64,000 bases of DNA from Amphibalanus amphitrite (taxonomy: Eukaryota > Arthropoda > Thecostraca > Balanomorpha > Balanidae): assembly GCF_019059575.1 (NCBI RefSeq), contig NW_024881985.1, forward strand, positions 248,001 through 312,000, written 5' to 3'. The notes beneath the pieces are model-generated. The model ran no database searches. It was not told the DNA's origin and saw only the letters and a program-made list of their open reading frames with translations. Within the stretch, counting starts at the first letter, position 1; the number at the start of each line of letters is the position of its first letter. Below, piece by piece: positions 1 to 64,000 of this stretch. Position numbers and translations under genes: made by a program.

Positions 1-74
1 GTTATCGGGTTTTTCGGGGTGCTGATCACGAATATCATGTTAGTTTTTATCACAGATGATTTCTTCATGCATTT

Positions 75-639
75 AGGCCAGATCGGGTCAGGTCAGGTCA
101 GGTCAACCATTAGGCGTCCTACCGGCTATCCATAGCAGGTGTCAACTACCACTGATGGCGTCGTAGGCTAGCATGTTACGAAGGCACTAAAACTACTTCG
201 TAAACGTTCAAATGGATGCTAAATTCGAAATCAGCCCGAAAAACTACCCTAGAAACATGTAATACTCGAAAAAGTGAACCGAGGCCATCAAAGGTCCAAT
301 GACCTGACCTGACCTTCAAGTGACCTTCACACCCACCGTGATGCATGGGGCGAACATCATTTCACATGTTTGTACGTCTACAATCACAAAAAGACTGGAA
401 ACGCGCGGATAATGTGAGCTGACATACGCCAAATCGCGAATCCGGCCGAACATGGTCTCGAGAATCAGGTCACGGTCAAAGGTCTTTTGGGTCAGGGTCA
501 TGAAATTTTCAGAGTAGGTGTAAAACTGATCAACTCGAGGGTACTTAAAGTTTCGTCGCGATCAGCCGCTTTTTGCGCGAGTTATGTGCGAAAAACCACG
601 GGGGGGGGGGTTCATCCGAAATCCCTACACATGCGAGGG
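75..639. mobile_element. Diverged piggyBac-like non-autonomous element, copy A
   Basis: This stretch aligns along nearly its whole length with the element at 13837-14438. Shared landmarks in the same order are the GGTCAGGTCAGGTCA cluster, a block around TGACCTGACCTTCAAGTGA, a block around ACATGGTCTCGAGAA, and a distal block around AAGTTTCGTCGCGATC followed by a poly-G run. The right end reads GCGAGGG followed closely by ATTAA, matching the GCGAGGGTTGA end of the other copy. The left terminal repeat is not recognisable, so the 5' end is lost or too diverged. There is no transposase. Eye comparison suggests roughly three-quarters identity to copy B, so this is an old insertion. Confidence 0.6.
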
Positions 640-2358
640 AATTAATGCTTCCAAATGCACTTATCGGTTGGTACCTTTTCGACATGGTATATGTACAGTA
701 TACACCCCCCTCAAAGCTCGTAATGAGCCTTCGCTCGGGTGTGTCGCTCCCTACCCCCCCCCCCCCGCTTCACCGGCCATGGCTGGATTTCTGCACCCAT
801 GCACCCACAATGTTCCAGCCGTTCCTACGCCCATGACTTGGTAGGTAAGGCAGAAAAGCTGAATACGGAATAGAGGTAAAAGGGGGGAGAGACAGCCTTA
901 TTGCTTAGTCGGGATGCGTCAAGCAGCGACAGCAACGTCATCTACAAAAACCCATCAACTTAACTAGAGCTTACACGTCTGCCGCCAGAGGGAAACTAGT
1001 CTCTCAGTAGGAGTCTAGTTCGTTCAATATAATTTTTAAGGAACAATAGAATAACACAACAAGCATAACAACGCCACGTACGCTGAACTTACGATAAAAA
1101 TTGATAAAGTAAAATGTGCTTTATTTTACGATTAATGGACACTTTAAAAAGTTAGGTTTGAGAGTTAGAAGGTAGCACCTAGTCGATGTGCCGACCATCT
1201 AGACCTTTTCTACCAAAACGCTCAATAGCCTCAGCATGGCAATAGTCGATAATCTAGTAGGACGAGGTAGGCACAACTTAGGCAAAGGTTTTCGTCAAGG
1301 TTCTTATAGTACGATCTTTATGTGACGTTTTTTGAAAAGTTAAGGAAATTCTCTTTCGTTTCAACGCATTTTGAAAACGAGAAACAAGAGATTTTGGACA
1401 AAAGCAATCAAGCAAACAAAAGCCACGATATAGTGATGATTTAGACGCAGGGGAGACGGCAATTGACGTAGGCACTGCCTACCTTGCCTATATGGGAGAA
1501 CCGCCCCTGTTAGATGCTAAAGAATCATAAACAGCTGCAATCATATGGGCAAGAGTTTGGTATGTGGAAACATATGATCTGCAATATCATGTATTTAATA
1601 TTGTTCATATGCGCCTTTGCCCTTTACCTATTACGCAGCGATATAGGTAGTTATTATTTTTTATTGTGAGAACCTGTGTGGCTAAAGTAAAGCCTTCTCG
1701 AGTTTTAGCTTAGGATCAGCATAGCTTGAGCTGACAAAACGAATGGTTCCTAGACCAGCTTCCTGATCTGACCGGCTTTATGAACTGACTTTGACCTTGA
1801 GCCTTGAGGTCAAGACGGAACACCTTATTTATCCTCTACCAAAGTACAATAAATACGTGACGCATCTGAGCTTGGCAAATGCGATGAGGCCAAAATCGTT
1901 GCTCGCCTCTGCAACCACTTTGCAAAAGAAATATTTAAATGGACCCGGACCTTTGGTCGTTGACCTAACCGTAGATTTTTCTGGAGAGATTGATTTTCGA
2001 CTTTAAAATTGAACACCATTTGTTGCGTCTGTAAATTCGCACACTGGTGCTAACGTTTACCGAAAAGCTTTAGCTAAATGAGGGGCGAGACGGTCGGATG
2101 AGATTCGTGTCCGCCCCCACGTAGAAAACCGAAAGGGCGGACGGTGAAAGTTGGTTGACTTGAGTGCCTAATCATGCAGAGAAATGTTAGCAAAGTCTGA
2201 GGTCAGATGAGTGTGAGACTATAGATTGAGGGCAACATGAAAGCTAAGCATAAGCGGGACAGGCGAAGCTGAGCTGAATTAAGCATCTCAAATTGCTTCT
2301 CGCTCTCATGCCTTGTTCGAACCGTATCCCACTACGGCCTAACAAGGCCCTATACACC
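640..2358. other. No gene seen; mixed-composition spacer
   Basis: About 1.7 kb with no reading frame that looks coding. It contains a poly-C run near 756-768 and moderately AT-rich sequence between 1020 and 2000. The short frames here have no recognisable motif. Confidence 0.5.
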
Positions 2359-2366
2359 CTAAGCGG
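2359..2366. repeat. Left 8-bp target-site duplication of hAT element 1
   Basis: CTAAGCGG lies directly before the CAGGCACGTACCCAGG terminus and is repeated exactly at 3378-3385, directly after the other terminus. Eight-base duplications are the signature of hAT transposition. The surrounding target is itself repetitive (CCTAT-ACACCC-AAGCGG-like words), which slightly weakens the inference. Confidence 0.8.
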
Positions 2367-2399
2367 CAGGCACGTACCCAGGATTTCGCCCAGGAGGGG

Positions 2400-2720
2400 G
2401 CCACCTGCTTCCGAAGGGGCCCTTAAGTCACCCGGGGGCCCCCAGGCCGCCCAGGCGACCAGGGGCCCCAGGCAACCAGGGGCCCTCAGGGGTCCCAGGC
2501 AACCAGGGGCCCCCATGCGACCAGGCCCCCGCTACCAGGGGCCCCCTTGGCGACTAGGGGCCCCAGGCGATCAGGGGCCCCATGCGACCAGAGGCCCCAT
2601 GCGCCACCAGGCCCCGGCTACCACGGGCCCCCTAGGCGACCAGGGGCCCAGGAAACCGGGGGCCCTCGGATGACTGCAGGGGCCCATCAGGTCATCACGG
2701 GCCCCTCGGGTAACCAGGGG
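2400..2720. repeat. GGGGCCC minisatellite inside hAT element 1
   Basis: A degenerate tandem array based on a unit like ACCAGGGGCCCCAGGCG (about 17 bp, with longer variants), running to about the GGTAACCAGGGGCAC word. It translates to Pro/Gly-rich collagen-like frames on both strands, which are artefacts of the repeat and not evidence of a protein. Confidence 0.8.
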
Positions 2721-2806
2721 CACATAAATGAAACTTTGATATCATTTTTTCTTCCTAGTAAAAGACGTTTTATCCAGTGTTTTAAAAAATATACCGGGGC
2801 CTGAGG

Positions 2807-3215
2807 CAGGCGCGGATACAAGGGGGGGGGGGGCCATGGGGGCCATGGCCCCCCCCCCCTTGGCCGATTTTTTTCAAAAATAAAATAATAAAAAGTTATT
2901 TCTTAGAAGACTAGCTGAGAAGACTTCTTTGTTAGAAGATTGGTAAAGCTTTTCATAACTTGGAGGTCTCTTATACTCACAGAGATGACCACTTTTACAG
3001 GGCCTCCTGGCTCCTAACCTGCACAGAGGGCCTCCAAGCCTGCACAGATGTTGAGATGTTGCCTGAACAGCTAGATAAGCTCAATAGACGCAGTTTTTTT
3101 GGGGGGGAGGGCCAACAAGTGGGAAGATGGGGCCTCCAACAGGTGGGATTATGGGGGGGGGGGCCTCCTGGTTTCTAATGGCCCCTCCCTTGGAGATTTT
3201 CTGGATCCGCCCCTG
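2807..3215. mobile_element. Nested hAT-type MITE (409 bp)
   Basis: The left end is CAGGCGCGGATACA and the right end on the minus strand is CAGGGGCGGATCCA (12 of 14 identical). The 8-bp duplication GCCTGAGG is perfect at 2799-2806 and 3216-3223. It lies inside hAT element 1, so it inserted later. The interior holds long poly-G and poly-C tracts next to the ends and no coding frame. It is a deletion-type, non-autonomous element. Confidence 0.85.
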
Positions 3216-3377
3216 GCCTGAGGGGCCCCTGAACAGAGGGAGGGAGGGGTGGTGGGACAGACCCGGGGAAAGAAGCAAACACCACGTGGTCGAACAGTCC
3301 GAGACGCGCGCTCAGAGGCCGGCGCTCAGGAGGGGGCCATGGCCCCCGTGCCCCCCCCCCCCTTGGGTACGTCACTG

Positions 3378-3385
3378 CTAAGCGG
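3378..3385. repeat. Right 8-bp target-site duplication of hAT element 1
   Basis: CTAAGCGG, identical to 2359-2366. Confidence 0.8.
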
Positions 3386-4553
3386 CCTAATACACCCTAT
3401 AGCGGCCCTATACCTACACCCAAAGCGGCCTAAGCAATGCCCCCTAGCCTGCGGCCGATTTGTGAGGCTGCAGTGCACCTCCTCGCCGCTACGCGGCAGC
3501 ACCATAGAGGCGCCGGGCAGAAGTGAAAATCGGCGGCGGCGGCCGGCCGGCAGTCACTAGTGTGTATTGGATAAGAAAGTGGGTCAGTCGGCGCTCCGCG
3601 GTTCGGCGCGGCACGGGACGAATTCGACAGATTTACCGTGGATCCCGGCGTGCGAGACTGCGATCCCAGTGCTACAGTGTGTGCAGGGTCGTTTGCCAGT
3701 GCCCAAAGCTCGGATCGTTGCCCTGGAGACCGAGTGATCAGCTGATCGGTGAGTACAAACAATCCGAGCTTGTGTCTGCAAGGTGAGGGGGGTGAGGCAA
3801 TAACCGAGCAGCTACCATTCATTCATTTCGAAATGTGCTGTCGGCTGCCGTGGTTTGAAAGTTGAAACAGAAAACTGTCCGGGAACATTTCCACCCACAC
3901 AGTTGGTTGATTATACGCACCGGTGAAGGGAAGGTTAATGCGTTTATTTCAGTTACAACATGGCATTGATGTTACGATGGTCGATTTCGATGTGCCCGTA
4001 ATAAGCAACAGTGTTGCATATCGAATAACACACACTTTTTCTCATATTGCTAACTGCGAGACCTATGGATATCAATATGTTTGGTTGTTGCGTGCCGGCC
4101 AGGGGAATTCCGCGAGTTAGTGATGTGGTTCGTAAGTTACAGCTGCTTTACTTTTGAGCCTGGATCATTGACGGGCTCAATAATCAACTCGAGAACCTAC
4201 ATGATCTTTGCAGTTTGCGTTCGCTCTGGTTACTATCCCGACCAAGGAGGCTGCCTGCCTGAAACTGTCCCCCGTATCGCATCGGGCCGGGTTTCGCAAC
4301 GTTTCACCTGTTACCCACACGGGCGCTTTGACCGTAAAAGGGCCGCTGGGGAGGAGAGTGCGGCGGCCCCGCCGTCCTGTGGGGCCTCTCACCTGCTTAC
4401 TCCTCTCACCGTCTCACCGTCTCACCAGCTCACTCTTCTCACCAGCCTACCTCACGCGTATACGCGCGTTGGGCGCCGATGCCACCGGCGCCGTACGCTT
4501 TGTATGACTTACTTCACTACGGTACCGCTGGTCATCTGCCCCGACCTTTGACA
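3386..4553. other. GC-rich single-copy sequence between two hAT elements; no gene established
   Basis: No frame here has a recognisable domain. A possible arthropod initiator TCAGT lies at about 3585, and a good splice-donor-like GATCG/GTGAGT lies near 3748, so a short non-coding 5' exon is conceivable. Between about 4385 and 4450 there is a short CTCACCGTCTCACC-type simple repeat. Nothing proves transcription. Confidence 0.3.
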
Positions 4554-4561
4554 AGACCAAC
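4554..4561. repeat. Left 8-bp target-site duplication of the 5.7-kb hAT element
   Basis: AGACCAAC directly before CAGGGGTGTAACTTT, repeated exactly at 10261-10268. Confidence 0.9.
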
Positions 4562-4669
4562 CAGGGGTGTAACTTTTGCTTTTGAGATGGGGGGTGCACT
4601 TGGTGATGGGGGCGACCTTCAATGAGGATAGGGGCGCTTCCAAGAAGCATAGATGGTGCATATCTCTCA

Positions 4670-4770
4670 ACAGGCGCGCACACAGGATTTTTGAACGGGG
4701 GGGGGGGGGGCACGACCTGCAAACTGGGGCCCTCCATGCCGAAGGGCCCCAGGCCCCAGCCGAAAATGTT
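4670..4770 (+). mobile_element. Possible solitary hAT-like terminus inside the large element
   Basis: CAGGCGCGCACACAGGATTT followed by a poly-G run resembles the hAT left ends seen elsewhere in the window, for example at 2367 and 28085. I find no partner end and no 8-bp duplication, so this may be a decayed nested copy or a chance resemblance. Confidence 0.3.
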
Positions 4771-5424
4771 CCCCAACGCGATTATATTTCGGTTGACTTA
4801 AAACTTAGCTTCTGTCAATACATGATACAACAATTACCTCAGTACCCGTTCAATTTTCGAAGCATTTAATGTTCCATTTTTGTTTACGCAGCATGTTTCA
4901 TTCAAATACGATTCAGTGAGTACTTAGTTATCACCATCTTAACAATCACGTAAAATATTCGATTAATAAGCGTGGATGCAAGGCCCTCAGAAATCAGCGC
5001 GGGTAGCGCCTGACTGCCGGCCGGCCGACCGACCCCGGCTAGCTAGAAGCGGAGGCTAGTCACGGGTTGGCCCGGATGTGTATGAGCAGGGCAGCACCCC
5101 CTTTGTCAATTCGCGTATTTATTTAGGCACATCGACATGAAAGGTCATTACAATGATTCGTAGCGAGATCACAGACCAGAAATTTGATTTTTTTCTTCTC
5201 ACTTTTATATACCACATACTACAAAGACACAATTTTCAGGCGGCATGCCCATTGCCCACTTTCCTAGTACCAGTCGTAACAGATATTCAGGAAGCCCGTA
5301 CCAGGGCACGTACGGCGGCCCCGATCACCCACCTCTCGCTGTCCCGGCGGCGTGCGAGGGACTCACGGCGACCGCGCACCTCACCGACAAAGCAGCACTG
5401 TCACAACGAAGAAGCCCTCAAAGG

Positions 5425-6303
5425 GCTCGAATATCCGAGGGCCCTTTGAGGCCTTCTGAGCGCCACTTGACGCCAGCTGAGGGCCATTTGATGTCAGCTG
5501 AGGACCCTTTGAAGCCTGCTGAGGGCCCTTTGAGGCCTTTTAAGGACCCTTTGACGCCAGCCGAGGGCCCTTTGAGGCCCTCTGAGGGCCGTTTGACACC
5601 AGCTGAGGACCGTTCGACGTCATCTGAGAGCCCTCTGACACCAGCTGGGGGCCTTCTGACGCCAGCTAAGTGCACTGTGAGGCCTTCGGAGGGCCGTTTG
5701 ACTCCATCTCATGGTCTTTTGACGCCCTTCAAGGCCTTCTGAGGGCCCTTTGACCCCAGCTGAGGGCCCTTTGAGGTCTTCGAAGGGCCATTTGACGCTA
5801 GCTTAGGGTCATCTGACGCCAGTTGAGGGCCCTCTGACACCAGCTGGGGGCCTTCTGACGCCAGCTAAGGGCACTGTGAGGCCTTCGGAGGGCCGTTTGA
5901 CTCCATCTCATGGTCTTTTGACGCCCTTCAAGGCCTTCTGAGGGCCCTTTGACCCCAGCTGAGGGCCCTTTGAGGTCTTCGAAGGGCCATTTGACGCTAG
6001 CTTAGGGTCATCTGACGCCAGTTGAGGGCCCTCTGACACCAGCTGGGGGGCCCTCTGACGCCAGCTAAGGGCCCTTTGACGCCTTCGGAGGCGTTTGACG
6101 CCGGTACAGGGCCCATTGGCGCCTTCTGAGGGCCGTTTGATGTCGGCTGAGGGCCCTTTGATGCCTTTTGAGGGCCCTTTGACGACATCTGAGGGCCCTT
6201 TGACGCCACCTGAGGGCCCTTTAAGGCTAACTGAGGGCCCTTTAAGGCCTTCTGAGGGTCCTTTGACGCCAGTTGAAGGCCCTTTGGGGCCTTTTGAAAG
6301 TTG
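5425..6303. repeat. 21-bp minisatellite with a 199-bp higher-order repeat
   Basis: The unit is close to GAGGGCCCTTTGACGCCAGCT (21 bp; first half and second half vary independently). Because 21 is a multiple of 3, long frames open on both strands (EGPLRPSEGRLTPA-like on plus, KGPSEGLKGPSAGVK-like on minus). A block starting at 5640 is repeated almost exactly from 5839, a period of 199 bp, showing a recent segmental duplication inside the array. The array lies wholly within the large hAT element. The frames are probably by-products of the repeat length. Confidence 0.9.
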
Positions 6304-6348
6304 CTGAAATTTGACCTCTATCACCTTCCCCTTGACTGCGCTGGACAT

Positions 6349-6509
6349 TGTTTAAATATCCATTTGAGTAGGATTGCGGGTTTTTTGAAGCGCTGAGTTT
6401 TTGCAGCGAGCTTTTTCTCTTAGGGCTTGCGAGATACCCGCGGAAACACATATCTCTTCAGCATTGCGCGCCACACAGGAATGCGGCTGATTCACGTGCT
6501 TTTGTGAGT
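6349..6509 (+). repeat. Repeated module, copy 1 (short form)
   Basis: About 160 bp from the word TGTTTAAATATCCATTTGAG to TTCACGTGCTTTTGTGAG, nearly identical to parts of 7040-7385 and 8340-8690. It lacks the upstream TCTAGACGTCCGAT-type block in the same arrangement and the downstream CTTCCCTCCGGGAG extension. A related word (TTGACACGGGACAAACACCG) appears separately at about 6690. Confidence 0.8.
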
Positions 6510-6831
6510 GAGGTACCCCCAGTTGGAAGATTCGGCTGTAGAATTGTAGTTTTAAATACGTAGTTTGACGTAGATCTCGGAAAAGTGAGATACGGCCAGA
6601 AATGAGTGTGGGTACCTCCGTCCTGAAGATTATGATCGGCGCCGATTGAAATAAGTCGCCGTGCATATCTCGGCTTATTGACGACCGATTGACACGGGAC
6701 AAACACCGATCGATACCAAATGGCTCTGGGGGGGGGGGGGGATAGAGTGGCAAGTTTTTCTACCCGACGAACCCGGAATTATCCCGAGGGTGTAGGGGTG
6801 GGAGTAGAGTCGGGGGAACAAGGGGGGGGGC

Positions 6832-7040
6832 GAGTACAAGTACCAAGCAAGTACCAAGTACTTTCGCAAGTACCAAGTACTTTTACAAGTACCAAGCAAG
6901 TACCAAGTACTTATGCAAATACCAAGCAAGTACCAAGTACTTTGGCAAATACCGAGTACTTATGCAAATACCAAGCAAGTACCAAGTACTTTGGCAAGTA
7001 CCGAGTACTTTGGCAAGTACCAAGTACTTTTGCAAGTTCA
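6832..7040 (+). repeat. AAGTACC minisatellite
   Basis: Tandem copies of GCAAGTACCAAGTACTTT and close variants (about 19 bp, some with a 10-bp inserted half-unit). A degenerate remnant with the same words recurs at about 8230-8340, just before the third module copy, so the minisatellite and the module have been duplicated together. Confidence 0.85.
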
Positions 7041-7385
7041 GCAAGTTTTTCGCCAATATCGAAGCTTCTAGACGTCCGATCGTCACCGGAAAAACACCAT
7101 TCGATCCCAAATTTTCTCCTTAATCATTTTATGGCCAACGCGACGCGGAGCGAGCCAAGATATCTTGTTTAAATATCCATTTAAGTAGGATTGCGGGTTT
7201 TTTGAAGCGCTGAGTTTTTGCAGCGAGCTTTTTCTCTTAGGGCCTGCGAGATACCCGCGGAAACACATATCTCTTCAGCATTGCGCGCCACACAGGAATG
7301 CGGCTGATTCACGTGCTTTTGTGAGCGAGGTGCTTCCCTCCGGGAGAAATTCGCCGTCCCCATATGCTTAACACGGAGCCGAGCG
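7040..7385 (+). repeat. Repeated module, copy 2 (long form)
   Basis: It begins with a CGAAGCTTCTAGACGTCCGAT block, continues through GCGACGCGGAGCGAGCCAAG and the 160-bp core, and ends with CTTAACACGGAGCCGAGCGG. It matches 8340-8690 over the whole length and copy 1 over the core only. Confidence 0.85.
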
Positions 7386-7790
7386 GCGGCTGACAGGTGG
7401 CCGGCTCTCGGGAGATCGGCAGCCGACACTCGAAAAATCGACAAGCCGCCGCTGAATGCGCGTGCGAAGATGAGCGGGGTGCCGCCGTTCCGGAGAGACG
7501 GCTGGAAAATTCCACCGGCCGGCCCGGCGGCAGTGTGTTGGGCGGCGGGCGGCGGGGCGGGGTTTCCCCGTCCAGCGGCCGGCAGCGCTGAGCCGAGTCG
7601 TTCCCACGGTCTGGCGGCCAGCTGGGTGGGGGCGGGGTGGGGAGTGGGGCGGCCGATTGCCAGCCGCTTCTCCACGGGTAGGTGCTGCCACCTGCGCAGT
7701 AGTTCCACTGGCGGCCGCCAGGCCCGTGTGCGGGCCGTGCGCGGTAGTTCCGCCAGCGGCCGCCAGAGGTCACGCGCGTCGTGTCTAACC
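7386..7790. other. GC-rich unique block inside the large hAT element
   Basis: Very GC- and CpG-rich sequence between module copies 2 and 3. Overlapping frames exist on both strands, up to 194 codons on minus, as expected from GC-rich DNA. No domain is recognisable. It could be a captured fragment of host DNA. Confidence 0.3.
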
Positions 7791-8339
7791 TGACGAAGCT
7801 ACAAAAAGTTAGATAACTTTGATAAGAGGGACGGTAAAGCCACAATTCCAACGCTGAATGTTGGGCAAAAGCAAAGGGATCCAACACAGCCATCTGTATT
7901 TACTGTATTTACCCTTTTCTGTCAGCGATAAGCCCCAGCAATCGCACCGCTGTAAAACTCGCAAGCTGTTCACCGTGCAGGGTATTGCATTATAACCACC
8001 CACCGGCTCTCTCAACGTATGTGTAATCGCTTAATAGGTAGGACGCTAAAACAAGTTAGAAATGATAGGTAGGTGAAACAAAATACAAATTGGGAACAAG
8101 TATAATTCAAATTACAAATAATTCATTGGAACAAATCAAAATTATCTGAGACCAAGGCAAATTCGCAAAGTCATTGATCGACTAAAGCCGTCTGATTTAA
8201 ACGTCGGAAAGGAACAAGTTCTTTGCGGTATTTAGGCAAGTAAATACCAAGTACTTTGGCAGGTTTTCAGTACATTAGCAAGTTTTCAGTACATTACCAA
8301 GTAGCAGGTGATACAGCAAGCTGGCAGGTACTTTGGCAG

Positions 8340-8690
8340 GTTCAACAAGTTTTTCGTGAATATCTAAGCTTCTAGACGTCCGATTAACACGGGACGAACA
8401 CCAATCGATCCCAAATTTTCTCCCTCATACTTTGATTGCCAAAGCGACGCGGAGCGAGCCAAGATATCTTGTTTAAATATCCATTTGAGTAGGATTGCGG
8501 GTTTTTTGAAGCGGTCAGTTTTTGCAGCGAGCTTTTCCTGTTAGGGCTTGCGAGATACCCGCGGAAACACATATCTCTTCAGCATTGCGCGCCACACAGG
8601 AATGCGGCTGATTCACGTGCTTTAGTGAGCGAGGTGCTTCCCTCCGGGAGAAATTCGCCGTCCCCATATGCTTAACACAGAGCCGAGCGG
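8340..8690 (+). repeat. Repeated module, copy 3 (long form)
   Basis: Matches 7040-7385 from the TCTAGACGTCCGAT block to the AGCCGAGCGG end with scattered substitutions, and is preceded by remnants of the AAGTACC array. Beyond the shared end, the two copies continue into unrelated sequence. Confidence 0.85.
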
Positions 8691-8779
8691 GTTTGCACGA
8701 ATATCAATCAATCAATTGAATTTATAACGGAATTGCATTTTACTTTTTTATTCCAACCTCTTATAGAATCGGGGTGCCC

Positions 8780-10000
8780 TTTTTATGCTCGGCGACTGGT
8801 GACACCCACTTTTGCTGGAATCACCTTTTTTATTGGGCGCCTTTCTACTGCTGGGGTCGCCTCTCTCTTGCTGAGGTCACCCCTCTTCTGCTCGGCGGGG
8901 CTTACTTCTGATTGGCGCCCCTCCTCTGCTGAGGTCTCACTTTTCTGCTGGAGTCTGACATTTCCCTTCCCGGGTATGCCCTAATTTTGCTAGAGGAGTC
9001 CCTCTTCTGCCGCAGGCGAACCCAACTTCTGCTTAAGTCGCTCGACCTTTTCTACTGAGGGCGCCCTTCTTGTGCTCGGCGAGCCACACTGCCGCTTGAG
9101 GTGTCCCATTTTTATTGGATGCGCCCCCTTCTGCGGGCGGCGCCCCTCTTTTGCGGGCACCCCTCTTTTGCCCTCTTCTGCTGGAGGCGCCCCTCTTCTG
9201 GTGGAACCGCCCCTCTTCTACGGGTGCGCACTCTTCTGCTAGAGCGCCTCTCTTCTGCTCGGCCACCTCAACTTCTGCTGAAGGTACTCGGCTATGTCTG
9301 TTGGGGCATTGCTCTTTTGCTGGGGAGCCCCTGTTCTGCTGGGGATGCTCCATTTCCGCCGGGGCCGCTGGGGACGCCCCACCTCTGCTGGGGGCGCCCC
9401 GGCCCCACTGCTGCTGGATGAACCGAACTTTTGCTCCAGGTGCCCCTTTTGTATTGGGGCGCCTCTCTTCTTTAGGCATCCCTCTCCTGGTAGGGCGCCC
9501 TTTCTGGTGTGGCGCCCCTTTCTGCTGGGGCGACCCTATGCTGGGAGTACTCCTCTTCTGCTGGGGCGCCCCACTACTGCTGGACGAGCCTAACTTTTTC
9601 TTGAGGTGCCCCCATTTATATTGGAGTGCCTCTCTTCTTCTGGAAGCATCCCTCTTCTGGTGGGGCGCCCCCTTTCTGCTGGGAGCCATTCTTGTCTTGT
9701 CCTTCTCTGCTGGAGGCATCTCTCTTCTGGTGGGGCGCCCCTTTCTGCTGGAGTGCTCTTCTTCTGCTGGGGCGCCCATCTTCTGGTGAGGCGCCCCTTT
9801 CTGCTGGGGTCGCCCGTGTTCTACTGAGGACGCTCTTCTACTGGGCGAACCCAAGTTCTGCTTGAGGTGCCTCATTCATACTGGGGGCGCCTCTCCTCCG
9901 CTTGGGCGCCAGTCTTCTGCTTGACGATCCCAACCTACGTTGGAGGTGCCCCACTTCTGCCTCGGGCGCTCCACTTTTGCTGAGAAAGTCCCGTTCTTGC
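8780..10000. repeat. Degenerate ~18-21-bp minisatellite, GCGCCCCTCTTCTGCTGGG type
   Basis: About 1.2 kb of units near GGCGCCCCTCTTCTGCTGG with length varying between 18 and 21 bp. It yields a 280-codon minus-strand frame (AP/QQKRGA-rich) and several plus-strand Cys/Trp/Leu-rich frames, all low complexity. These are shadows of the repeat. It ends shortly before the right subterminal GTGCAC motifs of the hAT element. Confidence 0.85.
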
Positions 10001-10260
10001 CGCGGGGTGTCCCTTTCACCCATTTTTGGGGAACGATACGATTGGACGCTTCTCAAGCTCGCAAGCAGCACGACGCCGGTCACGAGACGGAATGTAGCCG
10101 GGAAATCACCCTCGCCATATTCTGCTAAGAGCTTATCGGTGTCGGGCGGCGTGTGGGGCGCCGCTTAGCCTATGGGGGTGCACTTTGACGTGATAGGGGT
10201 GCACTTTCAGGGGATGGGGGTGCACCTGCACCCCCATACATATAGAAAGTTACACCGCTG

Positions 10261-10268
10261 AGACCAAC
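10261..10268. repeat. Right 8-bp target-site duplication of the 5.7-kb hAT element
   Basis: AGACCAAC, identical to 4554-4561. Confidence 0.9.
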
Positions 10269-13200
10269 ACTCTCACTTCGGGACCAGTCGAATTGGACCG
10301 ACCGACGTACGGAGTACCACAGTGATGCTAAGACTGACCGGGCGGTGACCTGGAGCGTCCCTCGTGCCTCCCGCTCCCCTCATAATTCCCTTCTCCTCCT
10401 GGGAGGCCCCCTTCCCCTCTCCTCCTGGGCGCTCCTCGAACCCTCACCCGACGGTCTGAGGCAGCTACCGATGACCAGTAGCCAGTGACCAGTGGTCAGT
10501 GACCGACGATCGGTGACCGGCGTCTGACCGTTGACCGACGCGCCGGCGATCAGTGGCCACCGTGCTGTGCTACGACGACCAGTGACCAGTGGCCGGCGAG
10601 GCGCCCCGACCACCGACGTGTCTGTTTCATGTGTATGTGTGTGACGTGTGTGTGGCCTTGGGAGTACGCCCGAGGGTGTCATCGGCGCGCTCCGCCTCCC
10701 CCACCCCGCCCAGATCTCCCCCCAATCATGACCACCTCTGTTATATTGGCACGGAGAGTCTGCCGACCCAAAACTGCCGACCCACAAATCCAACACTACC
10801 TTCGACCCTCTAGCCCCTACCCAAGGACCGCAACCGCCAACCGGCGACCCGGACTTGTGACCACTAAACCCGGCTTCAAGGGTCAATCAGGCTGCTTAGG
10901 GGTCAGGTAACCCCAAAACATTGTTCACCTTGACCCGGCATTCAGTCCACCCAGCCAACCACTGCACTGAAGCTCAAATTAATCAATTTACCCGCATCAT
11001 TCAAATGAAATTTAGCAGATTGAGATTCCCAGCACTTCAACTAACAAAAATGCATTCCTGTGTTCGCCTCTAGCTGGATCCGTTTCCAGCTATTGCGCTG
11101 GCATGGGCGCAATAAAGGTGACGACATTCCACTTCCCAGCGCAGTCCCTCCTCACTCAGTAGTCCTGAGTCCATCCTTTCTCCCGAGTTTACTGTCTCGC
11201 TCCGTCCCTCCGTCCTATGCCGCGGACCGCGCGCCGGTCAGTGAGAGTTCACCCCTCTCTGCGTGACGTCACGCCCCCCCCCCCCCGGCCGCAGATGGTG
11301 CGTCACTGCGTGCGTGTGACGGTATTTTCCACTTGTTTATGCGCGCCGTTCGCCGCGCAGGGAAGGCCGGCTGGCCGGTGGGGCGGAGAGGGTCACTGCA
11401 CCCTTTCTCGCCTACTGCCCCACCGCGCGGGGAGCGGTGAGCGTTCCCGTACCGTGGCTGGGACGCACCGTCCCACAGGGTAGCTCCCTGCGCCGCGGCC
11501 GGCCACGCACACAGCGCCCCAACGTAAACAGTTTCGGCCCCGCTCGCACCGACCGTCTCGGCGCCGGAATGGTGCGCTGCGGTTGAGACTGCGAATACTC
11601 GCTCCCGCTCAGTTGAGAAGTTTTCAGCTGGCTTTTCGCTCCTAGCCACTCTGAAAAGTGTTCTCGGCCGCCTGTCACCCTCTCCGCTGTGCAAATTTGA
11701 ACAGAATGGCGCGCGAATGTCCGTCGCCTCGACCCAGAATGCGTCGGAGGGGTGCGTGTGAGCCGCCGCCGCCACCACCCGCTCTCCCCTCCCCATGCGC
11801 GCGCAAACAGGGTATGCGTCGGTATTTTTGGCGGCCCGGCCAAGGGACGACCGGGCCTCCTCCATTCAGTCTGCGGAGGGGAGGGGATACCTCAGCGGGT
11901 CGGTCCAGTGGCTGGGAAGGGTAGGGGGCACTGTCCGGCTAGCTCAGACCGAGGGGTCACCACACTGCCCCCAGAGCTCCCTCCCCTACCCCGGTGCCTA
12001 CCGGATGACCGTGGAACAGCTGCGGCGGCCCCATTGAGCCGTGTGCCGACGGTGTATCGCCCGTGGCTGCCCAGCGGCGGGGGTCAGCCGGCCAGTCAGC
12101 CGGCCGGTCAGCCCGCAGACGACCCTGAGCAGGCCGTTCACCGCTCTCCCAGCGGCGCTCAGCGGCTATATAGGTCAGCGGCCGGCGCTCCGACGCTCCG
12201 GCGCGGCGCTGACCCCGCCGCGCCGCCACCGCCGCACTTTCTCCTCCGCGTGACGAAAGCGGCGCGTGACCGCCATAGCGCGGCCGAGCCGGCGCACCGC
12301 TCGGCCGGGTCGGGATGGTGCGCGCGGGGCGGGACGAGAGGGAGATAGGCTGTGCCGTGTGAGGGAGATCGGGGAGGGTTAGGAATGTCGGGTCAAAGCG
12401 GAGCTAGGACACCGCTTTGAGCGGGGTGGACACTGGGCAGCCTGCCGTTAGCTGGAGTAGACGGTCGTACCGTCTGTTGCATACTGACGACTGATGTCGA
12501 AACGCTCAGCGTCAGGTCATAGCCACCTGACGTCACTACGAATCGCCAATTCAGCACTCAGCAGCCAGCTGACGCAATTCATGGAGATCCTGCATTAAGC
12601 TAAGCCTTGTTGATAGCAAGAAACACGTCCAAAACCCGACCTCATTGAAACGTTACTTATTTGGCACTCATTTCCTGCCCTTCTCCTTTCGCTCATTTCC
12701 TGCCCTTCTCCTTTTTACGGGTTTATCTGTCGAGAATTCCTACAACGGCCTCACTCGTTTCACTTTCCTGCTTACCGCTTCCCAGTTTAAAGTTTAAACC
12801 AAGCTTCTTATGTCAGTGCCTTGCAACTCGCTGCATATCCATCCAATCATCATTCCATAACATTCCGTCCCATCCCGTCCTATCCCACTCAGTCCTACTC
12901 CTGTCCCGCCCCGTCCCATCCCACCGGCGCCCTCTCATCTCAGCCATCCCTCGACCCATTTCACTTCGGCCGCGGGGCGAAGCTGTTTGTGTTCTCTAGC
13001 GGCTCAAACCACTCTGGGGGCTGTTTTTGTGTCACACCGGGCGGCTCTCGGATCGGCCAGGGACCGGAGCCGCCGCACAGTGTGGCCAAACACCAGTTTA
13101 GCGCGAATTAAATCCCAGCGCTGCTCGGATCCGTTGAAAATTGTTTCCTGGTTTAAAAGTTGACACTTAAACCTATGTGAGACCTTTTACGATGCATTAT

Positions 13201-13284
13201 AAATGCTTGCTGACATATAATGGCATAGTTCCGCCTCTAAAAGTAAGGAGAACTAGCTTACGACGGGTGATGTGCTTACCAGGC
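10269..13284. other. GC-rich region with CpG island; no gene established
   Basis: From about 10440 to 10610 there is a degenerate GACCAGTG-word repeat. From about 11100 to 12400 the sequence is strongly GC- and CpG-rich, includes a CGTGACGTCACG palindrome at about 11263, and has a poly-C run at about 11275. Frames up to 198 codons overlap on both strands without recognisable motifs. After 12650 the sequence becomes pyrimidine-rich with a CATCCCGTCCTATCCC-like simple repeat. This resembles a promoter-proximal island, but no exon can be assigned. Confidence 0.4.
12167..12173 (+). promoter_or_regulatory. Possible TATA box in a CpG island
   Basis: TATATAG stands in otherwise very GC-rich sequence (GCGGCTATATAGGTCAGCGG), which makes it conspicuous. 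No clear initiator lies 25-30 bases downstream and no coding exon follows, so this is a weak promoter candidate. Confidence 0.2.
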
Positions 13285-13553
13285 CAGGGCTGTGAAGTCG
13301 ATGGAGTTACTCCGACTCCGACTACGGCTTTCAAAAGTCAATTTCAACTCTGACTCCGGGCAAAACTGTCGACTTATACGATCGACTCGGACTCTGACTC
13401 CGCAGCCATGGCAAGTCCACGCAGTCGATGGATTTTCGGTGACTCAGACTACGAGTCTTGGTCCGGATTCCAAAATCGATTCCGATTCCGACTCTGACTG
13501 CAGGGTCAGAACTGTTGACTCCGAACGACTCCGACTCTGATTACGAAATCCTG
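13285..13553. mobile_element. GACTCCGACTCCG-rich element, copy 1
   Basis: It starts CAGGGCTGTGAAGTCG and continues through many GACTCCGACTC words to a terminus reading CAGGATTTCGTAATCAG on the minus strand. It shares start motif and internal words with 23905-24297 and 28483-29180. No target duplication is evident for this copy. Probably a decayed non-autonomous hAT relative. Confidence 0.55.
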
Positions 13554-13836
13554 GAATTTAACCGCAAATAAGAGGCATAAAATTGTGGGTCCCAGCAATG
13601 ATGGGCATGTTAGGAGGAGGAATCGTTTACGAAATTCCCATCATTTCTCTGGTAAATTCTTATGATTGTCCAAAGTTTGCTTGAAAAAAAATCAACATCT
13701 AATTATGTTTCTGTGTGAATGTTCCTGGTGAAGCACATGAATCGGTAGATGGTTGCTGAAATACACGCACCGATAGGACTGAACCTCAGCAATAAGAGTA
13801 AAAACAAAGACTTACACCATAAGCACCTTCATGTCA
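13554..13836. other. Spacer; nothing recognised
   Basis: Short AT-rich interval between two repeats, with no coding frame. Confidence 0.5.
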
Positions 13837-14438
13837 TTAACCCTCGCCCGTATTGTTTTGCTAGCCGCGAACGTAGGTCGGGCCAGGTCAGGTCAGGCCA
13901 ACCAGTCCTGCCGGGTATTCATAAAATAGGTGTCAACCGCCAGTGACAGCTTCGTTGCATGTTACGAATGCACCAAAACTTCTTCCTAAATGTTCAAATG
14001 TTTACTTAATCCGAAATCAGCTCCAAAAACTAGTCTGATAACATGTAAAACTAAAAAAGGTGAACCAAGGTCATCAAAGGTCATTGAACTGACCTGACCT
14101 TCAAGTGATCTTGACACCGACCATAATGCATGGGACCAACATCATAATATCACATGTTTAGACGCTTGAAACCACGAAAAGACTGCAAACGCGCGGCTAA
14201 TGCAAGCAAACATACGCCCAATCGCGCTTCCGGCCAAACATGGTCTCGAGAAATAGGTCACAGGTCAAAGGTCATTGGGTTCAGGGTCGTGAAATTTAAT
14301 GGGTAGGTGTAAAATTGATAAACTCGAGGGTACTGAAAGTTTCGTCGCGATCGGCCGCTTTTTACATGAGCTTTTTGCGAAAAACCGAGAGGGGTCCTTT
14401 CGACCCCCACCCTCACCCCCTACATGGGCGAGGGTTGA
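13837..14438. mobile_element. piggyBac-like non-autonomous element, copy B (602 bp)
   Basis: The left end reads TTAACCCTCGCCCGTA. The right end read on the minus strand is TCAACCCTCGCCCATGTA, so the first 13 bases of the inverted repeat match apart from the target base. The element is bounded by TTAA on the left and TTGA (one change) on the right. A TTAA target and termini beginning CCY are hallmarks of the piggyBac superfamily. The interior contains clustered AGGTCA/TGACCT half-sites and no transposase. It is homologous to 75-639 and shares short blocks with 34728-35917. Confidence 0.75.
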
Positions 14439-15636
14439 AAAATTGTCAAGATTTATTCATTGGCGACCGTATTCTGCACTATAACAAGTCAGAAATACAG
14501 CGGTTGAGCCATCCGCGTAACGTTACGGAGCCGCCGCCGCGCCCACCCTGTAGCCGGACCTCCCCGGGCGGGCCAACCCGATACGTTCAAAGCTGAGCCA
14601 AAGGCCGGGGGGCAGGTTGGGGCAGGGTTTCTTGAATGGATCATGTCCAGAAAAGTGTGGCGAATCTTCTCATAGTAGATTTGGCGTGGAGTTTTTTGGC
14701 CATTTTCTTATATCTCTACGTTTTTAAGATGGACAGTGTTTTCAGGGGATGTTTGAAAAGGTCATTTTCAAATGAGCATAACTCATCGGTTAGTCCAAGG
14801 ATACCTATAGAATTCGGGTATACTATCAAATATAGGCGCAGTAGTCATATGCCACTCCAATTATTTCCAAACCTTTCCGACAATTACGCCAAAATGTGTT
14901 GTAAACATGACGCGGGTTTTCGACGATTTCAGCACAGCCGGGACCGGCATTGCGTATGTCCACTTTAGCTAGCTTTTTGGACACCGAAAGGATGACATTG
15001 AACCAAAGTATTGTGATATTGACATACTTTGGACAATTTCCTATCGACTGACAGTTATAAAAAGTCAAAATTCCAAAATTCGTTTTTTGATTAAATTCGC
15101 GCTAATCTGGCGTTTGGCCACACTGTGCGCCGCTGCCGCTGTTCCTAAGGTCTATGGTGATGGTGGTGATACTGAAAACGCTGGTGATCTTGATGACGCC
15201 AGCCTGCAGATGTGGCCGGGTCCGCACTTAGCCCGCTCAGTCTCTGCCGGTCCCGTCAGAACAATCCATCGCCGGAGATGAGCGGTCAAGGGTGTGAATC
15301 CAGCCGCCTGTCCAGCAGGATCGTGGGCACCAGCGGCAGATTATGGGGTAAACCAGCAGCTCTGCCGGCCTAGTGTGGAGTAAACCGACAGCTCTGCCAG
15401 CCAGGCGCGACACATGCCAGTCTTATTCCGTAAGCTTTCTTGTTCTGCGACATTTTTACCAGAAGCGTTTTACATAAAAAGGAAGTGTCCGCAGACTTAA
15501 GATCTTAAATCTGGGATCCTGTTTCATGCCGCCTGTCTTTTTGCTGCCTCTGTGTGGCTTATCTCCCGGTGAGGAACTTTCTCTGATCAAAGGCATCGTG
15601 GTCATTTTTTTCTGGATTGGTCACGTATTTGAGTGA
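14439..15636. other. Spacer; no gene established
   Basis: AT-rich around 14640-15110, then GC-richer. A 110-codon frame at 14636-14968 and a hydrophobic-start frame at 15087 were considered. The latter opens with TTG and lacks an ATG. Neither has a recognised domain. Confidence 0.4.
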
Positions 15637-16076
15637 CATTTGCGGCCGACTCACGTCTCTGCTTGATTCAGTGGATCCCGCGTCTGTGGACGCGACTCGG
15701 GGCGGTCGACCAGGCAACAGAAATGGGACGCCCACCCTCGCTCATACCTATCCTGTCAACAACGGGGCATTGTCTGTGAGGCGATCGGTCACACGAACCA
15801 CCGACGGTCCCTCCGACCCGGACTGCCGCCCCACCCCGCCCCCGCCCGCGATACCAGCACGGCGACATCGACATCCGACAGGGAGACAGCCGTCTCTAAC
15901 GGTGCGGTACTCGTCGTTCTCCGGCCTGTCTATGGCGGATATATTCTAACGTCCACTATCCCGCGCTGTGACCGGATTCGACCCCGACTGACCTGTGCCA
16001 GACGGTAGGTTCGGTCGGGATCCCACAAACGCGGGATCCACTGAATCTGAGCAGAGACGTGAGCCGGCCACAAATG
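15637..16076. repeat. Long inverted repeat with 53-54-bp arms
   Basis: The left arm 15637-15689 (CATTTGCGGCCGACTCACGT to CGCGTCTGTGG) pairs with the right arm 16023-16076, which on the minus strand starts CATTTGTGGCCGGCTCACGT and ends CGCGTTTGTGG. There are about four substitutions and one indel. The arms flank roughly 330 bp of GC-rich sequence. No target duplication is recognisable beyond the arms, so it could be an old MITE or a cruciform-forming structure. Confidence 0.75.
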
Positions 16077-17955
16077 TCTGCGTGCGGCTCGCTGCGGCCA
16101 ACCTGGGCCGGGAGGCCCGCGTGTACCGCCGTCTCCATAGTGATCGGCCGAGTGAAAGTCCGCGGCGTCCGACACGACGTTAGCGGATGTGGCCACTGGC
16201 CGGCCCGTATGGCCTGTGTACGGCTCGTCCGAGCTGTTTGCATATACGATATGACATACAGATAGCGTCATATATTATGAATCGTTGCCAAGATTCGTTG
16301 TTCATGGTGCTCATACTTACGAATCTCTGAGTCCACCTGGATAGCAGACGATCTACGCCGTACCACAGACGACTGGGACGACTCCAGGGCTCTATTCTCG
16401 GCCGTGGAATAGTTTATTGTCATTTGTCCAATGGAATGCGGCTGGTTTTCACACGGTTCTGTGGAAGTTGCAGTGTCACGCCACGCGCTTCTGCGCAATG
16501 ACCCTTTGTATTTGCTCGGCGAGCGTAACACAGTGGCCCGGACCAGTCAACCTTAACCTAATTTAAATCTGCCCGCATAGTGGAACGTTCTGGTGTGATA
16601 ACTGATGCATATATGAAGTGTTTGATTTTGTTTTGTAACGTATTAGGTGCTGAACCAGGCGGGTTAAGCACTGAGTTACATTATGTGATATGCATTTACA
16701 AGCTTCATGATATATATGACCAATTACTCAATGATGAATGGTGCATTGTTGCATTCCAACTAAGCCTTTAAAAAGTGACTGCTGACTGTCATTAACGTTT
16801 TACCGTGAACGTTGTTTTACCAAATAATGGTAGATCGTCGATTTTTAAAGCGTTTGTGCTGCGATATGAAATGAGATTTGAGAGTAGCATTGACTTTGAC
16901 GGGTGTCCAAATACCCGTTGCAGGTAATCTGAAACAAAACCCCGACTACGTTCCTATAATTCCATTTGATATATCACCACACTAATTGGCCTCTGTGCTT
17001 TATTAGCCGGCTTTGCGTACTTTTCATAAACCGACCACTGCGTTATCTGGATATAGAAGGCCGACCGTGGCCCGAAACGGAGCTGACAGCTTGCTGGCGG
17101 GGCTTGAGACTGATGCTATTGTTAGTTAACCTGATCTGACGGATCTTTGTCAGAACCCGACCCGACCCGACTCGGAAACTTATTTTCACCGACAAAATCA
17201 GCACGAGTCGAGCAAGAACCGACCTGACCTGACATAACATGAGTCAATCTGCCCCTCATTCCACCTGACCGGACCAATATTCTGACCAGTGTCGTCTATC
17301 GTTTCAGCCGGCAGCCGGGCAGAGTTCTTGTGACCCGTGTAACACCGCTGACACGCCGCACCCCTCCGCGAAGCAGTCTTCGGTCGGGAGGACCACGCAC
17401 CAGGTAAGTTCGGCGCCGTATGCCCCAATAAGCCCTCCACTAGCGCAGTGTCACATACATGCTGCCCACCCGGTGGGTACGGTCGGGGTGGACCGGCAAA
17501 CATCTCTGCAATCCTGTGATGCGGTCGAGTTGCTGGGTTCTGCTGCGCCGATGCGACGAGGCGTACCATCGTGTTACTGTTATAGCGATCATCGCGGCTT
17601 GGTTGGCCGGTCGGTGGGAGCCATACTAGGTATTCATCGGAGCCGCAGCCAACAGCTCCCTCCCGATTCCCGACCGACGGGGCGGCGTCGGACCGTGCGG
17701 GGCGCCGGGGCCGGGTCATCGGGGCCGACGGACGCTCCGAGGAAGGGGGCGGGGTCACGGGGCGGGAGATGGAACTATGTGGGGGGGGGGGGGAGAATCG
17801 AGCACTCACCGCGATGGACGGTTTTGCTGCAGAGGTGCAGCCCAGACACATGGGAACGCAGCTGATGACATCGATAGGATATCTCTGACGACGTCTATCC
17901 ACCCTCAGCGGGTTGGCTCATCTGAGCGGCGTTATCTGGGTCAGCTGGCTGAATG
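16077..17955. other. Spacer left of the MULE; no gene established
   Basis: AT-rich from 16540 to 17180, then GC-rich up to the MULE insertion. A 234-codon minus-strand frame at 17198-17902 is low-complexity Pro/Arg/Ser-rich and has no recognised domain. A 14-base poly-G run lies near 17779-17792. Confidence 0.4.
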
Positions 17956-17964
17956 GTCCGTCGG
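17956..17964. repeat. Left 9-bp target-site duplication of the MULE
   Basis: GTCCGTCGG, repeated exactly at 26447-26455. Nine-base duplications are typical of Mutator-superfamily insertions. Confidence 0.92.
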
Positions 17965-18008
17965 GCGTATTTTGAATTCACCATAGGGCTCAGCCACTCC
18001 TAGCGGAA
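17965..18008. repeat. MULE left terminal inverted repeat
   Basis: A 44-bp arm beginning GCGTATTTTGAATTCACC and ending TAGCGGAA. It differs from the right arm at positions 33 and 40 only. Confidence 0.92.
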
Positions 18009-18455
18009 AATTCTGGGGAATTCTCCCCCTGGCGACAAATGTGGGGAAATGAGCATAAATGTGTAAGTCCCTAGAAACTAATTCTTCCCAAGAAGTCCCC
18101 CACTACATTAGTGATGCAAGTTTGACTGGGGTATATTAGAGATGCAAATTACATGAAAAGATGTTATATTTTATGTTAAGATTGAGAAACCGTGCTTATA
18201 GTGGAAGGTATGTTAATGATGCAAACATATTAGCGAACTGGGAGTGGTCACTGGTCACCTGCTAATTTTGCGTCATTCCGCTAACGCTAGTTGAGCCAGT
18301 TATTGCTTGAAGCGTCATAACTTCGGTATAACTATACATCATTATTTGTTGGCTATTAACTGAGATCTGATTTCTTTATCTTTTAAAGAAGACTTAATAT
18401 AAGAGAGATGGTAGCATCGTCTTGGTGTCATATCTGATCAAAGCGGCCATCCTCC

Positions 18456-18890
18456 AATGTCCCAACTTACCCCGCGGCGGGGGGTCAGTTGGGCCAAGGC
18501 CTAAGGCAAGTTGGTACACTAGGAAAAACAGTTTATCTAAACACATTTTTATTCATGTTTCACATGAACAATCATCGCTAATCCATGCGGGCATTAACGA
18601 CAAAACACAAACGTTTGCAGTACTCCTGCGGCAAACAAAAAGGCACACACAACGACACTAGAAGAGAATATTTTCACAGCAAGAAAATCACTTTTGGTAC
18701 CTGAAACACATTTGTAGCGATTATTAACAGCACTTACCTCAGCACGCGCCGACACCACGTTGACAAACAGACGGCGTTACTGTTCATGTACAAAATAAGT
18801 TTGAACGCCAACTGTCGAGAAGTATTGGAAATATCCCTTCCGTCCCAACTTACCCCCCCCCCCCCTGGCACCAACTTGCCCCGGTCACCC
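18456..18890. repeat. CCAACTTRCCCC motif cluster in the MULE 3' flank
   Basis: GTCCCAACTTACCCC occurs at both ends of this interval in direct orientation (from about 18457 and 18842). An inverted pair, GGCAAGTTGGTAC near 18507 and GCACCAACTTGCC near 18867, lies just inside. Long poly-C/poly-G tracts adjoin both. It may be a small nested MITE or a subterminal repeat set of the MULE. Confidence 0.45.
18548..18553 (-). terminator. Possible polyadenylation signal of the transposase gene
   Basis: AATAAA on the minus strand about 360 nt after the transposase stop codon (18909-18911). It is the right strand and distance for a 3' UTR, but the hexamer alone is weak evidence. Confidence 0.3.
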
Positions 18891-18908
18891 CCACTTCACC
18901 TCTATCAC

Positions 18909-25625
<6,717 letters not shown>

Positions 25626-25655
25626 AAAGTTAGTGGCGGACTTGTACCTATTCAA

Positions 25656-26402
25656 TATTTAATATCAATATAGTAACAATGGTTACACGACTCATAATCT
25701 TCACTTACAGCATTTCTTAAAAATTACCTATGTAAAGATTATAATTCTGCTGGTGATACCTATAGCCATGTGGGTAAATGTCAAGTTTAAGTCCTAAGCA
25801 GATTTCATGGATAATTTTTTCATATTCTTACATTATTTGGCCGGTACACATGGAGGTCCCCGCTTCAAAATTAGTTAATTTTGAATTTAGTGTTTCCGAC
25901 CATTATTTGACATCCTGAATCCAAAAATGATACTTATATGTCTCGTAACTAAAAGAAAAACATAATCAAACCTGAACTAACCTTACCTTTTCACCTATAA
26001 CCTACCAATCTACTACCTACAAACCTACAATGCAACCTAAAACTTACAGCCTAACGTAACCTAAAACATAATTTTTTTGCTGTTACAGATTTGTATCAAC
26101 AGCGTCACAGTTATAGTTAGGACCTAAACTTGACATATACCTGTATTTCTTGCGCCCTAACCCACAACAACAGCAACAACAACTGTATTTCTTGCAAAGA
26201 ACATGCACCTAAAATGGAAATACTTATTAATCACCAACCTTTTCCAGCATCTTGAAGCATATATAGGCCTCCGCAATAAACGAGCAAACATGAGACACGA
26301 AAAAGGCGCTTTGGATTAAAAGGCGCGCCAGTGGCATCGGAAGAGCTGCCAGATCGGCTGAAATCCCTAGCGCGATTTCGCTTTTTTCCAAGGTGCCTAG
26401 AA
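25656..26402. other. MULE 5' flank: probable promoter/UTR of the transposase gene
   Basis: AT-rich sequence between the presumed first coding exon and the right terminal repeat. It has CCTACAACCTA-type simple repeats (26010-26060) and a CAACAACAGC run near 26165. No other frame is convincing. The transposase promoter should lie here or in the terminal repeat, but no individual box is clear. Confidence 0.4.
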
Positions 26403-26446
26403 TTCCTCTAGGAATGGCTGAGCCCTATGGTGAATTCAAAATACGC
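26403..26446. repeat. MULE right terminal inverted repeat
   Basis: The inverted partner of 17965-18008, ending GGTGAATTCAAAATACGC on plus. Confidence 0.92.
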
Positions 26447-26455
26447 GTCCGTCGG
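26447..26455. repeat. Right 9-bp target-site duplication of the MULE
   Basis: GTCCGTCGG, identical to 17956-17964. Confidence 0.92.
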
Positions 26456-26461
26456 CTAGTG

Positions 26462-26480
26462 TGACGTCACAATGACGTCA
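26462..26480. promoter_or_regulatory. Twin CRE palindromes next to the MULE
   Basis: TGACGTCA occurs at 26462-26469 and again at 26473-26480, centres 11 bp apart, followed by a CACGTG E-box at about 26494. TGACGTCA is the consensus site of CREB/ATF bZIP factors. A GC-rich stretch follows, so this may be a promoter-proximal region of a host gene not visible here. Confidence 0.5.
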
Positions 26481-28076
26481 CGTCTCCCAGAGCACGTGCC
26501 AACAGACGGAGCGTCTCGCTGGCGATTTGTTTACCTCGGCGGGTGTATTTGGACCATGTGACCGGACGCCGGGATGCTCGGAGCCGTCTGCCCACTGATA
26601 CCCGCCTCTTGGACCAGTCCCCAGGGACAAAGGTCAGCGCGGACCGGGCGCCCCGGGTGTGCTCCGGCAGCGTGACCTGAATTAGCGTCGGGCGCCGCAC
26701 GCACGCCGACGCTGGGCGCCGGGCGCCGCCGCGCGTACCCCGACTGAGCAGCGCGCTGAGTGGAACACTCTGGAGCGCCGGGTCAGCCTGGCGAGACCTC
26801 TGACCTCTGTCACCTGCCCGGATCCGCCGGACGACTGTCTGTGACCTAGATAGTGTGCTGTGGCTCCGCCGCCGACTGGCAGACCGAGTACCCAGTTCAC
26901 GTCTGCGGCATAATCCCAGTCATCCGCCGACAGTCCGGTGGCCCGGTTCTGTAACAAGCTTGTCGCCATCGGAGATCTTGGGGTCCATGTCGGTGGACAT
27001 TGTGGTGATGTTGTCTCATATCGATCTGCTTGTGTGGATTTCTTCTTGCAAACGACTCTCGCCCTTTCAGACCGTATGATTTGGCGTGATGTGACGTGGT
27101 GTGATGTGACACAAAGTGACGTACTTGCATATATTAGACTGACGCCACAGCATGCCAGACGGCAGTGGCTTGATGCCGCTAGCAACAGGTCTGAGTTCAG
27201 TGTACGACCCTTCGGGACGCTACCTGGCATACAGGGGACTCCCCGAAGGCCCCCCCCCCCGGTGTTGGTAACGTAACGTTCGAAATATGTGCGATGTGCA
27301 CTGCACGACAGGTTTGAGCACGACTCGTGGGCGCGGTGCATTTAAAGTATGTGCCTTCGTATAATACGTCAGTGCTTGCATATTGGACAGTATTCAGGGA
27401 GTGCTGACTGCTGACGGTATATATGTAGGTGTATTCATTCAAACCGGCTTTGTTTGCCTCTCAACGTCGATCAGGTTTGCAGGTAGGGTCTGCCGTGGGA
27501 CTGTCTAGCCGCCCGTCTGTTGGGTGGGTCTTTGTCCGTCCGGCTGTTGCATTGGTCGGGTCTGCATGCCTGGTCAGTGGTCAGCCGCCGGTCGGGTCTG
27601 TCTGACCGCACGGTGCAGTGGCCGGCGGCCATGACCGCTCCCCGACCCGGCGAGCAGAACCGGTCCGGTCGCGGTGGCCCGGCCCGGCGCGCCGCCGGCG
27701 ATCCCGGCTCTGCAGCTCAGCCGGCCGGCCCGCCGCTGCTGCTTTGATGTGGGTGGGGCGGCGCGGACGTGCCGGCTCGACGGCAGTAGGTCAGCCGTGA
27801 GCAGCACTCTGCAGCGGAGCCGGAGCCGGCCGGGAGCCGCGCGCTGTCCCCGCTCCTCTCCGAGAACAGCCCCGAGTCGCCACTGGGTCAGTGGGCAGAC
27901 CGCACACGGCAGACCGCCGCGCTGGCCCGCCGGCCGCCGCCGGGCGCTCGGCGGCGGCACCAGACCGGACATGCCAGGCCGGCGGAGACCAGGGCTGCCG
28001 CGGGGCCCCGTACCAGGCCGGCGCGCCCGACCGGCCGGTCCGCTGGCCCCGGGCGCGCCGCTGTCTGTTTTCGCCT
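26481..28076. other. GC-rich region between the MULE and hAT element 3; no gene established
   Basis: It has a CpG-rich stretch at 26500-26850, a GTGATGTGACG-type simple repeat near 27085-27125, a poly-C run at about 27250, and a second very GC-rich island at 27570-28070. Overlapping frames up to 219 codons are low complexity and unrecognised. Confidence 0.35.
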
Positions 28077-28084
28077 CCTCGAAC
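28077..28084. repeat. Left 8-bp target-site duplication of hAT element 3
   Basis: CCTCGAAC, repeated exactly at 29388-29395. Confidence 0.85.
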
Positions 28085-28482
28085 CAGGGGCGTCGCCACG
28101 GATTTTTGACTGGGGGGGACGGATTGGCTGACTAAAAACCCAAAAGTTAGTTACCGTACAATTTCAGGCCTATGCACTACTTATAACGCATACACAATAC
28201 ACATGTTCTCATGTTCTCGCGTGGAGGCGTTATTAGTCACACTCTTTTCTATCTGTGCATGAATTGGCGGCGCGAAGCGCCGCGAAAATTGGCAAAAACT
28301 CTTGGCAAAACAGTCCCAAAACGCATAAATTTTGCATCCCGAGTAATACGTTTGATACCAGGACAGTTAGGATCTAGTCACCAAGTCCAGCAGCCCTGCC
28401 TCTAAAAAATCGTGTGGTCCTCTGTCAACCATAGGTACAGCTTCAATTTCCAAGAAGTTGGAAACTCAGTGCAGTGTAGCTG

Positions 28483-29180
28483 CAGGACCGCGGGGTCGGA
28501 GTCGACTTCGGTCGTAGTCGACGGTTTTGGTCGGATACGGAGTTGGAGTCACCAAAGTCGTAACAGACTTCAACTCTGAAGTCAGAGTCAACGTCATTCC
28601 CGAGGATGGGTCGGATAAAAGCTGGAGATTCTGTTGGCTGTGGTGATTGAAGGCCGGGTCATGGTAAGACCAATGTAGGACCATACTGAGTATTACATCC
28701 TCCTGGGCTCTCTCAGACCAGGACGAGGCCCTCTCACCCTCAAGCATCAAGCGTTCAAAGGCCATGGTGAGACCTTCTGCTGTCGGATGGCCTTGAACGG
28801 GAAGAGGGCCGTTTGAGAGTGAGCTGAAGGTCTTGACTATTACGAATATCCTACATAAAATGTGTGGTCTTTGCAAGCTGTTGTCCCACTCTGAGACTTT
28901 GGGACAGATCTTCAGCCCTTGTTGAATATGGTCGCCCCTACAACTGGAGCTTTGGCTCCCTATCGAGGACCTGGGACGGACAGTCCAGAGCTGCACCTCG
29001 TAGGTAATGTTATCTTTTAACGTGCCAAGAAATGTTCAAAGAGACAAAAGCATCACATCACATGTTTTTCACTCCGATGCGGGCCGAGGGATGCCGTGAT
29101 CGGAGATGGGGTGGGGACTCCGAGCGATTTTTTAAAAGCCGGAGTCAGAGTTACCAAAATCAATCTACTCCGCAGCCCTG
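28483..29180. mobile_element. GTCGGAGTCGG-rich element, copy 3, nested in hAT element 3
   Basis: It starts CAGGACCGCGGGGTCGG and ends CTACTCCGCAGCCCTG, matching the termini of 23905-24297, but with a longer interior (about 700 bp). No target duplication could be matched. Between 28620 and 28980 the sequence is of different, balanced composition and holds a minus-strand frame discussed next. Confidence 0.6.
28620..28996 (-). other. Unrecognised minus-strand frame inside a nested element
   Basis: Part of a 176-codon open frame whose middle (GLTMAFERLMLEGERASSW and AQEDVILSMVLHWSYHDPAF) is not low complexity, unlike most chance frames in the window. A CTCTTCCCGTTCAAG acceptor-like sequence precedes the segment. 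It could be a fragment of a host gene or a transposase picked up by the element; I do not recognise it, and it could also be chance. Confidence 0.25.
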
Positions 29181-29387
29181 CAAGCAAGGGTACAGTGTCA
29201 GCAATTCGCATGATTCAATTTGTATACGGGTAGGTATCCGCAATTTCATCCCAAAACGACAATACACCAATTTCGTTGATCACTTTTTTAATCATTCATG
29301 AGGATATTTTTTGCGGGGGACGTCCCCCCCGGATTCCTCGACTGGGGGGGACGCGTCCCCCCCGTCCCCCCGGTTTCGACGCCCATG

Positions 29388-29395
29388 CCTCGAAC
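29388..29395. repeat. Right 8-bp target-site duplication of hAT element 3
   Basis: CCTCGAAC, identical to 28077-28084. Confidence 0.85.
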
Positions 29396-32300
29396 GCACA
29401 CCGATAAGCACTATCACGCGTCCGGCGCCGGGCGCACGCATGTGCGTGGCCTCGGCGCCTTCCCTGTGTTCGCCGCCACGTCGGAGGGGCGCCGGACACG
29501 CGGGCCAGGGGGCCGGGCCGGGGCGCGACCGAGGGGCGCGTGCGACGGCGCCCTCCGTAACGCACCTGGCATTGTGCGCGCCTCCCCCGTCCGAATCGAT
29601 GGAACGGGAGCCGGACATTAGGCGGCCGCCGACTGCGTCGACCCACATCCACCCGAATGGCGCACAGAGCCGCGCTGCCACGCTGTCGTGCCATGGTAGC
29701 TCCAGCCGCCTGCCCCGGCGCTGGAGGGGCTGCTCCAGAGGCCCCAGCACAGACGGGCGCGGCTGTGCCGCTGTGACGCGGCCAAGGTTGCAGCGTCCAG
29801 ACGGACGATTACCGTCTGTGTCAGTAGTGTTTGTTTAGGGACGCAATGCCCTGACATGCTGTGCCTTGTTTTGAGTGCCCGCGACTGCCACGAGTTACGA
29901 GTGCTTCTGCATCTGGCTGCAGGTCGGGCCATTATTCACATTTCTGGCGGGGCCGCTGTCGGCTGCTTCCCCGAAAACGATACACGATTGATGATATTGT
30001 TCCTGGTATGTAGATGTTTTGGAAGGGTGAGCTGCAGATGGTTTAGAGCGGCGAAGTGGCCTTGGTATGGCGTTCATGATAAAACTTATTGAGATGATAA
30101 AACTTATTGAGATGCTAAGCTCAGGCCTCAGTCAAATTCAGTTCGGGCCACGGCTGGTGATCAGGCATTCAAGGATGCAGCCGCGATGTACCGCCTGTCT
30201 CTTCGAACATCTGTAGAATGCAACGAACAGGTTTCAAACAGAAGGACAATGAAATGCCAGCGAGGTTTTCTGGGGGTGGATGACGTACCAGCCCCTCAAA
30301 ATCAGTCACAACTGATTTCCGCTCCGTCGCTGTTCCCAGTCCACGGCTGCCCAGGGTCTTCCTCCCACTGTCCCTGTCTCTGTGCAGGGCTCCTCCTCCC
30401 TCTTGCTCTGTCTGCCCGGGTCCCTCTTGTCTCCCTTGGTCTGGAGCTATCTCCCTCGCTCTCCGGGCGGCCGCTTCTGCCCGCTGGCCGGCTCGGCGGC
30501 CCCGCGCGGCGGCTCGTTTTTGCGGCTGCCGGACGAGTGACGGCCACCAGCGAGCTGGCAACAGGCGGTCGCTCTGTTTGGCCGCCACGCCCTCCCCTCC
30601 CCTCTCCTCTACCCCCTCCTCTCTGCTCTGTTCTGCTCCCCCTACCCCTCCCCGGTCGTGCAGCGCGGGCGCTGCTGTCAAACGTTATCTTATTGCACTG
30701 TCCAGCCGTAGGTATATCCGTTTTTTTATCTGACACCGGAAACAGTGAGCCAACCACTTTTTTCAGCAGTAGTTAATAATAGCACGTTTTGTGTGGCTTT
30801 TGATCTGCTGTAAAAATAATTAAATAAGTCAGCTAGAGATGGAACTCACGACAATCTGTTGTAGCAGCTCAGTTGCCCAGCTGCGCTGCCGCTGCCCAAA
30901 AATTGCCAGAGTCCTAAATCGCAGCTGTCTTGGAATCACACAACATTTCTGGAGCACAGGAAATGAAGCGACCCCCCAATCGTCGGCACGTTAAACGAAC
31001 GAGAGTTGACGGCAAACAGACACTGCTGGCGGATGGTGACAAGATAGGGGGATTAGTGGCAGGTGATGATGTTCGAGCGGTTCTGCCAGCGGGCCACCCC
31101 CTCCCCCCTCACCTGGCTCCGGTCCCGTCAGCCCGCCTGCCAGCCGGGCCGGCGCCGCCCAGCTGACATTTGGTGCCGACCCGGTGACTCAAACAGGTCA
31201 GGTGGGCTTATTGGCGCCGGGACTGCGGGACCCGTCCCTGCCGTCACCGAGGGGAACGGACCCGTCACCGGGGAGGCGTGATATCAGAATGTCAACAGCC
31301 GTTACGCGAATTACCAGTTTTTAATTTAAAAACGAGTTTAATTGCCGTTGACCTGTGGTATGCTATTTGTGACGTGGCCCGTGGGTTTAATTTTTATTGA
31401 AAGGAAAGACTTGGCTCACTGATAACACAAAACAATGCAGCTGCGAAATATCTTTAGAAATTGTCCGCGTTAATTCATTCTCATCTGCAAATCTCTATAT
31501 TTATCGTTGATTGGAAAATATTCCACTGTAAGTTTCCAGCGGCACACTCGAAGCTCAGGCCGACTGCGGGCGCCGGTCGGTCGGGAGGCTTCTCTCCGCT
31601 CGCTGCCCACGTCTCTCCGAACGCAGACGCACCCCGGCGCCCCGCCGCGCTGGCCGATCGCCTGACAGCACTGCACTCTGCAGGGCACGGGTCAGGGCCG
31701 ACTGTGCGCAGTTGGCAGGCTGCCAGCCGCCCGGCCCACGCACATTGTGCGTGCGCTGCGCGTTCGACCGAGCGCTCCCGGGAGGATCGCGGGCGGGCGG
31801 CGGCCTGTCAGGACTAGGAGTTACGATCAAGCCGCGCAGTGGACGGCGGCTCATGGTTGAAGCTGCCCGTCAGAGGGGGGAGGGGTCAGCAGAGGTCACG
31901 CAACTCCGGAGTCGGGTAGGGGGAGGGCGGGGAGGGAAGAGGGTGGGAGGTTCGCACCGACGAACAGCGCACGGTCAGACCGAGCGTCATCGCTGGAGCG
32001 GGAGGGATCAAGCACCACACAGAGACGGCACTTTCGCTCCGGTCAAGCCATCAAAGTGCAGCCATAACTAAAGCCACAGCGGCCCTCAGCCGAGCGGCAG
32101 CCGGTCACGGTCATTCGTGCAACTACCGATGCGGTTGTCTGTTCTGACCGCCTATATTTGGGCTCCGATGCTACGCGACGAGCAGCCGCCCGCCGGTATA
32201 GTAGTGGCTCGCTGGCCTGCTGTGTTGACGTTTGGGCCGTGTAGCCGGGCCTGCCTCTGCACCAAACTGTTGGCCCAGGTCAGGATCTGTTGGACGCCGG

Positions 32301-34727
32301 CAGTGCGGCCCGTGCTGTACAAGTTGCAGCAGACCAGGCCCTGAACAAACCACTGCAGTGTTGGTCGCCGGGTGGTGATGACACGTGTTCACCAGCAGCT
32401 GATAGTACTGTGGTCACGTGACTCATAGAGTGGTGTCTGTGTCACAGCGTGACCCAGTAATGTCGGGCTGGGACGGTCACGTGGTTACTATTCAGAACGT
32501 ACCCAGTACAGCCTGCATGTGCCATGTGGTCACGTGACCACGGCTGGCCGTGAGGTCCTCTGCTTTATTGTTGTATTTTCAGCTGTGAGCAGTGTGTGTG
32601 GCCCGGGTGTGTGTCCCTGAGCAGATATGTTTACAAAAGTGACTCATTTATTTTATACGCTGCTCTCTGAGGCCTGAGCCCAGCCGAATGTGGTTAGTGA
32701 CCTAGGGAGATGAGCCACGATGTGAACATATCGCGGCCCAGCGGAGCCCAGCCCAGCCGAAAGTCCAGCCCAGTCTCGAACCCGCGGCCCGCTCGTCTCC
32801 TCCGTTCCCACTCCGTCAGCCGGCCCGTCGTTTGCCATCGGCCGGGCCACTTGTCAACTCGGTCCGCGATAACCCATCGCCGACAAAAACACGCACAGCC
32901 TCAAACAGTCTGTGCAAAAAGCACCGTGTGCTGGTGGCTGATAGGGGCATCATCAGGCCGTCAAGGCCACAGCCCGGGCAGCTGCACCGGCGCCATGCCC
33001 GGTTTGACCGCTGCTGGGAGTGCCGGGGGCAGCCGGACAGCTGGTAAACTGTCCTAGGTCAGCGGCCAGCTGCCGGAGGGAGCAGTCCCAGGTCAGCTGG
33101 CCAGTTGCCGAGCCATTTGATCCACATGCGTGGTATGCTTACTGCCCACACAGTTGCCATGTGTATGCTATCGAAATGTTGTGTCACTTTTTTGACTAAT
33201 TAGACGATAAGAGTGACGTGTATCCGGTAATAGCTGAACTAGAACGTGCACATTGGTAACTCCCACCACTGCACTGGGGCGGACACATGCACCACACCAG
33301 TGCCCCCCCCCCCCCCTCGACAGTAACTTCCGGTCAGGGGTTGGGTGGGGAGGTGACATCACCCAGGTGACACGGGGTGACGGCATCACTCGTAAACGTC
33401 ACCCGGCGTCACGACCGGGCGAACCGGCGCCGTGGAGCGTGACGCCGGCCTTCGGCTCCCCTGTATGTGACTGTGACTGGAACAGTGGACCACCATCTCT
33501 CACTGCTAAGCGCTGCTTGACAGTGTGGCTACCCAAACTGTTCTGTTTTGCTGGGAGACGGGCATATAACCACTAACCATCAATGACAGAACCAATTTTG
33601 GCAATACGTTCTCACGTCAGAGCCAATTCTCTGAGTGATTTATATGTTCGATGACAACGTTTCGAAACGTCGGTTCGAGCAGAATACTGAATACATGTCA
33701 TTTCAACTGCAGTACTCCATGTCTGCACATTGCAATGGTCTGGTCCCAATTTAGCCCAGCTTTCCCCTGTTGCATAGTGGTTCCAAGGTCCCTGTTTGAC
33801 CCACAATGGCCTCACTTCCACCTGTGACCCACAGTGCCCCAGATATCGCTGCGGCCCCATGCTGTGAGCTCACCCTCTGTGGGTGGCTCGATGCTTGCTA
33901 CCGGTGCGTGGCCCGAGCCGAGCCTGAGGTATACCGTGCGTGCCGGCTCGTAGCCACGAACGCGACCTCCCCGCCCCTCCCCTCGGCGACGTCACTGACA
34001 CGTGACCTCGGCCCTGGGGCGGCCTGCACGGGCTCGGTCGTGGCTGTCAGGAGCATGCACGGCTGGACGGAGCGGCGTCAGGCGTCGGCTCGTCTGTGTG
34101 CGACTGCCCCGACCGACGGCGACCGAACGACTGACTCCTGGCACCGGCCGCAGTCGGGGGAGGGGAGGGGGGGGGGGGGGGTCGGCGGCCCGCCAGTCGC
34201 GCTGTCTACCATGGCCGGGGGGGGGGGAGGTCAGGGGGTCACGTCACCCGCGCACAGTCGTCGCCGCCTGCGTGACGTTTGCAGTTGTACTCAGTGCGGG
34301 GAACTCCGCTCGCCGGGGCGACCCAACAGGGCCAACGACCAGCGGCGACGGCGGGTGGCCACATCGAGGTCAATCGATGCCGACAATCAATGTCAGCGAG
34401 TCCGGAAACCGGCGCACCCCTCCCCTGCCGCTCCAAGACGCCAGAGATGTTCCCACGGGGCGACGAGGGGAACGAGTTTATACGTCCCATTTGGAGACAG
34501 AAACCCTCAGGGGAGACTTCTCGGGTGGACGATCCATTCAGATAGTCGTCCAGGAATAAGTAGAGCTGGAAAATCTGAAATATTTGTTACCACTTTTGAA
34601 AGCCATTCTCTTGGAAGGATTATCCCAGAATGGTATCATTAAAGTTGACGATTTTTAGTCGGAGAATCACGATTCGCACCCTGAAAGATAAGAGACACGT
34701 GCTTGTAGCACGCAATACAATGCACAC
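29396..34727. other. Gene-poor region with several CpG islands
   Basis: GC- and CpG-rich blocks at about 29400-29800, 30300-30700, 31070-32100, 32680-33110 and 33880-34500 alternate with AT-richer stretches. The longest frame (33806-34642, 278 codons) is Gly/Arg/Pro/Ser-rich, overlaps another long frame and has no recognised domain. Poly-G runs lie near 34150-34180 and 34216-34228. No exon can be assigned. Confidence 0.35.
32412..32540. promoter_or_regulatory. Cluster of three GTCACGTG E-box palindromes
   Basis: GTCACGTGAC at 32413-32422, GTCACGTGG at 32476-32484, and the 14-bp palindrome TGGTCACGTGACCA at 32527-32540. GTCACGTGAC is the extended E-box bound by MiT/TFE and USF-type bHLH-Zip factors. 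Three in 130 bp is more than expected by chance. Confidence 0.4.
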
Positions 34728-35917
34728 TTAACCCGGCCGGGCCCGGGGGGTAATCCCAACCACCGCAGCCCGGGGGGGGGCGTTTTTCGCCCCCCCTGTC
34801 TAACTCCGTAAATAAGGGAGCTACGGAAACAAAAGCGATACCAAACGAAATTTCCTTACGAGACGATTCTAAAGCACCTAAAATTTTTGACCTCAGGTCA
34901 ATTTTCAAGGTCAGAGGTCAAGGTCAAAGGCAAAAACCGGCACATGTGTAGTGATCTCAAAGTAAGCCTTCTAGAGGACGGCAGGCTGCATCAAACCGGC
35001 AAAATTGGGTGTCAAACGAAAGAAGAGAATCTGAGGATTCCGAAAATGTGCTTAAAATTAAAGGTCAAGGTCAAGGTCACGCTAAAAATTGACCTCAAAC
35101 TTGGCACTTTTTCGCACATCTTGCGTGCTAACTTCCAAGATGTTTTGAAATGTTTTGAGGCTTATCAGTTCCCTATTTGTGGTTCATCCTACGATACAAG
35201 GCTGCTCAAAGGTCAAGGTCACAGAAGAGTATCCCTGCTAGAGGCTATTTCACTGATTCAAGTTAGTAATAATAAATAAGACAATTTTGCCGTCCAGAAG
35301 CTCTAAATGAAGGCTTAGAGGAAAATAGATGCCAGATTCGTGATCAGCGGGTAAACATCCATCATAAATGACCTCTCATGTGTCAAGGTCAACCAGAGGT
35401 CATTCGAGGTCACATGAGGTCAACATAAAACTTGACCTTTTCCGAACAAAATATACATCATTCGACGCGGCTTGACAAGGCGAATGCGATGGTACCATTG
35501 CCGTAGCTCTAGGACCGTTTTTGTCGAAGTTATTTGCGAAAAACTAAAACCACATTTCGGGGTCGCTGACCTGACCTCTGACCTCAGGTCACCAAAACTA
35601 TTTTTATATTTTTGTCTAGGTCAAACGCTACACAACCGTGCTCGTAATTTGTCTTTATCTCTAAAACTCTATTTTTAGCAGCTATTTGAAGTTTGCGTCT
35701 GTGACGCCGAAATTTGCCGTGCAGGGGTCTAGAAAAATGGACCTTGTGACGTCATCAATGGGGCTAGGTCCAAATTTTTTACTTCAGAAGATGTCAAATT
35801 GATGGGAGAAAAGGTACTGAAAGTTTCGCTTTCCTATCCTTAAGCGTTCGGGAGCTATCGCAAATATTCGCCAGGGGGGGCGAAAAACGCCCCCCCCCCC
35901 GGGCCCGCGAGGGTTAA
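34728..35917. mobile_element. piggyBac-like non-autonomous element with hairpin ends (1,190 bp)
   Basis: It is bounded by TTAA at both ends (34728-34731, 35914-35917). The left end reads TTAACCCGGCCGGGCCC and the right on minus TTAACCCTCGCGGGCCC. Just inside each end is a palindrome GGGGGGGCGTTTTTCGCCCC (34772-34796) and its inverted partner (35874-35900). The interior has roughly twenty AGGTCA/TGACCT hexamers by hand count, several as AAGGTCAAGGTCA, and no transposase frame. It shares GGTACTGAAAGTTTCG with the elements at 75-639 and 13837-14438, so the three are related families. Confidence 0.8.
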
Positions 35918-38900
35918 AGACCGATAGGTATGCTGGTCTAAGTGCAGGGTGGCGCTGCATACCGTTTTTATTGGCCGCGGTCTCGCCCAGTTGTGGTGTA
36001 GGGCCGCCGTTCGGGCCGGTCGTGCACGTATGCGGTCGGCGTCTTCAATCACCTCTGCATTGACAGGTGCCCAGGAAAGGCGGCCGATCTCTGCGGCGGC
36101 TGCGATAGGCCGGCGCAGACACCGGACCACCAATTATGTGCTTTGGTAGCGCGCGGGCGACGGCCGGCGGCCGGCAGCTCTCCTATCAGGGCGGTGTCGC
36201 CGGCCGGATGATCGCGTGCCGGCCATCGCACGGCCGCAGCGCGCCCGCCCCCGGACCGGGCACCGATCGCGGCCAATCGCGGTGAGGGTGTTGAACCAAC
36301 AAACTGGCGCTGCCGCCGTAATAAGTGGTTACCAGCTCCGATATACCCTGTCGGTACCGCTCATGGTTTTGTGATGGAGGCCAATTTGTGCCACCGGCGA
36401 ACGGTGTTTACTTAGGAGCGGTCCAATCCGGTGCGAGGTGCTCACGCGAGGCGGTGTGCAGTATGGTTGGTGCCCGGTTGGTTGTGGTATCGGTGAGCAG
36501 CATCTCCGGCCGGCCACGAGCGCACCTGCGGCGTACCGGCGCGCCCGCCCGCCTCTGGAACCGTCCGGTCGACCGCCTGCCTCTAACCGCCCGCCTGTGC
36601 AGCCGCCTGCTTCTTGAACCCCCGGTCGGTCACCTCAGAGGAAGTGGCGAGCTTGTTAGACGGCAGACAGACTTGTTACTTGCACTCTCATGTTTTGTCG
36701 CTTTGATTCAAACCGATGGAAAGCTATTGTCGAAAAAGTTTAGTTGAAAACAATTAAATTTCCCCCTTGCCGTCATGTGGTCCCCTGGCCGTATAAGCCC
36801 CTCCCTCTCATCTGCCTCGGCCCCTTAGTCGCCAGCCGAAGCTCGCTCCCCCTCTCCCGTGAACTCTCGGCCGCCGGGGACGGGGGTCGTGATTGGGTCA
36901 CGAAGCGCGCCGTGACCGCGTTCACAGCCCCACCGACCCACCGACACCGTGTCATGAAATGGATGTCAAGGTCGCACGCCGCGCAGTGTGGGCAAAGGCC
37001 ACATGTGCGGCCCCAGATCCCTGGTGGCAATGCATCATCCGGTGCTGGCTGGCTCAGAGCGATGTTTCGCATATGTGACCTGATTTGAGTTGCATACTAC
37101 ATATTTAATTTTTATCTGTTTAAATACTGCCGATTTTGATCATTTGCACAATGCAAATGATACGATATTTGATAAGCATTCAGTGAAGATTTGACCTGAC
37201 ACTATTTATGCTTGCTGTTTCATTTTCATCATTTTGAAAGATATTTTGTTTGTCCGTTTCGCCTTATCATTCGTGCTTTATATTTTCGCTTGGTTGTTTC
37301 CGCTGAACGGTTTCGTTCCAGGAGCCATGTGACAGTGAAAGTCGCCCTCGCCATGCCTTCTCACGCCGCTGGTATTGGGGTTAGTTCCTAGTGAGGCCCT
37401 AAAGGAACAGCTGGTCCAGCGGATACCTCTGCGGGTAGCTGCGCTGATTCAGTACGCGTTTACCTGTCGGCACGGATACCACACTCGGTATCGGAGCTAC
37501 CGTTATTCAATAGGTACACTCCTGCACGCAGCTGGAGTCCCCTCTCTATGGCGCGTGCCGCAGTGTGCTATATTGAGCTGTTTACATGCAGGGTGGGAGT
37601 GCGGTGGGTCAGGTGGTGTGTATCAGTGCCGTACTCAGATCCTCCCCGACACACCACGACCCCACCACGCCACTGAGTCCGGACCCGGTGCCTCTGAGGT
37701 GGACCGTTCCGTATTGGCTCCCCTCCCCCCTGACTGGACCGCTCTGTTGGGGCCATTTCACTGCCCGGGGGCCCACGGTTCGTGGAATGCGGCGGTGGCG
37801 GGGCGGTCGGTTCGGCCGGTCTGTGGCTGTCCCCGTCCCCCGTCCCCGGTCCCCCTGCCGCCCTGCCCCACCACACTCGGTTCTTGGAAACGGTCACGCA
37901 GTCGGCCTGGACTTTGATGTCGACGGTGCGGAAACCGCCGTCTGCCTGCCCCATCCCATTTTTCAGACGCCAGTCGAGACGGACAGGCCGACAGACAGAC
38001 ATGCTGTGACGCGGTGACGAGACTGTCCGTCAGGGGTGTAGCCGCCACACTCGCTGAATGAGCCCGTCGCTTCTGTCGCGAACGACGGCTTCTCGCTGGC
38101 GTCTTTTTAGGAAGCGACGGGTTATTTTACGAGTGTGGTACGGGTTATTTTATGTTATGTCTCCCATGCAGAGTTTTAGCCCTGTACGAGCGGCCGTAAT
38201 AGCCACGAGTGTATCGTGGATGGCTTCAATACACGTCTATGTCTATGTCTATGTCTATGTCTGCCCTGCATCGACGGACTCTCTTTTTCGTCCACGAGTC
38301 GGATTACTCGATCTCCCACAGTCTCACCACGTAGTGTTTGGCTTGTGCTGCACGTTGCACGTGATAACATTGTAGGGCATCTGAGGTTTGGCCGACAAGA
38401 GCGCCTCTGCCTTTCAACCATGACACATAAAGAGACAGTATAGCAACAGAAAACTGAAAAAGAGAGGCAGTAGTGTTGAACTGCAAGACAGATACAGCAG
38501 CAGCGGTGTGAACTAAGACAGACAGCAGTAGCGGCGAACTGAGCCAGCCAGCCAGACAGCAGTCACGGCGAACTGAGACAGAGAGGCATCCCCACCGCCG
38601 CCCACCTCACCTGGCCGCACCGCCGCCGACACGGGTCCGTCTCATGCAACAGGAGGAAGACGGCAATGAGCGACTTCCTGTGTGGCGGCGGTCGGAATGA
38701 CGGGGCTGGCGCCTGACGAGAGGCGCCCACCGCCCACCGAGACCGCAACGACGGTCTGGGCAGAGACAGGCCGACCCTTTATACTAGACAGGACCTTGAC
38801 TGTTGCAAGTTTGGTGTCAGTGGAAGAATACCGCTGTAGCGCCGGCTAGATGTAGGTTTCTGTCTTCCGCCTGGTTAGTTTGCTGCAGAAACCGTTTTGT

Positions 38901-41900
38901 TTGGTTGATTTGCTAGGCTCAGATAAACAGCATTCTGCAGGTTATTAGCTGTCATTCTGCCAACACGATAGCATTAGCATTATCCGGTCAACCAACACGA
39001 TAATGAGTGACCCATTGATTTGTTCCATCGTTTTGGCTGTGCTGTTTGGCTGGGGTAGCAATCAGAACAAAGTTGTTTTTCTTGCAAACCTCTATCACAA
39101 TCTTGGTTCTGAATACCCTACTATGTTTGGCCTTGAACTTATTAATGCGTCGCGTTTCATAACAGCGAACTATGCTGCCTCCCTTCACAACAGCGTCGTT
39201 AAAATTCAGCCCGGCAAACTCGTTGCAAACACGATGCAGACGCATACTTGCGTACGTGCGTCGCAGCCCGGCGCCGCTCGTCGCTGCCAAACAGCCGCCG
39301 GTGACAAACAGTGCGCAGTGCGGCGGACGGCGCCCCCTCCCACCCCCTCGCCCCGCCCTGCCGGGTGCGTGGCGCAGTGGGACAGTCGCCAGGCGCCCCG
39401 GGCCGTGCACTGTGCGTGTGCGTGCGTTACCGGCCGCCGCCGGCGCCACTGCTGGCGATATCAGGTGTGCCTCGAACGGTCGATCACGAGCTGAAGGGTG
39501 TGGCGAGCGGGGGAGGGCGAACGGAAGGGTCCAGTGGGCGGAGGAGGGCTACAGGAGGGTGCGGAGGGCGTCTGTAAGGGCAATAGGAGGTCGGGAGGGC
39601 GGCAGGAGGTTCTGGACTCTGGAGGCGTGGGCGAGGGCGGCTAAATGGTCCGGAGGGTTCAGCGGGTCCCTTAGAAGGTTCGCGTGCTAGCCGATGACTG
39701 ACAGACGGAACGGATAACCACGGGTATTGAGCCCCAGACATGTGGTCGATACTCCCCCTCGGACCTTTCTCTCGATCCCAGTTATCACCGCCATCATCAA
39801 AGAGCCTTCTACCGAATGATATGCCGCTTTCGTCCAGCTGTCTTTATTATCAGCTCAATTATATGGTCCGGCTCCTCAGGGTCATCTGATGTCTTCATCT
39901 TCGCTCATTCCACGTCAGTGCCTGTCGGCGGCCATTGTTTTGGCCTCCCCACATCCTCCCCTTGTATTGTTCAGCTCTCTATCGCCTGCTCCTTGTTCAT
40001 TGATGCCGTTCACCCACTTGGTATACACCTGCACGGTTTGGCCCCGGGGTCGTGCACTGACAGGCCTGTCGGTGTCGGCCATGTTGGGATAACCCTCACA
40101 CCGGCCTGTCGGCCATATTGGGATAACCCTCGCACCAGTCGGACCGGACAGAGGCGGACGGCGCTCAGCAGCTCAGCCCAGCTCGCCCCGGTGCCGGTAT
40201 ATACCGCCCGGTCTCGGCCGCTGAAAGCTCTCGACGTGAGCCCTCGCTGGGTGGTCCTCGCGCCCTTTCGGACACCGCGGGAGACCCATTATGGCTCGGT
40301 AACTCGATCGGTCCACGGGCACGGTCGCAGCCACCCCTGCGGGCTCGACCCTGGTCCGACTCTACTCAGTCTGGCTGCCAGGGATGCGGCGGTCTCGGCT
40401 CGTTACATTGCGTGGCCTAGTTTGCACGCAACTGCGCTGTCAACCACACGCACTTACCGCTGCGTCATTGTCACCCAGAGCGCTCTGAGAAGCTTTAACC
40501 CAGATCCATCGGACCGTCCTTCCTAAGCGGCCTTAAGTCCCAATAAACAAACAAGGACCGTCCTAAGCCGCCTGGATGGCTCGCCGTTCCCGTTGCGTCG
40601 CTGCCCCGTCGAGCGGCCCCATCGGCTCCGACTCATTTCATATTAGCGGCCCGCGTGGGTGGGCCACTGAGCACGCAGGGTACGGCGTCTGCAGTGGAGT
40701 TCGTAAACGGGGCACTGGGTGCGGCCCGCCCGCCGAGGCCAGGGCCTCGGCCACCGGGTATGTGCGACCTCAGCTACTGGGTATGCACTGTGCATTGTGC
40801 ATTGTGTACCGTGCAAGTCACATCAGCTCCATGCCAGTGCCGCATCCCGAGGTTAGCCCAGGTTTCTGATGTGTTTCGCTACGCTGATGCTTATCTCGCT
40901 GTTTCGGATCTCACAGTGTATGTTAGGTTCTTGAATATGCCACCAGACTGTTCAGAGTCGCAGGGTTCTCGTCTGTGCCGCAGGGACTGACCTGGGCCGT
41001 GGGGTATGTGTGGTTCGGCCGTCGGGCACAGCTGTGCTGATGGTCAGGGCCATGAGGTGCTAGTGCCCCGGTCATGCCGTCTGTGCCAGGTACGGCCTGC
41101 CCCGTGGGTCACCAAATCATCGCGACCTGCCGGCGCCGACCTCATTATTTCCCACGTGTCACTTGGCGGCGTCATACGTGTCACACGTGTCACTGTCAAG
41201 GGGGAGGGAGGGGGCGGGGGGCGGTCCAGGTGGTGATACACTCGTCACTCGGCTCGAAACACTCCCCTCGCCAGCCGGTACCGCGGCAGGGCTCGTCCAG
41301 CCCTCGGAGGGGCATATCAAGGTCAGGCCGGCGCCGGTCGTGAAATTATAGCGGCGTTAATTGCCGGGCAGCGCCGGGAGGGGCGGTAAACGTGACTGGT
41401 TCAGATCGGTGCGCCGCGCCGCATAGAGGGGAGACCGCTACACGGAGCTCATTACGCGATAGGCAGCCTATTTGTTCCACGCGGTATGTCCGGAGTAGTC
41501 CACCGCCCAACGCGGTATGGATTTTCGGGCGGGGCGCACGCCGATATTGTCAGTTTCAAAAATTAATGGTCATCTGTTGGTGCCACTTGTGATCGATACT
41601 GCTACTGTATATAGTATTGATGGCCGGCATATCGGTGTAACGGTATCGATAAAAGCTGAGCTGGCGTGCGTTACGCGTGACGCAGCGTTAGTGCCACAGA
41701 GGCTCTTGCCCCCGAGGCTGATGCGTTCACCTTGGCCGTGGCACTGTCCGTGTGTTGGATTGGGGTGGTGAATGTGCACCTGTTGGGACCGTCACTGAGC
41801 GGGGACCTGGGCCCGCCCGACTGCCCCGAATGGGACGATCGATACTCCCGCTCTACGCTGTTGCGAGTGCCTTGTAGTGTGTGTCCTTAGGGAAATTCTC

Positions 41901-42825
41901 GGTCACTACTCAGTACTCACTATAGGTTCTGGACGAGCTGCATCGTGCAATGGGTCAGCGCCAGCTCCGGCGCTTCTGTCCTAACCAAACGACCGAATAC
42001 AGGCCTGTGTTGTTTGCCGAAAGGATTTGCCGTCTTGCGTGACGCTTCATGACTTATTCATCGTTATCATAATGGTGCAGAAGTTAATTCAAACCTCGAA
42101 GCTGGTGATTTATTTATTGCAGCATATGACTCAAAGCGTTGCGGGCTGCCCTTATGCCTGGTTCGATTCACGATGCCTATTCCCTGCAGTTTAATGTTCC
42201 TTGTGGTGTAAGCCCAGTACATGTGTTTTAGTGATCGATCGAATCATATTCAAATATCTCAATGTACCTATCTCACATAATCTCACACCTACGCGCTCCG
42301 TTGCAAATCCAGTGGAAACAAGCTTCTTACTTTTGCAAATCCACTGAATGAAAATGAAATGATAACATCGACTCTTATGATGTCTCTACAGAAATACGCA
42401 CACACCTCATGACAAATGACCTTTTTGGTATTCTTCTGACGGCTGGCTAAGTGAACGATAGGGGAGGGTGGGTGCGTGGTGTGCACTTTTCGCAGCGGGC
42501 ACGCGTTTCCTAGCCGCTTTGCTCGCCGGCGCGTGGCTGAACTCCAGCACCGCCGCGACCGATCATGCATGGGAATGGGATGTGCCAATCGGGGTTCGAC
42601 GCACGCGCTCACATGCAGATGGGCGCGGTTTGAATGCCGGAGGAATTCTGCGTAGATGATAGGGGTGGATTAGTGTGCGTAGGACGGGAGGAGGGGGAGG
42701 AGTGATCGTGGTCGGTGCAGTGACCCCGGTGGCGGGTCAGGGAGCCATGAACTGTAGAGTTGGGCAGTTCAGGGGTCTCGTTTTGATAAAATTGATCATC
42801 AGTTACATCTATCATGGATGTAGTC
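35918..42825. other. Gene-poor region; CpG islands and short repeats
   Basis: GC-rich islands lie at about 35980-36650, 36780-37060, 37590-38010, 39200-39700 and 40080-41400, with AT-richer gaps such as 37080-37320 and 41880-42420. (GTCTAT)n occurs at about 38236-38266. A self-complementary CGGTATATACCG sits at about 40196. A 163-codon frame at 39003-39494 has an ATG and a less biased first half, but no recognised domain. Confidence 0.35.
38236..38266 (+). repeat. (GTCTAT)n microsatellite
   Basis: About five tandem copies of a TATGTC hexamer. Confidence 0.85.
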
Positions 42826-43040
42826 GGACAGACGGACAAACGGACGGACAGAAGGAAAGACGGACTGACGGACTAACAGGGCAGACGGTACAGACGGGAC
42901 AGACGGTACATAGTACATACGCTACAGACGGTATACAGACGGTACAGACGAACGGACGAACGAACGGACGGACGGACGGACGGATGGACAGTCCGACGGA
43001 CAAACGAACAGACGGACAGACGGACGGGCGGGCGTGGTCA
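42826..43040. repeat. (GACG/GACA)n minisatellite
   Basis: About 215 bases built of GGAC, GACA and GACG tetramers, with an interrupted ACGGTACA variant between 42895 and 42950. Translated frames (SVRPSVRPS) are artefacts. Confidence 0.9.
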
Positions 43041-45485
43041 TGACGGACGGACACGAAGTACGACGGGACTGTCCCACCGGACAGGTTAGGCCGGGCCGGT
43101 GCCTGGGGCGGTCCATATAGCGTCGTTACCCACCTCATTATGTCCGCCGCGGCGTCTCTGCCATTATGTTAGTGTAATGGGCCTTCGCACATCCGGTTAG
43201 ACCAAAACCAGCCGACCGGCGTCCGCCGTCGGGCCAAATTCCAGCCACGCGGCTGTAATTGGGTGTGCTGCTCAACTAGGAACTGCTACACATGTTTTCC
43301 TTCCTCCCTAACACATCAACTTATTTGTCGGTGCATTGACCTACTTGCAATGACGATTTACAATGCTAGGCAAAGCCACGAGGGAGAGTTTTATGTTACG
43401 AGTGTAGCTTTTACATAATCCTACCTGTGTTTCTAGTCGACTCATGGCCATCTATCATTCTGTTGTGTTTTCCCGATGAGATCTTTTGTGTATAAACATG
43501 AACAGTGTCACTTTACCGGCATGCTGCCTGCACCTGAAAAACATTAGCATTTGGGTCATTGCCTCAAATTAAACGGACGAATGCACTTCGGTGCAGTGGC
43601 TCATGGCATGTGACTGGTGACTGGTGATCGCCGTACTGTGACTGGCGCTCGGTGACAATCACTGGTGATCAGTGACAATCACTGGTTATTGGTGATTTTT
43701 ATCGGTGACTGATGTTTGTTAGCGGTGAATGGTCACCTTTCCAATTCCGAATCAGGGCACCAACTCATCCATGAGATCAGGTCGCATGCACAGAGTCAAA
43801 TTTATTCAATCGAATTCTGCACCTATCTCCCGTAAAACCACGGCTGTACGGATGGTGTAAATCTGTGCCATGGTGACGAGTCCCGTCCACGTCCGGCTGG
43901 CCGCCTCGCCTGCCAAGTGCTGCCACCTAGCGGCTACCGCGGCGGGGGAGGGGAGGGGCCGCTCGGGCGCTCGTCGCTGGATTCGCCTCGGGCGGCGGGC
44001 GGACGGACACGGTCTCGAGGCGGCGGATGGCGAGGGATGAGGCTGTCCTGCGCCGCTCCCGGGGTTGCAGTGCTATAGACTCTGCCGGCCCAAATGCAGC
44101 GCATAACCTTTTCAGCTATCGATAGCCGCTTCTTTGTATCTGGCGAGAGGCGCGGTCCGTTTAATTGCGCCACCATTGGGCCATTTTTACCAGCGGGAAG
44201 GACTCTATCAGGGCGATCAGTAGGAGCCACCTGCGTCTTGTGCCGACGCCGAGGGCATTTAGTCGTCGCTGGCGATGTTTTTGTGGGCCATTGTCCTTCC
44301 TCTCCGGTGCGTCGGTGGATTGTCGGCAACACCTGCCCCCTCTCTGATCTGACTCTCCATTCTCCAACCCCTTGGGCCTCGACCCCTGAACTCCGGTATG
44401 TCGGCTGGAATTTGTGATTGTCCCATGTCTGATAAGCTGGCCAGTAGCGTCAGCAAGCATACCCAGAATGGTAACTTCACCCCACCACGCTTACACAACA
44501 TATTGGTCCTCGCTATACTCTCCTTACGCCGAACGACAGAGCTGCCACGGTCTGAAAGTCACAGGGCAGTCCGTCCTTGCTCCACTATTCCGTCGAGCTG
44601 TCGCTCTGTACTTACATCAGGGTGTGGCTGCCGAGCACGCCGTCGGCGGCGGGCCGGACGCGCGTGTGAAGCCGACACCGGTCGCCGTGCCGCGCCGTGC
44701 CGCCGGATGTCGGCGATACCCAGCACCACACGCCGGCCAGTTCCGGGCACCTGCCCCGTGAGGCCGGTCCGCGCCGCCGCCTCCTCCTCATTACACAGGG
44801 CGGCGCCGACGGATGGCCGAAATTAGGGAAACAAACCGACGGTGGCCGAAATTAGGGAAACAAACTGACACACACAGAGAGAAGGTCGGACCGTAATTCT
44901 GTCCGAGACAAAGATAAACTCACGACCATTTGTTTAGTTTGTTTACAGCTCCTGAACAACGCAATGCACTATACCATTTCCGCACACACTAGTGATAAGT
45001 GGAGTGTGACATTTAGCCGTGATTTCGCTGCCCGATGAGTCCTGTTTCGGTTGGTTGGTTACGGAACACCTCACCCACATCCTCTGACAGTGAGACGCCT
45101 TCTCCCGAGCTAAGACCACCGTACCGCCCGGCCAGCCAGCCTTTCACCGCTTACAGCCCGTCCGTTTTTTACCAGCACCTCCGGCCTCCGGAGGCTGTGG
45201 TATTGCACGGTATCCGGCGGCTGGCAGTGCGTGTGGTCCGTGTCGGTCTTTGAGATGGACCATACGTGCCGTGCTGTGCCGTGCTCGGTGCCAGCTTCGT
45301 ACTGTTTGTTGCATCAGCTCAGCACGGCTGTAAGGCGCCAGTCTTGACTGTTTAGTGGCTGCGTGTCGTACCGGCCCCCACTCTACGGTGTGCGTGTGCC
45401 TGTGATGTCCTCACCGCCCTATGTGTCTCCCATGCGATTCCCTCCGTTCCCTACTCTATGCTGTGTTTGTGTGTGATTAAGAGGC
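43041..45485. other. No gene seen; AT-rich then CpG-rich
   Basis: AT-rich from 43260 to 43850, with a degenerate ACTGGTGATC repeat at 43612-43740. GC-rich islands lie at 43900-44040 and 44600-44830. Frames on both strands are short and unrecognised. Confidence 0.4.
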
Positions 45486-45690
45486 GAGCCGGTATAGGAT
45501 GCGATGACCGTCCTGTGCCCTGTGTGTCTCTCCTGCTCTCACTCCGCTGTGTTATGTGTGAGTGAGAGGTGAGCCGGTATAGGATGTGATGACCGTCCTG
45601 TATTCTGTGTGTCTCTCTAGCCCTTACTCCGCTGTGTGTGTATGAGTGAGAGCCGCACCGGTAGCATGTGATGACCGTCGACCGGACGTG
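45486..45690 (+). repeat. Tandem repeat of ~85 bp, about 2.5 copies
   Basis: The word GAGCCGGTATAGGATG starts at 45486 and 45571, with a diverged GAGCCGCACCGGTAGCATG at 45650. Each is followed by GTGATGACCGTC, and by a CTGTGTGTCTCTC stretch in the first two. Periods are 85 and 79 bp. Confidence 0.85.
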
Positions 45691-46045
45691 GCGAAGCGTC
45701 AGTCGGTGAAATTTGACCGCCAGCTGACTGAGGCCGGCGGCAATGACCCAGTGGAGTGCCCGGCCCCCGGCGCCGGCCGTCGGCTCGACTTTGGAGCTGG
45801 CACAGAGCCACAGCCGCCACCAGAGCCACCAGCCGTCTGGGAAAGTGGCCGGCTATGTTCACAGGCCTGATGGCGCGGCCGGAATCGTAATGTTACAGTC
45901 AAGGTTAGGAAAGCCATGTCTGGATTGTTGGTGTGACGCGCCAGTGGCGCAGCACTGCCCTGAGTGCCCTCGGGGGTCACAGCTGTCGCAAGCAGAGGGC
46001 ATGGAACGCTCTAAATGTCATCGCTCGCCAGTTCACACAGGCTCA
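45691..46045. other. Spacer; nothing recognised
   Basis: GC-rich, with overlapping short frames only. Confidence 0.4.
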
Positions 46046-46130
46046 GAGCAAACCTCATCGGTAAAGACTCCCGTATCCTTCCGTCTAGAGCGAACCTCAT
46101 CGGTAAAGACGCACGAAACCTTCCGTCTCA
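46046..46130 (+). repeat. 42-bp tandem duplication
   Basis: Two copies of a GAGCRAACCTCATCGGTAAA unit ending in CCTTCCGTCT, side by side. Confidence 0.9.
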
Positions 46131-49100
46131 TGACATTGAAATGAACCCGAATCAGCTAATGTAGTGTATCTAATAGTGCGCTTTTAGTGGCGAGCTCAAG
46201 AGGGTTGTTACGACACAAAATGCATTGCTTGCTATTCTTCATCTCCAAAATCCAGCACCAAATGCAGGACCGCAAATTATGCAAGATTGCGGGTTCCATG
46301 CTGGCTCACGACCGCGTTCCGTTTGGCTGCCGGCGTTTCCACAGCCTTCTTAGTGACATTGTCGATGAGGACGTCCCCCCACCCCCTTCTGCGTCGGTCA
46401 CCTGCGCTGGTGCCGCGTGTAAAACAGGGGAACCCTCTCAGCGGGCCAGACGGCACTGTCCAGCACACGGCCGGTCCACACAGCTCACCGCTGACACTCA
46501 TTTGTAGCCAATTTGGCCGCTATTTTAGAGGTGTCAAACACGGCGGGAGTGCCGGAATTTAGGGACGCGTGCTGACGCCGTTTTTGCAGCTGCTTTAAAT
46601 GCTGACAGCCTGTTGGTCCATCGGCAGAACGGCAGCGTCATGGCTGGAACCGCCGCCGCGCGACGAACGCCCGGTGGGCTCCAATTAAAACCAGATTAAC
46701 CTTGAGTGGTCGGGCATTATGGACGCCCTGGCCATTTGTTGTCGAAAACAATTATGAGTGGCGCTGGAATGCAGCAAGAAGGTACCTATGTTGAGTTCGA
46801 GAATGACCGGTGGACGAAGTGGTTTCGCAACGGACAAAAGTGAAAATGGAGTTTCGTCATATTCGGTTGAAATGAGAAGTGGTTTAACGGATGCGCTGAA
46901 CGGCTTGTCAATCTGTTGGTAGAAGAGATTGCGTATCTCAAGTTCCACGCAGGCTTCGAGAGTAGCTTGTTACGTACTGAAGAAATCGAACAGCTGAAAA
47001 TTTGCTATAGTAGTTTTTTAATGTTCACGATCAGTTCAAACCGTTTAATACTCATGAGGTCAATTTGAACTTATTTACATTTTTATCCTCGTCATCATTC
47101 AGTTCCCATGCAAGCTTATGATGCCTATTAGGACTTTTGCAATTGCAGTGATGTTCTGCCTCTGCCTCGATTTTTTTTTTTTTAGAGCACTGGAAGGTCG
47201 ATGTCGCTTGTCATCACGCATCTGCCCACACCTTAGCGGCTGGGCCGGGCGGCACACACTGATCATGCCTGGCCTGCAGTCCTGCCGGCTCCGCTATCCT
47301 GACCTTGTTTGTCTGGTGCGCGCGGTCGCGTGTCGGCCACCCCACCCTGAGCCCTGCTCCGTGACCTGTCCCACGCCAGGCGTCAGTGGCGTGCTGCTCC
47401 GCTCGTGACAGACGGAGCCCGCCACTGCAGTGAGAGTTTCACCGGCCGCCAACCGACGCTGCGCGGTCAGCTCGGTCGGCGCAGCAGTGCAGTGGTGGCC
47501 CCACATGGGTCAACTGCGAGTATACCTCGGCTTCTGCTCACCGAGCCATATACTCAGCGGCCAGTGGGGACATCTCGTCTGTGGTAATTTCTGAGCTGTG
47601 CTGATGCACATATGGTTAAAGTTGTGTCGCTATATTCGGCTGCACCATGGTCTCGGTTCTGTGCACTATGCAGTGTGCAGTGTGCAGTGGGTTAGAGAGG
47701 TCATCATTTTACTCCTCCCTCCATCACAGCAGCAGCCGAGCTAAGATCTGCTACGTGTGCGTCCTTCTGCGCGCACCCCCAATCGGCATACATATATCCC
47801 CATTCCTTACTCCTCAGCCTATAGCCGAATAGCCTTGGCTCATCCCTGCCTGTGACGTCATTCGCTCTGCACACTGACGTCACGTGCGTGCACGCACTGC
47901 GTGCAAAGTGCACTAGGGGTGGGGGGAGGGACTGCGCGTGGCCGGCGCCGCTGTCATCTGCCCACGCAGGCCAATCTGTCTGCAGCGCGGCGGTAGGCGC
48001 CGCCCGGCCGTGCAGTGTGGTGGGCGACCGAACCGGTGCGGAGGGAGGCTGATCCGCGGCAGGTATCCTCCCGGTCCTGGCTGACGAGAGAACCGGTCGC
48101 AGTCGTGGTTACGGGGATTAGCTGCGTGATGCTCCTGTGTCGGATGGTCGCTACGACTGCCATTCTGAGAGTCGTACTGCCGTGCTAATTTCGGATTGGC
48201 ATGGTGGCCGTCGTTTTTTTTTTGTATTTGTTTAGTATGTGACATTATGTTTAACGAAACGTTATAGGTCCAAGCTTATCGGTGCATCTGTAGAGCTATA
48301 GCTCTTTTCTACAGAAGTACCTATCTCTTTGACCTATCGCCGTGCTCGTTGCTATTTGTCTTGCTACGAATGAAAATGACATCATACCTCCCAGTTTGAC
48401 CGCGTGGGTATCACTGAGTCGGTTCCGAAAATGCCTCTGGCTATTCCAGGAACACTTGTAACTTGTTTGTTCTACTTTCTCGGTAATGCTGCTAGTGTTG
48501 CAACACCTCAGTATTCTCAGACCTAAAGGAGGCTTCCAGCAATCCGTGGAATCCCAGGACTCATGGCTCGAAGGTCACCTTCTGCCAGATTTGGAGGATA
48601 ACTGAACGTATGGAGACAGCGTGTAGAATGTGTACTCGGACCGGCTAAAACTGACTCAGTAAATCCAATTGATAAATTATTTTTATAACTAGCAAACCTG
48701 ATAGACTGGAACCTCACCGAAGACTGGCCGTGAGATCTGAATATTCTTGGTAATGTCGTACAGTATCTGTTGCAATCACCGCACGTTTGGGAGCAATATC
48801 TGCCCGTCCCCGTCAGTAACCGTTAGCAATGAGCTGCTCTGACTCTGCCGTCCATTCCATCTCATGACAGCATTGCGGGGATGTCGTCATCGACTCCATC
48901 GTGTCATGGTCGATCCGACGACACGCGGCGCTGTGCGACCGTCAAAAGCGACACAGATCAACCTCCTCGAAAGCCTTCTTCGCTGGCGTGTCGGTGCGAG
49001 CACATCTGTCAGCCCTCATTCGTTTTCCATTTCCGAGGCGGCTTCATGGGATCATCAGCAGTGCGTCAGTGGCTTAGAATGATGCTGATGCTGGCGGGGG

Positions 49101-50099
49101 TGGGGCCTAGCGCGATTTCAAGGTAGCAGTGGGGGCGTCGTGGGTCGGTGGGGCTGCCCGGTGGGTCCGGCACGTTGCTTGATTGACCTGTCGAGCCGCT
49201 GGGTGCAGTATGACGCTGTGGTTCTCCCAGCTCTTCCCCCGGGCACGAGTGGACTGGGGTCAGGTCACAGCACCCAAAACGGCATGACACGAACTGGGAA
49301 CGGGTGATCGGGTGAATCTTTTCGTAAGGGCGCGGTGTCAGCCGTACCCAAGGGCGGCAGGGACTTGCAAAATGAAATGTAATCTTGATGCAATATGCGT
49401 ACTTGCAAACATAAATCGATACCGGATTGAGTATGCTATCCTCCTAACTCCACTCCTCGCATCCCCGCTCCTCTCCTCTTCTTGACTCCCCTTTGCTCTC
49501 CTCTCTCTCCTCCTATCCTCTCCCTTGGTCTCCTCTCCTCTGCTATCCTTGACGCCTGCTTTGTACCGACTCTGTATGCACAGCGATACGTCCAAATAGC
49601 TTGCAGATGACGTGATCCAGACCCACAAATCCTAAGCTGACTCTGATACGATCCAGATGTCGCGAAACTGCAGGAACAACCGGCCAAACATTTTACGCTG
49701 TTTTGGTGGAAACGTGTACAGGCCGAAACTCGGCTGGAACGCTTCCGGAATGTCGTTATGATCTGTTGACTGAGTGGTAATCCGGTGTCGTCGTGCCTCC
49801 GGCAGCGTCACAGCTGTGTCAGAACTGTGTCAGATTTGTGTCGGCGCTGTGTTGACACGCTGTAATGCCACGCTCTGTGACACGGCTGCTGTGTTTGTTC
49901 CCAGGTGAGGCTCGGAGGGCAGCGGTCAGATCTAGGCACCGTTACGGGGCCCGTGTATTGGTAAGTACTCCTACTTACATACCTACCCTTTCCACCCGGC
50001 CTCGATCACAAATCTTCCACTGGGGCTGTTGGGCTCGGTACCTTTCCTGGACGCACGGAGGGTGCTGACGGGGAGTTCTCGGAGTGTGGTCCCGTTTCC
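46131..50099. other. No gene seen
   Basis: GC islands at about 46300-46500, 47180-47500 and 47880-48140. An AT-rich stretch lies at 46700-47160 and a CT-rich stretch at 49440-49560. No frame has a recognisable domain. Confidence 0.4.
47853..47886. promoter_or_regulatory. CRE pair with overlapping E-box
   Basis: TGACGTCA at 47853-47860 and again at 47875-47882, the second running directly into CACGTG (47881-47886). A promoter-like GC-rich island follows. It resembles the twin CRE at 26462. Confidence 0.4.
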
Positions 50100-50192
50100 A
50101 CCGGCACGTCTCTGGCAGGGGGTGTGACGGGCGGGGCTGGACCGGCGGGCACGTCTCTGGCAGCGGGTGCGACGGGCGGGGCTGGACCACCG
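50100..50192 (+). repeat. 45-bp tandem duplication
   Basis: GGCACGTCTCTGGCAG followed by GGGTGTGACGGGCGGGG is repeated 45 bases on, with a few changes. Confidence 0.85.
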
Positions 50193-53100
50193 GCTCTGGC
50201 GGAGCGCCACAGCTGACGGAGCGCCGGCGAGGTTCGACCACCGTCCCATGGCCATCCCCGTCTGTCTAGGATGACGTGGGCCCGGTATACAGGGCAAGGA
50301 ACGACAGCTGAAACGTATTTGGCATATGAACCAAACACTTGTTTCTATCGGGCTGGTGTCAATCAAAGCTCACGATTGCGCCAAGTTTGTCACAGGGCGC
50401 CATTTCGTTAGAGGCCTGCTAAGTGTCAAGAAAGTTAACATTGGTTCCTCGACTCATATTAATATAGATGTAAGGTCTCCAGCTCATTGTCAGCTCGCTG
50501 TCGAGCTCTACACTTCTCAATACCTCCTCAAGCCGTTACGAATGACGCATAGAAGGTTCCGGGAGGGGACCCACCGCCGCCCTTGTTCAACGTTCAGTGA
50601 ATTTCACGGGTCGGGACACTGATTTACGCGCTGTTCATAGCGCGCTCCCTGTAACTGGACGGCTATTATCACTGAAATATGTCGCCGAAAATGGAGGGCT
50701 ACCTACCGCCGGCTCCTGTGCGCCGGCCGGCGAGTGGCCGCTGCTCACTCGGCGAGCTCCGGGAACCGTTTCACTTTTTGTTCGCCGCCGCCGTCCGATT
50801 GGGTTGAATGAACAGTCATGCAGCGCTGTCTGCGCCACCCGCCAGTCCAGTTTGCAGGCGATGTCATTCATTGGCGTGTGAAATTGTGCTGACCCAGTTT
50901 GATCCAGTTTGGTTCACCCGGTGACAGGACTCGGATCGCGGCCCGCACGCCGCGAGCCGCCGCCAGCACGCGCGTACAATTAGCGCGCGACAATTTGTCG
51001 CCGCGCCCTACTAATCCCAATGACGTTCCAATCGGGCCGGGTTAGCGTTGTGGTCGGTCATAGATGGGGCTTGTAGTTCTGGGAAATACAATGCGCGTAA
51101 TTATCAGTCGCTTAGCGATGCATTTTGACGCATCTAAGTATCAAACCTGCTCACTGTCGGGCTGGGTAATGTCGGGTGGCCCGCGGAACCCTGCTGAGCT
51201 GTGGTAGGACCAGCGGAGGGGATCCTTCTCCAAAGCCAGCCTTCCAGCGTGTTTCTGGGGAGTTCTGTCTCTTTTGTCACGGACTGTAGCGCTGTTTAGA
51301 CTTCCTCAGCCAGCCGGGCATGCACTGTTGGCCAACAGCCGACAGTGCAGAGTCGGTTGATACGTCCTTCGCTGGCGGTGCTGTCTCCGCGGCGATCAGA
51401 CCACTACCGGAGGCAGCGGGTTCGCGCGTGATCCCGCCGTGTTTCTCAGGCTCGGCAGGGTCGCCAGGATCGAACTGCAGTCAGCGGTGTGTGCTGTGTT
51501 GTTCCATGACTGGACGCCTAATCAGCAGTGTATTTCCTGTGACGGCCGCACCGCTCCAGCGGGCTGCAGCGCTCGCTTCCTGCATTCCATCGGCGCCGGT
51601 CACCGGGAGAGCTACCGGCACACCGGAGGCACCGCGCACCCACCGGGCCTAATTTGACCGCGCTGTTCCGCGTTCGTCCGAAGAAAAATCGCCTTCATCC
51701 GGGGGGCTGCTGTTTGGATAGACATCGCGCGACCCTAACTACAACCGGTTTGGGTCTGCGGTCGGCACAATTCCACGAAAAAGACAGAGCACACTCGTTA
51801 AAAAGTACACGTTGCGAAACCGGCTGCGGGTCGGCGATGGCGGCGCAGCCGAACTCTGACATTCTATCGGAGCAGGACCGGCGGATGAGGACTCGCCGGT
51901 GTCGCGGCCGTCACAGGGATGACCAGCAGGCGGCGGGGACACTCAGAGATCGGCTGGCTCACCTGCGGCCACTGATGGCGGTATAACCTCACTACGAGCC
52001 GCCGCTGCCGGCCGCATCCCCGCCTCAATAGGGCCATTATGTGGTCGGCCCTGTCGGCCCATCGAAACGTGAGATGTTCGCGACCCTACCGGTGCCGACA
52101 CGTCGAATGCTTTGTGGCTGAAAGGGGCTCATTTGATCCCATTAACCTTGGTACTGGCCGCGAGATGGCAAATCACCCAATGGAGCCTTCCTGAGCATGA
52201 ATTTCGCCAGCTGCGCATCGTCCTGACCACCGATTTTTGCGTCCCTTTCCTCACTTCGATGTAGGCGGATTTGGGTGCGCGGGTAATTAGTTACTCTGTG
52301 AGCCCGCTTCCTTTTTTGTTGGTACAGCTGCCCTTCGTCGAAATATAAAACGGAAAGTCAATTTATTTGAACGATTTAGCTATTTATCGGCCGGGCCCCA
52401 CAGGTATCACCCCTCATCTGCCCGTGTGGCCCCTCGGCCCGACCGGGCCAGCCAACCGCCGCCGTCGGTTCGCCTTGAGTTCGGCCCCAATTGGCCCGTT
52501 TTTCGACGATAAATTCTCAGTGCGCTGAGATTGCCGTCTGCGGCAGCGGTGCCGAGGCCAAGGGGTCAGCGGGGCCGGCCGGCGGGTCGGGACGCGTGCA
52601 CGGCTCACCTGCGCGATCTTTGGGCCAGGCAGACCTCTCATATCGGCTCTTAGTCAGCACGCAGACTCTTGCGTCGTACTTACAACACAAATGGTCTTGA
52701 TTTGTATCGTGGTGGGATCGGTCCTAATGAATAGGTGCGCAGTGCGCTCAGAGGGAGGGATGTTTTGTATTCAATGGTCGCCGTTGTTATGGACTGAGTA
52801 CGACGGAGGTCTGTCGACTTAATTGGGTGCTGAATTGTTGATTCTGATAGGTATGCAAGATTATCAATGACTAATATTTCAGTTTCGATTCTACTCTTGG
52901 CTGGTGGGTGTTCACTTGCAAAACATCACCATGGAATGCTGATTCAGCTGCTGTGATACTGATATTGGGTATTCAGAGTAGTAAGCCTTGGGCCGATTTA
53001 TCTCCATCTGTATGCTCTGGCGTCGCACCCCTTGGCCCCTCGGCCCTCTTGAGCACGTGGACTTGCGCTGAGCTGGCTCAGGTGTTGTTTAGAGGATAAT

Positions 53101-56100
53101 CCGACCTGTATTTAAACACCGCGACATGAGTCTCAGACCACCGGGCGGAACGTACCCAGCAAGCGCTGTCACACTGGTTCACAGTTCCAGTCAGTGTTGG
53201 CATTTGCGTTAGCTTATGCGTTAGCAGATGGCCGTCATCTGCTAATGTGTGCTAATGCTATGCGTTAGCCGGATGGCTTATGCGTTAGCATTTGCACCAA
53301 TCGCTCATAAATATTGTTCATTTTGAATTGTATTGGTTTTCAATATATTTTTGATTGATTGATTGATTGATTGGCGATGGTCGATTGTATCTAGACTTTA
53401 GAGCAACGCATGGGCAAACGATCAATATTCTGAACGGCTGATCGTTTCAATGCAACCAACCAGTGGATTTCGTCTCTGTTTTGGGTCGAATTACCCGGCT
53501 AGCTTGCCGAAAATCTGACGTTTGACCGATGAAGAAGACCTGCCGGCCCCTGAGTAGGTTGTAAAGCGCCGCGTGACAGCCGGTGTGTGGGTTAAACGGG
53601 AGCTCGCCCCGAAGGAGTTGCCGGTCCGTCCGCTCCACACCTGGCTATAGTCCGACTACTGCACTGTCGTTCTCGGCCACCTGCGTAGTACTCTGTACGT
53701 GGCCCCTCCTGCACAGCGTGGCTGGCATGCCGTGGCCGCGGGACACGGCTGGTGATGAGCGGCCTGAAGCCGCCGGCGACCGGCGTGCCACAGTGCCGGG
53801 GCGTCAGCGTCTCGGCTGGCCAGGCTGGCTTCCGGCGACGCCAGAGCATCTTTGGTTCACCACCTGGCGCTCGTTCCAAGGCCGGTGCGCAGCCGTCGCT
53901 GCCCCGCGGCCTTCAGAGGGCCCCACCCTGCAGCCTCTGAGAACACCGCTACCTCGGATCGGCACGGGTTCGGACGGCGGCGGGGAACGCGCTACCGCCG
54001 GGGCGGCCCGTGGGAAGGGACCGCCCTCGGCGAGGGTTGGCGCTCTCCATCTGTGCGTGATTGCTGGAAGGAGGACAAGGCTGGCGGCGGCCATAGTACG
54101 CTCGAGGTCGGCACGGGGGGTGTAGTGACCCCGCGGGTTCGCCGACCGCGCCGTGGCCGCCGCCGCTGGCCGCTGGCCGATCTGGGTCAAGTTGAACGTG
54201 TGGCGGCCATCTGCAGCGGCCGCCGGCTCGCGGCGCGCTGTGGCAGCCAGCGGCGGGGCAATGCTCACTGCTCAGCGCTGCGCCGCGCCGCGCCGGATTG
54301 GTTTCAAGGCGAGCGGCTGCGACTGGCCGGTGAGCGCACCTGACCTGTCCGGCCGCCCAGAGTGCGCCGCTCCGACCCGCCACTGTCGGCCATAAAAGAC
54401 AACGGCGCAGCGCCTCTGCCGCGCGCGCCGGTCGACCGGGCTCAAGGCCGGGAGGCCGCCCATCTCGACCCTATCGGGGCCCGGTGAGGCTCGCCTCGAG
54501 TCGGGCTGTCACGTCGTCCGGCCATCTGGGGCTGTCTGGGCGGCCCTTCAAGGGCACAGGCCAGCAGCCCCGAGTAACGGTCCGCAGCGGGCCGGACAGG
54601 TCACCGGGACGGGGGCCGCCCGTGGAGAGAGGATCTGTCCCTCAACGGGACCTGCCGCCCCGAGCGACACGAGGGATAACTTGGCCTCGTGAATGGGGGA
54701 CGCGAGCTAAGCTGGTATCTTTCAAGTCGGGAATGCTAGATTACCGTGCTGCGCCGGTATATTCGCACTTAAAGTGCAATTAATCACATGACTAATTAAT
54801 TTGTCGTTTTCATTCGTTTCCTTCTTTGATGCTCTCAGCTCTGTTTTCAGACGCATTTTGGTGCCATACAAGTTCTTTTTCTGGTTGAATCTTCATGAAC
54901 ATTCTGTTTGGCTTTTGCAAAGAAGGCACGTGACTAAGTGCAGCCGTATGCTCTCTGGAAGCGACCGGAACTACTCCACTTAGGTCCATGAACGGTGTGA
55001 GGCAGAGCAGTCGACCTCCGACGAGGCTGAGATGCCGAGAGGGATAGAGGGAGAAGTACAGAGAAGAGAGAGCACCCCGTAACCTGCCGTTTTTGCCGCC
55101 ATTTAGTGGAATGGCCTCGTTTTTGTTGTCTGGCATCGTCCCAGCGGCGCAGCGGAGCCGAGTGCTGAAACAAGGACAGTCTGGACCTGCCAACAGTGCC
55201 CCTCAAGGTGCCCCTGCTCTGGAGACCTCGAGGCTGCCCATAGCTGGACAGCAGACACGGCTGGATGAGGACAGACTCTCGAGTGAGTCGCAGCGACTGG
55301 CCGTGCCATGGGGCCCGTCGGTCGGGTAGCGCCCGGCCCCCGAGCGGTCGGATGGATGCGGGTGTGAGGCGGAACCGGCCAACCCCTATGGCTGGCGACG
55401 CAGCTGCAGCCCGGGTAGAGGTGACTCACGGTGTCAGCTCAGGACTCGGCTGGCCCTCGGTGACTAGCTCAGGGCTGCCCTATCGCTGAACGTGTTACTG
55501 GTATTGTAGTCGTCAGCGGAGTCAGAGAGTCAGAGAGTCAGTGGAACCGCAGAGGTCAACCGGAGAACGGCAAGGGGGTAAACAGGTGCTGCTAACTCAG
55601 CACCGCTCCCACTGCTGCGCTCAAACATGCGCTCAAACATGTGCAACTTTCTGCCATGGGGAGATTTGACTACACGGCTGACTCTTCCAGTCTGGTCTTG
55701 ACAGCATTCGGATTGCGCGTTCTGGGCACCTTGCGATTGCAGCTCATTTATTGTATTCATGCATCGATATACATATTCTGCATGACTGATTGATATGAAA
55801 TGGCGGGGGATGGTGAGGGATTTCCCTCTCCTGTTTGCTAAATGCTAATGTCACCTAGATATACAGGCATGTCCTGAACACCTTACCATCACCCTACCAC
55901 TGAGTATTTCTCGCGACTGATTTGCATTGCCAATGTGCAGCGGTGACCAGCGAGCAGGTCACTGGTGTAACTGTGAATCACTGCCCATTTCAACACTGCT
56001 CTGTATGATGTGAAGGGTCGGGAACTCCGAGACAGGCACCGAGGCTTCGCTTATGTGGCACCCATCTGGGTCACCGATACCCCTGTGGTGCCGGGCAGTG

Positions 56101-56430
56101 CGAGACACCGGTGGTGAGGCCACCCCGGGCTCCGCAGTTGCTCCTGTGTAACACCGGATGCTCGTAGAGAAATGTAGTGGCCATAGCCACTCAATAACGC
56201 TACACTCTACAGGAACCTCTGGTTGTTCGCTGTCCAAGTGTCCATGCTGGGCGTTCCAAGAGCCACAATAATTTCTGACGGCCACTTGGCCATCCCATAT
56301 GTCTCGGTATCTCTTTAATGAAACCGATGCAGGTCCATGCTAGCCTCTGCAGGTCCCTAATTCGGTGTCTAACGGGTTCCCTTCACACTTCACAGTCTCC
56401 TCTCGTCCCATGCTCTGCCACTAGTTTTTA
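50193..56430. other. Gene-poor region with CpG islands
   Basis: Islands lie at about 50700-51050, 51300-52050, 52400-52650 and the largest at 53560-54720. A hairpin AGCAGATG-GCCGT-CATCTGCT sits in a GTTAGC-word repeat at 53205-53300. (GATT)n occurs at about 53353-53376. Many overlapping frames on both strands in the 53.6-54.4 kb island show no domain. Confidence 0.35.
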
Positions 56431-56507
56431 CAATGGCCACCGCCCGACGCATCACGAAACATCTGCGAACAATCCAGTGCTGTAGCCGAGAGGCGGACTG
56501 GCTGGGA

Positions 56508-56548
56508 CGCCGCCGCCGCCGCCGCCGCTGCCGCCGCCGCCGCCGCCA
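56508..56548. repeat. (GCC)n trinucleotide repeat
   Basis: About 13 GCC units with one GCT interruption, inside a GC island running to about 56660. Confidence 0.9.
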
Positions 56549-59416
56549 GGCGTGCGCCCGGTCCGGCCGCCCGCCGCCGCCGCCAGCCGCCGCCGCGAAA
56601 GCGAAAACTGTGCTACCGAGTCAGTGGTGTGGCGGCGTCCGGCGGCGGCGGTCAGTGCCACGTGCGGCGGTCGTTGTGAGTGGTGTGTGACACTGACCTT
56701 GGCCGGAGACGGGTCACGGAGAGAGGGGTGTCACTTGGAGAGAGGGGAGAGCAGCTGGCATCGGCACCGACCCGGGTCACAGCGATACCCGCACTGGTGA
56801 GAGAGGCGCCGCACGCGCTAACCGGTTGGCGGCACTCTGCTAGTTTTTAATCCCAGTCAACACTTCTGTCATTGCTGTTCTTTGCACTCAAAGCTGAATG
56901 CTTGCCTATTTTTTATATTGTGATCATTGTAGTGCTAATAATATTGTATTCAAATTGTGCGTATGCAAATTATGGCGAATAATTGATCCTGGTGCGGCTA
57001 CGGTTGTTCCGGATGTATGCTAAATTTGGTCGAAACAGGACCTATTTTAGAAGTGCTCGTCATTATAATGGACTATAATTTAGCCATGCAAACTCATAAA
57101 TGTTTCCGTTTTATTGCTTTTATGATAACGTCCCTGCCGCGCCACCATTTTTAGTTCATTTCTTCACACCTGCACAATGCTTTATGCTCGTGGCGATGCA
57201 AATAGTTTCGCAGCAGAGAACAGTTGATTCTAAATGATTAGGACTTTGCTCAATTACCTGCATTACGTATTTAAACGACCACCATGCTTTTGAAGCAGTT
57301 AGTGGCAGCTGGATTATCACCTTTTCAATTTTTCTGTAATAATTTATAAAAATGTATCATCCAAGTCATACAGACCACATACACTCCGTTCGGGCACTCT
57401 TCTCAATTCGCGGATGAGCCAATGTAAGCGCGCCTCCTCTACTCTGTCCTGTAGGTACCGGGCCGAGACAGCCCGCTCCTCCGCGTCTGTCTGCCACTCT
57501 CGGCGCCGGCATTCACTCGCCGATCCGCGGCATCCCCGTCTGTCGCGTCGGCGTTGGCGAAAAAAGGCCGCCTCGTTTCCTGTTCTGTCCCCAAAGTCTC
57601 GGCGATGCCGCTGCGCCCCCAGCTGCGTCTAGGTCCGGTATGCTCCGTCTGTCTCCGCATAGACAGAGGTGCTTCTGTGTACCGGCCAGCGCACCGGCCG
57701 GTCATGAGAACCTGCAGTTCGAATTGCCATTAATCCGGTAAATTTCGGCTCAACATGTTGTTATCTATTATATAACACACATGTTTTTGTGCGTGTACGT
57801 GCTATGTAGTAAGGCCATTCACATGGCTGTCGCTAAATACTAACAAGCTCGAAGTGAAAATACAAGCTATTGTTCGGATACTTTTCTAATCGAGTCTGTC
57901 GCAGTGCCACTAATCGCCATCGGTTTCCGATCTTGGCCAACAGTTTGTGGCCGTCTCTGCTGACCGGTAGAGCGGACGATGAACGATTCTGCTCACGTGC
58001 CGACGATTCATTACCGCCGAAGCTCCTTGACATTGAAGGCGGTCAGAGGCGAGGCAGAGGCGCCGCGTTCTGCAACTCACTCGATTTGATTAATTTATAG
58101 GTGTCATGCATATGGTGTTGTTCTAGTGGTGAGCATACAACTCTAGGATCATTTTGGCACTATCTGGGTGGTCTGAATGCATTGTGCCGCTTAGGCTACG
58201 TTTCTTCCTTATTAAAAATGAGCCGGAATGTTTTTCCTCTTTCAATATACCTACGTGGCATAGACTTTCAATATACCTGGGCATAGAAATAAAGATGGCA
58301 TCCTGGCTGAAAGGCACCCTTTCAGGTGGATTCGGACAGGTGTTTCTCTATAGACTCCCGCCGTCCTTTCGTGGAACTACAATCTCCTCGCTCGCTGGAC
58401 CGTTACCTATGTGTGCTCACGTCCGTCCCTCGGACTCCGGCTCCACAGGTGCTTTACTGACCACCTCCCTCTTGGGACGGTAGGGAAGGGTGCAGCCTCG
58501 CCGGCCACTAGTGACTTTGCTAGTCGGCGGGCCGGTGCGGCGGGTGTCCGCTTGGCGGGGAGGACTGGAGTGCATATTGCACAGTGCACAAGATATACAG
58601 CGTGGCTGCGAGTCCCCGTTGTGTTGGGGATAGTTGAGATGCCGTTTCTGCGCCGGCCGGCCCACACATCCCGAGCCTGTCTTTGTGCACGGGATCACCG
58701 TCGGGTAACGGTGCATCCCTCCCTCGCCGTCCGGCCGGTACCGCCGCCCTCGACCCCTCCTCCCACCTTCCTCGCTCGCTCGCTCCCTCGCCTCGCCTCC
58801 CCTGCTCGTGCTCATGCCCGTCTAACGTCCGGCCGGCATGCAGCGTCATTTTCCGCGGCCTGCATACGTGCCGGTCGTTAGCTGCAACTGGCGGGGCCGC
58901 TGCCGCTCGGCCTGACCTCAGCCGCCGCGATGGAGGTCACGGTACGACGAGCCGTCCGAGACGCGACAAAGACAGGATGAAGACGCCGGGAGGAGTGTAT
59001 CAGTGGTATTGGAAACTGCTCTGTGTGGTTGGAAAACGATCGGCCCAGCTCGGCGTGGTTATCCAGGATCGGATGGGGTTACTCTGCATCGGCTCCGCCG
59101 TATCGGCCTCGTCCGGGCTGCCTCAGCAGTGGGTTCTGTCTACCCCGGTTCGGTCCAGGCTATATAATGATTGTATTTCTCCAGAGTCCAGACTCGTACT
59201 CCGAGCTAACAGTACTCCTGTCTGCTTCAGCTCGTTCTTATCCCGACTCGCCTTTCTCGGCTTAACCACGGCTCGTCTGTCTTATCCACGGCCCGCCTGT
59301 CCCAGCTTATTTACGGCTTTCTCAACTCTATGCCGTTATCCATTGCACATGTGTAGCTTTCGCAGCCCTCTTTAAGTGTGTTCCATGACTTGGCATGGAT
59401 GTCGCCTGGACCAGTA
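56549..59416. other. No gene seen
   Basis: AT-rich 56830-57400. GC islands lie at 57400-57710 and 58370-58990. The 230-codon frame at 58683-59375 is not recognised and overlaps frames on the other strand. Confidence 0.35.
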
Positions 59417-59628
59417 CGAGTCTGTCTTAAAAGTGCCGCGCAAAGTAACGGTGGACCCATCAAGCCTGACCGAGGAAGGACTGCTAAATTTGAGTCACCG
59501 AAACAATGGATATCCTCGTCCATTCTCCAGGTCAATTGGTTCGGTTACTTTCAAATTATAGCAGGCCCTTCCTCGGTCAGGCTTTATGGATCCACCGTCA
59601 CTTTGCGCGGTACTTTTAAGACAGACTG
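59417..59628. mobile_element. Tc1/mariner-type palindromic MITE, copy 2 (212 bp)
   Basis: It is flanked by TA (59415-59416, 59629-59630). The right arm on minus starts CAGTCTGTCTTAAAAGT and the left starts CGAGTCTGTCTTAAAAGT. The arms pair over about 68 bp. It is in the opposite orientation to 19766-19977 and most positions agree, so both belong to one recently active family. Confidence 0.85.
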
Positions 59629-59630
59629 TA

Positions 59631-62600
59631 CAGCGCTTACTCTCTGGTATCAGTGCGAACCATACCTACCTTAGGACCAGCACTGACCATCCTCCAGGAC
59701 AAGTGCAAACTGGCGGAGATCTTTTGATGGTAAATATTTAAGCGGACACACACACCGCCCAACCAACATGTATCCAACGCTCTTTTCCGCCGCTGCGCTG
59801 GCCTGTGTTCTGTCCTGTGTTGTTCCATCGCCGCGTGCACCGGCCCACGGCGACACGATCGGCCGGTTCCCCGTGGGCGGAGAGCCACCCGACCTATCAC
59901 GTGACTTATCCATCGCCGACCGTCTCCCGATACCTACCATGTCCCGAGACACCTGGGGAGTACCGGCGACGACGTCGGCGGCTGCGGGGCCGACTCTGTC
60001 CGTCGCTATCTGGCCGGTGGACGGACCGTCGCGTCGCCTCCTCTCGCTACGCGCGTGCTGCCATTGTCAGCTGGCCATTTAGCTGGCGGCGGACGGCTCA
60101 AAAAGCCACGAGCCGGGCGACAATACGGTCGCCGGCCGATGGAAGGCATTGTCTTCCCGGAGCTGGCTCGTTAGCGGCCCTCGGTCGCCGGCGGCGGCGG
60201 GGCTGTGAATGACCCAGTGGGCGTGAAGGTCAGGCCACTGCGCCACACACCGCCACCCCTGCCAGTTCAAGGATGCTGCGCCGGACAGCGGCGACCGCGC
60301 GGAACGTTCCAGGGCGGGGCAGAAGCGGTGACGCATTAGGCGTGCCGGATATCGAGGGGCGTGTTTACCTAGGGGAGAACGTATGGACGCTGCGATGGTG
60401 TGTTGAGTACCAGACTGCCTTTAGTGGATACTGTGGAGAGAGAGCATGAATTACTTTTGATGGGGTGCCCTGCACATTGATCTTTTACGGAGAGGCGTAT
60501 TCACTGGGAATGGGATACTTGTCACAGGAACCGATGCCAATAAATCATGAGATGCTGAAAAATATATGAGTGATGACGGAAGAGAAATCAGACCGCAGTG
60601 TGCTAACGAAAGCAGCGATTGATGGCCATGGAAATGAAATATAGTTTAGAAAGACCGGGAAAGATTATCGGGAAAAGCCGACTAGTAGCGTTGGAAATCA
60701 GATCGGGAAATGCGGGCGAAACAAGGCCGGTCCGAGGGGGAGGCCATGGCTGCACAGGTGACTAAGGGGCTGTGTGTGAATTAATGGGGCGCCCATGACT
60801 CTCTGTCAGCCTCGACGGCCCGCATTGCCGGCGGCCGCTGAACGGCGCCCTGTGCCGGGTTCGGAGCGCACCTGTCGCGTCAGCGGGCCACGGGGCACGG
60901 CCGCGGGGCGCCGGGTCCGACCGACCTCGGGCGCGCCTCAGGGACCGCCGCGCCGGGTCACGCGGTCTGCGCCGGCCCCAGCCAAGGTCACCGGACGGCC
61001 GACCGACACGCGGCGCGGTACAGGTACACGACGGCAGAGGCGGCGCAGCGGCGGCAGAGGGAGTTAAGACCTGATGACCTGCTGCCAGGTCGACCTTGCA
61101 GGGCGGCAGACACCAACGAGGTTTAGAAGTGTTTCCAGACATGCGGCCGAATCACCGTCAGACTGACGTGGATACGTTCACTTGACCTGCGTCTCATGAC
61201 TCCTCGCACGCATGGCCTGTGATGTTGAATGCTGATGGTTCTCTGATCCAGTGACACCGCCGGTTATCTCTGCGGCACATTGTCGAATGTCGCACCGGAC
61301 GCGTGTGTGTCTGAAGTCTGAACGCCGTGACATCTGTCCCACTCTCTCTCCCCGCCGCAGCGTCCGGCCTCGCCGACACTCAGGTCACGGTCTGTGGCGT
61401 GGTGTCGGCTTGGTCGCAGTTTGTACACACCTGCTCAGCGGTAACGGCCGTGCCCTCAGCTCAGTTCCTGGCTGTCCGCACCTGTCGGAAAGTGTCGGGG
61501 GATGGGGCTGTCCTGTCTGGCGTTCCACGTTCCAACCGGAGGCGTCAATCAGTTGAGACCGCCGACACCGTCGGTCAGTATAGGCTGTGCCGAGTGCCGA
61601 CGCATGTTGACCCCCCAGTATTCCTTTACTACCTCTCCAGTGTCGCGGGCATACTGAGTTGACCCTATACCAGTCCTAACCAGCTACCAGTACCGAATCC
61701 CCGCCAGACACTGTGGGTGGCATTGTTTCGTGTAGAACACAGGCAGCCATCCCCTCCGCCGCCGCCGTCGTCCCAAATAGCATTGTCCGCCGACCTCCGA
61801 GGGTCCACACCTCTGTCGCAACACTCCAAGGTTCAAGGCGGTTCATGGCTGCCGCCTGTGCCAGCGGAAACCTGTTGGTCGTCCTGGGGCGGAGCGGCAC
61901 CGCCGGCTGATGGATGGCAGTGAATGTGTGCCGAGATGATCGCCGCATGGATACGAGCCCTGCTCGGCGCTGAATCGAATATTAACGGGCCAGGGGTGAG
62001 TGAGCCCGCGTCGAGCGCCTCCAGCTGGCCTAGTTTGACCGGTGCAGCGACATGGCGAGTGACAGGCAGAGAGAGAGGGTGACATGGCAGAGGGGATGGC
62101 GGTTGTTAACTCGTTTTTTTTTTTTTTTTTTTTTTTTAGAGTGGTGGTTTGTGTGCTTGATGATATGTTTGATATCCGCTTGCTGCTGATAGATCAGCAT
62201 TCCCATTGATCGACTGAAGTCAGAAGTGGTTGGAAGCACAGTCCACAGTTCGTGCCATGGCTCCTGTTTGTATGCACCCTTGAGTTGTGACGTCTGAACA
62301 CTGCGCTTTGGGTGACGTCTGTTAGGCTGTTAGCTATCCTCCTCTGACCCAGAAACTGCCTCATTCTGCCGAATCGTCTGCCACGCTTAAACTCTCTCAG
62401 CCAGTGAGTCACTCACTCACTCGCTCACACACACGCTCGCTCAGTGGCTCACTTTAGCCGGCGGCGGCGCGCCGGTGCGTGGCGCCCGTGTGATTCCCGG
62501 AAAGTGAAACGTCGTCCGTCCGTCGGGCCGGCCGTCCAGCCTGGCTGGCGGCGGGCGGCGCGGCCGGCCGGCCCTGGTAGAAAGCGACCCGCCGCTGTGA

Positions 62601-64000
62601 CCTAGATCGTGACGTCAGAGGCCGCGCGGCGGCGGTGGCTGGTTAGTGACGGTCGACGACAGCGCTGTTGTACGCTGCACAGATCTACCCACGAGTCAGG
62701 CCGAGAGCAGAGGCCTCGGGACGAGCCTACATACAATCGCAGGCATATTATCGGGTAATGTGGCTGACCGTAAAAGGAGAGTGGGTGGGGTATGTATGTA
62801 CGATAGGGAACATATGCTCCTCGTGTGCATTTAAGATGCAAGCGAATCTAAGAAGGTGATTCTGGGAGACGGTCCACTGAGGCTATTTTTTCTGCACCAC
62901 TGGAGGCTGGGTGCAGTTGATTTGTAGTAGCGTTGGCCATCTTGCGTCGCCCGTATTGGGGCCAACAGCTTTACTGCCGCTGGCGATCTATTCTCGACCA
63001 GTTTCACAATAACTCCTTTTTCAAACTCAATATGTTGGTCCTCACAAGCTGTTAACATGACCGGAAAATTGGCCGCAATAAACTTGCCTTACACAGCGGC
63101 GTGGCAGTCGTTTTAAAGATCGCCATCGCCCTTTAAACTGGGTGGGTGACACCATTCCTGGCGAGCCATCGCCGCGGCCGCCGGCGCTGGTCATTGGACG
63201 GTACTTTATCACCGCCGGGGAGAGGAGAGGGGAGGGAGCGTCTCTGGCCGGCCCTCCTCCACTCCTCCGTCCCCCGGCACGCACCAAACCCTCTAATTGG
63301 CCTCCGGACCGGCAGAGCCATCTGTTGTCGGTCCGAGGAGCTCCCTTTGTCGGCGCCGTGGCCTGTATAATTACCACCTGCCTGTGCGGCTATCTGTACC
63401 GACAGAAGCTCCCGGTCTCAGCGGGGACATGGGGGCGCCCGGCCGGTCGGACTGTGTCCGGCCAGCCATAGGGGCTCGCCACGCCGGGATGCGACCGGCG
63501 CGGCGGCGTGGCGCTGGACAGTCGGACGTGAGATTACCGATCGCGTGGTGGAAGGGAAGCCGATTATATCGGCCCCGAAGTCGTGACGGGTGGGTTACGG
63601 GTCGCCGATGACCGGCCGGGCCGATTGGACGGCCGAATCTGCGGCGGCCGACGGCGGTGATTCATGGAGCAGGTGACTGCGACGGCGCACAGGTAGCTAG
63701 CTGAGGCGGACGGTGGACTGCGCTGGCGGTCGTGGAGAATGTCGGGAGCGTCCATGCTGGTTAGGTGGATGTGGACCCCTCACCTGACATTCATTACAAC
63801 ATATATGGCCTGTTAGCGACCTTTTTTAATTGGCATAAGAAGAAATGAATAGCCAAATGCTGCGTAAGTTAAGCATCCACTGGGAAAAGCTTGCACTGGC
63901 GCCGGGCGTTAGAATGCCATGCACGTTTTTCTCCCATGCGTGGCTACGAATTGGACCTCCCCGTGCTCCTGTGTTGCGTGTTTCCCCAGCCGGCCGGCGC
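59631..64000. other. No gene seen; CpG islands and simple repeats
   Basis: GC islands lie at about 59780-60340, 60790-61060, 62450-62700 and 63130-63760, with AT-richer sequence at 60400-60700 and 62740-63060. Poly-T of 24 bases lies at 62114-62137 and a CACTCACTCGCTC simple repeat near 62407. All frames are short and unrecognised. Confidence 0.35.
62114..62137 (+). repeat. Poly-T tract
   Basis: 24 consecutive T. It could be a reverse-oriented poly-A tail, but no retroposed body or target duplication is recognisable beside it. Confidence 0.9.

Follow-up and report, generated by a model that had tools for sequence, protein, structure and literature searches.

A complete, probably autonomous Mutator-like DNA transposon with a predicted nine-exon transposase gene in the barnacle Amphibalanus amphitrite

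A stretch of 64,000 nucleotides of Amphibalanus amphitrite DNA (contig NW_024881985.1, positions 248,001 to 312,000; hereafter the window) very probably carries a complete and, as judged from its sequence, probably autonomous Mutator-like DNA transposon (MULE). The element combines a MULE-domain DDE transposase, a 9-bp target site duplication, terminal inverted repeats, and D, D, H, W, and E residues in MULE spacing. An earlier note had proposed a complete Mutator-like element with an intron-containing transposase from the letters of the window, and this proposal is borne out by the ends, the duplication, the gene model, the MULE match, and the residue comparison. Its further suggestion that the element is "probably autonomous" is supported as well, the support coming solely from the anatomy of the element. 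The element adds a new member to a known superfamily and is otherwise an ordinary transposon. Its notable feature is the predicted set of eight introns, two of them within the catalytic domain.

The element is bounded by the following features.

17956-17964, plus strand: left copy of the target site duplication, GTCCGTCGG, an exact match to 26447-26455
17965-18008, plus strand: left terminal inverted repeat, 44 nt, matching the right end at 42 of 44 positions
26403-26446, minus strand: right terminal inverted repeat, 44 nt
26447-26455, plus strand: right copy of the target site duplication, GTCCGTCGG

The element is 8482 bp long, duplications excluded. Both 44-bp terminal repeats are confirmed at the 42/44 identity given in the earlier note; their outermost 32 nt are identical. 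A scan of the whole 64-kb window for inverted repeats (arms of at least 18 nt, at least 80% match, spacing of at most 12 kb) returns 19 pairs, 11 of which are at least 24 nt long or have a duplication of at least 7 bp. An exact 9-bp duplication is present at the outer ends of one pair, 17965-18008 / 26403-26446, where it adjoins both terminal inverted repeats with no gap, as had been claimed. In 20 first-order Markov shuffles, no pair has a 9-bp duplication, and the longest repeat is 28 nt. The probability that two random 9-mers from the window are equal is about 8e-6, a figure weakened by the local enrichment of GTCCGTCGG (5 occurrences in the window versus 0.6 expected). Therefore, the rarity is not leaned on alone; the abutment at both ends is unaffected. 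The first 18 nt of the terminal repeat have no further occurrence in the 64-kb window at up to 3 mismatches, and the best other ungapped match of the first 32 nt in the window has 11 mismatches.

The predicted transposase gene lies on the minus strand and comprises nine exons, which encode 799 amino acids in 2400 nt with a single terminal stop. Its exons and candidate signals are as follows.

26259-26265, minus strand: candidate promoter, TATA-like TATATAT, a motif match only
25521-25625, minus strand: exon A, with the start codon at 25625 and in-frame stops upstream
25007-25153, minus strand: exon B, from the gene model
24337-24458, minus strand: exon C, from the gene model, followed by the GC-AG intron
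23333-23605, minus strand: exon D, with the end of the putative N-terminal zinc-binding domain (C141, H146, H148), without a Pfam match
22311-22660, minus strand: exon E, with the putative first catalytic aspartate D280, from the gene model and residue comparison
22007-22185, minus strand: exon F, with the putative catalytic D349 and C370-x2-H373; Pfam PF10551 matches at E=1.2e-8 on the open frame that holds exon F
21187-21443, minus strand: exon G, with W445 and the putative catalytic E465; the IS256 profile match spans residues 338-476
20340-20493, minus strand: exon H, from the gene model
18909-19721, minus strand: exon I, the last coding exon with the stop, a SWIM-like motif, and a low-complexity C-terminus
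18548-18553, minus strand: candidate polyadenylation signal, an AATAAA some 355 nt past the stop codon, a motif match only

All eight predicted exon joins are in phase, and there are no internal stops across the 799 codons. Thus the open multi-exon transposase described earlier is present as a prediction. Seven of the predicted introns are GT-AG and one, after exon C, is GC-AG. The splice sites, picked by eye for phase and consensus, are nearer to the consensus than other GT and AG dinucleotides of the element: 20000 random draws of eight GT or of eight AG never attained their mean scores, in a control that is biased because the sites were chosen by eye and that scored one GC donor against GT sites. 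The gene model is better supported by independent evidence, namely an IS256 profile match that runs through the predicted join of exons F and G and a D-D spacing across that of exons E and F of exactly 69, equal to the spacing in the Aedes aegypti element Muta1. The coding frame lies entirely inside the element, 0.8-0.95 kb from each terminus, and the TATA-like motif and the AATAAA are both located between the gene and the two element ends.

The Pfam MULE profile (PF10551, cut-off 27.6 bits) matches the exon F frame at 35.8 bits and the whole protein at 32.2 bits, a match limited to profile positions 63-98 of 99; scanning the element frame by frame recovers the profile as well. The search of the whole 799-residue protein against Pfam gives no family besides MULE at E 1. 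With 578 of the 799 residues as the query, NCBIfam IS256 matches residues 338-476 (E=1.7e-7), crossing the join of exons F and G, and IS1249 matches at E=3.1e-4. Both scores are far under the model cut-offs (30.6 versus 150 bits for IS256), so that they support a superfamily-level assignment only. D280, D349, E465, H373, and W445 are putative counterparts of the five residues compared with those of Muta1, a MULE of Aedes aegypti. They occur in the order D, D, H, W, E with MULE spacing: D280-D349 is 69 (68 residues between), D349-H373 is 24, W445-E465 is 20, and D349-E465 is 116 (115 residues between), the D-E spacing being shorter than the 136 of Muta1. Three exons share the interval from D280 to E465 (about 28, 32, and 39%), and the introns between them, of 125 and 563 nt, are the two of the eight that divide the catalytic domain. 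In a single-sequence model of exon E, which is of low confidence (mean pLDDT 69), D280 is located in a strand of a three-strand and helix unit; this one-exon model gives no informative fold match.

MULE transposases usually, though not always, carry a zinc-finger domain for DNA binding. Outside the catalytic domain, a SWIM-like CxCx8CxH motif starts at residue 556; Pfam SWIM matches it at E=0.12, under the cut-off, and is not reported for the whole protein. The N-terminal C/H pattern ends in HNH, in a part with no Pfam match, and presumably resembles WRKY/FAR1-type fingers. No FLYWCH match is found in Pfam for the predicted transposase.

These features suggest how the element may have come to its present site. 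Insertion at GTCCGTCGG, as read from the sequence, would have duplicated those 9 bp. The single minus-strand gene, spliced from its nine predicted exons, would produce the 799-residue transposase. Its putative N-terminal zinc-binding domain and C-terminal SWIM-like finger may bind the 44-nt ends, and its putative DDE site (D280, D349, and E465, with H373 and W445 as helpers) would excise the element and join it to a staggered target. Host repair would then fill the staggered target, giving the 9-bp duplication. The copy appears capable of providing its own transposase. Two small repeats probably entered the introns, before or after arrival at the present site, and left the gene unbroken. These repeats and an intronic microsatellite are as follows.

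23905-24297, no strand assigned: nested 393-bp hAT-like MITE in the intron between exons C and D, with 8-bp flanks GTAAAAAG / GTAAAAGG matching at 7/8
21688-21939, no strand assigned: CT microsatellite of about 250 bp in the intron between exons F and G
19766-19977, no strand assigned: nested palindromic MITE, TA-flanked, in the intron between exons H and I, with a sibling at 59420-59628 at 90% identity

Nested repeats in the introns indicate that the copy, or the lineage it derives from, is not brand new. Together with the CT array, the two MITEs would fit a copy that is complete but no longer mobile, its frame and ends kept by recent arrival and its activity lost to silencing or damaging missense changes. 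This account gives the element the same identification and differs in activity only. It is also in line with the 2 mismatched positions of 44 at the ends and with a 64-kb window that holds no other copy of the terminal repeat. However, the 799 codons have no stop or frameshift, and the comparison with Muta1 finds all five residues. The two end mismatches correspond to 2.3% per arm. If they postdate the insertion, an unselected gene would be free of stops with a probability of about 0.15, and under the same decay assumption, if 0.1 frame-breaking indels are assumed for each substitution, the probability of an intact frame falls to 0.0007, both of which speak against a decaying copy. On that assumption the intact frame favours recent arrival or recent selection, but both end differences may have arisen before the element inserted. 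On balance, immobility is a serious possibility that we hold to be somewhat improbable.

An intact frame with eight introns and good splice sites could also belong to a MULE transposase domesticated as a host gene and still carrying its old ends, and in the passages covered, FHY3-type genes are reported to derive from MULEs in several animal groups (PMC10027918). However, both ends and the exact 9-bp duplication persist here, as do the residues on which cutting depends, and a host gene would presumably have no use for any of these; we consider domestication distinctly unlikely. The local enrichment of GTCCGTCGG would be of help to an account in which unrelated inverted repeats bracket a transposase fragment by chance. 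Such a composite is highly improbable: the pair is the sole one among the 19 with an abutting exact 9-bp duplication, no such pair arises in the 20 shuffles, and the coding frame is fully internal, at 0.8-0.95 kb from each terminus. The preferred reading is a Mutator-like transposon that is complete and probably autonomous.

The sequence around the element contains further repeats. Pfam six-frame scans of the 10 kb flanking the element to either side give no domain at E 0.01; as a control, the minus frames of the element itself were scanned, and MULE was recovered in 1 of the 9 exons only, indicating that the scan can miss genes. In the window, ARAGORN (bacterial settings) reports no tRNA, and nothing reaches the Rfam gathering thresholds. 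Two TGACGTCA motifs lie 11 bp apart at 26462-26480, adjoining the right target duplication; the motif occurs 8 times in the whole window, with another pair at 47853/47875. The region 13078-15125 is a unit of about 2.05 kb, presumably hAT-like from its look, with inverted ends starting CAGTGTGGCCAAA and without a clean 8-bp duplication. A long minisatellite with periods of 21, 42, and 199 bp occupies 5433-6297. There are three copies of a 167-bp unit (6348-6514, 7165-7331, and 8469-8635; the later two 96-98% identical to the first), a longer repeat pair at 6923-7386 / 8237-8690 (85%), and a dispersed pair of 0.5-kb repeats at 80-605 and 13875-14394 (80% identity). Finally, at 34772-35898, two arms about 1.1 kb apart form a perfect inverted repeat of 27 nt that has G/C runs at its ends.

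Relatives of the transposase were sought in several collections. With 656 of the 799 residues as the query, viral contigs gave no confirmed relative, and the 1 pattern-matched stretch failed tblastn. With 619 of the 799 residues, 15 stretches of prokaryote genome contigs matched and none was confirmed. The motif C-x-F-H-x-L-Q-x-x-W-R-W, sought as a degenerate DNA pattern, has no match in viral contigs; its 8 matches in prokaryote genome contigs are attributed to chance, the best E of whole-protein tblastn being 0.42. No match was found in plasmids by tblastn of a 257-residue core, and the best phmmer hit of a 290-residue core among PDB sequences has E=0.76, a chance level. For a eukaryotic element, the lack of prokaryote, viral, and plasmid relatives carries little weight. 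Searches of one open-access library gave no paper on a barnacle Mutator transposase or an intron-rich Mutator-like transposase, a result that falls short of showing the element to be unpublished.

The nine-exon transposase suggests that counts of complete animal MULEs may be too low where a contiguous catalytic domain is demanded. A 2026 survey, in the part used here, accepted only tblastn matches that covered 80% or more of the DDE domain (PMC13359780). An element whose DDE domain is split over three exons would be missed by such a survey if the separate pieces were not merged. The word "intron" is absent from the main text of the survey (PMC13359780). As a tentative and rather doubtful proposal, the element may represent an intron-rich animal MULE lineage, with its catalytic domain over three exons, that is overlooked by contiguous-match surveys, and intact, possibly active elements could be widespread and uncounted. 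With all its parts on one contig, a MULE that is complete and apparently intact makes useful starting material; among the passages covered, Muta1 is the sole animal MULE shown moving in an assay (PMC5225508).

The earlier note had called full-length MULEs with intact, intron-containing transposases uncommon in animal genomes. This is partly right, complete MULEs being documented if not common, but rather too strong: in the part of the survey used here, 222 of 4268 arthropod species have complete MULEs, of 322 types in all, so that the rarity is moderate (PMC13359780). Crustaceans listed in its Table 1 include decapods, an isopod, a stomatopod, an anostracan, and a siphonostomatoid (PMC13359780). 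The survey ranges given there include the element (length 1.4-10.0 kb, ends typically 20-95 bp, transposase 313-1136 aa), although most survey elements are 2.5-5.0 kb and this one is 8482 bp (PMC13359780). The spacing of its aspartates fits the 60-76 of all clades but Ghost, whereas its 115 residues between D and E are slightly short of the 120-135, counted with gaps, of 8 of the 12 clades (PMC13359780). Ghost (MULE group 7) was considered and rejected, since its aspartates are separated by 84 residues, counted with gaps (PMC13359780), versus 68 in the element.

Among broader descriptions, the passages covered give MULE target duplications as 8-11 bp and terminal repeats as 14-500 bp, and the element lies inside both ranges (PMC6446971); terminal repeats of more than 100 bp are elsewhere called typical (PMC5225508), and its 44 nt are shorter. 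Flatworm MULE group 16, sub-group Sm, resembles the element by description in its 9-bp duplication, ends of 42-46 bp, and listed SWIM, but FLYWCH is listed there and undetected here (PMC6446971). The profile of the bacterial IS256 family matches residues 338-476 at 30.6 bits, far under the family cut-off of 150.

A close comparison is with the Muta elements of Aedes aegypti, for which the passages covered describe a DDE transposase in which H, W, and E are conserved, duplications of 8-9 bp, and introns, as in the element (PMC5225508). The Muta families are grouped with Phantom, MULE group 20, in the part of the source used (PMC6446971). In Muta1, alanine at D214, D283, E419, H307, or W401 abolished activity in yeast, as did alanine at the non-conserved E373 (PMC5225508); the residue comparison here covers D, D, H, W, and E. 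The D214-D283 spacing of 69 and the D283-H307 spacing of 24 are identical to those of D280-D349 and D349-H373 in the element, whereas the W-E and D-E spacings are 18 and 136 in Muta1 versus 20 and 116 in the element. Muta1 is 3198 bp long, with complex ends of 145 bp and a protein of 504 aa, whereas the element is 8482 bp long, with simple 44-nt ends and a predicted protein of 799 aa. In the same passages, an N-terminal FLYWCH finger is described for 13 of the 14 Muta families and a C-terminal SWIM finger for Muta6; the element has the SWIM-like motif and no FLYWCH match. Introns in animal MULEs are already known, Muta1 having two exons and Muta5 three predicted exons (PMC5225508). Compared with these, the nine predicted exons of the element are a difference of degree.

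Follow-up and report, generated by a model that had tools for sequence, protein, structure and literature searches.

A structurally complete Mutator-like element with a predicted ten-exon transposase gene in the barnacle Amphibalanus amphitrite

Mutator-like elements (MULEs) carry terminal inverted repeats (TIRs) with published lengths of 14-500 bp (PMC6446971) and are flanked by target-site duplications of 8-11 bp, mostly 9 (PMC6446971, Table 1). In arthropods, 322 types have been catalogued across 222 species, and 305 of these types combine intact ends with a full transposase; TIRs measure 13-1193 bp, elements 1.4-10 kb, and the catalytic residues are spaced 60-76 from first to second D and mostly 120-135 from second D to E (PMC13359780). 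The catalogued elements have one or two ORFs each, the word "intron" is absent from the main text, and inclusion depended on 80% of the DDE domain being covered in tBLASTN (PMC13359780). Among individually described systems, Muta1 of Aedes aegypti, grouped with Phantom in group 20 (PMC6446971), is a 3.2-kb element with 8-9 bp duplications, 145-bp complex TIRs and a two-exon gene encoding a 504-residue DDE protein, in which the CxxH and the W of a helical insertion have roles (PMC5225508). Planarian sub-group Sm of MULE group 16 combines a 9-bp duplication and 42-46 bp TIRs with SWIM and a second zinc finger (PMC6446971, Table 1). More distant in kind, ISCth4 is a 1.5-kb, single-ORF bacterial copy-out/paste-in element of the IS256 family, with an RNase-H-like core, helical insertion, DDE and CxxH (PMC7780238). 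There is no barnacle order among the 24 orders of Table 1 in PMC13359780, and its main text mentions neither barnacles nor Amphibalanus. The literature searched, which excluded Repbase, likewise yielded no description of a barnacle MULE or Mutator element. Barnacles fall in orders other than those 24.

Here we report, with high confidence, a structurally complete MULE of 8,482 bp from the barnacle Amphibalanus amphitrite, with a ten-exon gene for a predicted 824-residue DDE transposase, that likely belongs to a young, multi-copy cut-and-paste family. It adds a new family to a well-known class of transposons and lies in the 64-kb stretch of DNA analysed (hereafter the window). The left TIR (17965-18008, plus strand) starts with GCG and is complementary to the right TIR (26403-26446, minus strand) at 42/44 positions (95%), the two arms lying 8394 nt apart. 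When the element was compared with the window by BLAST, this pair had an E value of 1.5e-13, and ~1e-15 such inverted pairs are expected in 9 kb under a uniform-base model. Resemblance between the two ends breaks off after ~44 bp, a length inside both published ranges. Both TIRs are directly flanked by GTCCGTCGG (17956-17964 and 26447-26455), identical at 9/9 positions; the chance of such identity at a fixed place is 4^-9, or ~4e-6. These ends fit a MULE, with TIRs present and a duplication within 8-11 bp, and they confirm the 44-bp repeats and perfect 9-bp duplication put forward in the original prediction.

The open multi-exon transposase that had also been predicted is likewise borne out. 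The gene occupies the minus strand and runs from an ATG at 26337 to a stop at 18909 (2,475 nt, 824 aa), its ten predicted exons joining in frame across eight GT-AG introns and one GC-AG intron (24336-23606), with no stop or frameshift. GC content at codon positions 1, 2 and 3 is 0.64, 0.49 and 0.80, against an overall intron GC of 0.34-0.52. Exon 1 (26239-26337) takes its start codon from gene models P0004 and P0006, both of which match at 33/33 residues; a later ATG at 26250 is a possible alternative, and models P0001-P0003 begin elsewhere. Exons 2 (25521-25601), 3 (25007-25153) and 9 (20340-20493) are bounded by in-frame GT-AG splices. Exon 4 (24337-24458), whose junction to the GC-AG intron is the same in P0006, encodes the CxH...C part of an N-terminal zinc-finger-like motif. 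Alignment and splice sites together place the HNH part of that motif in exon 5 (23333-23605), and likewise define exons 6 (22311-22660), 7 (22007-22185) and 8 (21187-21443), which carry the catalytic residues. Exon 10 (18909-19721), placed by its splice, holds the SWIM finger, the C-terminal tail and the stop. The NCBI gene model P0006 has identical exons 1-8, including the start and the GC-AG junction, and terminates in exon 9 with a different tail; other family gene models, those of this locus included, omit exons and vary in start. The 3' end is probably complete, since the last residues (PHSL..CV..N..LG) align with counterparts in several distant relatives, and a mechanical match to a polyadenylation-like hexamer occurs at 18553. 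In vivo, the transcript would be spliced into these ten predicted exons.

The predicted protein matches the MULE transposase domain PF10551 (32.2 bits, cut-off 27.6), and alignments recover the full DDE triad, with D305 in exon 6, D374 in exon 7 and E490 in exon 8, as well as a CxxH (C395/H398, exon 7) and W470 of the helical insertion (exon 8). The SWIM finger (C581, C583, C592, H594) is assigned by motif and alignment: its CxC...CxH ligands are invariant in 13/13 aligned proteins, while the Pfam SWIM model is matched by 2/13 and not by the window protein. A zinc finger, SWIM or FLYWCH, is frequent in MULEs without being universal. A PDB sequence search with the 264-aa core gave six hits at E 10 or below, the lowest E being 0.66, with no transposase among them; in the modelled structure of a sister copy, the best fold match was ISCth4, with which the element would share its core architecture.

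In its dimensions the barnacle element falls within the ranges of the arthropod catalogue for length, TIRs and first-to-second D, whereas the 115 residues between D374 and E490 (116 from one to the other) lie slightly below the usual spacing (PMC13359780). It resembles Muta1 in duplication length, in having TIRs and in a DDE core with D-D 69, D-H 24 and the H and W of the insertion, but is larger (8.5 kb), with shorter TIRs, ten predicted exons instead of two and a longer protein; D-E is 136 in Muta1 (D283-E419) and W-E 18, against 116 and 20 here (PMC5225508). The resemblance to group 16 Sm is one of anatomy only, compared by description and not by sequence (PMC6446971, Table 1). Uncharacterised animal SWIM/MULE proteins (fish si:dkey-75a21.2, sea urchin LOC756446, and those of Pomacea, Frankliniella and Diaphorina), compared as proteins only, have a MULE core followed by SWIM in the same order, at ~28-43% identity over partial alignments. 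The original prediction had called full-length MULEs with intact, intron-containing transposases uncommon in animals. For full-length elements this was overstated, given the 305 complete arthropod types; its intron-bearing part stands beside a catalogue of one- or two-ORF elements whose main text is silent on introns (PMC13359780). Because that survey required 80% cover of the DDE domain and describes elements of one or two ORFs, while the triad here spans three exons, an element of this kind could escape it; its nine introns point to a reason why a search for a single long ORF might count too few of them. What the locus offers is an intact MULE whose ends are defined, in a group without a described MULE in the literature searched, and it is suited to the existing yeast excision assay.

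A cut-and-paste cycle can be proposed from these features. The host would transcribe the minus-strand gene from near the right end and splice it; the N-terminal zinc-finger-like motif and the SWIM finger may help to bind the 44-bp ends; and the RNase-H-like core (D305, D374, E490), helped by the CxxH and the W of the helical insertion, would excise the element. Cutting of the target with a 9-bp stagger, followed by fill-in, would then generate the GTCCGTCGG duplication. DNA binding, cutting and present-day activity are thus ascribed to a predicted transposase on sequence grounds. Because the inverted ends match, the 9-base duplication is exact and the ten-exon predicted frame is unbroken, it is likely that the unit is a recently mobile jumping gene. 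As the original prediction supposed, it may be autonomous.

It may nonetheless be that this copy is complete but silenced or inactive, once mobile and no longer autonomous through missplicing, methylation or damage invisible in the frame, a reading that we consider quite possible, if short of probable. Its introns have acquired further sequence, which the original prediction did not mention. Within intron 9 lies a palindromic insert of 212 bp (19766-19977) with TA on both sides, recognized from its inverted repeat and by BLAST, which we take to be Tc1/mariner-like; a second copy is present in the window (19762-19981 versus 59414-59632, 90% alike). Intron 4 contains a 393-bp insert (23905-24297) with ends CAGGGCTGCGGAGTCG and an imperfect 8-bp duplication (7/8), presumably hAT-like, and intron 7 a 252-bp CT microsatellite (21688-21939). 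Two nested inserts, one of them flanked by an imperfect duplication, mean that the unit or its parent must have some age. Exons are also skipped in the annotated models of this locus and three sister genes. Against inactivity stand the predicted exons free of stops and frameshifts, the intact catalytic residues and the near identity of the sister genes.

Those sister genes come from a comparison of annotated gene models that skip exons, in which the count was confined to exons that a given model contains. Gene FJT64_018873 of Amphibalanus amphitrite coincides with this locus, without a difference in the shared exons of P0001 (639 residues) and P0002 (598), so that barnacle is almost certainly the host. 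Four further genes differ at 3/557 (P0003), 3/594 (P0004), 4/561 (P0005) and 3/499 (P0006) residues, the last deriving from a different annotation than the FJT64 gene set. Each of the four long FJT64 genes, this locus included, has its own contig (242, 1277, 715 and 594 kb), and a partial protein, P0007, on a further contig (542 kb) matches exon 10 at 212/216 residues. P0094 (717 kb) is a mosaic (93% over 45 residues, 60% over 50) and gives a weak hint only; a 321-aa C-terminal query returned two proteins, P0006 and this mosaic. The multiple copies typical of the MULE superfamily are thus represented by annotated proteins on different contigs, and are known as proteins alone. More distant members in the same species are P0017, P0084, P0093 and P0027, and BLAST within the window found no further copy of the element, a second copy being seen for the nested Tc1-like insert alone. 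Position 311 in exon 6 is D at this locus and N in all four sister genes covering that exon. We considered whether D311N might have inactivated the sisters; the wider alignment, barnacle genes included (n=91), has 75 D, 7 N, 4 E, 2 other residues and 3 gaps, which does not settle the matter.

Barnacle assemblies can retain both haplotypes, and the differences between copies are few, so some copies could be uncollapsed haplotypes. That one or two loci account for all of them, through haplotypes or duplicated assembly, and that the family is small, seems to us unlikely, because two haplotypes cannot yield four or five genes from one locus, and the four long FJT64 genes and P0007 each lie on their own contig. 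Least tenable is a domesticated, MULE-derived host gene that kept old transposon ends by chance: the gene is intron-rich with a conserved open frame, and the Pfam ZSWIM1/3 RNaseH-like model, a label of host genes, is matched by 4 of the 13 aligned proteins, though not by the window protein, but the exact duplication, the 42/44 ends and the full triad speak against it. The lone domesticated gene that the original prediction had named as its counter-case is rejected as the main reading because the species has four nearly identical annotated genes elsewhere, on other contigs, three from the FJT64 set and one from another annotation, and we regard it as highly improbable.

The barnacle family belongs to a wider set of proteins. 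A first search gave 27 proteins at E 1e-3 or better, and a profile search at least 84 at E 1e-10 or better among 7,989 scored candidates, from barnacles, mantis shrimp, insects, sea urchin, snail, bryozoan, fish and metagenomes; the first search adds crab, frog and a fungal protein (Gigaspora). Viral relatives were sought in IMG/VR contigs with two short peptide patterns, and none of the 81 pattern matches was a relative. In a tree of 33 rows, a barnacle pair and a metagenome protein share a long stem (1.38; support 90/85) amid mixed hosts, the tree having taken in unclassified relatives only, without reference transposases of named clades such as Phantom, Spectre, Ghost and MULE-Mollusca. The high intron number does not seem to be a trait of the whole clade, since the metagenome relatives P0009 (767 aa, 2.7-kb contig) and P0012 (697 aa, 2.3-kb contig) leave little space for introns, unless those contigs are transcripts.

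From both searches 18 vertebrate proteins were picked, 16 of them long enough for alignment. All three catalytic residues are kept in seven of the 16, all from fish (P0020, P0030, P0033, P0036, P0054, P0076, P0085); three are from Dissostichus, perhaps one family, and one has lost SWIM ligands. The second D is replaced by N in five proteins (two on one Etheostoma contig), and another catalytic position is lost or changed in four. To judge from these sequences, MULEs of this clade may be present in fish, a point relevant to the statement in PMC6446971 that evidence for chordate MULEs is limited. Rather speculatively, and on the doubtful side, this locus could be the best preserved copy in a barnacle MULE family that still moves and that ORF-based catalogues miss because its triad is spread over three exons. 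The clade would then extend from barnacle, sea urchin, snail and thrips to fish, in which full triads are retained, and vertebrate genes of the ZSWIM1/3 type would probably have arisen from this still-living lineage.

In the surroundings of the element, two CRE-type palindromes, TGACGTCA, lie at 26462 and 26473, 7-25 bp past the right duplication, on the upstream side of the transposase gene. They may mark a promoter or drive the gene of this copy. The window contains eight such sites (also 47853, 47875, 11264, 12528, 35747 and 62610), against ~1 expected by a uniform-base estimate. Elsewhere, a large tandem array with nested periods of ~21, 42 and 199 bp occupies 5433-6286, and the ORF listing of the flanks includes a 280-aa open frame of short repeated units (GAPHQKR-like) on the minus strand at 9033-9875, probably a translated repeat.
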